From: Ruminiclostridium sp. | GTDB lineage: Bacteria > Bacillota > Clostridia > Oscillospirales > Ruminococcaceae | Length of the DNA: 33,379 nt | NCBI GenBank assembly: GCA_017941355.1 | Contig: JAGAWN010000239.1 | Span: forward strand, 1 to 33,379 | Reading direction: 5' to 3' | Part shown: positions 1 through 33,379 of the stretch, one piece after another | Layout of the letters: each line of letters begins with the position of its first letter | Numbering within the stretch: position 1 is the first letter of the stretch | Program-made: the position numbers and the translations under genes | The notes under the pieces: generated by a model | What the model was told of the DNA's origin: nothing | Database searches by the model: none | What the model saw: the letters and a program-made list of their open reading frames with translations, nothing else

Positions 1-288
1 ACTATGATAATCTCGCTTATAGTTGTACCGCTTGTGAGCCTTATCACGCCTAAGATGAAGAAGTCGGACGTTGACAGGATATTCAGCTGCTACGACAAGC
101 AGGTGACCGTTCACCAGAGAGAGGCGATATCCGGCGGCAGCTACGCCGCGGCAGACGCGCTCCCGGCTTCCGCGAAGATAGAAGCTGCGGCGACAGGTTC
201 CCTGTCCGGAGCCGTCGAGGTGTCAGCGAAGCAGGCAGCAAAGACTGCTAACAAGCCTTCCGGCAGCAAAAAGAAGAAGAAAAAATAA
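1..288 (+). CDS. Sodium/solute symporter family protein, C-terminal fragment (5' end outside window)
   Basis: Reading frame 1 is open from the first base, so the gene starts before the window and the ATG at 4 is probably internal. What remains is the end of a last membrane helix (MIISLIVVPLVSLIT) followed by a cytoplasmic tail containing KKSDVDRIFSCYDKQV. This matches the tail that follows the last helix of solute:sodium symporters (SSS family) in clostridia. The end is low-complexity (Ala/Ser/Lys) and finishes in a run of lysines. The phenylacetate-CoA ligase gene starts 35 bp downstream on the same strand, so the transporter may import a carboxylate that the ligase activates; that link is inference. 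Substrate cannot be told from this fragment. Confidence 0.6.
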   Translation, partial: TMIISLIVVPLVSLITPKMKKSDVDRIFSCYDKQVTVHQREAISGGSYAAADALPASAKIEAAATGSLSGAVEVSAKQAAKTANKPSGSKKKKKK

Positions 289-323
289 TATTTAATAAAT
301 GAGATCAACGGAGGAAAATTACA

Positions 324-1652
324 ATGTTTTTTGACAAAGACGCAGAAACCATGCCGCGTGCGGAAATCGAGAAGATACAGCTTGAAAAGCTGAAAAAGAC
401 GGCGGTTTACTGCTATGAGAATGTGAAGCTGTACAAGGACAAGTTTGACAAAGCCGGCTTTGATCCCGCAAAGATCAAGACTCTCAGCGATATTAAGTAT
501 ATCCCGTTCACCACAAAGGAGGACTTCCGCGACAACTACCCCTTCGGGCTTTTCGCAGTGCCGATGAAGAAGATCGTGCGTATGCACGCTTCCTCCGGTA
601 CTACCGGCAAGCCCACGGTCGTAGGATACACGAAAGCCGATCTATATATGTGGAGCGACTGTATGGCGCGTATAGTGGCGGCTGCGGGCGCAACTCCCGA
701 TGATATCGTTCAGATATGCTTCGGCTACGGACTGTTCACCGGAGCGCTGGGACTGCACTACGGACTTGAAAAGCTGGGCGCGGCGGTAGTTCCGAGTTCT
801 TCCGGAAACACCGAAAAGACTGTTATGATGATGCGCGACTTCGGCACCACCGCTCTTGTCTCCACACCTTCCTACGCTCTGCGTATCGGCGAGGTAATGG
901 AGGAAGTCGGCATAAAGCCCGAAGAGATAAAGCTCAGACTCGGACTTCTCGGTTCCGAGGGCTGCACACCCGAAATGCGTGATCAGATAGAGAGCAAGCT
1001 GCATATGTTCGTTACCGACAACTACGGCATGAGCGAGCTTATGGGACCCGGCGTTTCCGGCGAATGCACAGAACGCTGCGGAATGCACTTCAACGAGGAT
1101 CACTTCCTGCCGGAGATCATCGACCCCGCTACCGGGGAGATACTGCCCGAGGGACAGAGCGGTGAACTTGTAGTTACCACGCTCGACAAGGAGGGTCTGC
1201 CGGTGCTTCGGTACAAGACCCACGACATAACCTCCATAACCTACGAACCCTGCAAGTGCGGAAGAACTCATGCCCGCATGATGAAGCCGACAGGACGTAC
1301 CGACGATATGCTGAAGATACGCGGTGTCAACGTGTTCCCGTCACAGATAGAGAGCGTGCTTATGGTAGTTCCGGAGATCGCGCCGCATTACCAGCTTGTT
1401 GTAGGCAGAGAGGGTTCCGCAGACAATCTTGAGGTAAGAGTGGAACTCGCGGACGCGTCGCTGCTGGACGATTACCGCAACCTCGACGAACTGCGCAGCC
1501 GCATACATCACGATCTCAAGACCGTTCTCGGAATCAGCACAAAGGTATCTCTTGTTGAACCTAAGTCTATCGAGCGTACCGCAGGCAAGGCAAAGCGCGT
1601 TATCGACAACCGCCCGAAAGAGACTGCCACATTCTCTGTTGAGAGCAAGTAA
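324..1652 (+). CDS. paaK: Phenylacetate-CoA ligase family (AMP-forming adenylate enzyme)
   Basis: The 442-aa protein has the size and motifs of the PaaK family, which activates aryl or other carboxylic acids to acyl-AMP and then acyl-CoA in the cytoplasm. The P-loop-like ASSGTTGKPTVVGYT lies near residues 89-103, DNYGMSELMGPG in the middle supplies adenine-binding residues, and RTDDMLKIRGVNVFPSQIE near residue 330 is the hinge to the C-terminal domain. The start at 324 has a good Shine-Dalgarno (GGAGGA, 310-315). The stop is only 13 bp before an acyl carrier protein gene, so both are probably one operon with the symporter upstream. In anaerobes this family often re-activates arylacetates formed in amino-acid fermentation. 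The ACP next door makes acyl-ACP loading an alternative. Family is certain, substrate is not. Confidence 0.88.
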   Translation: MFFDKDAETMPRAEIEKIQLEKLKKTAVYCYENVKLYKDKFDKAGFDPAKIKTLSDIKYIPFTTKEDFRDNYPFGLFAVPMKKIVRMHASSGTTGKPTVVGYTKADLYMWSDCMARIVAAAGATPDDIVQICFGYGLFTGALGLHYGLEKLGAAVVPSSSGNTEKTVMMMRDFGTTALVSTPSYALRIGEVMEEVGIKPEEIKLRLGLLGSEGCTPEMRDQIESKLHMFVTDNYGMSELMGPGVSGECTERCGMHFNEDHFLPEIIDPATGEILPEGQSGELVVTTLDKEGLPVLRYKTHDITSITYEPCKCGRTHARMMKPTGRTDDMLKIRGVNVFPSQIESVLMVVPEIAPHYQLVVGREGSADNLEVRVELADASLLDDYRNLDELRSRIHHDLKTVLGISTKVSLVEPKSIERTAGKAKRVIDNRPKETATFSVESK

Positions 1653-1665
1653 AGGAGTGTTTGAT

Positions 1666-1908
1666 ATGGACGAGATATATAAGCGCCTGAACACGGTTTT
1701 CCGTGATTTCTTTGACGATGACGACATTGAGATCGACGAGGACACCACAGCGGACGACATCGAGGACTGGGACAGCCTTAATCATATCACGCTCATGTCC
1801 GCCGTTGAGGACGAGTTCGGCGTCAAGTTCACTATGGGCGAAGTGTCCGGAATGAAGAACGTAGGGGAAATGGCGGAGATCATTCGGAAAAGAGGAAAAA
1901 AACTCTGA
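1666..1908 (+). CDS. acpP: Acyl carrier protein
   Basis: An 80-aa acidic helical protein with the 4'-phosphopantetheine attachment motif WDSLNH; the modified serine is Ser37. The charge pattern and the final helix (VGEMAEIIRKR) are typical of ACPs. The true start is the ATG at 1666, preceded by AAGGAG (1652-1657), because upstream in-frame codons lie inside the ligase gene. ACP would carry acyl groups as thioesters for fatty-acid or secondary synthesis. It sits 13 bp after a phenylacetate-CoA ligase-family gene rather than beside fab genes, so it may be a specialised carrier. The symbol is by family only. Confidence 0.85.
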   Translation: MDEIYKRLNTVFRDFFDDDDIEIDEDTTADDIEDWDSLNHITLMSAVEDEFGVKFTMGEVSGMKNVGEMAEIIRKRGKKL

Positions 1909-1915
1909 AAAAGTG

Positions 1916-1944
1916 TTGACATTTCCGTTCCGATGTAATATAAT
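1916..1944 (+). promoter_or_regulatory. Perfect sigma-A promoter of glnN
   Basis: TTGACA at 1916-1921 and TATAAT at 1939-1944 are separated by exactly 17 bp. Both boxes match the consensus fully. The predicted start is near 1951, giving a leader of about 70 nt before glnN. Confidence 0.9.
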
Positions 1945-1954
1945 GTATTAAGCA

Positions 1955-2002
1955 GAACGACGGCGTTCCGATATGGGTGTACCATGTCAGAACGCTGTTT
2001 TT
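1955..2002 (+). promoter_or_regulatory. Leader of glnN with two mutually exclusive hairpins, possible attenuator
   Basis: Hairpin A is GAACG (1955-1959) with CGTTC (1964-1968) around ACGG. Hairpin B is ACGGCGTTC (1960-1968) with GAACGCTGT (1990-1998), nine pairs including one G-U, followed directly by five Ts (1998-2002). Both use the strand 1964-1968, so only one can form. Hairpin B plus the short U tract resembles a weak intrinsic terminator lying just before the Shine-Dalgarno at 2009. That it regulates glnN is inference. Confidence 0.45.
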
Positions 2003-2020
2003 ATCTTCGGAGGTAACGTA

Positions 2021-4144
2021 ATGAGCGAAATTATTGATGTAGCACAGATATTCGGCGCAGACGTGTTTGACGAGTCAACAATGCGTCAGAAGCTGCCGAA
2101 AGAGGTTTTCAGAAAGCTGAAAGCCACAATGAATTCCAACAAGGAACTTGACAATTCTACTGCGGAAAGCGTCGCCGCGGCAATGAAAGACTGGGCGGTC
2201 GAGAAAGGCGCGACTCACTTCACACACTGGTTTCAGCCTATGACAAATATAACCGCAGAGAAGCACGACAGCTTCATTGCGCCAACCGGCGACGGCACGG
2301 TGATAATGGAGTTTTCCGGCAAGGAACTTGTCAAGGGCGAGCCGGACGCTTCTTCTTTCCCGTCCGGCGGTATCCGTGCAACCTTTGAGGCACGCGGATA
2401 CACCGCGTGGGATCCCACCTCCTACGCGTTCATCAAGGACGGCACGCTGTACATTCCCACTGCTTTCTGCTCCTACACCGGCGAGGCTCTTGACAAAAAG
2501 ACTCCTCTGCTGCGTTCCATGGACGCGCTTTCGGAACAGGGACTCCGTATTCTGCGGCTGTTCGGAAACTCGACAAGCAAGCGCGTTGTAGCGACTGTGG
2601 GTGCGGAACAGGAATATTTCCTTATCGACAAATCTGTTTATGAAAAGCGCAAAGACCTTATCTATACCGGAAGAACGCTGTTCGGCGCACCTCCGCTGAA
2701 AGGTCAGGAAATGGACGATCACTACTTCGGCGCGATAAACAGCCGTGTTCATGCGTATATGCGCGATCTTGACAACTCGCTGTGGAGACTGGGCGTAATG
2801 TCCAAGACCGAGCACAACGAGGTCGCTCCCGCACAGCACGAAATGGCACCTATCTTCACGAGCGCCAACGCTGCCGCAGACCAGAACCAGCTCACTATGG
2901 AAGTCATGCAGAAAACGGCGCTGCGGCACGGAATGGTGTGTCTGCTGCACGAAAAGCCCTTTGACGGCGTGAACGGCTCCGGCAAGCACGACAACTGGGC
3001 GCTTTCCACCGACGACGGACAGAATCTGCTGAATCCCGGCAAGTCGCCTATGGAGAACGTACAGTTCTTAACGTTCCTCGCAGCGGTCATCAAGGGTGTT
3101 GACGAGTATCCCGAACTGCTTCGCCTGTCTGTCGCAACTGCCGGCAACGATCATCGTCTCGGCGGCAATGAAGCGCCTCCCGCGATAATCTCGGTATTCC
3201 TCGGCGAAGAACTTGACGCGGTGGTTGAAGCGCTGATAAACGGCGGAACCGTACCGAAGAAAAGCGCCGATCTCGATCTCGGCGTTCTCGCTCTTCCGCA
3301 CTTCAAGAAAGATACCACAGACCGCAACAGAACATCGCCTTTCGCGTTCACAGGCAACAAGTTCGAGTTCCGCAGCGTCGGTTCGTCCCACAATGTTGCG
3401 ACTGCAAACATAATCCTCAACACGATAGTTGCCGAAGAACTCAGACAGTTCGCAGACGAGCTGGAATTCGCCGCGGCTGCCGACGGTGAAGCGTTCAGCC
3501 GTCCCGCTTTCGAGAAAGCGCTGCACGAACTGCTTGTCCGTACATTCAAGGAACACAGGCGCATACTGTTCAACGGAAACGCATACGATGAAGCATGGCT
3601 GGACGAAGCGGAACGCCGCGGACTGCCGAATCTCGTTTCGTCGGTTGACGCTATCCCGCATTTTGAGGACGAGAAGAGCATGAAGCTGTTCACATCTCAC
3701 AAGGTGTTTACCGAACGCGAGATCCACGCCCGCACCGAGATACTGCTTGAAAACTACTACAAGACGATCAATATTGAAGCGCACACAGCCGTGGATATGG
3801 TGAAGCACCAGTACGCTCCCGCTGTCATGGCATACGCGAAGTTCCTTTGCGACGCGGCTATGTCCAAGCGCAGTGTCGGCGTAGATGCTGTTTCGGAACT
3901 TGACGCGGCGCAGAATGTCACCAAGCTTGAAAACGCTATGATCGCCGAGTGCGCAGAGCTTGACAGGCTTCTCGGCGAAACTTCCGGGCTTTCTGATGTC
4001 AAGGAAACTGCAGTGTTCTTCCACGACAAGGTTCTTGCCAAGATGAATGATGTACGCGCTGTTGTCGATGAACTCGAAGCCTTTGTCGGCGGTGAATTCT
4101 GGCCTGTACCCACTTACGGCGATATACTGTTCAGCGTGAAATAA
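2021..4144 (+). CDS. glnN: Glutamine synthetase type III
   Basis: The 707-aa protein has the length of type III glutamine synthetases, far longer than GSI (about 450 aa). It makes glutamine from glutamate, ammonia and ATP and is a main ammonia-assimilation enzyme in Bacteroides and ruminococci. Visible family signatures are [10 protein letters not shown] (metal ligands), [45 protein letters not shown] and [20 protein letters not shown]. The start at 2021 is chosen because GGAGG (2009-2013) is seven bases upstream; an earlier in-frame ATG at 1973 has no ribosome site and lies in the structured leader. The gene has its own perfect promoter and a possible attenuator, so expression is probably nitrogen-controlled. 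No PII or ANTAR regulator gene is nearby. Confidence 0.95.
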
Positions 4145-4178
4145 ACGTTCGCCGGAGCGTGAGACAGCGAAAACAACA

Positions 4179-4207
4179 TTGTCATTTTTTTCAATAAATA
4201 ATATTGC
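4179..4207 (+). promoter_or_regulatory. Weak candidate promoter of the acidic surface-protein gene
   Basis: TTGTCA (4179-4184), 17 bp, TATTGC (4202-4207). The -10 box is poor. Two hairpins follow in the leader: CATTGTC/GACAATG (4226-4253) and CGTCC-GAAA-GGACG (4258-4271), the second with a GNRA-type tetraloop ending just before the Shine-Dalgarno CGGAGGA. Confidence 0.35.
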
Positions 4208-4285
4208 TCCGTATGTAAAAAATATCATTGTCAGGCACAACAGCCGGACAATGCAAACGTCCGAAAGGACGAACGGAGGACATTT

Positions 4286-4801
4286 ATGAAAAAGATGCTT
4301 ACGGCGGCGGCAGCCGCTGCATATATCGCGTCGGTGCTTGCGGTAAGCGCTTACGCGGCACCTGCCGGTGACAGCGGAGCAGGCGGCGTCATCGGAAATA
4401 TCGGTGAGGGCGCAGGTGACATTATAGAGAATGTCGGCGAGGGCGCTGAGGAGATCGCGGACGGTGCAGGCAATGCGGTAAACGACGTGCTGGACGGTGC
4501 GGGCGATGCTGTGGAAGATATCACAGACAGTGTTGACGGTGCTGCTTCAGACGAGGAGGATATTGATCCGGACAGCATTGCGGAAGTCACGGACGATGAC
4601 GATGTAAGCGATGATGCCGATGAAGCCTCGGACGACGAGGAAAAGGTGTATGAGGTGGAGATGTATTCCGGCAACCCCAATGACAAGAACCCCTCTACAG
4701 GCGGACTGCCGTTTATGACATCGGGTCTTGTAGCGGTAACGGCTGCGGGAGTCGCGTATCTCACCAAGAAGCGTAATGTCGAAAACGGACAGGATCACTG
4801 A
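4286..4801 (+). CDS. Acidic wall-anchored surface protein with 11-residue repeats and NPSTG sorting signal
   Basis: A 171-aa exported protein that I do not recognise by function. A signal peptide (about 1-25, MKKML then an Ala-rich core ending SAYA) is followed by amphipathic repeats at 36-86 in steps of eleven residues (units such as IGEGAGDIIEN, VGEGAEEIADG, AGNAVNDVLDG, AGDAVEDITDS). Next comes an Asp/Glu-rich stretch (88-118). The end is a sorting signal: NPSTG at 135-139, a hydrophobic segment, then KKR. Eleven-residue repeats of this kind form amphipathic helices in other families. Start supported by CGGAGGA a few bases upstream. A strong terminator follows the stop. The same NPxTG motif recurs on the cohesin-like proteins at 20705-29374, suggesting a shared sortase. 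Confidence 0.8.
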   Translation: MKKMLTAAAAAAYIASVLAVSAYAAPAGDSGAGGVIGNIGEGAGDIIENVGEGAEEIADGAGNAVNDVLDGAGDAVEDITDSVDGAASDEEDIDPDSIAEVTDDDDVSDDADEASDDEEKVYEVEMYSGNPNDKNPSTGGLPFMTSGLVAVTAAGVAYLTKKRNVENGQDH

Positions 4802-4816
4802 GCGTAAGATGATAAG

Positions 4817-4861
4817 AAAAGCCTTTGAGCGGTTCTTCGTGACCGCCCGGAGGCTTTTTTT
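4817..4861 (+). terminator. Intrinsic terminator of the acidic surface-protein gene
   Basis: Outer stem AAAAGCCT (4817-4824) pairs AGGCTTTT (4851-4858), inner stem GCGGT/ACCGC (4829-4833/4842-4846), then a T run to 4861. Confidence 0.85.
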
Positions 4862-4871
4862 CGGGATCCTC

Positions 4872-4900
4872 TTGACAAATCCTGCCGGCGGTGGTATAAT
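4872..4900 (+). promoter_or_regulatory. Perfect sigma-A promoter of the 36-aa small ORF
   Basis: TTGACA (4872-4877), 17 bp, TATAAT (4895-4900). It lies between the terminator of the gene before and the small ORF at 4953. Confidence 0.88.
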
Positions 4901-4952
4901 ATATCCAGTTAGCAGAGACTAACAATTACGCTGTGAAAGAAGGAGTCACATT

Positions 4953-5063
4953 ATGACAGAACTGTTAACTGCCGCCGCGATAGGCGCGTCATTCGTTTTT
5001 GTTTCGGACAGGATCAGGACAAAGCTGCTCGATGCGGCTTCCGGAAAGAATACCAAACGATAA
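4953..5063 (+). CDS. 36-aa small protein of unknown function
   Basis: ATG at 4953 encodes 36 residues: an N-terminal hydrophobic stretch (MTELLTAAAIGASFVFV) and a basic tail (SDRIRTKLLD to GKNTKR). It has its own perfect promoter, a ribosome site (AAGGAG, 4940-4944 region) about eight bases before the ATG, and a strong terminator right after the stop. It is therefore a complete one-gene transcription unit. The hydrophobic/basic layout fits a small membrane-associated peptide. I do not recognise it. A non-coding role for the transcript is the alternative. Confidence 0.6.
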   Translation: MTELLTAAAIGASFVFVSDRIRTKLLDAASGKNTKR

Positions 5064-5085
5064 AGTCCTACATATACTGTCCCGG

Positions 5086-5120
5086 GTCCCGGGTGCGTGG
5101 TCTGCACCCGGGGCTTTTTT
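5086..5120 (+). terminator. Intrinsic terminator of the small ORF
   Basis: GTCCCGGGTGC (5086-5096) pairs GCACCCGGGGC (5104-5114), eleven pairs with one G-U, then six Ts. Confidence 0.92.
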
Positions 5121-5131
5121 GTGTTTTGCTA

Positions 5132-5160
5132 TTGCAAAAAGGGGAATAATATGTTAAACT
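5132..5160 (+). promoter_or_regulatory. Candidate promoter of the DUF1624 gene
   Basis: TTGCAA (5132-5137), 17 bp, TAAACT (5155-5160) with TGT just before the -10, an extended -10. It follows the terminator and precedes the gene at 5189. Confidence 0.5.
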
Positions 5161-5188
5161 GTATATATTACACTTCGAGGAGACGTAC

Positions 5189-5950
5189 ATGGGAAAACGG
5201 ATAGGTATTCTTGACGAGGTACGCGGTCTTGCTTATATAGCAATGATCCTGTATCACGCGTATTACGATATTGTGTTTGTTTACGGGCATGATCTTCCGG
5301 ACTGGCTGGATACAGCGGCCCGCTTCACTCAGCCCTTTATCGCCGGTACATTCATTGTTGTAGCGGGTATTTCGTCGAACTTCTCCAACAACAATTTCAA
5401 GCGCGGAGTAACATACTTTTTCTTCGCAATGGCACTTACGTTTGTGACCGCAGTTGCTCTGCCGTCGGAAACGATAGTGTTCGGAGTGCTGCATTTCCTC
5501 GGTATTGCCGCGATGATCTACGGCTTTATCGGGAAGTTCACGGAGCATATCCCGTGGGTTATCGGAGTGGTGCTGTTCTCGCTCCTGTTTGCGGTGACGT
5601 TCAATCTGCCGCGGGGCTATATCGGGATCGACGGGATCTTCACTCTTCCGCTGCCCGGTTTCCTGTATGAGCATTACTGGCTATTCCCGCTGGGATTCGT
5701 GTCCGGTACGTTCTACAGCGCGGATTACTTCCCGCTTATCCCCTACTTCTTCCTGTTTCTTGCGGGTGCGTCGTTCGGGGAATACTTCCGTTCCGGTCAT
5801 GCTTCAAAAGGATTCGATATGACAAGGTTCAAAGGGCTTGCATTCCTCGGACGCCACGGACTTTGGATATATATGCTGCACCAGCCGATGACGATAATGA
5901 TACTTGAACTTGTGTTCAAGATCACGGGGCAGGGAACGGTTTTCCTGTGA
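5189..5950 (+). CDS. DUF1624 / heparan-alpha-glucosaminide N-acetyltransferase-like membrane protein
   Basis: A 253-aa polytopic membrane protein with about seven hydrophobic helices. The first carries RGLAYIAMILYHAYYDIVF, close to the conserved first-helix signature of the DUF1624/HGSNAT catalytic family, and the last helix region has GLWIYMLHQPMTIMI. This family is related to transmembrane acyltransferases that move acetyl groups across membranes to sugars, but the bacterial substrate is unknown. The Shine-Dalgarno GAGGAG (5177-5182) supports the ATG at 5189. It has its own candidate promoter and is not obviously linked to its neighbours. Confidence 0.8.
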   Translation: MGKRIGILDEVRGLAYIAMILYHAYYDIVFVYGHDLPDWLDTAARFTQPFIAGTFIVVAGISSNFSNNNFKRGVTYFFFAMALTFVTAVALPSETIVFGVLHFLGIAAMIYGFIGKFTEHIPWVIGVVLFSLLFAVTFNLPRGYIGIDGIFTLPLPGFLYEHYWLFPLGFVSGTFYSADYFPLIPYFFLFLAGASFGEYFRSGHASKGFDMTRFKGLAFLGRHGLWIYMLHQPMTIMILELVFKITGQGTVFL

Positions 5951-6021
5951 GCGTGATCCGCCGGTCTTTACGATGAAGTTACGGTGCGTATCTTACGGCG
6001 GGAGCAATGAAAGGAGTAAAT

Positions 6022-7164
6022 ATGTCAGAAGCAGACAGAAACAACGAAAACGAGATCTCACGCGATAAAAAGATAATCCGCACAAGCATTATCGGCATAA
6101 TAGCAAACGTGATGCTTGCGGGATTCAAGGCGGTAATGGGGATCATATCAAGTTCTATAGCGATAACGCTTGACGCGGTAAACAACCTTTCCGACGCGGC
6201 TTCCTCGGTCATTACAATAGCGGGGACCAAGCTTGCCGGGAAATCGCCGGATCGTAAGCACCCATTCGGTTACGGAAGAGTCGAATATCTCAGCGCTACG
6301 GTAATTTCGCTGATCGTCCTGTACGCCGGTATCACTTCCCTCACCGAATCCGTGAAGAAGATATTTGAACCGGAGACTCCGGATTATTCGCCCACCGTGC
6401 TTATCATAATCGGTGTGGCTGTGGCGGTAAAGATCGTGCTGGGAAGATATGTCAAGTCAGTCGGTGTAAGCACAAACTCGGATTCATTGATAAACTCCGG
6501 CGAGGACGCTACGCTGGATTCGATCATTTCCGCTTCGACACTTGCTGCGGCTGCGGTATATATGATATGGAACATTCAGCTTGAAGCATGGCTGGGAGCG
6601 ATCATTTCCGGTGTCATCATCAAATCCGGAATAGAGATGCTCACCGGGACGCTTTCGCAGATACTCGGCGAGAGCGCAGACGCTGAGACTGCACGCGGAA
6701 TAAAAGAAACGATCTGCTCTTTTCCGGAGGTTGAGGGAGCATACGATCTTGTGCTTAACAACTACGGTCCCGACAGATTCAACGGCTCGGTGCATATCGA
6801 GATCCCGGACACCTGCACAGCTACCCGGATAGACGAGCTTATCCGCGAGATAACATACACGGTTTATGAAAAGTATAACATAGTGCTTACCGGTATCAGT
6901 ATTTATGCCGTCAGCACCACAGATGCCGAAGCGATTGAGATGAGAAGTGCGCTTAAAGAGATAATCGCCGGTTCGGAGTATGTTCCGGAGTTTCATGCGC
7001 TTTCGGTTCAGAAAGAAGCGCGCACTGCGAGGTTTGATCTTGTTGTAAGTCTTGACGCGCCGGATCGCGCAAAGGAACTGCGCACGGTGGTTGAGAAGAT
7101 GAAGAGCAGATTTCCGGACTACACGTTCTATCCTGTAATAGATACCGATTTCACAGAGAGATAA
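6022..7164 (+). CDS. Cation diffusion facilitator transporter, probably manganese type
   Basis: A 380-aa CDF-family exporter that swaps cytoplasmic divalent metal for protons. Six helices are followed by a long cytoplasmic C-terminal domain with two ferredoxin-like parts (about 210-380), longer than FieF. Helix 2 has N54xxxD58 (VNNLSD) and helix 5 has D162xxxD166 (EDATLD). The zinc-type His in helix 5 is replaced by Asp, a pattern tied to Mn transport in characterised bacterial CDFs. KHPFGYGRVEY is the conserved loop after helix 2. The start is ATG 6022 because AAAGGAG (6010-6016) is spaced correctly; the ATG at 6007 overlaps that site. It converges on the SCP2 gene with a shared terminator. 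Confidence 0.9.
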   Translation: MSEADRNNENEISRDKKIIRTSIIGIIANVMLAGFKAVMGIISSSIAITLDAVNNLSDAASSVITIAGTKLAGKSPDRKHPFGYGRVEYLSATVISLIVLYAGITSLTESVKKIFEPETPDYSPTVLIIIGVAVAVKIVLGRYVKSVGVSTNSDSLINSGEDATLDSIISASTLAAAAVYMIWNIQLEAWLGAIISGVIIKSGIEMLTGTLSQILGESADAETARGIKETICSFPEVEGAYDLVLNNYGPDRFNGSVHIEIPDTCTATRIDELIREITYTVYEKYNIVLTGISIYAVSTTDAEAIEMRSALKEIIAGSEYVPEFHALSVQKEARTARFDLVVSLDAPDRAKELRTVVEKMKSRFPDYTFYPVIDTDFTER

Positions 7165-7183
7165 CGCTGTGGAATCAAAAGCA

Positions 7184-7215
7184 AAAAGCGCGTATGCAGA
7201 TACATACGCGCTTTT
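7184..7215. terminator. Bidirectional terminator between the convergent CDF and SCP2 genes
   Basis: A 13-bp perfect stem (AAAAGCGCGTATG at 7184-7196 with CATACGCGCTTTT at 7203-7215) has T runs on both strands. It stops the CDF gene on plus and the SCP2 gene on minus. Confidence 0.9.
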
Positions 7216-7234
7216 CATACTGTGATTAAACAAA

Positions 7235-7702
7235 TTACTTTTTCTTTGCTGCTGCGGGCTTTTTTGCGGCAGCAGGCTTAGCCTCTGCTTTGGGAGCAGC
7301 CTTGGGAGCTTCTTCCTTCTTAGCGGGTTCAGCTTTTTTTGCAGCTTCCTTCTTTGCGGGAGCAGCCTTTTTCGGAGCTATACTGTTGAAGATGTTTGCA
7401 GCTGCGGGATCGTCGTCATAAACTGTGAGAGCGCCGCTCTTGACTGCGTCATCGGGGGAAAGCTTGCCCTCAACGAGTGCTGTGAAGGTATCTGCGTCCG
7501 CCTGGAATACTGCGGTGTGATCGTCGTAGCTGAAATTCTCTACCGAAAGAACCCCTTCCTTGAACTCCATATAGAATGTTCCCGCTGCATCGCCCGTTAC
7601 ATTGAACTGGAAAGCGAAAAATCCCTCAAAGTTCGAAGTGTCGGTTTTCTTGATAGCTTTTTTAAGACTTTCATAAACCTTTTCATAAGCTGATTTAGCC
7701 AT
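7235..7702 (-). CDS. SCP2 sterol-binding-domain protein with Lys/Ala/Pro tail
   Basis: A 155-aa protein. Residues 1-105 fit the SCP-2 fold, with GTFYMEFKEGVLSVE, the hydrophobic-pocket strand pair, and LVEGKLSPDDAVKSGALTV, the typical end of the domain. Free-standing SCP2 proteins of this type are common in Clostridia, and their lipid ligand is unknown. Residues about 110-155 are a low-complexity tail of repeated AAPAKKEAAKK-like units, strongly basic and resembling histone-H1-like tails. The start has AAGGAAGG just upstream on the minus strand and a good promoter at 7768-7796. Nothing suggests a dedicated pathway with its neighbours. Confidence 0.8.
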   Translation of the reverse strand: MAKSAYEKVYESLKKAIKKTDTSNFEGFFAFQFNVTGDAAGTFYMEFKEGVLSVENFSYDDHTAVFQADADTFTALVEGKLSPDDAVKSGALTVYDDDPAAANIFNSIAPKKAAPAKKEAAKKAEPAKKEEAPKAAPKAEAKPAAAKKPAAAKKK

Positions 7703-7767
7703 ATTAAATTCCTTCCTTTATTTGAGTTGAAACGGGCAAACGCACCGCTTGATTTTTGTCAAAATGT

Positions 7768-7796
7768 ATTATATCACAAAAAAAAATTAAATTCAA
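7768..7796 (-). promoter_or_regulatory. Promoter of the SCP2 gene (minus strand)
   Basis: Read on the minus strand: TTGAAT (7796-7791), 17 bp that is mostly T, TATAAT (7773-7768). Confidence 0.75.
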
Positions 7797-7855
7797 GCAA
7801 TTTCAGACATTTTTTTGTAAGTTAGTGCAATATGATAAAAAAATAACAGCTTTAA

Positions 7856-7885
7856 TTGCATGGTTAGGTACTTATTTACTATAAT
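7856..7885 (+). promoter_or_regulatory. Candidate promoter of the YlmC/YmxH-type gene
   Basis: TTGCAT (7856-7861), 18 bp, TATAAT (7880-7885). It would give an unusually long leader of about 180 nt before the ATG at 8072. Confidence 0.5.
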
Positions 7886-8071
7886 CTGAACATGATCAGC
7901 CCTTAAAACGCGTGAAATTGCGGTCACAGCAGAATTATATGCCGCCGCGGCGCGGTTTATTCACACTTTTTGCGGCAGCTTTTACAGTTTTGCGTCAGAC
8001 TGCGCATTTTTTTCACCGCGGCGAATATATTTTTACAAAAGTCTGTCTTTATCCGGAAAAGGAGGGCGAAT

Positions 8072-8359
8072 ATGCTCTGTACGTTCGACGATATCAGGAA
8101 CAAGGAGATCATAAACATAAAAAGCGGAGTAAAAATGGGCTATGCCGATGATGTGGAATTTGACACCTGCACCGCGAAGATATGCAGGCTGGTCATTTTC
8201 GGGAAAGCAAAGCTGTTCGGGATCCTCGGGCGTGAGGACGATATCTCGATCTGCTGGAGCGATATAGAGATCATCGGTGAAGATACTATACTTGTGAGCT
8301 GTGAGATGCCGATACGCACAAAAAAGAGCGGCGGCATCTTCAAAAATTTGTTGAAATAG
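8072..8359 (+). CDS. YlmC/YmxH family PRC-barrel protein
   Basis: A 95-aa protein with the PRC-barrel-like pattern of the YlmC/YmxH family: DIRNKEIINIKSGVKMGYADDVEFD at the N-terminus, then LVIFGKAKLFGILGR, then WSDIEIIGEDTILV. In sporulating Firmicutes these genes belong to mother-cell sigma regulons, but they also occur in non-sporulating ruminococci and their molecular role is unknown. ATG 8072 is chosen because AAAAGGAGG (8057-8065) is an excellent ribosome site seven bases upstream; open frame further upstream has none. The gene stands alone before the rpsB promoter. Confidence 0.8.
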   Translation: MLCTFDDIRNKEIINIKSGVKMGYADDVEFDTCTAKICRLVIFGKAKLFGILGREDDISICWSDIEIIGEDTILVSCEMPIRTKKSGGIFKNLLK

Positions 8360-8374
8360 ACGAAAAGAAAAATA

Positions 8375-8403
8375 TTGTAAATACAGCCTGAATGTGCTAT
8401 AAT
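8375..8403 (+). promoter_or_regulatory. Promoter of rpsB-tsf
   Basis: TTGTAA (8375-8380), 17 bp, TATAAT (8398-8403), with TGC directly before the -10 (extended -10). It gives a leader of about 130 nt. Confidence 0.82.
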
Positions 8404-8409
8404 ATTAAA

Positions 8410-8507
8410 GCGATTTCTTCAGTCGCAAATCCACATGCGCGTTATAAACGCCGGTTGTGCTTGACGGCGCGGTATCTGCCCGTAAAGTCCGGTGCGGTGA
8501 GCGCGCA
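8410..8507 (+). promoter_or_regulatory. Structured 5' leader of rpsB, possible r-protein autoregulatory element
   Basis: The leader starts with hairpin GCGA (8410-8413)/TCGC (8423-8426). An outer stem TGCGCG (8436-8441)/CGCGCA (8502-8507) then encloses hairpin CGCCG (8449-8453)/CGGCG (8465-8469). S2 represses its own operon through the leader in several bacteria; whether this element does so is inference. It has no T run, so it is not a terminator. Confidence 0.45.
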
Positions 8508-8541
8508 GAGGAAAAAACAAATTTTAAGGAGGATACACAAA

Positions 8542-9288
8542 ATGGCAGTTGTATCAATGAAGCAGCTTCTTGAAGCCGGTGTTCACTTCGGACATCAGAC
8601 AAGACGCTGGAACCCGAAAATGGCACCGTACATTTTCACAGAAAGAAACGGGATCTACATCATAGATCTCCAGAAAACAGTAAAGAAGCTCGACGAGGCT
8701 TATAACTTCGTGTTCGAGACTGCTGCAAACGGCGGCGAGATCCTTTTCGTCGGCACAAAGAAGCAGGCTGCGGATTCCATCAAGGAAGAGGCTGAGAGAG
8801 CAGGCGCTCACTACGTTAACGCAAGATGGCTCGGCGGTATGATGACAAACTTCAAGACCATTCAGAACCGTATCAAGAGACTCGAACAGCTCCACGCTAT
8901 GGAGACCGACGGTACATTCGATCTGCTCCCCAAGAAGGAAGTTAGCAAGCTTTCCCTCGAGATCGAAAAGCTTGAAAAGTTCCTCGGCGGTATCAAGAAT
9001 ATGAAGAAGCTCCCCGGCGCACTCTTCGTAGTTGACCCCCGCAAGGAGAAGATCGCTGTCGCAGAAGCAAGAAAGCTCGGTATCCCGGTAGTTGCTATCG
9101 TTGATACAAACTGCGACCCCGACGAGATAGACTATGTTATCCCCGGAAACGACGACGCTATCCGTGCGGTAAAGCTTATCGCAGGCGCTATGGCTGACGC
9201 AGTCCTCGCAGCAAAGCAGGGCAGCACAGAAGCTGAGGCAGAGGATAAGGACGCGGCTGAGGAAGCTGCGGAGGAAAGCGCTGAATAA
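8542..9288 (+). CDS. rpsB: 30S ribosomal protein S2
   Basis: A 248-aa protein beginning [20 protein letters not shown], the universal S2 N-terminus, with [17 protein letters not shown] and [12 protein letters not shown] further on and a short acidic tail ([17 protein letters not shown]). It is a structural protein of the small ribosomal subunit. ATG 8542 is preceded by AAGGAGG (8526-8532). It is cotranscribed with tsf, the usual bacterial order. Confidence 0.98.
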
Positions 9289-9305
9289 CAGTTCGCAGGT
9301 CATGT

Positions 9306-9330
9306 CAGTCTCCGTCCTGCACGGGGACTG
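9306..9330 (+). promoter_or_regulatory. Hairpin between rpsB and tsf without a U tract
   Basis: CAGTCTCCGT (9306-9315) pairs fully with ACGGGGACTG (9321-9330), ten pairs with one G-U around a 5-nt loop. No T run follows. It may be an mRNA processing or pausing site that sets the S2/EF-Ts ratio (inference). Confidence 0.6.
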
Positions 9331-9381
9331 GCGGTATTACGGAATACATTCATTTTAACCAATAAAAGGAGAAATAAAAGT

Positions 9382-10302
9382 ATGGCTATTTCAGCTCAGG
9401 ACGTAAAGCAGCTCAAGGAACTCACCAACTGCGGAATGATGGACTGCAAGCGCGCTCTCGAAGCGACAAACGGCAATGTTGACGAAGCTATCAAGTATCT
9501 TCGTGAGCAGGGTCTCGCAAAGCAGGCAAAGAAGTCCGGACGTATCGCGGCAGAGGGTCTTGTTGTTGCAAAGATAGATGAAGCAAAGAAGATAGGCGCA
9601 GTTGTTGAGATCAACTCCGAGACAGACTTCGCGGCAAATTCCGACAAGTTCAAGGCTTTCTGCGATACAGTGGTTCAGACTATCATCGACAACGATGTTG
9701 CTGACGTCGAGGCTCTCAAGGAAGTTACCGCAAGCGGTACAAGCGAGAAGATCGCTGATGTCCTCACAGATACAGTTGCTACTATCAGTGAAAATATCCA
9801 GATCAGACGTTTCGTAAGAATGACAGGCGATGTTTACGCTTACGTTCACAACGGCGGCGGTTCCATCATCGGTTCTCTCATCAAGCTTGAGTCCGATAAC
9901 GGCGCTGACGATGCCGTAAAGGCGGTTGCAAAGGATCTGCTTCTCCAGATCACAGCAAGCGCTCCGCAGTATGTTGCACAGTCCGACGTTCCGGCTTCCG
10001 TTATCGAAGCAGAGAAGGAAGTTCAGCTTGAACTCGTAAAGAAAGAGAACGCAGAGTCCAAGAAGCCCAAGCCCGAGAATGTACTTGACAAGATCGTTGA
10101 GGGCAGAATGAGAAAGTTCGCAGAGGAGATCTGCCTGCTGGATCAGCCTTTTGTAAAGGACCCCAATATCACCGTTGCAAAGTATATCGCAAATGCCGGC
10201 AAGAACATCAAGGTCGTTGAATTCGCTCGTCTTGAAAAGGGTGAGGGAATCCAGAAGAAAGAAGACGATTTCGCAGCTGAAGTCGCTTCTATGGTCAAGT
10301 AA
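9382..10302 (+). CDS. tsf: Elongation factor Ts
   Basis: The 306-aa translation factor exchanges GDP for GTP on EF-Tu. The N-terminal domain has KQLKELTNCGMMDCKRAL and the conserved helix ending GLAKQAKKSGRIAAEGLV, then INSETDFAANSDKFKAF, the EF-Tu-contacting core signature. The Shine-Dalgarno AAAGGAG is about nine bases before ATG 9382. It follows rpsB by 93 bp and ends in a strong terminator. Confidence 0.98.
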   Translation: MAISAQDVKQLKELTNCGMMDCKRALEATNGNVDEAIKYLREQGLAKQAKKSGRIAAEGLVVAKIDEAKKIGAVVEINSETDFAANSDKFKAFCDTVVQTIIDNDVADVEALKEVTASGTSEKIADVLTDTVATISENIQIRRFVRMTGDVYAYVHNGGGSIIGSLIKLESDNGADDAVKAVAKDLLLQITASAPQYVAQSDVPASVIEAEKEVQLELVKKENAESKKPKPENVLDKIVEGRMRKFAEEICLLDQPFVKDPNITVAKYIANAGKNIKVVEFARLEKGEGIQKKEDDFAAEVASMVK

Positions 10303-10322
10303 TTGCCCTATAAGCACATTTC

Positions 10323-10352
10323 TCCCCCTGTTCTTCCGGACAGGGGGATTTT
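10323..10352 (+). terminator. Intrinsic terminator of rpsB-tsf
   Basis: TCCCCCTGTTC (10323-10333) and GGACAGGGGGA (10338-10348) form eleven pairs (one G-U) around TTCC, followed by four Ts. Confidence 0.9.
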
Positions 10353-10469
10353 GTAACTATGCAGAGTCCCGCTGCAAATACTCCGGGAAGATCGGTCTGT
10401 CGATATAGTGCGGATGTCTGATCCTGCGCGGTGCGGGACAGAGCCGGGTGCGTGATAAGGAGTTTACAA

Positions 10470-13400
10470 ATGCTGAAACTGATATGCGGAGAAAGCGGAA
10501 CGGGTAAATCCACCCTGCTCCGGGACAGAATAAAAAGCGCGGCGCTGAGCGGAAAAAGCGCCGTTCTTTTCGTGCCGGATCAGTTTTCTTTTGAAGCGGA
10601 AAAGCTGATGTACAGGACGATCCCAAAGGGATACGCTCAGAGCTGCCGCGTTACCATGTTCTCTAAGGAAGCACAGAGAATACTGCGGGAACACGGAGAA
10701 ACAAAGGAATACGCCGACGACATCGCAAAGCGCATAGTCGTGAAGCTTGCGCTGGAGGAAGCAGGTACGAACGGTGAACTCGAATACTACCGGAGCCAGA
10801 CCCGCCGCAAGGGATTCCCGGCTTTTGCTCTGAACATGATAGCCGATATGCGCAGCGCGGGAGTGTCGCCTGCCGAGCTTCGGGGAGTTCTGGCGAAGGA
10901 TATCGCTGTCACGGACGCGCTCGGCGGGAAGCTGAACGATATTGCTGTGATCTATTCCGCCTATGACCGCATACTTACCGAGAACTTCGACGATAAGCTT
11001 GACGATGTACGGCGCGCGTCGGAACTCATATTGCAGACTGATGTTTTCGGCGGCTGCGAAGTTTTTCTGGACGAGTTTGACAGCTTTTCCGGCAGTCAGC
11101 TCGCATTCATACGCGCAATGCTGTCAAAGGCTGATAACGTGACTCTTGCAATAACCTGTGACTATCCGGACGGCAGAGAGAGAAAGTTCGAGGCTGCGCG
11201 AAAGCTTCTGTCACAGCTTTCTCAGAACGTGCAGACAGACGTAACATTGCTCACCCGAAGATACCGCAAGCCCTCATCGCTCACGGTCATAGAGGCACGG
11301 GACAAGTGGCAGGAGTGCGACTGGATATGCTCCGAGATACGCTCGCTCATGGACGGCGGAGCGCGGTGCAGAGACATCGCGGTGCTTATCCCGGACAGCG
11401 GAACCGCAAGGATCCTCGACAGCACCGCCAAGCGTTATGAGATACCCGCGTTTTCGGATATCCCGGAACCGCTTATCACCAAATGGTTCGTGCGTTTTCC
11501 GATATATACCCTCAAGGCGCTGTCTTTCGGTACGCAGGATATTCTGCGTTACACAAAGAGCGGTTTCGTCCGTGATGCTGACGGTGCCGCAATCAACAGC
11601 ATAAAGCGTGACAGCGACAGTGCCAATAAGCTGGAGAGCCTTTGCAGACGTTTTGATCTGCGCAGAAAGGATTGGCTCCGGCTGTTCCCCGAGGGCATCG
11701 ACAAGACCGGGGAACTTGAGGAACTGCGCAAAAGCGTGATACTGCCGCTTCAGCAGCTTATGTCGGATATCGGGATAGAAGATATCACCGAAAAGACCGA
11801 CGGCGCGGAACTTACAAGGCTGCTCTGCGATTTTCTCTGCAATAAAATGCGCGTCACCGGCACGATCAAAAGCCGCTGCATAGGCAGGGACGCGAATGGA
11901 AAGATCACTTACGACAGGCGGCTGCTGGACGAGTTCTGCGAGATATGGGACGATATGATAACCGTTTTCGAGTCCGCTTACAAGGCACTGCGCGGGCATT
12001 ACGTCACGGTTGAGGAATACACGGAGATACTTACCGACATATTCACTTCCACAACGATCGCAAAGCCCCCTCAGACACTTGACGCGGTTACTTTCGGCGA
12101 CACCTCCCGCAGCCGTTTCACGGACGTGAAGTATGTGTTTATATGCGGGTTCAACCGCGGCATAATGCCGCCCCCGGCAAAACTTTCCGATGTGTTTACG
12201 CCGAACGAGAGCGAGCAGCTTTCGCAGCTCGGGATACCTATCGCGGCTGACCGGCTTTCGCGGTATTCGCAGGAACTGTACACTGTTTACCGCTGCACCG
12301 GCATACCGTCGGAGAAGCTGTACATAACCTACCCTCTGACAAGCGAGAACGGCGCGTTCCTGGAGCCGTCCGACGCGCTTTCGGAACTGAAATCCGAGTT
12401 CTGCGCGGACACTGTGGGCGCTGACAACTTCGGAGCCGCTCATTACTGCCGCACGAACGCTTCTGCGGAACGCTACCTTGCACGCATTTTCAGAGACAGT
12501 ATGAAGATCGGTGAACGCAGGGCGCTGATGAAGCTGGTGAACGCAGATTTCGCGGAAATGCTGCGCAGTGCGGCAGGTGAAAAGCCGTACCGTGACAGGC
12601 ACAGACTGGACGGGAAAACCGCCTCCGGGCTGCTGATACGCGGCAGCTACTCCCCGTCGGCTCTGGGACTTATGAACAGGTGCAAGTTCGCATACTTCTG
12701 CCGATACGGACTGGGGATCTATGACGAGTCGGAGCGCGCGGTGGATCCGCAGCTTGCCGGAAACGTTATCCACTACTGCCTGCAGCAGCTCCTTACCGAT
12801 AATCTGGGCAGCCGGGAAGCGTTTCTGAAAATGTCGGACAGCGACATTTCCGAACACGTCCGCGGCAGCATCGTAAAGTACGAAAAGGAATACTATTTCG
12901 GCGGCTTCGGCGGTACGGAACGCTTTTCGTATATGCTGAGCCGGCTGGGGCGCTACGCGGTGAGATCGGCGGTAAGAATACGCGACGAACTTGCGTCAAG
13001 CGGGTTTTACCCCGAAGCTTTGGAAAAGAGACTCAGCTTTCCGTTCGGTGACGTTACCATTGACGGCAGATGCGACCGTCTTGATTCCATGAGCATTGAC
13101 GGGAAGCGGTATATCCGTGTCATCGACTACAAGCGCAGCAGCCGGGATTTCTCGCTTGCCGACATCTACGGCGGAAACAATCTGCAATCGCTTATCTATA
13201 TGTTCGGCGAATGTGCAAATACTCCCGGCACTCTGCCCTCGTCGGTGATGTATATGCCGGTGGGACTTATGAGCTATACGCTCACAGACGGCGGCAGCAT
13301 CGAGGAAAGCATAAAGAAGAGCAGCCGTAAGTACATCACGGAACACTCCCCCTCCGGACTCATTGTCGGCAGTTCGCCGGAGAACGCGGAGATCGCGGAG

Positions 13401-13619
13401 CTTAACAAGCAGCTCGAAGAACGGTTCGGAAAGAAGAAAGGCGGGTATATCTCGCTTTCCGAGGTTTCCGAAAGCGTTTACAGCCGGCTGGAATCCTACT
13501 GCGAGTCGTATATCGGCACAAAGGTCAAAGAGCCGTCAAACGGTATGATAAGCGCTTGTCCGGAGAGCAGGGACGCGTGTAAATACTGCACATACAAGCT
13601 GTTCTGCGGACATGGTTGA
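10470..13619 (+). CDS. addB: ATP-dependent helicase/deoxyribonuclease subunit B
   Basis: A 1049-aa protein of AddB size. AddAB resects double-strand DNA ends to load RecA. The N-terminus has the Walker A motif CGESGTGKST (residues 6-15). The C-terminal RecB-type nuclease has VIDYKRSS (D886, K888), with GNVIHYCLQ upstream giving another active-site residue. Four cysteines fit the iron-sulfur staple: Cys738 in LMNRCKFAYFC, and Cys1037, Cys1040 and Cys1046 in the C-terminal CKYCTYKLFC. The ATG at 10470 is chosen because AAGGAG (10457-10462) precedes it and the Walker motif follows at once, as in the family. addA normally sits directly downstream, but here trkA with its own promoter follows. I did not find a convincing promoter in 10353-10469. 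Confidence 0.92.
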   Translation: MLKLICGESGTGKSTLLRDRIKSAALSGKSAVLFVPDQFSFEAEKLMYRTIPKGYAQSCRVTMFSKEAQRILREHGETKEYADDIAKRIVVKLALEEAGTNGELEYYRSQTRRKGFPAFALNMIADMRSAGVSPAELRGVLAKDIAVTDALGGKLNDIAVIYSAYDRILTENFDDKLDDVRRASELILQTDVFGGCEVFLDEFDSFSGSQLAFIRAMLSKADNVTLAITCDYPDGRERKFEAARKLLSQLSQNVQTDVTLLTRRYRKPSSLTVIEARDKWQECDWICSEIRSLMDGGARCRDIAVLIPDSGTARILDSTAKRYEIPAFSDIPEPLITKWFVRFPIYTLKALSFGTQDILRYTKSGFVRDADGAAINSIKRDSDSANKLESLCRRFDLRRKDWLRLFPEGIDKTGELEELRKSVILPLQQLMSDIGIEDITEKTDGAELTRLLCDFLCNKMRVTGTIKSRCIGRDANGKITYDRRLLDEFCEIWDDMITVFESAYKALRGHYVTVEEYTEILTDIFTSTTIAKPPQTLDAVTFGDTSRSRFTDVKYVFICGFNRGIMPPPAKLSDVFTPNESEQLSQLGIPIAADRLSRYSQELYTVYRCTGIPSEKLYITYPLTSENGAFLEPSDALSELKSEFCADTVGADNFGAAHYCRTNASAERYLARIFRDSMKIGERRALMKLVNADFAEMLRSAAGEKPYRDRHRLDGKTASGLLIRGSYSPSALGLMNRCKFAYFCRYGLGIYDESERAVDPQLAGNVIHYCLQQLLTDNLGSREAFLKMSDSDISEHVRGSIVKYEKEYYFGGFGGTERFSYMLSRLGRYAVRSAVRIRDELASSGFYPEALEKRLSFPFGDVTIDGRCDRLDSMSIDGKRYIRVIDYKRSSRDFSLADIYGGNNLQSLIYMFGECANTPGTLPSSVMYMPVGLMSYTLTDGGSIEESIKKSSRKYITEHSPSGLIVGSSPENAEIAELNKQLEERFGKKKGGYISLSEVSESVYSRLESYCESYIGTKVKEPSNGMISACPESRDACKYCTYKLFCGHG

Positions 13620-13657
13620 ATATTGCCGCAGCCGTTGCACAAAAACGGCGGGTATGC

Positions 13658-13686
13658 TTGACTTTTTTAATAAAAAGGAGTATATT
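13658..13686 (+). promoter_or_regulatory. Promoter of trkA-trkH
   Basis: TTGACT (13658-13663), 17 bp, TATATT (13681-13686), in the 100-bp gap after addB. Confidence 0.7.
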
Positions 13687-13722
13687 ATAAAGTAAAAGTA
13701 ACGATTATTTTTGGAGCGCTTT

Positions 13723-15081
13723 ATGAATATTATCATAGTTGGCTGCGGCAAAGTCGGACAGACACTTGCGGAGCAGCTTAACGAGGAAAGCAACAATATA
13801 ACAGTCATAGATATGCTTCCCGCAAAGGTGAACGAAACAGCCGCGCGCTATGACGTTCTCGGCGTTATCGGAAACGGCGCGACGCACCTTACTCAGCAGG
13901 AAGCCGGGATCAGGAACGCCGATCTGCTCATCGCGGTGACAGGCTCGGACGAACTGAACCTGCTTTGCTGCCTTATTGCGAAGAAAGCCGGTAACTGCCA
14001 CACCATAGCCCGCGTGAGAAGCCCGCAGTACAGCAGCGAGGCTCCTTATCTGAAAGAGGAACTCGGACTTGCAATGGTCATAAATCCCGAACAGGCTGCC
14101 GCGGCGGAGATAGCGCGGGTCCTGCGTTTCCCGTCCGCGATCAAGATAGACACCTTTGCAAAGGGCAGGGTGGAACTGCTGAAATTCAAACTCCCGGAGG
14201 ACAGCCCGCTTGAGGGGCTGGCGGTAAAGGAGATCTCCGCGAAGCTGCACGTTGACGTTCTTGTATGCACAGTTGAGCGGGGAGATCACGCGTACATAGC
14301 AAAGGGTGACTTCCGCTTCATGGAAAAGGACGTTATCTCGATCATCGCCTCTCCGAAAAACGCAAACCACTTTTTCAAGCAGATAAAGTACAAGAATACC
14401 TCAGTCAAGGACGTAATGATAGTCGGCGGGGGAAATATCACGCACTACCTCTGCGAACTGCTCAACCGCTCCGGCATAGAAGTTAAGATAATCGAGAAAG
14501 ATACCGCTAAGTGTGAGGAGCTTGCCGAAAAGCTTGAATATGTTACGGTCATCAACGGCGACGCGGTGGATCAGGAGATACTTCTTGAAGAGGGTATTGC
14601 CAACGCGGGCGCTTTTGTCGCGCTTACAAACCTCGATGAAGAGAACATACTGCTTTCGCTGTTTGCAAAGTCCGTGAACAAGGGCAAGCTGGTCACGAAG
14701 GTGAACCGTATCGACTTTGACGATGTTATCCGTCATCTCGAACTCGACACTGTAATATACCCGAAGAATATCACTGCCGAGAGCATTGTGCGCTATGTAC
14801 GCGCAATGAAAAACACGATCGGCAGCAACGTCGAGACGCTGTACAGCATCATAAAGGGCAAGATCGACGCTGCGGAGTTCATAATAAAAGAAAACTCTCC
14901 CGTTGCGGGCAAACCGCTCATGGAGCTTAAACTCAAGCGAGGAATACTCGTAGCGTCGATCATGCGTGAACGCAAGGTCATAATCCCGCGAGGCAGCGAC
15001 ACCATAGAAGTCGGAGACAACGTTATAATCGTTTCTGACTTCCCGCTGCACGATATTGCGGAGATACTTGAAAACAGTTAA
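13723..15081 (+). CDS. trkA: Trk potassium-uptake regulatory subunit
   Basis: A 452-aa cytoplasmic protein with two tandem RCK halves. Each has a Rossmann NAD(H)-binding domain: IIIVGCGKVGQTLAEQL at residues 2-18, and a second glycine-rich site, VMIVGGGNITHYLCELL, near 227. Each Rossmann domain is followed by a TrkA-C domain. The double-length form is that of E. coli TrkA, which gates TrkH/TrkG potassium channels. The ATG at 13723 starts directly at the first strand, with GGAG at 13713-13716. trkH follows after 15 bp, so the two form an operon. Confidence 0.95.
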   Translation: MNIIIVGCGKVGQTLAEQLNEESNNITVIDMLPAKVNETAARYDVLGVIGNGATHLTQQEAGIRNADLLIAVTGSDELNLLCCLIAKKAGNCHTIARVRSPQYSSEAPYLKEELGLAMVINPEQAAAAEIARVLRFPSAIKIDTFAKGRVELLKFKLPEDSPLEGLAVKEISAKLHVDVLVCTVERGDHAYIAKGDFRFMEKDVISIIASPKNANHFFKQIKYKNTSVKDVMIVGGGNITHYLCELLNRSGIEVKIIEKDTAKCEELAEKLEYVTVINGDAVDQEILLEEGIANAGAFVALTNLDEENILLSLFAKSVNKGKLVTKVNRIDFDDVIRHLELDTVIYPKNITAESIVRYVRAMKNTIGSNVETLYSIIKGKIDAAEFIIKENSPVAGKPLMELKLKRGILVASIMRERKVIIPRGSDTIEVGDNVIIVSDFPLHDIAEILENS

Positions 15082-15096
15082 GTCGGAGGATCGGTC

Positions 15097-16530
15097 ATGA
15101 ATTACAGAATGATCGCGAATATCCTCGGCTGGCTGATGATATTCGAAAGTTTGTTTCTCGCAGTTCCCGCGCTGACTGCGGTGGTTTACTGGGAAAGCGC
15201 GTTCTGGGCGTTTTTCGGTACAGCAATGTTCTGTCTCGCGGCAGGAGTCCTTATTACCCGCCGCAAGCCTGCCAACACCACGCTCTACTCCCGCGAGGGG
15301 TTTGTGATAGTTGCGCTGAGCTGGATAGTTCTGTCGGTTTTCGGCGCTGTTCCGTTTGTGCTTACCGGCACTATCCCCTCATACATAGACGCGCTGTATG
15401 AAGCGGTATCCGGTTTTTCGACGACCGGGGCTACCGTTATAACCGATGTTGAGATAGTTCCGAGATCCGTGCTGATGTGGCGCAGCTTCACTCACTGGGT
15501 AGGCGGAATGGGAGTTCTGGTATTCATCATGGCGTTCCTGCCGCTGTCCGGCGGTCAGAATATGCACATAATGAAAGCGGAGTCGCCGGGTCCCTCTGTG
15601 GGAAAGCTTGTTCCCCATGTCAGGACAACGGCAATGCTGCTGTATTCCATTTACTTCGTGCTTACGCTTGTCATGTTTGTGGCGCTGATTATAGGCGGCA
15701 TGGACGTTTTTGAAGCGCTCAACACCGCCTTTGCTACAGGCGGCACCGGCGGTATGGGCGTACGCAACTCCAGCATGGGCGAATACGCGCCGCACATTCA
15801 GATAATCGTCACCGTGTTCATGGTGCTGTTTGCGATAAACTTCAACTCCTACTTTTTCCTTATCCACGCGAAATTCAGGGAGATATTCACGACCGAGGTG
15901 ATAACATTCCTGTTTATCGCAGCTTCTTCATCGGTAATAATTGCGTTCAATATCAACGGGATCTACGGCGACATGGGCGACTCGATGCGTCACGCATCGT
16001 TCACGGTCGCTTCGATCATGTCAACTACCGGCTTCAGCACCGAGGATTTCAACCTGTGGCCGGAGCTTTCGCGCTCACTTATCGTCATGCTGATGTTTGT
16101 GGGCGGCTGCGCGGGCAGCACCAGCGGCGGCATCAAGGTTTCCCGTCTGCTGATACTTTTCAAGAGCATGAGCAAGGAACTGCGGCTTCTCGTTCACCCC
16201 AAGCAGGTCAAGAAGATCAACATCGACGGACACCCGATAGAGCATGAGGTGGTTCGTTCGGTCAATGTATATATGGTAGGCTATGTGCTTGTATTCGCGG
16301 TCTCGATGGTCGTTCTCGCGTTTGACAACATGGATCTTATCACAAACTTCACCGCGGTCGCGTCGGCTATCAATAACGTCGGTCCCGGACTTGAACTTGC
16401 GGGTCCCTCTTCAAACTTCTCGATCTTCTCGGAGCCGGTCAAGCTTGTCCTCATCTTCGATATGCTTGCTGGCAGACTTGAACTTTTCCCGATGCTGCTC
16501 CTGTTCGCTCCCACAACATGGAAAAAATAA
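15097..16530 (+). CDS. trkH: Trk potassium-uptake membrane subunit
   Basis: The 477-aa membrane channel subunit matches TrkH in length and shows its four pore repeats: [29 protein letters not shown] and [10 protein letters not shown], each with the filter glycine. It ends [19 protein letters not shown], the normal TrkH C-terminus, so the gene is complete. With TrkA it takes up potassium. AGGAGG-type ribosome site sits about ten bases before ATG 15097. Confidence 0.96.
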
Positions 16531-16793
16531 CGCGGGCAGCGTGGACTTCCGGCGCGGAGGGTACAGGGCGGCGTAAGCCCACTGCATGGGTTTGGGGACA
16601 GCGCCCCATTCTCTTATAAAGTCTCTTCGTGAGCGCGCAGCACTTATGCACCGGTGTTTGATGTTTATACTGTTTTAATACGACAACAACACCGCGCGGT
16701 GCATATCCGCACGGTATTGCTGTGCAGCTTTTCTTCGTTTTTCGTGGCAGCATTAAGCTGTATCTTAACCTGTGGTCATTTCTTGATATTTGT

Positions 16794-16822
16794 ATTATAC
16801 CACATTGAAGTTAAATTTGCAA
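16794..16822 (-). promoter_or_regulatory. Possible divergent minus-strand promoter
   Basis: Read on minus: TTGCAA (16822-16817), 17 bp, TATAAT (16799-16794), preceded by TG near the -10. No credible gene follows on the minus strand before the trkH 3' end, so it would make an antisense or small RNA if real. Confidence 0.3.
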
Positions 16823-16839
16823 TGCATGATTCATATAAA
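16811..16839 (+). promoter_or_regulatory. Candidate promoter of the RHH gene, overlapping the palindrome
   Basis: TTAAAT (16811-16816), 17 bp, TATAAA (16834-16839). The -35 is weak. The -10 and the predicted start lie inside the palindrome, as expected for autorepression. Confidence 0.4.
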
Positions 16840-16868
16840 TATCTGTTGTTAACAACAGATATTTATAT
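16833..16868. repeat. 36-bp perfect palindrome, probable operator
   Basis: ATATAAATATCTGTTGTT (16833-16850) is followed at once by its exact reverse complement (16851-16868). With a one-base bulge the symmetry extends to ATTCA/TGAAT outside (16829-16873). It lies 31 bp before the GTG of the RHH gene and overlaps its predicted -10. An operator for a dimeric or tetrameric repressor is the best reading; a hairpin in the mRNA 5' end is the alternative. Confidence 0.75.
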
Positions 16869-16899
16869 TGAATATTCACAAAAGAGAGGTCGTATAAAA

Positions 16900-17109
16900 G
16901 TGCCGAGAAGTGAAGCGCAAAAAAGGGCAGAGAAAAAATATCAGCAGTCTGAAAAGTTTCAATATACAACGATAGCGGCGCGGCTGAAAAAAGATATGGC
17001 TGCTCAGATACAGAAAACAGCCGAGGAGAAGGGGCTATCGGTTTCGAGATATCTGCTGTTATCGGCTAAATACTGCATGGAAAACAACATCGACATAAAG
17101 GACGAATAA
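16900..17109 (+). CDS. Small Arc/CopG-like ribbon-helix-helix protein
   Basis: A 69-aa basic protein starting at GTG 16900, with AGAGAGG (16883-16889) upstream. A charged N-terminus (PRSEAQKRAEKKYQQ) is followed by FQYTTIAARLKK (ribbon strand) and two helices (DMAAQIQKTAEEKG and SVSRYLLLSAKYCMEN), the layout of Arc/CopG ribbon-helix-helix DNA-binding proteins. Similar small proteins are frequent on plasmids and integrative elements of gut Firmicutes. Longer in-frame open sequence upstream runs through the palindrome and lacks a ribosome site. The palindrome 31 bp upstream is the likely autoregulatory operator. No toxin gene follows, so a toxin-antitoxin role is not supported. Confidence 0.6.
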   Translation: MPRSEAQKRAEKKYQQSEKFQYTTIAARLKKDMAAQIQKTAEEKGLSVSRYLLLSAKYCMENNIDIKDE

Positions 17110-17233
17110 AGGTGTTCGAAGCGGGGCTTGTTCCCGCATCGGCTATACTGTGCTTACGGCTGCAAAATAATGCACGGAAAACGGTTTGGCTTGAACAGTT
17201 GTATAATTTTCCTCAGAAATTTCCAAAATCCCC

Positions 17234-17262
17234 TTGAAAAATCCGGAAAAGTATGATATGAT
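17234..17262 (+). promoter_or_regulatory. Promoter of the alpha-xylosidase gene
   Basis: TTGAAA (17234-17239), 17 bp, TATGAT (17257-17262). The predicted start (about 17269) is just before the LacI-type operator. Confidence 0.65.
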
Positions 17263-17273
17263 AGATATACTGC

Positions 17274-17285
17274 GTAAACGTTTAC
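17274..17285 (+). promoter_or_regulatory. LacI/GalR-family or cre-like operator
   Basis: GTAAACGTTTAC is a perfect 12-bp palindrome with the central CG typical of LacI/GalR and CcpA sites. With flanks it matches the cre consensus except for one base. Placed at the transcript start, it would block transcription when bound. No regulator gene is adjacent. Confidence 0.7.
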
Positions 17286-17322
17286 ACGCGCTATATTTTT
17301 TCATCGAAAGGATAACAATGCT

Positions 17323-19635
17323 ATGAAATTTTCCGACGGATTCTGGCTGAACAAGCCCGGCTACAACGTAAGTTTTGCAACACAGAGCTATGACATTACC
17401 GCAGACGACAGATCGGTAACGGTATTCGCTACCGCGTCATGGATCCAGAACAGAGGTATGACTCTCGGCGGTCCCTGCCTGGAGATCACATTTACTTCCA
17501 CGCTGGAAAACTCGATCAAGGTCACGGTTGACCACTACAAGGGACAGATCCGCAGAGGACCCGCGTTTGAACTTTACGAGGATCCCGGTTTCAGACCGAC
17601 AGTGAATAAGCTCGATAACGGCGGTTATGAGCTTGTTTCCGGTAAGACAAAGGTAGTTATCGGTGCCGAGAAAGCCGCTTGGGACGTGAAATACTACTAC
17701 GGCGACAGATTGCTCACAAAGCAGGGCTGGCGCACCACAAGCTACATCGAGGAGAACGGTCAGCGCACGGAGAGCCGTATGCTTGCAAAGCGCGGCGAGA
17801 ATTTCTACGCCGACAGCGAGACTTCCGACAACGCTTTCATGCGCGATATGTTCAACATCGCGGTGGGCGAGAACATCTACGGCTTCGGCGAGAAGTTCAC
17901 CACTTTTGTGAAGAACGGTCAGACAGTTGAAGTCTGGAACAACGACGGCGGCACCTGCACCGAGCAGAGCTACAAGTCCGTACCGTTCTATGTTTCGTCG
18001 CAGGGCTACGGCTGTTTTGTGAACCACCCGGAAAAGGTGATGTTCGAGGTAGCGAGCGAGACTGTCTCTAAAGTCGCGTTCACCGTTCAGGGTCAGCACC
18101 TCGAATACTTCGTGTTCGGCGGTGACACCATAGCAGATGTTATAAAGGTATATACCGATCTTACCGGAAAGCCCGCGCTCCCGCCCGCTTTCACGTTCGG
18201 TCTGTGGCTCACGACATCGTTCACCACCGATTACGATGAAAAGACGGTTTCGTTCTTCATTGACGAAATGGAGCGCCGCGATATCCCGCTGGAAGTGTTC
18301 CACTTCGACTGCTTCTGGATGAAGGAATACAGCTGGTGCGACTTCACATGGGACAAGAAGATGTTCCCCGATCCGGCAGGTATCTTAAAGCGTCTGAAAG
18401 CGAAGAACGTGGAGATATGCGTCTGGATAAACCCGTACATTTCCCAGCACTCGTCGATGTTCGATGAGGGCATGGAGAACGGCTACTTCATAAAGAAGAA
18501 AGACGGTTCGGTGTTCCAGGCGGATATGTGGCAGCCCGGCATGGCTATCGTGGATTTCACAAATCCCGATGCCTGCAAGTGGTACGCGGATAAGCTGAAG
18601 GCTCTCTGCGAAATGGGCGTTGACGCGTTCAAGACCGACTTCGGCGAGCGTATTCCCACCGATGTCATCTACTATGACGGCTCCGACCCGTACAAAATGC
18701 ACAATTACTATACATACCTCTACAACAAGACAGTATTCGATGTTCTGAAAGACTACTACGGCGAGAACAAGGCGTGCCTGTTCGCGCGTTCGGCAACTGT
18801 CGGCGGACAGAAGTTCCCGGTGCATTGGGGCGGCGACTGCTTCTCAAACTACGAGAGTATGTGGGAGACTATACGCGGCGGACTTTCCCTCTGTATGTCG
18901 GGATTCGGCTTCTTCAGCCACGACATTTCCGGATTTGAAGCTACCGGTACTCCCGATCTTTACAAGCGCTGGTCTGCGTTCGGACTTATGTCCACACATT
19001 CGAGACTGCACGGCAACAGCTCTTACCGCGTTCCGTGGAACTTTGACGAGGAAAGCTGCGACGTTGTGCGCCACTTCACAAAGCTGAAAGGACGGCTGAT
19101 GCCGTATCTGTTCGCAAATGCGATAAAGACACATGAAACAGGTATCCCGATGATGCGCGCTATGGCTGTGGATTACACCCGTGATCCTGCTGTTCTGTCC
19201 CTTGACAGGCAGTATATGCTGGGTGACTCGCTGCTGGTGGCTCCCGTGTTCAATGAGGAGGGTACGGCGCAGTTCTACCTCCCCGGCACCGGCGTATGGA
19301 CGGATATCCAGACAGGTGAGCAGCTTGAAGGCGGCAGGTGGTATGAGAAGAAATACGACTACTTCGGAATGCCGCTGTACGCTAAGCCGGGTTCGATAAT
19401 TGCTTACGGCGATTTCAGGCGCAATTTCACCTACGACTACGCAAAGGGCGCAAAGCTTGTGGTTTACGGGCTGGACGACGGAGCCTCCGCAGAGACTGTC
19501 ATCTACGACAGCGAGGGAAAGTGTGTTCTGAAAGCGAAAGCTTCCCGCAGCGGGGACACGATCACCGTTACTTCGGAGGGCGAGAAGAACTTCACCGCTG
19601 AGAGCGCTCAGGGTTTGAATATAGTGATTCAATAA
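17323..19635 (+). CDS. yicI: GH31 alpha-xylosidase (YicI type)
   Basis: A 770-aa glycoside hydrolase family 31 enzyme that releases alpha-linked xylose from xyloglucan oligosaccharides. It is close to E. coli YicI in length and motifs. The nucleophile is Asp439 in FKTDFGERIPTDV, and the acid/base is Asp505 in HWGGDCFSNYESM; YicI has D416 and D482 in the same motifs. SGFGFFSHDISGFE and STHSRLHGNSSYRVPW also match. An N-terminal beta domain (1-280) precedes the barrel (about 290-600), and C-terminal beta domains follow. There is no signal peptide or dockerin, so it works in the cytoplasm on imported oligosaccharides. The LacI/cre-like operator predicts sugar control. No sugar transporter is adjacent. 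Confidence 0.92.
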   Translation: MKFSDGFWLNKPGYNVSFATQSYDITADDRSVTVFATASWIQNRGMTLGGPCLEITFTSTLENSIKVTVDHYKGQIRRGPAFELYEDPGFRPTVNKLDNGGYELVSGKTKVVIGAEKAAWDVKYYYGDRLLTKQGWRTTSYIEENGQRTESRMLAKRGENFYADSETSDNAFMRDMFNIAVGENIYGFGEKFTTFVKNGQTVEVWNNDGGTCTEQSYKSVPFYVSSQGYGCFVNHPEKVMFEVASETVSKVAFTVQGQHLEYFVFGGDTIADVIKVYTDLTGKPALPPAFTFGLWLTTSFTTDYDEKTVSFFIDEMERRDIPLEVFHFDCFWMKEYSWCDFTWDKKMFPDPAGILKRLKAKNVEICVWINPYISQHSSMFDEGMENGYFIKKKDGSVFQADMWQPGMAIVDFTNPDACKWYADKLKALCEMGVDAFKTDFGERIPTDVIYYDGSDPYKMHNYYTYLYNKTVFDVLKDYYGENKACLFARSATVGGQKFPVHWGGDCFSNYESMWETIRGGLSLCMSGFGFFSHDISGFEATGTPDLYKRWSAFGLMSTHSRLHGNSSYRVPWNFDEESCDVVRHFTKLKGRLMPYLFANAIKTHETGIPMMRAMAVDYTRDPAVLSLDRQYMLGDSLLVAPVFNEEGTAQFYLPGTGVWTDIQTGEQLEGGRWYEKKYDYFGMPLYAKPGSIIAYGDFRRNFTYDYAKGAKLVVYGLDDGASAETVIYDSEGKCVLKAKASRSGDTITVTSEGEKNFTAESAQGLNIVIQ

Positions 19636-19642
19636 GGATAGT

Positions 19643-19670
19643 ACGGTGCAGACTCATAACTGCACCGTTT
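19643..19670 (+). terminator. Hairpin after yicI, weak terminator
   Basis: ACGGTGCAG (19643-19651) pairs CTGCACCGT (19660-19668), nine perfect pairs, but only three Ts follow. Read-through into the aquaporin gene is possible. Confidence 0.5.
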
Positions 19671-19702
19671 ATCAATAAAAACAAAAAAGGAAGGTATAAG
19701 AC

Positions 19703-20392
19703 ATGAAAAAATTTATTGCCGAGTTCATCGGCACTTGTGTACTTGTGACGCTCGGCTGCGGCACAGCTATGCTTGTAGGCTGCGACGCGGCTAACGGAGG
19801 CGGGTATATCCTGACCGCGCTGGCATTCGGACTTGTGATAGTCGGAATGGCGTATTGTGTCGGCAACATTTCCGGCTGCCACATCAACCCTGCGGTATCG
19901 CTGGGCGTACTCATCAGCGGCGGCATGAGCGTTAAGGACTTCATAGCTTACATCATCGCTCAGTGCCTTGGCGCATTCGCAGGCTCCGGCATACTCGCCG
20001 CGATCTTCGGACTCGGCGGTGTTACGGACAAGACAGGCGGCTTCGGCGCGAACGGTCTCGGCGGTGTGAATGAAAACGCTGTTGCGGGACTCATCGTTGA
20101 GGTAGTTCTCACATTCATCTTCGTTCTTACAATTCTCGGTGTTACGTCCAAGAAAGCGAACCACGGCTCATTCGGTGGTCTGGTGATCGGTCTTACTCTG
20201 ACTCTCGTTCATATCCTCGGTATCGGTCTTACCGGAACATCAGTGAACCCCGCAAGAAGCATTGCTCCGGCAGTATTCGCGGCTATTAACGGTAACGGCG
20301 CTCCTCTCGCGGCTCTTTGGGTATTCATCGTAGGACCGTTCGTAGGCGCGGCACTTGCGGCAGTCGTTTACAAGTTCCTCGAAAAAGAGTAA
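19703..20392 (+). CDS. aqpZ: Aquaporin, AqpZ-like (MIP family)
   Basis: A 229-aa membrane channel with six helices and both pore loops: NPA at 62-64 (GCHINPAVSLG) and NPA at 182-184 (TSVNPARS). The likely selectivity-filter residues are Phe42 (LAFGL), His170 (LTLVHILGIG) and Arg185. The Phe/His pair is that of water-selective AqpZ rather than glycerol-type GlpF, where Gly and Trp/Phe widen the pore. A strong ribosome site (AAAAAAGGAAGG) precedes ATG 19703, and a perfect terminator follows. It may be read from the yicI promoter through the weak hairpin. A function linked to xyloside use is not indicated. Confidence 0.9.
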   Translation: MKKFIAEFIGTCVLVTLGCGTAMLVGCDAANGGGYILTALAFGLVIVGMAYCVGNISGCHINPAVSLGVLISGGMSVKDFIAYIIAQCLGAFAGSGILAAIFGLGGVTDKTGGFGANGLGGVNENAVAGLIVEVVLTFIFVLTILGVTSKKANHGSFGGLVIGLTLTLVHILGIGLTGTSVNPARSIAPAVFAAINGNGAPLAALWVFIVGPFVGAALAAVVYKFLEKE

Positions 20393-20417
20393 TATTGAGA
20401 CTGAAATGAATAATATG

Positions 20418-20450
20418 AACAGCGGATCGGTGATCGGATCCGCTGTTTTT
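20418..20450 (+). terminator. Intrinsic terminator of the aquaporin gene
   Basis: AACAGCGGATC (20418-20428) pairs GATCCGCTGTT (20437-20447), eleven perfect pairs, and the T run continues to 20450. Confidence 0.92.
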
Positions 20451-20590
20451 CTGTTTCTTCGATCAAAAGAAATCGTTTTTGAGACATTTTGACATCATTT
20501 TTTGTGCAGATTGATTTGTTTGTTATGGTAGGTATCAATAAAGGAAATAGTTTTTTATTATACAATATTTACAAATGCGTGAAAAAGCTG

Positions 20591-20619
20591 TTGACGAGAG
20601 GGGAAAAAGATGTTAAAAT
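20591..20619 (+). promoter_or_regulatory. Promoter of the cohesin-like/dockerin cluster
   Basis: TTGACG (20591-20596), 17 bp, TAAAAT (20614-20619), with TG nearby. I find no equally good promoter before the next three genes, so it may drive the whole cluster. Confidence 0.7.
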
Positions 20620-20704
20620 GTAAAGTAGCATGGGATGCTGTCCCCGTCACATTTAGCCGATTCCGAGCAAAATGAGTTGCACGGAAAAGGTGAGAGGTAG
20701 TTTT

Positions 20705-22318
20705 ATGAAAGATACTTTTAAGTTAATATTGTATCTGTTATGTATAATTTTGACCGTTTCCGTGATCCCGGTAACCGCTTCCGCGGCGGCGGTAAACGGT
20801 ATAGGAGTCTCTTCCGATACGGTAAGTCCCGGCGGCAGTTTCACGGTCACGATAACCGTTCCTCCGCTTGAAAACGCGGATACCGCTTCGATACGGGTTT
20901 CTTTCGACTCCTCGGCTTTCGAGGTGGTTTCGTGGGAACCGTCGATCGCAAATTCGCTCTCAAACAGCGGAGAGGGCTTCTTCGTACTTACTTCCGCCAA
21001 CGCTTCGAGAGTGATCGAACTCGGCGGCGGTCTGACTCTTACGGCTCAGATGTCCGCAAAAGCCGGCGCTCCGGAGGGTACATATACTTTTACGCTTTCC
21101 GATCACAGCTTTTCGTATGTGGCGGACAACGGCTATGATTCTGTGGAACTCTGGTTCCCGGAGATTGCCTCGGCAAATATAACAGTAGGTTCAAAGCAGC
21201 CGGAACAGGCAGATCAACAGACTGAAAACAGCAGCGACGATAAGCCGGCTTCCGTTACTTCCACAACAACCGCACCCGTACAGACTCCGGAAACATCGTC
21301 AACTGCCGTGACCGCACGGACAACGAGCCGGACGGGATCCGATGACGAAGCGGCGGGTGACATATATAATTACGACGAAAATGATTACGAAAACGAGATC
21401 CCGGAGGACAGTGAGCCGGATCCCGACGGAGATACCACATCGCTGCCTTATACGGACGATAGTGACAGCCCTGCCGTGACGACCTCGGGTGACAGTGCGG
21501 CTCCCGCAAGAACATCACGGGAGGATACCGAGTCTTTGGCAGACGGCGGGGAAAACACCCGCAGCGGCAATACAGCCGGCAGCGCGGCTGCATCATCGGG
21601 AGCCACTCCGGAGGTCACGGGAGTTCTGGACGAAGCGGCGGGAGGAGATACCACAAGACCCGCTGCCGTGCGGAACAACGACTCGGACATTATACTCAGA
21701 TCCGGGCTTTCCGGGCTTACTCAGGGACAGGTGAAAGCTTCGACCAAGCGCGAGTATTTCTACGGAAACACGGAGATACGGTTCAGCAATTCCGACAGTG
21801 CCGACAAAAACGCGGCTGCCGCATTGAAAAGTTCCGGTCTGGAGGGACACGGCTACTACGCTTTTGACATCAGCCTTTATGATTTGGATTCCGGCAGTGC
21901 GATACATTCGCTCCCGGAGGGATATATAGAGTTCTCGGTGCCGGTCCCGAAAAACCTTGCGGGCAGAGGCGGAGATCTCAGCGTATATCACATTGCAAAC
22001 GGTGCGGCACAGCTTGTGACAGGCAGTGCGGCTTCCGAAAACGGACAGTATTATGTCAGATTCCGCGCGGCGGAGTTCTCCACATACGTTATTGTCGATA
22101 TGTCCGACAGCGGCGGTGCTGCGGCAGTACAGCCGAGCCGGCCGTCACAGGCAAGTACGGCGGCACAGTCTTATCCCGCGGCTTCCGGCGGTGTGCCGCG
22201 CAACCCGAATACGGGCGTGACTGCGGCAATAGCGATACCCTCGGTACTTATTGTGTGCTCTGTTCTTTCAAAAAAGGGCAGGAACAGGAGAAAGCGCACT
22301 AAGAAATCAATAGAATAG
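20705..22318 (+). CDS. Wall-anchored protein with one cohesin-like domain
   Basis: A 537-aa exported protein. The signal peptide (1-29) ends TASAAA. One cohesin-like beta-sandwich lies at 30-162 (start GIGVSSDTVSPGGSFTVTI, core FEVVSWEPSI, end ELWFPEI). A long acidic Ser/Thr/Asp linker (164-335) follows. A second globular module (about 340-467, with YYAFDISLYD and FSTYVIVD) recurs near the C-terminus of the 1477-aa scaffold. The end is a sorting signal: NPNTG at 500-504, a hydrophobic helix, and a Lys/Arg tail. By analogy with cellulosomal anchoring scaffoldins, it would hold a dockerin protein at the wall. The start at 20705 is chosen for its signal peptide and the GAGAGG site; ten more in-frame residues upstream lack one. 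'Cohesin-like' is a pattern-based remote assignment. Confidence 0.72.
   Translation: MKDTFKLILYLLCIILTVSVIPVTASAAAVNGIGVSSDTVSPGGSFTVTITVPPLENADTASIRVSFDSSAFEVVSWEPSIANSLSNSGEGFFVLTSANASRVIELGGGLTLTAQMSAKAGAPEGTYTFTLSDHSFSYVADNGYDSVELWFPEIASANITVGSKQPEQADQQTENSSDDKPASVTSTTTAPVQTPETSSTAVTARTTSRTGSDDEAAGDIYNYDENDYENEIPEDSEPDPDGDTTSLPYTDDSDSPAVTTSGDSAAPARTSREDTESLADGGENTRSGNTAGSAAASSGATPEVTGVLDEAAGGDTTRPAAVRNNDSDIILRSGLSGLTQGQVKASTKREYFYGNTEIRFSNSDSADKNAAAALKSSGLEGHGYYAFDISLYDLDSGSAIHSLPEGYIEFSVPVPKNLAGRGGDLSVYHIANGAAQLVTGSAASENGQYYVRFRAAEFSTYVIVDMSDSGGAAAVQPSRPSQASTAAQSYPAASGGVPRNPNTGVTAAIAIPSVLIVCSVLSKKGRNRRKRTKKSIE
21722..22105 (+). repeat. Juxtamembrane module, copy 1 (shared with the scaffold protein)
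   Basis: Residues 340-467 of the 537-aa protein align by eye with residues 1265-1410 of the 1477-aa scaffold. Shared pieces are Y-A-F-D-I-S-x-Y, I-H-S-L-P-x-G-Y-I, a YH(I/V)-(A/E)NG turn and an F-S-x-Y-x-x-V-D end. Confidence 0.7.
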
Positions 22319-22369
22319 CGGAGTCAGGGATGACCTGGGACACCGCGATGACAGAAAGGACGGTCTGAA

Positions 22370-23404
22370 ATGAAGGTAAAAAGGATTTTATCAACAATAG
22401 CGGCTGTTGCTGTTGCCCTGTGCAGTTTCAGCCTGCCGGCGATCACCGGCGTATCGCCGCCTATGGCGGTAACGGTCAGTGCTGCGGAAACCGATGTGAA
22501 CGGTATTACCGCAACAAAGGAGAGAGTGAGGCGCAATGAGTCTTTCGACATTGTGGTAAATGTCCCGCCCGCTGCCGAGACAGCGGACACAGTGGAGATA
22601 AGACTTTCCTTCGATCCGGAAGTTTTTGAGGTGACAAGCTGGAATCCGTCAGTTTCCGGCGGATCTTCCCAGAAGAACTACGACAACTCAAAGGGCTTTG
22701 CGATCCTGGCGGCTGCAAACTCCGATGTGAACCTGAGCGGCGGACTCACGTTCTCGGCAACGGTAAGAGCGAAAAACAGCGCTCCCACCGGTGCGCATAC
22801 TTTCCGCCTTTCCCGCGGAGATGTCAGCAACACCGAAACAGGCTACAGCTGGCAGCCCGAAACCAGGGAGGTTTCCGTAAAAGTGGTTGACAGGATAGTC
22901 TCCGTATCCGGAAGCGTTTATATGACCGCGCAGGAACTTCCGAAAAACTTCGACGGCACCGCTTCGGTAGTTATGACCGACAGCATCGGAAAAACGTCAC
23001 GGGTGACTGTCGAAATGGAACCTTCAAGTGACGGTGTCACATACGAGGGATTCTATATGTTCTCCGACGCTGAAAGTGAAGAAACCTACACGATCAGAAC
23101 GGAAGTAGGCGGCTGCACGGTCCGCACCGAAACTCTGAAGCTGGAATTCTCGTCCGTGAACATGGATATGAAGATGAACATCAAAGGAGATGTGGACGGA
23201 GACGGACGCATCGGAGCCTCCGACGCTACCCAGATACTTAAATTCCTTGTCGGTTCGGTTTCGGTAATAAGAGATTCGCAGGGGATCCTGAACGAGTATC
23301 TGTACGATGTTGCCTGCGTGGACGGCGGCGAGCTTTCTCCGAGAGACGCAACACAGATACTTCGTCATGTCGCGGAATTTCCGTCGGTCTTTGACAACAT
23401 TTAA
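22370..23404 (+). CDS. Secreted adaptor: cohesin-like domain, Ig-like module, C-terminal dockerin
   Basis: A 344-aa exported protein with no wall anchor. The signal peptide is about 1-39. One cohesin-like domain lies at 43-173 (VNGITATKERVRRNESFDIV, FEVTSWNPSV, SWQPET). A small all-beta module spans 177-270. The dockerin spans 272-343: repeat 1 is GDVDGDGRIGASDATQILKF, with calcium ligands D274, D276, D278 and D285, and repeat 2 keeps RDATQILRH but has a poor loop. Carrying both module types, it could dock by its C-terminus to one cohesin and present another, as cellulosomal adaptor scaffoldins do. It starts 51 bp after the anchored protein with AAAGGA (22355-22360) and no promoter between, so it belongs to the same operon. 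The dockerin call is strong, the cohesin call moderate. Confidence 0.78.
   Translation: MKVKRILSTIAAVAVALCSFSLPAITGVSPPMAVTVSAAETDVNGITATKERVRRNESFDIVVNVPPAAETADTVEIRLSFDPEVFEVTSWNPSVSGGSSQKNYDNSKGFAILAAANSDVNLSGGLTFSATVRAKNSAPTGAHTFRLSRGDVSNTETGYSWQPETREVSVKVVDRIVSVSGSVYMTAQELPKNFDGTASVVMTDSIGKTSRVTVEMEPSSDGVTYEGFYMFSDAESEETYTIRTEVGGCTVRTETLKLEFSSVNMDMKMNIKGDVDGDGRIGASDATQILKFLVGSVSVIRDSQGILNEYLYDVACVDGGELSPRDATQILRHVAEFPSVFDNI
23183..23398 (+). other. Dockerin domain of the 344-aa adaptor
   Basis: First loop D274-V-D276-G-D278 with D285 as the last ligand. In the second loop the three first ligand positions fall on A315, V317 and G319, and only D326 is kept. About 30 residues separate the two halves. 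Confidence 0.8.
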
Positions 23405-23444
23405 GGATGAATGTTGATTTATTTAATGAAAGGAATGGAAAATC

Positions 23445-24803
23445 ATGAAAAAAAGAAGACTTTTATCAGTATTTGCGGCATTTGCGGTAGCCGCAGCGAG
23501 CATAGTCGTCCCCGCCGATACCGGTTTCGGCGGAAATATCCAGGTAAGCGCTGCGCCTGTTGCTCAGGTTGAAAAGGGCGGTCTTACACTGACAAAGGTA
23601 GGAGCTGCCGACAATGATATTCTCGTCAGCGACGATACATACGTCAATTCTTTGAAGCCCGGCGATCTCGTACAGCTCAACATTCTTGTTCCCGAACTCA
23701 GCTGCGATCTTATCAACATGGATCTCAAGGTATCCTACGATCAGAGCATCTTCTATGTTTATCAGTGGTACAAAAGAGGAAATACCGATGTTGATATCCT
23801 GGCTGACGACGGCAGAACAGTCATAGCGAATACCTCCGCCTGGCCGTATCCGGGACCTGATTTCAGCGGTACCGACGGTGACGTGAACTACGACAACGGA
23901 TATCTTACGCTTTCCTGCGCAGGTCACCCCGATGAGACCTCGGCAAGTGAGGACAGACAGATAACCGCGTTCAATACCGTTGATTCCACAACAACCGACG
24001 GAGCCACAAAGTATCTGCCGTTCACCGCTATCTTCAAAGTAAAGGATACAGTAAGCCAGATCAGCAATTTCAACTTTGAGATCATAATGAAAGAACCCGG
24101 TGTTATTCCTGCCGACGGTAAAGACGGCACATCGCTCGACTGGGCAGATGACGGTGATGAGGACGATGACACCCAGTGGGTATCCGTATGGCAGCCGCAG
24201 GAAACCACAGCTACAACTATCGGACGTACGGTAGGCGGAAGTGTTGCCAAGACGATAACAGGCAGGGTGACCGGATATGATTTTACAGACGACGCAAACC
24301 AGATAGACCTTGCCGCAAAGCCTATGCAGATACAGATATACGGTACTCCCAGCGGTACTTCCGTTGACCCGTGGTACGGTCCTGTTCCGGAAACTATCCT
24401 TGATACCGTTACGGTTGACCCCACTGACGGAACTTTTGAGATCAGGGGACTTGAGCCGAGCAAGCAGTACACTCTGAAAATAAACGCATGGTGCCTTGAG
24501 GACGAAAGGACTATCACAACCGACAGCAATATGGATCAGGACCTTTCTGACTGGAACATCTGGATGTACGGTGACGTAAATCATTCCGGAACGATAGACG
24601 CGGGCGATGCTACGTCAGTTCTCAAATTCATCGTCGGCAAGACCAGCGCTATTACTTATTCCAACGGCGCGGGAAATGACCAGTACAAGTCAGGAAACGT
24701 GTTCAACAGCGATGCTATCAACGCAAGAGACGCTACACAGATCCTCAGAAAGTCCGTAAATCTTCCGTCTGTGTATGATGACAATCATCTGAAAGCATTC
24801 TGA
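23445..24803 (+). CDS. Secreted adaptor: large cohesin-like domain, beta module, C-terminal dockerin
   Basis: A 452-aa exported protein without a wall anchor. The signal peptide (about 1-36) is followed by a large divergent cohesin-like domain (44-255), enlarged by an acidic insertion (ADDGDEDDDTQW) and ending VSVWQPQE. A module resembling carboxypeptidase-regulatory or SdrD-type folds follows (268-370, with GTFEIRGLEPSKQYTLKI). The dockerin spans 374-446: D377, N379, S381 and D388 form loop 1, and the second repeat keeps ARDATQILR with a degenerate loop. It follows the 344-aa adaptor by 40 bp with an AAAGGAATGG ribosome site, clearly in the same operon. Its dockerin is paralogous to that of the neighbour, so both may bind the same partner. 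Confidence 0.75.
   Translation: MKKRRLLSVFAAFAVAAASIVVPADTGFGGNIQVSAAPVAQVEKGGLTLTKVGAADNDILVSDDTYVNSLKPGDLVQLNILVPELSCDLINMDLKVSYDQSIFYVYQWYKRGNTDVDILADDGRTVIANTSAWPYPGPDFSGTDGDVNYDNGYLTLSCAGHPDETSASEDRQITAFNTVDSTTTDGATKYLPFTAIFKVKDTVSQISNFNFEIIMKEPGVIPADGKDGTSLDWADDGDEDDDTQWVSVWQPQETTATTIGRTVGGSVAKTITGRVTGYDFTDDANQIDLAAKPMQIQIYGTPSGTSVDPWYGPVPETILDTVTVDPTDGTFEIRGLEPSKQYTLKINAWCLEDERTITTDSNMDQDLSDWNIWMYGDVNHSGTIDAGDATSVLKFIVGKTSAITYSNGAGNDQYKSGNVFNSDAINARDATQILRKSVNLPSVYDDNHLKAF
24567..24782 (+). other. Dockerin domain of the 452-aa adaptor
   Basis: First loop D377-V-N379-H-S381 with D388. The second loop has N418, F420 and S422 at the first three ligand positions. It ends NLPSVYDD, like EFPSVFDN in the paralogue. 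Confidence 0.78.
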
Positions 24804-24831
24804 TCGTTTTCGTCTTATGTAAATAATTAAC

Positions 24832-24862
24832 GTACTTTCCCTGCACGCCGCGGGGAAAGTAC
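24832..24862 (+). promoter_or_regulatory. Intercistronic hairpin 1 before the scaffold gene
   Basis: GTACTTTCCC (24832-24841) pairs GGGAAAGTAC (24853-24862), ten perfect pairs plus two more inside. No T run follows, so it is not a standard terminator. Confidence 0.7.
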
Positions 24863-24868
24863 AAAACT

Positions 24869-24921
24869 GACAGCCCGTTTCCGGCGGAAAGCTATATGCC
24901 GCAGGGAACCGGGTCACTGTC
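24869..24921 (+). promoter_or_regulatory. Intercistronic hairpin 2, ending just before the scaffold Shine-Dalgarno
   Basis: A long imperfect stem: GACAG/CTGTC outside, CCCGTTTCC paired with GGGAACCGGG with one bulge, and GCGG/CCGC inside. Its foot is two bases before AAGGAAGG (24924-24931). It may shield the transcript 5' end after processing or limit initiation (inference). Confidence 0.6.
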
Positions 24922-24940
24922 ATAAGGAAGGATCAATATT

Positions 24941-27900
24941 ATGGTGAGGGTAAGAGGATTAAGGATCATATCTCTGATCTTGTCGGTCATGATGTTTGTT
25001 TCGCTTATTACCGTTCCTGCCGGCGCCGCCGAAGGGGAGTACAACGGTATCTACGTCATGAACGAGGGTGTTCTTGACGATACGATCTACGATCTGGAGA
25101 GGGACAACCCGAATAACAACAAATTCAAGGTTTACATAAAGTCACCCGCTCTGACAAGCGATGCGGATGATGTGTACGTTTATGTTCAGTATGATCCCGA
25201 AGTGCTTCAGTTTGTAAGCTGGGACAAGATCATAAGCGGTTTCGGAGAGGACAAGCAGCAGCTCGGCCCGGAGATCGACAGCTCCACCGGACTTCCGAAG
25301 AATAACGGTTCCTTTGCACTTGTTGTTTCCACGGCTCCTCCGAAGGGAAGCACGGATCTTCCGCAGGTACCTCTGCTCGGACGGGGACTTGATATTGAAG
25401 CTACCCTCATGGTAAAGCCCACAGCAAAAACGACCCAGACCACAGTTACACTTACCAGATATGACATTTCTCTCGCTGACAGAAGCGCGGAGCAGAACCC
25501 GCCTACTCCCCTGTGGGATACCACCGGCATACAGGAGCAGGTCACGATCAACATAAAACGTCCCACATTCCCGATAACGAGTGAGGGCGACGGCATCTCG
25601 GTCAACAAGGAAATAGTGGATAACGATGATACACTTGAGGTAAACGTTGATATACCGGCTATCGCATGGAACGCAGATGACCCGAAAATCAAAATAGAAT
25701 ATGACGATACAGCTTTTGATTTCAAAGGCTGGAAAACCGGTATCGGTACGCCGATAGAGAACAATAACGAGCATTGGTTCGGACTCAGGTTATCAAACGA
25801 TGATCTCGACAAGCCGCTGCACCTTGTGGCGGAGCTTACGCCGAAGTCTTCAGGCACTCCTAAGGATTGCACGTTCACGCTGATACCGGATATGACCGAA
25901 GCAGGCGAGGATCTGTGGGATCCGGACAATGAGACGGCGACGGTTCGTGTCACCGGACTTCCCGATACTACCGGCGGTATTACTATCGAGGATCCCGCCC
26001 GTGTACAGCGCGGCGAAACATTTGATGTGAAGATAAAAGTCCCGAAACTGGAACAGCAGGTCGATACAGTCTCCATAAAGGCGGTTTTTGACCCGACGCA
26101 GTTTGAAGTTGTAAGCTGGACTCCCTCCATTCCCGGGGCGGATATAAATGCCGATTTCAGCAACAGCGAGGGAACTTTCTTCCTGACAGCCAATACCGGC
26201 AGCGCAAGCATAGATCTTCACGACGGATTCACCTTTACCGCAAAAATGCGTGCAAAGAAAGACTCTGAGCGTAAGAATCACACCATTAAACTTACCGACG
26301 CGAAAATGACACGGCAGGAGAGCGGGCGCACACAGAGAGTATGGCAGCCTGCAAAAGTGACTGCCGACATAGAGGTGTACGACGTATATCCCGTGACGGA
26401 GGGAGGCATCAGCCTTTCAACTCCCACCGTGGGCGATGAGGGCAGCTTCCGCGTAAACGTGAAGATACCCGAGATATACACCGCAGCCGACAGATTCACG
26501 GTTACGGTAAATTACAACCCCGATGTATTTGAAATAACATCTCTCGACTCCGATGCGGCAAACGTAACGACTTCAAGAGGCGCTTCAAGCTTCACTTTCT
26601 CCTCCGACGGCACTGATGTCGGTCTTAAAAACGGCATTACGCTTTCGGCAGACATGAAAGTCAAGCCGGACGTAGATTCCGGAAACTATAAGTTCAGTAT
26701 TACGGACTACAAGGTTTTTGAGGGCGACACGGAACTGTGGATCCCGAAAACCAAGGAAGCCGAAATAAAAGTCGCTGTTACCGGAGATACACCTGCGGCA
26801 GGCGGCGGTATAAGAGCAACGAAGTCACTTGCGGAATACGGCGACACTTTCAATGTTATCGTTGAAGTTCCGTCAATTCCTTTCATGGCTGACACGGCAG
26901 ACATTGCGGTCCTGTATGAATCAACGGTGTTTGAGGTCCTGCAGGTCGAACCGTCTGTCAGCAATGTTGCTGTAACAAACGAGCCGGGGAGATTCGGAAT
27001 AGCTTCCGCCGGTGACAGCATAAGCCTTTCCGATCCGCTTAAGATCACGGCTCAGGTGAGAGTGCGCGACGGTGCCGCAAAGGGCAATCACAGCTTCCTG
27101 CTTTCAAAGAATGTCCTGACCCGTACCAAAGCTACGGGCAAGGAGCAGGTACTCTGGAAGCCCACATCGACTTCCGCGCCGGTTTATGTCTCCGACGGTA
27201 CGGAAAACCCCACTGCCGGCGGCGGACTCAGCCTTTCCGACTCTGTTATCGATGCCGGTGACACCGTTACGGTAACGGTCAGAGTACCCGGACTTGAGGC
27301 AAATGTAGGAAACGCGCGGGTAAAGGTGGATTTCGACGGCACTAAGTTTGAAGTAAGATCGCTGAGTTCAAGCGTTTCCGGCTTTACCTCCTCCGACGGA
27401 GAGGGATACTTCACATTCACAGCCACCGATGCGGACATCTCGCTGAAGGACGGCGTTGTGTTCACGGCAAAGCTTAAATCAAGCACGTCGGCTTCCGGAA
27501 ACTACGGCTTCCGGCTTTCCGAAAGCAATATGCTTTCAAAGGATCTCGGGACAGCTCTGTGGATCCCCTCAAACGTTTCCGAAACACTCAAAGTAAACGG
27601 CAAAACCGTTGATCCGGCAGACGATGATGATTTTCCGGTTACCGGAGGCAGCATTACTCTTTCGCAGTCTCAGATAAAACCCGGAGACACGGTTGCGGCA
27701 ACCGTCAGGATCCCTCCCATGCAGGCAGAGGCGGAGGATCTGTATATAATGGTGGATTTCAACAGTTCCGCTTTTGATGTGGTTTCATGGTCTCCGTCGG
27801 TACGCGGCGGAATACCGACTTACGGTTCGGGTTATTTCTCGCTTTCCGCGGCGGATACGTCGGTGGATCTCAGCAACGGTCTTACGCTGACCGCAAATCT

Positions 27901-29374
27901 GAGAGCGAGATCAGGCGCGAATGACGGAAGCTACACATTCAGACTTACAAACTCGGACGTTTACGGGACTCCCTACAGCGAAAGTCTGTATCAGAGACTC
28001 TGGACGCCGTATTCTACGGCAGACACGGTGCGGATCTACTCCGGTTCGACTCCTGCTTCTCAGAGTCAGAACGGCGGCGGTATCAGCGTTTCGCGTTCCG
28101 AGGTCTATACAGGCGATGTGTTCACGGTGTATGTGAACGTTCCTTCGGTGAACGACTGGGCAGACGCGGCTTCAATGCGGGTTGACTACGATCCGAACGT
28201 ATTCGAGCTTGTGTCGTGGGATCCCGGCGTGAACGGCTGTTCGGCGACAAACGGCTACGGGTATTTCGGGCTTGAATCATATTCAAACGCCGCGATAAAT
28301 ATGAACTACGGATTCACGTTCTATGCCACACTCAGAGCAAAGAACTATGCCAATCTCGGAAGATACTCGCTGAATCTTTCAAGAGCCAGCTTCACTTCCG
28401 GCGGTACAAGACTCTGGAATCCGACAAGCAATACCGCTTATGTAACGGTAACTTCGTATTCTGTTTATTCCGGCTACAACTACCCCTGGAATCAGCTTCC
28501 CCCTCCGCCTCCCGACAACAGAAACAACAACACAAATAATAACAATAATAAACCAACGACCCCGTCAAACGATGACAAGAGCGATATAGAATACATCGAC
28601 GACGATGATGATGACAGCAGCAGACGTAACAGCATCTACGACGACGATGATGATTACACTCCCCCGGATGCTCCCGACTATGATGATTATGATGATGAGC
28701 AGCCGGACGGACAGACGAATATTCCCGCTCATGACGTTTCTCTCCAGCTCAATACCGATCTCACCGAGATACGCGGCAAAAATGTAAATATTGTCACAAA
28801 GTACAGATTCTTCACAGACAAGACCCTGATATTCATCAGGAATACGGAGCAGGCTGACAGATGTGCCGAGGCTGCGCTGAATGAACTGGGAATGTCTGAC
28901 CACAAGAGCTATGCTTTTGATATCAGCGTTTACAATGTGGTTACCGGCGAGTACATACATTCGCTCCCCGGCGGATATATCGACTTCAACATTCCGATAC
29001 CCACATCGCTTGCTTCGTCACCCTCCACTCTGCTTGTTTATCATGTGGAGAACGGTGTTCCGGAGTATATCGACAGTTCCGTGATCTATGAGGACGGACA
29101 GCAGAAACTGCATTTCCGCGCAAATTCGTTCTCACCGTATATGTTTGTGGATACGCTCAATCTGAAGCAGTCCGGATATACTCCCTCCACATCGGGAGTA
29201 AACAGACCGGACGCAAACATCACGATTAATTCCGGTTCTTCCGGATCGGGCATAGACAGAAACGCGAACCCTAACACAGGTTCCGCGGCGATAATCGTCA
29301 TTCCGGCGGCTATCGGCGGCTGTCTGCTTCTTGCAAAGAAAGACAAGAAGCGCAAGAGAAGTTCAAGAAGATAA
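24941..29374 (+). CDS. Wall-anchored scaffold with eight tandem cohesin-like domains
   Basis: A 1477-aa exported protein. The signal peptide (1-30) ends PAGAA. Eight cohesin-like domains lie at about 34-206, 212-340, 343-480, 485-615, 618-752, 758-888, 900-1035 and 1044-1175. Each starts with a G-(I/L)-(S/T) strand, has F-x-V-x-S-W/L-x-P in the middle and ends L-W-x-P. A Pro/Asn/Asp-rich linker (1187-1262) and a globular module shared with the 537-aa protein (1265-1410) follow. The end is NPNTG (1443-1447), a hydrophobic helix and a basic tail, so it should be fixed to the wall by sortase. Multi-cohesin layout and two dockerin proteins just upstream suggest a scaffoldin that collects dockerin partners. 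The start has AAGGAAGG (24924-24931). Confidence 0.8.
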   Translation: MVRVRGLRIISLILSVMMFVSLITVPAGAAEGEYNGIYVMNEGVLDDTIYDLERDNPNNNKFKVYIKSPALTSDADDVYVYVQYDPEVLQFVSWDKIISGFGEDKQQLGPEIDSSTGLPKNNGSFALVVSTAPPKGSTDLPQVPLLGRGLDIEATLMVKPTAKTTQTTVTLTRYDISLADRSAEQNPPTPLWDTTGIQEQVTINIKRPTFPITSEGDGISVNKEIVDNDDTLEVNVDIPAIAWNADDPKIKIEYDDTAFDFKGWKTGIGTPIENNNEHWFGLRLSNDDLDKPLHLVAELTPKSSGTPKDCTFTLIPDMTEAGEDLWDPDNETATVRVTGLPDTTGGITIEDPARVQRGETFDVKIKVPKLEQQVDTVSIKAVFDPTQFEVVSWTPSIPGADINADFSNSEGTFFLTANTGSASIDLHDGFTFTAKMRAKKDSERKNHTIKLTDAKMTRQESGRTQRVWQPAKVTADIEVYDVYPVTEGGISLSTPTVGDEGSFRVNVKIPEIYTAADRFTVTVNYNPDVFEITSLDSDAANVTTSRGASSFTFSSDGTDVGLKNGITLSADMKVKPDVDSGNYKFSITDYKVFEGDTELWIPKTKEAEIKVAVTGDTPAAGGGIRATKSLAEYGDTFNVIVEVPSIPFMADTADIAVLYESTVFEVLQVEPSVSNVAVTNEPGRFGIASAGDSISLSDPLKITAQVRVRDGAAKGNHSFLLSKNVLTRTKATGKEQVLWKPTSTSAPVYVSDGTENPTAGGGLSLSDSVIDAGDTVTVTVRVPGLEANVGNARVKVDFDGTKFEVRSLSSSVSGFTSSDGEGYFTFTATDADISLKDGVVFTAKLKSSTSASGNYGFRLSESNMLSKDLGTALWIPSNVSETLKVNGKTVDPADDDDFPVTGGSITLSQSQIKPGDTVAATVRIPPMQAEAEDLYIMVDFNSSAFDVVSWSPSVRGGIPTYGSGYFSLSAADTSVDLSNGLTLTANLRARSGANDGSYTFRLTNSDVYGTPYSESLYQRLWTPYSTADTVRIYSGSTPASQSQNGGGISVSRSEVYTGDVFTVYVNVPSVNDWADAASMRVDYDPNVFELVSWDPGVNGCSATNGYGYFGLESYSNAAINMNYGFTFYATLRAKNYANLGRYSLNLSRASFTSGGTRLWNPTSNTAYVTVTSYSVYSGYNYPWNQLPPPPPDNRNNNTNNNNNKPTTPSNDDKSDIEYIDDDDDDSSRRNSIYDDDDDYTPPDAPDYDDYDDEQPDGQTNIPAHDVSLQLNTDLTEIRGKNVNIVTKYRFFTDKTLIFIRNTEQADRCAEAALNELGMSDHKSYAFDISVYNVVTGEYIHSLPGGYIDFNIPIPTSLASSPSTLLVYHVENGVPEYIDSSVIYEDGQQKLHFRANSFSPYMFVDTLNLKQSGYTPSTSGVNRPDANITINSGSSGSGIDRNANPNTGSAAIIVIPAAIGGCLLLAKKDKKRKRSSRR
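25040..28465 (+). repeat. Eight tandem cohesin-like domain repeats
   Basis: Approximate starts in the DNA: 25040, 25574, 25967, 26393, 26792, 27212, 27638 and 28070. Domains 3-8 are 130-140 residues each and clearly related. Domain 1 is longer and domain 2 more divergent (F-D-F-K-G-W in place of F-E-V-x-S-W). The copies are not near-identical, so the array is old or its members have different binding roles. Confidence 0.75.
28499..28726 (+). repeat. Low-complexity Pro/Asn/Asp linker with trinucleotide-like runs
   Basis: It codes for PPPPPDNRNNN and Asn runs, then repeated Asp-rich blocks. The DNA has AAC/AAT runs near 28519-28551 and GAY runs at 28597-28615, 28638-28656 and 28678-28697. Confidence 0.8.
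28733..29170 (+). repeat. Juxtamembrane module, copy 2
   Basis: Residues 1265-1410 of the scaffold. Shared marks with the 537-aa protein include YAFDISVYN, HSLPGGYIDF, YHVENG and FSPYMFVD. The module sits between the linker and the sorting signal in both proteins. Confidence 0.7.
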
Positions 29375-29376
29375 CC

Positions 29377-29402
29377 GTAAGGGCGCAGTGATGCGCCCTT
29401 AC
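29377..29402 (+). terminator. Hairpin after the scaffold gene, no U tract
   Basis: GTAAGGGCGCA (29377-29387) pairs TGCGCCCTTAC (29392-29402), eleven perfect pairs around GTGA. The next bases are ATAATATTT. It is a weak terminator or an mRNA stabiliser that lowers expression of the last gene relative to the scaffold. Confidence 0.5.
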
Positions 29403-29422
29403 ATAATATTTGAGGAAAAGAT

Positions 29423-30196
29423 ATGAACCTTATTATGAAGAAAGCCCTTATCGCAGCCGCAGCAGTCGCGGCTTTCGGTACATTCACTGCCGCAGCGGGT
29501 GCGGAGCAGGTGAACGGGATATCGGTTTCAGACAGCGTTCTCGGTCAGGGCAGCGAATTCACGCTTGAGATCTCCGTGCCGCCTGCCGAAAACGCGGATA
29601 CCGCGTCGGTAAAGGCTGTGTTTGATGAGCAGGCTTTTGAAGTTCTGGAATGGAAACCCGTGATCTCCGGCGGATTCGCCAATGCACAAAACGGCAGGAT
29701 AGCACTTTCCGCTGCAAATGTGGAGCGGAACATTGATCTCAGCGAGGGGCTTACGCTTACCGCAAAGATGCGCGTGAAAGACGATGCGCCGGAGGGGGAT
29801 TATGTTTTTGAACTGAATAAACACAGCTTTTCGTATGTGCTTGAGGACGGATTCACATTTGAGGAAGTGTGGCTGCCGGAAATAACGAACGTCACGGTAA
29901 CGGTAGGCGCACTCTCCCGGACGGAAGCTTCAGAAGAACAAACAGCTGCTGCCGCGGCAGTAACAGAACAGACGGAAACAACTTCGCCGGTCACCGCGCC
30001 CGCGGAAACGGAAATCACGGAGGCAGACACATCCGCCGATCAGACGATCGCCGTTACGGAGCAGAATGCAGCCGTAAATAGTCCGGATTCCGGAATCAAT
30101 ACTGTCGCGGTAGCGATAGTAGCCGTTCTCGCTGTCGCAGTCGTTGCGATCTTAGCCGCTGTTATAGTTCTGATATTGAAAAAGCCGCGTAAGTGA
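29423..30196 (+). CDS. Membrane- or wall-anchored protein with one cohesin-like domain
   Basis: A 257-aa exported protein. The signal peptide (about 1-28) is followed by one cohesin-like domain (29-162, QVNGISVSDSVLGQGSEF, FEVLEWKPVI, EVWLPEI). An Ala/Thr/Glu linker (163-217) leads to SPDSG (220-224), a long hydrophobic helix and KKPRK. SPDSG is at the place of the NPxTG signals on other proteins here, but differs, and the hydrophobic segment is longer, so it may stay in the membrane. Its domain is closest to that of the 537-aa protein: HSFSYV and (L/F)PEI are shared. ATG 29423 has GAGG at 29412-29415; ATG 29435 is an alternative. It is the last gene of the cluster, closed by a terminator. 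Confidence 0.72.
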   Translation: MNLIMKKALIAAAAVAAFGTFTAAAGAEQVNGISVSDSVLGQGSEFTLEISVPPAENADTASVKAVFDEQAFEVLEWKPVISGGFANAQNGRIALSAANVERNIDLSEGLTLTAKMRVKDDAPEGDYVFELNKHSFSYVLEDGFTFEEVWLPEITNVTVTVGALSRTEASEEQTAAAAAVTEQTETTSPVTAPAETEITEADTSADQTIAVTEQNAAVNSPDSGINTVAVAIVAVLAVAVVAILAAVIVLILKKPRK

Positions 30197-30241
30197 TAAT
30201 GAAACGATCATGTCTGTATGACATATAATAATTGTCTTTAA

Positions 30242-30276
30242 AAAACAGCAGACATTAATTTTGAGTCTGCTGTTTT
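30242..30276. terminator. Bidirectional terminator between the cluster and the MATE gene
   Basis: AAAACAGCAGAC (30242-30253) pairs GTCTGCTGTTTT (30265-30276), twelve perfect pairs, with T runs on both strands. Confidence 0.92.
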
Positions 30277-30291
30277 ATATTAGTCTTACTT

Positions 30292-31683
30292 TTAGGCAAC
30301 AGCCGGTTTCTTCGAACCGAGCGGAGCGAGAATCTTTGAACGTATCCGCAGATACAGTCCGACTGAAACCGCAGTGGTGAGTATTTCCGCAGCCGGAAAA
30401 GTGATCCATACAAACCATGTGTTCTCAACGACATCACCTGCCATAGCCGCAAACAACAGTGCAAACGGGAACACGAACACAAGCTGCCTGCACACCGAAA
30501 CGATAAGCGAGGACACGCCTGCGCCGAGAGCCTGAAAAACTCCCTGAAATGCGATATTCGCTCCCGCAAACACAAAGCACAGTGAGATTATGTGCATTGC
30601 GCTGATGCAGAGATCGTTGGTTACTCCGGAAAGTCCGAATATTCCGGTGAAGGGCGATGCGAATACTTCAAGAGCTATCGTCCCCGCAAGCATGATGATA
30701 AATGTGTAGATGTGACCGTATTTCACCGCGTCCTTTACGCGCTGCCGGTCTCCCATTCCGTAAGCAAAAGCCGTTATAGGCATGATAGCGTCACGCATTC
30801 CGAACGCCGCGAACAGCAGGAACTGCCATATCTTGTAGTACAGTCCGTAGGCGGTGACTGCCGCTTCTCCGATGCCGCCGAGGATAATGTTCATTCCGTA
30901 GGTCATCACAGAGATCAGAGCCTGCGAGATTATAGCGGGGAAGCCTACCGAGTATATCTGCTTTATGATCTTCGCGCTCGGTTTAAGGTATTTAAGCTTG
31001 TTTGTGATCGCGGTGTTGACTTTAAGGTGCAGTACGAACGCAACTGCGAACGAGACTATCTGCCCGATGACCGTCGCGTACGCCGCACCCTTTACTCCCA
31101 TTTCCGGGCAGCCGAGGAGTCCGTAGATCATAATGGGGTCAAGCACAATGTTCGTGACAGCGCCGGATATCTGCGCAATTGTCGAGCATACCGAATGACC
31201 GGCAGCCTGCAAAAGCTTCTCGTATGTCGCAAAGAAGGACATTCCGAACGACAGCACGCAGCATATCCGCAGATAGTCCGCACCCATCTGCGCGACTTCG
31301 GGATTTGAGGTCTGCGAGCCGATGTACAGATCGGTCCCGAATATGCCGAACAGCAGGAACGCAACGTAGATCACACCGGACATGAACGCGGCGTTGCCTG
31401 CGGTAAGGTTCGCCTGTTCGGAGTTCCCGCTTCCGAGACTCTTCGCCGTCAGTACGTTCGCGCCCACGCCCGTTCCTATGCCGACAGCTACCATGAGTAT
31501 CTGCATCGGGAACGCGAGTGTGAGAGCATTCAGCGCTTCTTCACCGCCGCTTGCCATGTTCGAGACAAAGGCGCTGTCCACGATGTTATAGACCGCCTGC
31601 AGCACCATTGAAATTATGATCGGCACGCCCATTGAGAGCATGAGCTTCTTCACCGGCATTTCAGCCATTCTAGAATTATTCAT
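30292..31683 (-). CDS. MATE family efflux transporter
   Basis: A 463-aa membrane protein with twelve predicted helices in two six-helix halves. The N-terminus MPVKKLMLSMGVPIIISMVL and the VYNIVDSAFVSNM helix are typical of DinF/NorM-type MATE exporters, which swap drugs or other small molecules for sodium or protons. GIGTGVGANVLTAKSLGSG after helix 2 and the LGAGVSSLIVSVCRQLV segment are also typical. On the minus strand GGAGG sits seven bases before ATG (31683). An extended consensus promoter at 31790-31818 makes a 5' UTR of about 100 nt filled by a three-way-junction RNA, so expression may be controlled after initiation. Substrate unknown. Confidence 0.93.
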   Translation of the reverse strand: MNNSRMAEMPVKKLMLSMGVPIIISMVLQAVYNIVDSAFVSNMASGGEEALNALTLAFPMQILMVAVGIGTGVGANVLTAKSLGSGNSEQANLTAGNAAFMSGVIYVAFLLFGIFGTDLYIGSQTSNPEVAQMGADYLRICCVLSFGMSFFATYEKLLQAAGHSVCSTIAQISGAVTNIVLDPIMIYGLLGCPEMGVKGAAYATVIGQIVSFAVAFVLHLKVNTAITNKLKYLKPSAKIIKQIYSVGFPAIISQALISVMTYGMNIILGGIGEAAVTAYGLYYKIWQFLLFAAFGMRDAIMPITAFAYGMGDRQRVKDAVKYGHIYTFIIMLAGTIALEVFASPFTGIFGLSGVTNDLCISAMHIISLCFVFAGANIAFQGVFQALGAGVSSLIVSVCRQLVFVFPFALLFAAMAGDVVENTWFVWITFPAAEILTTAVSVGLYLRIRSKILAPLGSKKPAVA

Positions 31684-31701
31684 ATCTGCCTCCGTAAAAA
31701 T

Positions 31702-31774
31702 AAAAAGTGTACAGCGAGTTTACGCATAAGCCGGACTTATGCGTCGGACATTGTCCGTTCGCTGCACACTTTTT
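31702..31774 (-). promoter_or_regulatory. Three-way-junction leader RNA of the MATE gene, candidate riboregulator
   Basis: Outer stem: AAAAAGTGT (31702-31710) with ACACTTTTT (31766-31774), one mismatch, then CAGCGA (31712-31717) with TCGCTG (31759-31764). Inside are two hairpins: ACGCATAAG (31722-31730) with CTTATGCGT (31736-31744), and CGGAC (31745-31749) with GTCCG (31753-31757). On the minus strand the outer stem ends in CACTTTTTATTTTT directly before the ribosome site, so it can act as a terminator or block translation. The loops do not fit a riboswitch class I know. Confidence 0.6.
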
Positions 31775-31789
31775 CGTTATTTTTTCTTT

Positions 31790-31818
31790 ATTTTAGCAGA
31801 TAAATGAGCTCCTGTCAA
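31790..31818 (-). promoter_or_regulatory. Promoter of the MATE gene
   Basis: Read on minus: TTGACA (31818-31813), 17 bp ending TGC, TAAAAT (31795-31790), an extended -10 promoter. The start falls near 31783, so the three-way structure begins about nine bases into the transcript. Confidence 0.85.
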
Positions 31819-31853
31819 AGGCGATTATGAACAAATATCGCTGAAAAAACAGG

Positions 31854-33242
31854 TCATTTTTCGATGCTGTTCAGGAAATCTCCGCCGTATTTGCGTATCT
31901 GCTCGATCATTTCCTCATCGCTTATCACGGTGACACGGCCTGCTTCATACTCCGCGTCGATCCATTCCTTGATCTTCTCGATGAAGGGTTCCTTCTTGCT
32001 GACAGCTTTTTCCGGCGGCAGGCGATAGTAGTTGTTTATCCAGAGGGCAATTCCCGCAAGTCCCGAAACGTTGCTTACCGCTACAAGGGGCGGTCTGCCG
32101 AGTATGGTGTCGGTGTCGAAGATGTTGTATATCTCCGGGTCTTTGAGCAGTCCGTCGGCATGGATCCCCGCGCGGGTGAGGTTGAAATTGCGCCCTACGA
32201 ACGGTGTCATAGGCGGCAGGTCGTAGTTGGTCTCCTTGACGATGTAGTCCGCGATCTCGGTTATGACACGCGGCTCCATGCCGCCGAAATCACCGCGGAA
32301 CTGTGCGTACTCGAACACCATTGCTTCCAGCGGAACGTTGCCTGTTCTCTCACCGATACCGAGGAGTGAGCAGTTAACCGCCTGTGCGCCGTACAGCCAT
32401 GCGGTGGAAGCATTCACCACGCCCTTGTAGAAGTCGTTGTGACCGTGCCATTCCAGCATTTCGCAGGGAACGCCCGCATAATGCTGCAAGCCGTAGATTA
32501 TGCCGGAAACGCTTCTCGGCAGCGCGACTCCGGGGTACGGAACGCCGTATCCCATGGTGTCGCAGGCACGGATCTTTATCGGTATGCCGCTTTTTTCGGA
32601 AAGCTCCATGAGCGCTGTTGCAAACGGTACTACAAAGCCGTAGAAGTCGGCGCGGGTGATGTCCTCGAAGTGGCAGCGCGGACGCAGCCCGGCTTCTATC
32701 GCGTCGGAGACTATGCCGATATACTTGTCCAGCGCCTTCTTACGGGTAAGTCCCATTTTGTTGAAGATGTGGTAGTCCGAGCAGCTGACAAGGATACCGG
32801 TCTCTTTGATACCGATATCGCGGACGAGCGCAAAATCCGACTTTGTTGCACGGATCCATGTTGTGATCTCCGGAAACTCGTAACCCAGAGCCATGCAGCG
32901 TTCGAGAGCGTCCCTGTCCTTCTTCGAGTAAACGAAGAACTCGGTCTGGCGGATAATGCCGTTCCTGCCGCCGAGCCTGTGGAGCAGCTCGTAGATATGC
33001 ACCATCTGGTCGGTGGTGTAGGGGGCGCGGGACTGCTGACCGTCACGGAACGTGGTATCGGTAATGTATATCTTCTCCGGCATATTCATGGGGACACGCC
33101 GGTAGTTGTAGGCTATCTTCGGCACCTCGGTGTAGGGGAACATCTCGCGGAACAGTTCCGGCTGCGGAACGTCCTGGAGTTCGTACATATACGGATCCTG
33201 TTCAAGCAGGTAGCTTTTATTGCTGAGTGTTATCTCGGACAT
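31854..33242 (-). CDS. Re-citrate synthase / isopropylmalate-synthase-family enzyme
   Basis: A 462-aa HMGL-like TIM-barrel enzyme of the isopropylmalate/homocitrate synthase superfamily, which condenses acetyl-CoA with a 2-oxoacid. Visible motifs: DTTFRDGQQSR (barrel strand 1, metal Asp), RPRCHFEDITRAD, RACDTMGYGVPYPG and the metal-binding HGHND. The pattern RLGGRNGIIRQTEFFVYSKKDR is, as I recall, that of the clostridial Re-citrate synthase group, often annotated as 2-isopropylmalate synthase. No leu genes are adjacent and the usual regulatory C-terminal domain is absent. The start is the minus-strand ATG at 33242 with GGAG upstream; the ATG at 33308 is upstream of the promoter and impossible. 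Family is certain, the citrate product is inferred. Confidence 0.85.
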   Translation of the reverse strand: MSEITLSNKSYLLEQDPYMYELQDVPQPELFREMFPYTEVPKIAYNYRRVPMNMPEKIYITDTTFRDGQQSRAPYTTDQMVHIYELLHRLGGRNGIIRQTEFFVYSKKDRDALERCMALGYEFPEITTWIRATKSDFALVRDIGIKETGILVSCSDYHIFNKMGLTRKKALDKYIGIVSDAIEAGLRPRCHFEDITRADFYGFVVPFATALMELSEKSGIPIKIRACDTMGYGVPYPGVALPRSVSGIIYGLQHYAGVPCEMLEWHGHNDFYKGVVNASTAWLYGAQAVNCSLLGIGERTGNVPLEAMVFEYAQFRGDFGGMEPRVITEIADYIVKETNYDLPPMTPFVGRNFNLTRAGIHADGLLKDPEIYNIFDTDTILGRPPLVAVSNVSGLAGIALWINNYYRLPPEKAVSKKEPFIEKIKEWIDAEYEAGRVTVISDEEMIEQIRKYGGDFLNSIEK

Positions 33243-33276
33243 ATCATTTTCTCTCCGTTTCATTGGTTGTATCACT

Positions 33277-33305
33277 ATTATATTACCGTAAAATGGTTTT
33301 GTCAA
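33277..33305 (-). promoter_or_regulatory. Perfect sigma-A promoter of the Re-citrate-synthase-like gene
   Basis: Read on minus: TTGACA (33305-33300), 17 bp, TATAAT (33282-33277). Start near 33270. Confidence 0.92.
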
Positions 33306-33311
33306 CAAAAT

Positions 33312-33350
33312 AACGGGAAAATCGGCTTTTTAACGCCTTTTTCCCGTTTT
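33312..33350 (-). terminator. Terminator of the next gene to the right (minus strand)
   Basis: AACGGGAAAA (33312-33321) pairs TTTTCCCGTT (33339-33348), with GGC/GCC inside. The minus-strand transcript would end CCCGTTATTTTG. Its gene is outside the window, and no plus-strand gene here needs it. Confidence 0.65.
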
Positions 33351-33379
33351 TGCAAGTGCAATATGTCAAAATTGCATAA

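Follow-up and report, generated by a model that had tools for sequence, protein, structure and literature searches.

Results

Gene organisation of the locus

The window, by which we mean the whole 33,379-nucleotide stretch of Ruminiclostridium sp. DNA analysed here, contains a cohesin-dockerin locus of five neighbouring open reading frames, A to E, at positions 20705-30196, all on the + strand (Table 1). By sequence profiles the five genes are predicted to encode 12 cohesins and 2 dockerins together, which upholds the parts list of anchor, adaptor and scaffold given in a preliminary description of this DNA. A and D end in a sorting motif (NPNTG), a hydrophobic stretch and a basic tail, as do all 13 A-type proteins. 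The NPXTG motif was not found in E, and it is likewise absent from 10 of 11 E-type proteins; the C-terminus of E is a hydrophobic helix with a short basic tail, as in 10 of the 11, and E is therefore probably membrane-anchored. Both proteins previously described as single-domain and anchored, A and E, have their single cohesin, and of these two it is A that carries NPNTG. B, C and D are consecutive in 6 genomes. Two features absent from the preliminary description are an additional module in the interval between cohesin and dockerin, present in B and in C, and the C-terminal domain common to A and D. Across the five window proteins, scaffold D among them, Pfam returned no CBM match at E≤10. 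The window had been said to hold no enzyme, which proved incorrect: a GH31 gene, whose product has no dockerin, occupies 17323-19635.

Table 1. Features of the cohesin-dockerin locus and its upstream flank (positions in the window)
Feature	Position	Strand	Evidence or remark
Terminator-like hairpin 3′ of upstream aquaporin gene	20417..20448	+	Consensus scan only
Promoter-like site TTGACG-17-TAAAAT, TG preceding second hexamer, 5′ of gene A	20591..20619	+	Consensus scan only
Gene A: signal-peptide-like N-terminus, one cohesin, low-complexity linker, C-terminal domain (CTD), NPNTG sorting signal	20705..22318	+	
Cohesin of A	20792..21193	+	Pfam 24.4 bits; leave-one-out 158.4 bits
CTD of A, common to A and D	21695..22102	+	No Pfam match
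NPNTG motif of A	22202..22216	+	N, P, T, G invariant across 13 A-type proteins
Gene B: soluble adaptor, cohesin, X-like module, dockerin	22370..23404	+	
Cohesin of B	22496..22891	+	Pfam 20.3 bits, below cut-off; leave-one-out and congener profiles
X-like module of B	22892..23173	+	Alignable to CarboxypepD_reg-like modules in relatives; itself without Pfam match
Dockerin of B	23174..23401	+	Pfam Dockerin_1 16.9 bits, below cut-off; leave-one-out profile
Gene C: soluble adaptor, divergent cohesin, intervening module, dockerin	23445..24803	+	
Divergent cohesin of C, boundaries approximate	23568..24200	+	Leave-one-out 24.6 bits, best shuffle 1.3; congener profile 40.3
Dockerin of C, second dockerin class	24564..24785	+	Pfam Dockerin_1 17.2 bits, below cut-off; leave-one-out profile
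Gene D: eight-cohesin scaffold, acidic linker, CTD, NPNTG	24941..29374	+	
D cohesin 1	25037..25564	+	Sequence profiles
D cohesin 2	25580..25960	+	Sequence profiles
D cohesin 3	25967..26386	+	Sequence profiles
D cohesin 4	26393..26782	+	Sequence profiles
D cohesin 5	26795..27199	+	Sequence profiles
D cohesin 6	27212..27604	+	Sequence profiles
D cohesin 7	27638..28045	+	Sequence profiles
D cohesin 8	28067..28462	+	Sequence profiles
CTD of D	28748..29155	+	189 bits
NPNTG motif of D	29267..29281	+	NCBIfam Rumino_NPXTG below cut-off, 15.1 of 23.5 bits
Hairpin between D and E, weak T tract	29377..29402	+	Consensus scan only
Gene E: one cohesin, linker, C-terminal hydrophobic helix, no NPXTG	29423..30196	+	
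Cohesin of E	29510..29911	+	Leave-one-out 136.8 bits; no Pfam match

Assignment of cohesins and dockerins

Measured against the Pfam cut-offs of 24.1 bits for Cohesin (PF00963) and 22.9 bits for Dockerin_1 (PF00404), A (24.4 bits) and D (108 bits in 5 stretches) are recognised as cohesin proteins, B (20.3 bits) falls under the threshold, and neither C nor E is matched; the last two are counted because leave-one-out profiles point to homology with the remaining cohesins. Each such profile was built minus the domain under test, with 50 shuffles as control. All 18 cohesins of the genome were recovered in this way (24.6 to 158.4 bits; best shuffles 1.3 to 7.8), as were all 3 dockerins (59.1 to 69.5 bits; shuffles 2.5 to 7.5). 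The cohesin of C is the weakest of the set, and two of its six orthologues come near the Pfam cohesin cut-off (23.4 and 23.2 bits), the other four giving no Pfam cohesin match at E 0.01-0.1. Some scaffold cohesins are also strongly divergent (down to 28 bits). With profiles made from congeners only, D shows eight cohesins, each of the four other proteins one, and B and C a dockerin besides, in agreement with the earlier account of two soluble proteins pairing a cohesin with a dockerin and of one eight-domain anchored scaffold. Two solved type I cohesins, 6kgc and 2vn5, are matched by the cohesin profile at E of about 1e-3, and the dockerin profile matches solved dockerins at about 1e-6. For C, Pfam Dockerin_1 reached 21.9 bits in the genome search and 24.6 with in-frame neighbours, and several orthologues pass the cut-off.

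We call a dockerin cognate when it co-occurs with these cohesins, and the label rests on that co-occurrence. Inspected by eye, repeat 1 of the cognate dockerins is canonical, and repeat 2 keeps its helix and leading Asp and is missing the usual calcium-loop pattern; the second calcium loop looks degenerate. The DATQI motif of the second repeat is identical in 29 of 29. A tree divides these dockerins into two classes, that of C, set apart at 99/98 support, and that of B plus cargo. In the cohesin tree the B cohesins form one side of a branch and those of A and E require two changes each, values as low being obtained in 0 of 500 shuffles. Cohesin roles are conserved between species, and so are the two dockerin classes.

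The second cluster and the genus

The genome (98.99% complete, 3.97% contamination, 300 contigs, 4.5 Mb) carries a second cluster outside the window, on contig C165, which adds 6 cohesins and 1 dockerin and brings the total to 18 cohesins against 3 cognate dockerins (genome searches, E≤0.1, strong scores). "Self-contained", as the cluster had been called, is wrong for the window and may hold for the genome. Two NPXTG-anchored scaffolds, of 8 and 5 cohesins, are present. The suggested genome search for dockerins of the same type yielded those of B, C and F, the last outside the window; F, a Cthe_2159-type beta-helix, is the single cargo protein. A fourth, generic dockerin lies mid-protein in a CHB_HEX_C protein. 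Beyond the three cognate dockerins, a dockerin profile of 29 rows gave a single weak match, in the C297 protein (19.2 bits). None of the cognate dockerins of this genome is borne by a recognisable enzyme.

Cohesins of this kind occur in 18 of 71 genus genomes, the window's included, and the hosts are uncultured gut bacteria, several from ruminants. Dockerins found with the first profile at E≤5.5e-12 are present in 14 of the 18 and in 1 of the 53 other genus genomes. The 29 cognate dockerins of these 14 genomes comprise 14 adaptors (7 B, 7 C) and 15 further proteins: LRR-coh-X-doc (7), LRR-X-doc (5), Cthe_2159 (1), InlB-repeat (1) and one of unknown type. Pfam LRR_5 occurs in 12 of these 15, none of the 12 in the window's genome, and Pfam detects an enzyme domain in 0 of the 29 cognate dockerin proteins. 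A CarboxypepD_reg-like module often adjoins the dockerin in cargo, placed like the X-module of X-dockerin dyads, and two cargo proteins (L139 and L148) have long stretches without any Pfam match. Four cohesin-bearing genomes (G317, G333, G342 and G349; 80-91% complete) encode an anchored protein of 2-4 cohesins and no cognate dockerin that we could find, so some of these cohesins may need none. Other dockerin types coexist with the cohesins in these genomes: at the places read, all but G318:C34, G341 bears them on a GH5 protein and on two others, and in G347 a flavodoxin-domain protein bears one. In G403, a genome from outside the genus, dockerins fairly similar to the cognate type sit on a cohesin protein and also on transglutaminase-core and SpoIID proteins; related dockerins there do, therefore, carry possible enzymes.

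Discussion

We propose, on the basis of sequence, that the locus probably encodes the central structural parts of a cellulosome-like surface assembly that lacks enzymes and displays adhesin-like cargo. A and D, by their sorting signals, and E, by its membrane helix, would keep cohesin proteins on the cell. The dockerin of an adaptor may plug into the cohesin of an anchored protein while the adaptor's own cohesin takes another dockerin, and since B and C each have both modules the array could be extended and branched. Order of assembly might be set by the pairing of the two dockerin classes with the conserved cohesin classes of A, E and B. The terminal dockerin proteins, a Cthe_2159 beta-helix here and mostly BspA-type LRR proteins in relatives, would be of a binding type. 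The result would be a multivalent coat with which the cell holds on to plant fibre, mucus or other cells, and which does not digest polymer. Binding to cellulose and to the acid sugars of pectin is described for Cthe_2159 proteins (PMC6712302); in T. forsythia, fibronectin and fibrinogen are ligands of BspA, and co-aggregation and adhesion are promoted by both BspA and LrrA (PMC2843621). The structure of Cthe_2159 is also like that of PL9 pectate lyases (PMC6712302), by which likeness F could have a catalytic role.

An interaction code of the system's own, one of two possibilities raised in the preliminary description, is favoured because of the invariant DATQI, the two dockerin classes and the occurrence of this tight dockerin family mainly alongside these cohesins. 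The other possibility, a new cellulosome core with cargo elsewhere, holds as regards the location of cargo, in the C165 cluster, but not as regards enzymes on it, Pfam giving no enzyme domain for the 29 cognate proteins of the 14 genomes. The more specific proposition of a dedicated enzyme-free adhesion organelle, with anchored multi-cohesin rods, two adaptor types, LRR or beta-helix heads and a private two-class dockerin code, we would rate as evenly balanced; if true, it would be a cohesin-heavy, dockerin-poor arrangement beyond the four Clostridiales categories of the Hungate1000 paper.

It is also conceivable that an enzyme cellulosome stands behind these genes as a remnant or under-sampled system, its dockerin enzymes lost, located on missing contigs or bearing dockerins too divergent to detect. 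In its favour are component types shared with the R. flavefaciens cellulosome (PMC5301203), the fragmented state of the genome assemblies, and the GH5-dockerin protein of G341, although that has another dockerin type. We consider this unlikely, given the completeness of the window's genome, the absence of any cognate-dockerin enzyme from 18 genomes searched with Pfam Dockerin_1 and the 29-row profile, cargo without enzymes by Pfam across 14 genomes, and conserved, not decaying, cohesin classes. If the wall proteins used their cohesin-like domains as beta-sandwich repeats of a stalk or adhesive kind that bind no dockerin, the four genomes with anchored repeats and no cognate dockerin, the excess of cohesins over dockerins (145 to 29) and the divergence of some scaffold cohesins would be readily accommodated. 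Such a role is nevertheless improbable: within the genus, strong dockerin matches are nearly confined to cohesin genomes, they share gene clusters and even single proteins with these cohesins, and both profiles match solved structures of their kind.

Spare cohesins might alternatively act as a docking station that captures dockerin proteins released by neighbouring species. Congeners such as G301, G303, G304, G305, G307, G310 and G312 have 3 to 17 dockerin-profile matches each and no cohesin by Pfam or the A1 profile, and some of their dockerins end like cognate ones (DALQILRY...SVFD in L118, for example). The recognition helices differ, however (DAL/DVL vs DAT), and ten dockerin proteins taken from congeners, one from each genome and mostly clipped about 500 residues before the dockerin, give Pfam matches to dockerin and EF-hand alone, which leaves this capture a slim prospect. 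That the two clusters stem from separate organisms in a mixed bin is a very remote prospect: the bin is large (4.5 Mb vs 1.0-3.8 Mb in the 70 congeners searched), contaminated to 3.97% and split into 300 contigs, but both kinds of cluster co-occur in the bins G350 (L131, L132), G320 (L143-L145) and G347 (L146, L147).

What is known of cohesin-dockerin assemblies concerns enzyme machines for the most part, and dockerin-bearing enzymes are what surveys use to define them. To be counted in one recent survey, a system needed at least one dockerin fused to a glycoside hydrolase, and metagenome sequences were omitted (PMC11557425), criteria under which systems like the proposed surface assembly would go unnoticed. 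If binding is as predicted, the module pair would be a general self-assembling kit for surface display, a source of new, perhaps orthogonal cohesin-dockerin pairs, and a handle on the attachment of uncultured gut bacteria to fibre, mucus or one another. For R. flavefaciens group 4 dockerins, some interactions have been suggested to serve cell-surface structuring (PMC2930009), a suggestion to which the present system would give concrete form.

Several known systems invite comparison. Relative to the features of a cellulosome, a multi-cohesin scaffoldin is present here, dockerin-bearing polysaccharide-degrading enzymes are not among the 29 proteins by Pfam, and Pfam shows no substrate-binding module on scaffoldin D, the Cthe_2159 domain sitting on separate cargo. 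Non-cellulosomal cohesin- and dockerin-like modules resemble the present ones in that both module types occur outside cellulosomes. Those treated by Peer et al. in 2009 are reportedly mostly isolated, without a conserved multi-protein set of anchor, adaptor and scaffold. LRR_5 of most relatives' cargo belongs to the BspA type of LRR surface proteins; in what PMC2843621 says of known members, display through dockerins is not described. The R. bromii amylosome likewise has cohesin scaffoldins, two of them ending in a sortase signal (PMC5814915), but its core is five dockerin-bearing GH13 enzymes, of which none was found here. The Limousia mucinolysome and the C. perfringens system are also gut cohesin-dockerin systems not directed at cellulose (PMC12997984); unlike the present system, the mucinolysome is defined by dockerin-bearing mucin-degrading enzymes.

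The locus has a close likeness in the cellulosome of R. flavefaciens FD-1, whose parts include the ScaE anchor, ScaF and ScaH (Coh-Doc), ScaI (LRR-Coh-Doc), ScaB and CttA (XDoc) and LRR-Doc proteins, and in which coh-doc and LRR-coh-doc proteins bind the cohesin of sortase-anchored ScaE (PMC5301203). Common to both are a sortase-anchored single cohesin, coh-doc adaptors, LRR-coh-doc and LRR-doc proteins, and an X-module beside some dockerins (PMC5301203, PMC2930009). About half of the R. flavefaciens dockerins are reported as CAZyme-linked (PMC2930009), against 0 of the 29 cognate ones here; further differences are the excess of cohesins here (18 against 3 dockerins in the window's genome) and a DATQILR signature particular to these dockerins. 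The component types are thus known from the enzyme-rich R. flavefaciens cellulosome, and what is new is their enzyme-free, cohesin-heavy configuration.

Identity and setting of the cluster

The preliminary description had taken five adjacent genes, A to E, for a cluster of cohesin-like and dockerin proteins, and Pfam, leave-one-out and congener profiles support that assignment at the level of sequence. Against Pfam, the cohesins of A and D exceed the cut-off and that of B falls below it, while the dockerins of B and C both match under the cut-off. Because alignment-based searches include their own queries, every domain was retested with leave-one-out profiles and with profiles built from congeners only; both recovered 12/12 window cohesins and 2/2 dockerins, and leave-one-out scores far exceeded those of 50 shuffled copies per domain, the cohesin of C being the weakest. 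Against solved structures, the cohesin profile matched cohesins (best E 8.4e-4) and the dockerin profile matched dockerins (best E 1.5e-6); scaffold D alone gave no phmmer match there at E 0.1. On the Pfam matches and the leave-one-out and congener-profile tests, a chance or unrelated repeat was rejected.

Intergenic gaps measure 51 (A-B), 40 (B-C), 137 (C-D) and 48 (D-E) bases, and consensus matches upstream of A indicate a hairpin resembling a terminator and a promoter-like site. A further hairpin, between D and E, could determine the E:D ratio. The scanned neighbours are ordinary: upstream lie genes for AMP-binding ligase, glutamine synthetase III, cation efflux, ribosomal S2, AddB, TrkH, GH31 and aquaporin, and downstream MatE and HMGL-like genes.

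Coordinates and composition of the genes, domains and loci discussed
Feature	Position	Strand	Description
Gene A	20705-22318	+	Cohesin, low-complexity linker, C-terminal domain, NPNTG
Gene B	22370-23404	+	Cohesin, extra module, dockerin; without anchor
Gene C	23445-24803	+	Cohesin, extra module, dockerin; without anchor
Gene D	24941-29374	+	Eight cohesins, acidic linker, C-terminal domain as in A, NPNTG
Gene E	29423-30196	+	Cohesin, linker, hydrophobic helix; without NPXTG
C-terminal domain (A, D)	21695-22102, 28748-29155		~135 residues, preceding the NPXTG signal
D-E hairpin	29377-29402		Strong hairpin, weak T tract (consensus scan)
F (C165)			860 residues; Cthe_2159 domain (E 1e-41), InlB-type repeat, CarboxypepD_reg-like module, dockerin
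G (C165)			Single-cohesin NPHTG protein
H (C165)			Five-cohesin NPATG scaffold
G341 DVLxIRKYI dockerin proteins	L258:4219-5967, L258:5933-6772, L259:3396-3953		GH5 cellulase and two others
G347:C306 dockerin protein	L264:2559-3134		N-terminal dockerin, then flavodoxin domain; truncated at contig end
Mid-protein dockerin proteins (G000:C297, G341:C22)	L014:7908-10259, L260:3581-5965		~790 residues; CHB_HEX_C and Fn3_assoc repeats
G064:C31 pair	L084:2-3738		Dockerin protein, then single-cohesin protein
Wzy_C genes	L132:7351-9039, L149:2978-4669		O-antigen-ligase-like; adjoin LRR-dockerin gene

The remainder of the genome

The genome bin (G000) comprises 4.5 Mb (4519719 bases) in 300 contigs, of which the window is C125, and is 98.99% complete and 3.97% contaminated. 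It is larger than the other 70 searched genomes of the genus (1.0-3.8 Mb), reflecting either a real expansion or a mixed bin. A search with the 18-domain alignment located 12 cohesins on C125, six on C165 and none elsewhere. The second cluster encodes F, which also matches solved structure 4peu, along with G and H. A system confined to one contig was rejected in view of the loci annotated across the genus. Strong matches to the DATQILR-type dockerin, which we call cognate from its co-occurrence with these cohesins, are limited to B, C and F. As the searches find no more, 18 cohesins stand against three cognate dockerins, of which adaptors carry two.

One further protein, on C297, is picked up by Pfam Dockerin_1; its dockerin sits among CHB_HEX_C repeats. 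We rejected it as an obvious cargo: the dockerin lies mid-protein and reaches just 19.2 bits against the cognate profile, and similar-length frames (781-862 residues) with a Dockerin_1 match occur in 16 of the 18 cohesin-bearing genomes of the genus, including the four without cognate dockerins. The CHB_HEX_C/Fn3_assoc content was Pfam-checked in two of these 16 frames, G000:C297 and G341:C22. The C297 protein is a possible partner.

Distribution and conserved roles

Within the genus, where all first-look candidates were scored, these cohesins are present in 18/71 genomes (own included), and strong matches to the dockerin profile (E<=5.5e-12) occur in 14/18 cohesin-bearing genomes vs 1/53 others; the Fisher p of 1.8e-10 is too optimistic, since species kinship is ignored. 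Four genomes without a cognate dockerin (G317, G333, G342, G349; L156, L158, L154, L157) encode anchored proteins with two to four cohesins and the common C-terminal domain. Seven other congeners (G301, G303, G304, G305, G307, G310, G312; L117-L121, L125, L127) carry 3 to 17 dockerin-profile matches and no cohesin detectable by the searches; possibly they partner cohesin-rich congeners.

Beyond the genus, a family sample of 297 genomes gave a cohesin match at E<=0.001 in 16 besides our own (best 1.3e-16, G064) and a dockerin match at that threshold, mostly weak, in 44. The G064 locus, from another genus of the family, is a small version of the pairing. In the order-wide sample the 29-row dockerin profile matched 17/394 genomes (own included) at 1e-8; absences in both samples weigh little, many genomes having had just part of their first-look candidates scored. 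The best dockerin match outside the genus (1.9e-19) is in G403, of another family of the order, where Pfam assigns three of the dockerin proteins (L254-L256) a cohesin, a transglutaminase-core and a SpoIID domain, respectively; related dockerins beyond the genus are therefore not restricted to binding proteins. Among named genomes, alignment A3 gave 18 loci, and D as query found no relatives. The loci belong to metagenome-assembled genomes named Ruminiclostridium sp., uncultured Ruminococcus sp., Ruminococcaceae bacterium UBA3215 and Clostridia; several come from ruminant samples, namely rumen, omasum and abomasum of goat, rumen of water deer and rectum of roe deer.

We fetched 34 stretches of the genus and annotated them with one set of profiles. 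Across the 18 genomes they encode 13 A-type, 11 E-type, 7 B, 7 C, 7 LRR-coh-X-doc and 17 D-type proteins, with the type labels (A to E plus L and S) given by our own rules, plus eight additional anchored proteins with two to four cohesins. Domain totals are 29 dockerins and 145 cohesins, the latter counted from fetched loci and our own domain calls with one matching G347 contig left out (the genus search gave 144). B, C and D are consecutive in six genomes (our own, G350, G325, G353, G326 and G347), each stretch also carrying A, E or both. The C-terminal domain, which Pfam does not recognize in A or D, occurs in almost every anchored cohesin protein of the genus: 13/13 A-type, 15/17 D-type (one of the two exceptions ends at a contig edge) and 8/8 others.

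A cohesin tree of 142/145 domains over 136 columns (three were dropped for lengths outside 100-190 residues) leaves many forks without resolution and requires one change for B, two for A and two for E, values as low as which occurred in 0/500 shuffles. In the dockerin tree, C-type sequences are separate (99/98), B forms one group with weak support (64/72), and cargo intermingles with LRR-coh-X-doc. Since cohesin and dockerin classes group by role, these roles are probably older than the species, as would be expected if each cohesin class pairs with its own dockerin class, a pairing that is itself hypothetical.

Dockerin cargo

Pfam scans found enzyme domains on 0/29 cognate dockerin proteins (7 B, 7 C, 7 LRR-coh-X-doc, 8 cargo). 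Apart from B and C, the remaining 15 carry LRR_5 (12), Cthe_2159 (one) or an InlB B-repeat (one), and the last, at L139, has no N-terminal Pfam match. In seven of the eight cargo loci, a gene for a two- to five-cohesin anchored protein lies at most two genes away from that for the cargo; at L149, the exception, an E-type gene takes its place and a contig end truncates the dockerin gene. The Wzy_C genes next to LRR-dockerin genes in two genomes may indicate a link to surface polysaccharide.

CarboxypepD_reg, counted at E<=0.01 and mostly under the Pfam cut-off, precedes the dockerin in 6/8 cargo, 5/7 LRR-coh-X-doc and 2/7 B-type proteins; the remaining two LRR-coh-X-doc proteins have an SdrD_B match there. 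Against solved structures, the pre-dockerin module of L139 weakly matched a cellulosomal scaffoldin chain (E 0.073), and locus L148 gave no useful match. We call such modules X-like from their position beside the dockerin; Ruminococcus X-modules are described as stabilizing dockerins and mechanically strengthening the complex (PMC7456326).

Of the non-cognate dockerin matches, which also include one on G318:C34, those of G000, G341, G318:C55, G347 and G348:C3 were inspected. Some of these dockerins do occur with enzymes, which tells against the enzyme-free picture. In G341, a GH5 protein ends in a C-terminal dockerin of the DVLxIRKYI kind, which two other proteins share; these and the flavodoxin-linked dockerin of G347 are, as classed by sequence, not of the cognate type. 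The non-cognate match on G350:C18 falls, by eye, in a solute-binding-like protein. Of the cellulosome-like core that had been proposed, the cohesin and dockerin parts hold, and dockerin cargo lies on C165; the term cellulosome does not, since by Pfam no enzyme carries a dockerin of this type.

Proposed working and comparison with known systems

Parts, clustering, conservation and cargo types are established, and from them we infer how the system might operate. A and D would be held on the wall by a sortase, and E in the membrane. B and C would each dock via one dockerin class and present one new cohesin, so that many copies of few gene products could fill eight-cohesin rods and branch them. 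Terminal cargo would do the binding. For its domain types, precedents are reported: BspA of T. forsythia attaches to fibronectin and fibrinogen, and both it and LrrA promote co-aggregation (PMC2843621); the ligands of Cthe_2159 proteins, which resemble pectate lyases in structure, include cellulose and acid sugars from pectin (PMC6712302); and this family has a distant relative in a predicted fibrillar-adhesin domain cluster (PMC9210967).

Our limited search of open-licence literature found no published description of an enzyme-free cohesin-dockerin system, no paper combining NPXTG with dockerin and, by title and abstract, none on such a system combining BspA with dockerin. We regard this one as a real, conserved variant with a predicted cohesin-dockerin interaction, probably undescribed so far. 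A cellulosome is defined by dockerin-bearing enzymes, a feature that the Pfam scans do not show for the cognate dockerins here. The Clostridiales categories given for Hungate1000 in PMC6118326 are neither module, few dockerins with no cohesins, many of both, and many dockerins with few cohesins; many cohesins with few dockerins falls outside these four. In Ruminococcus flavefaciens, group 4 dockerins, among them those of ScaF, ScaH and ScaI, are reported to bind the anchored ScaE cohesin (PMC5301203), and 28 leucine-rich-repeat modules are counted in dockerin proteins (PMC2930009). Because the component types described there (PMC5301203) are the same as here, the present system may, by analogy, work like part of that of R. 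flavefaciens.
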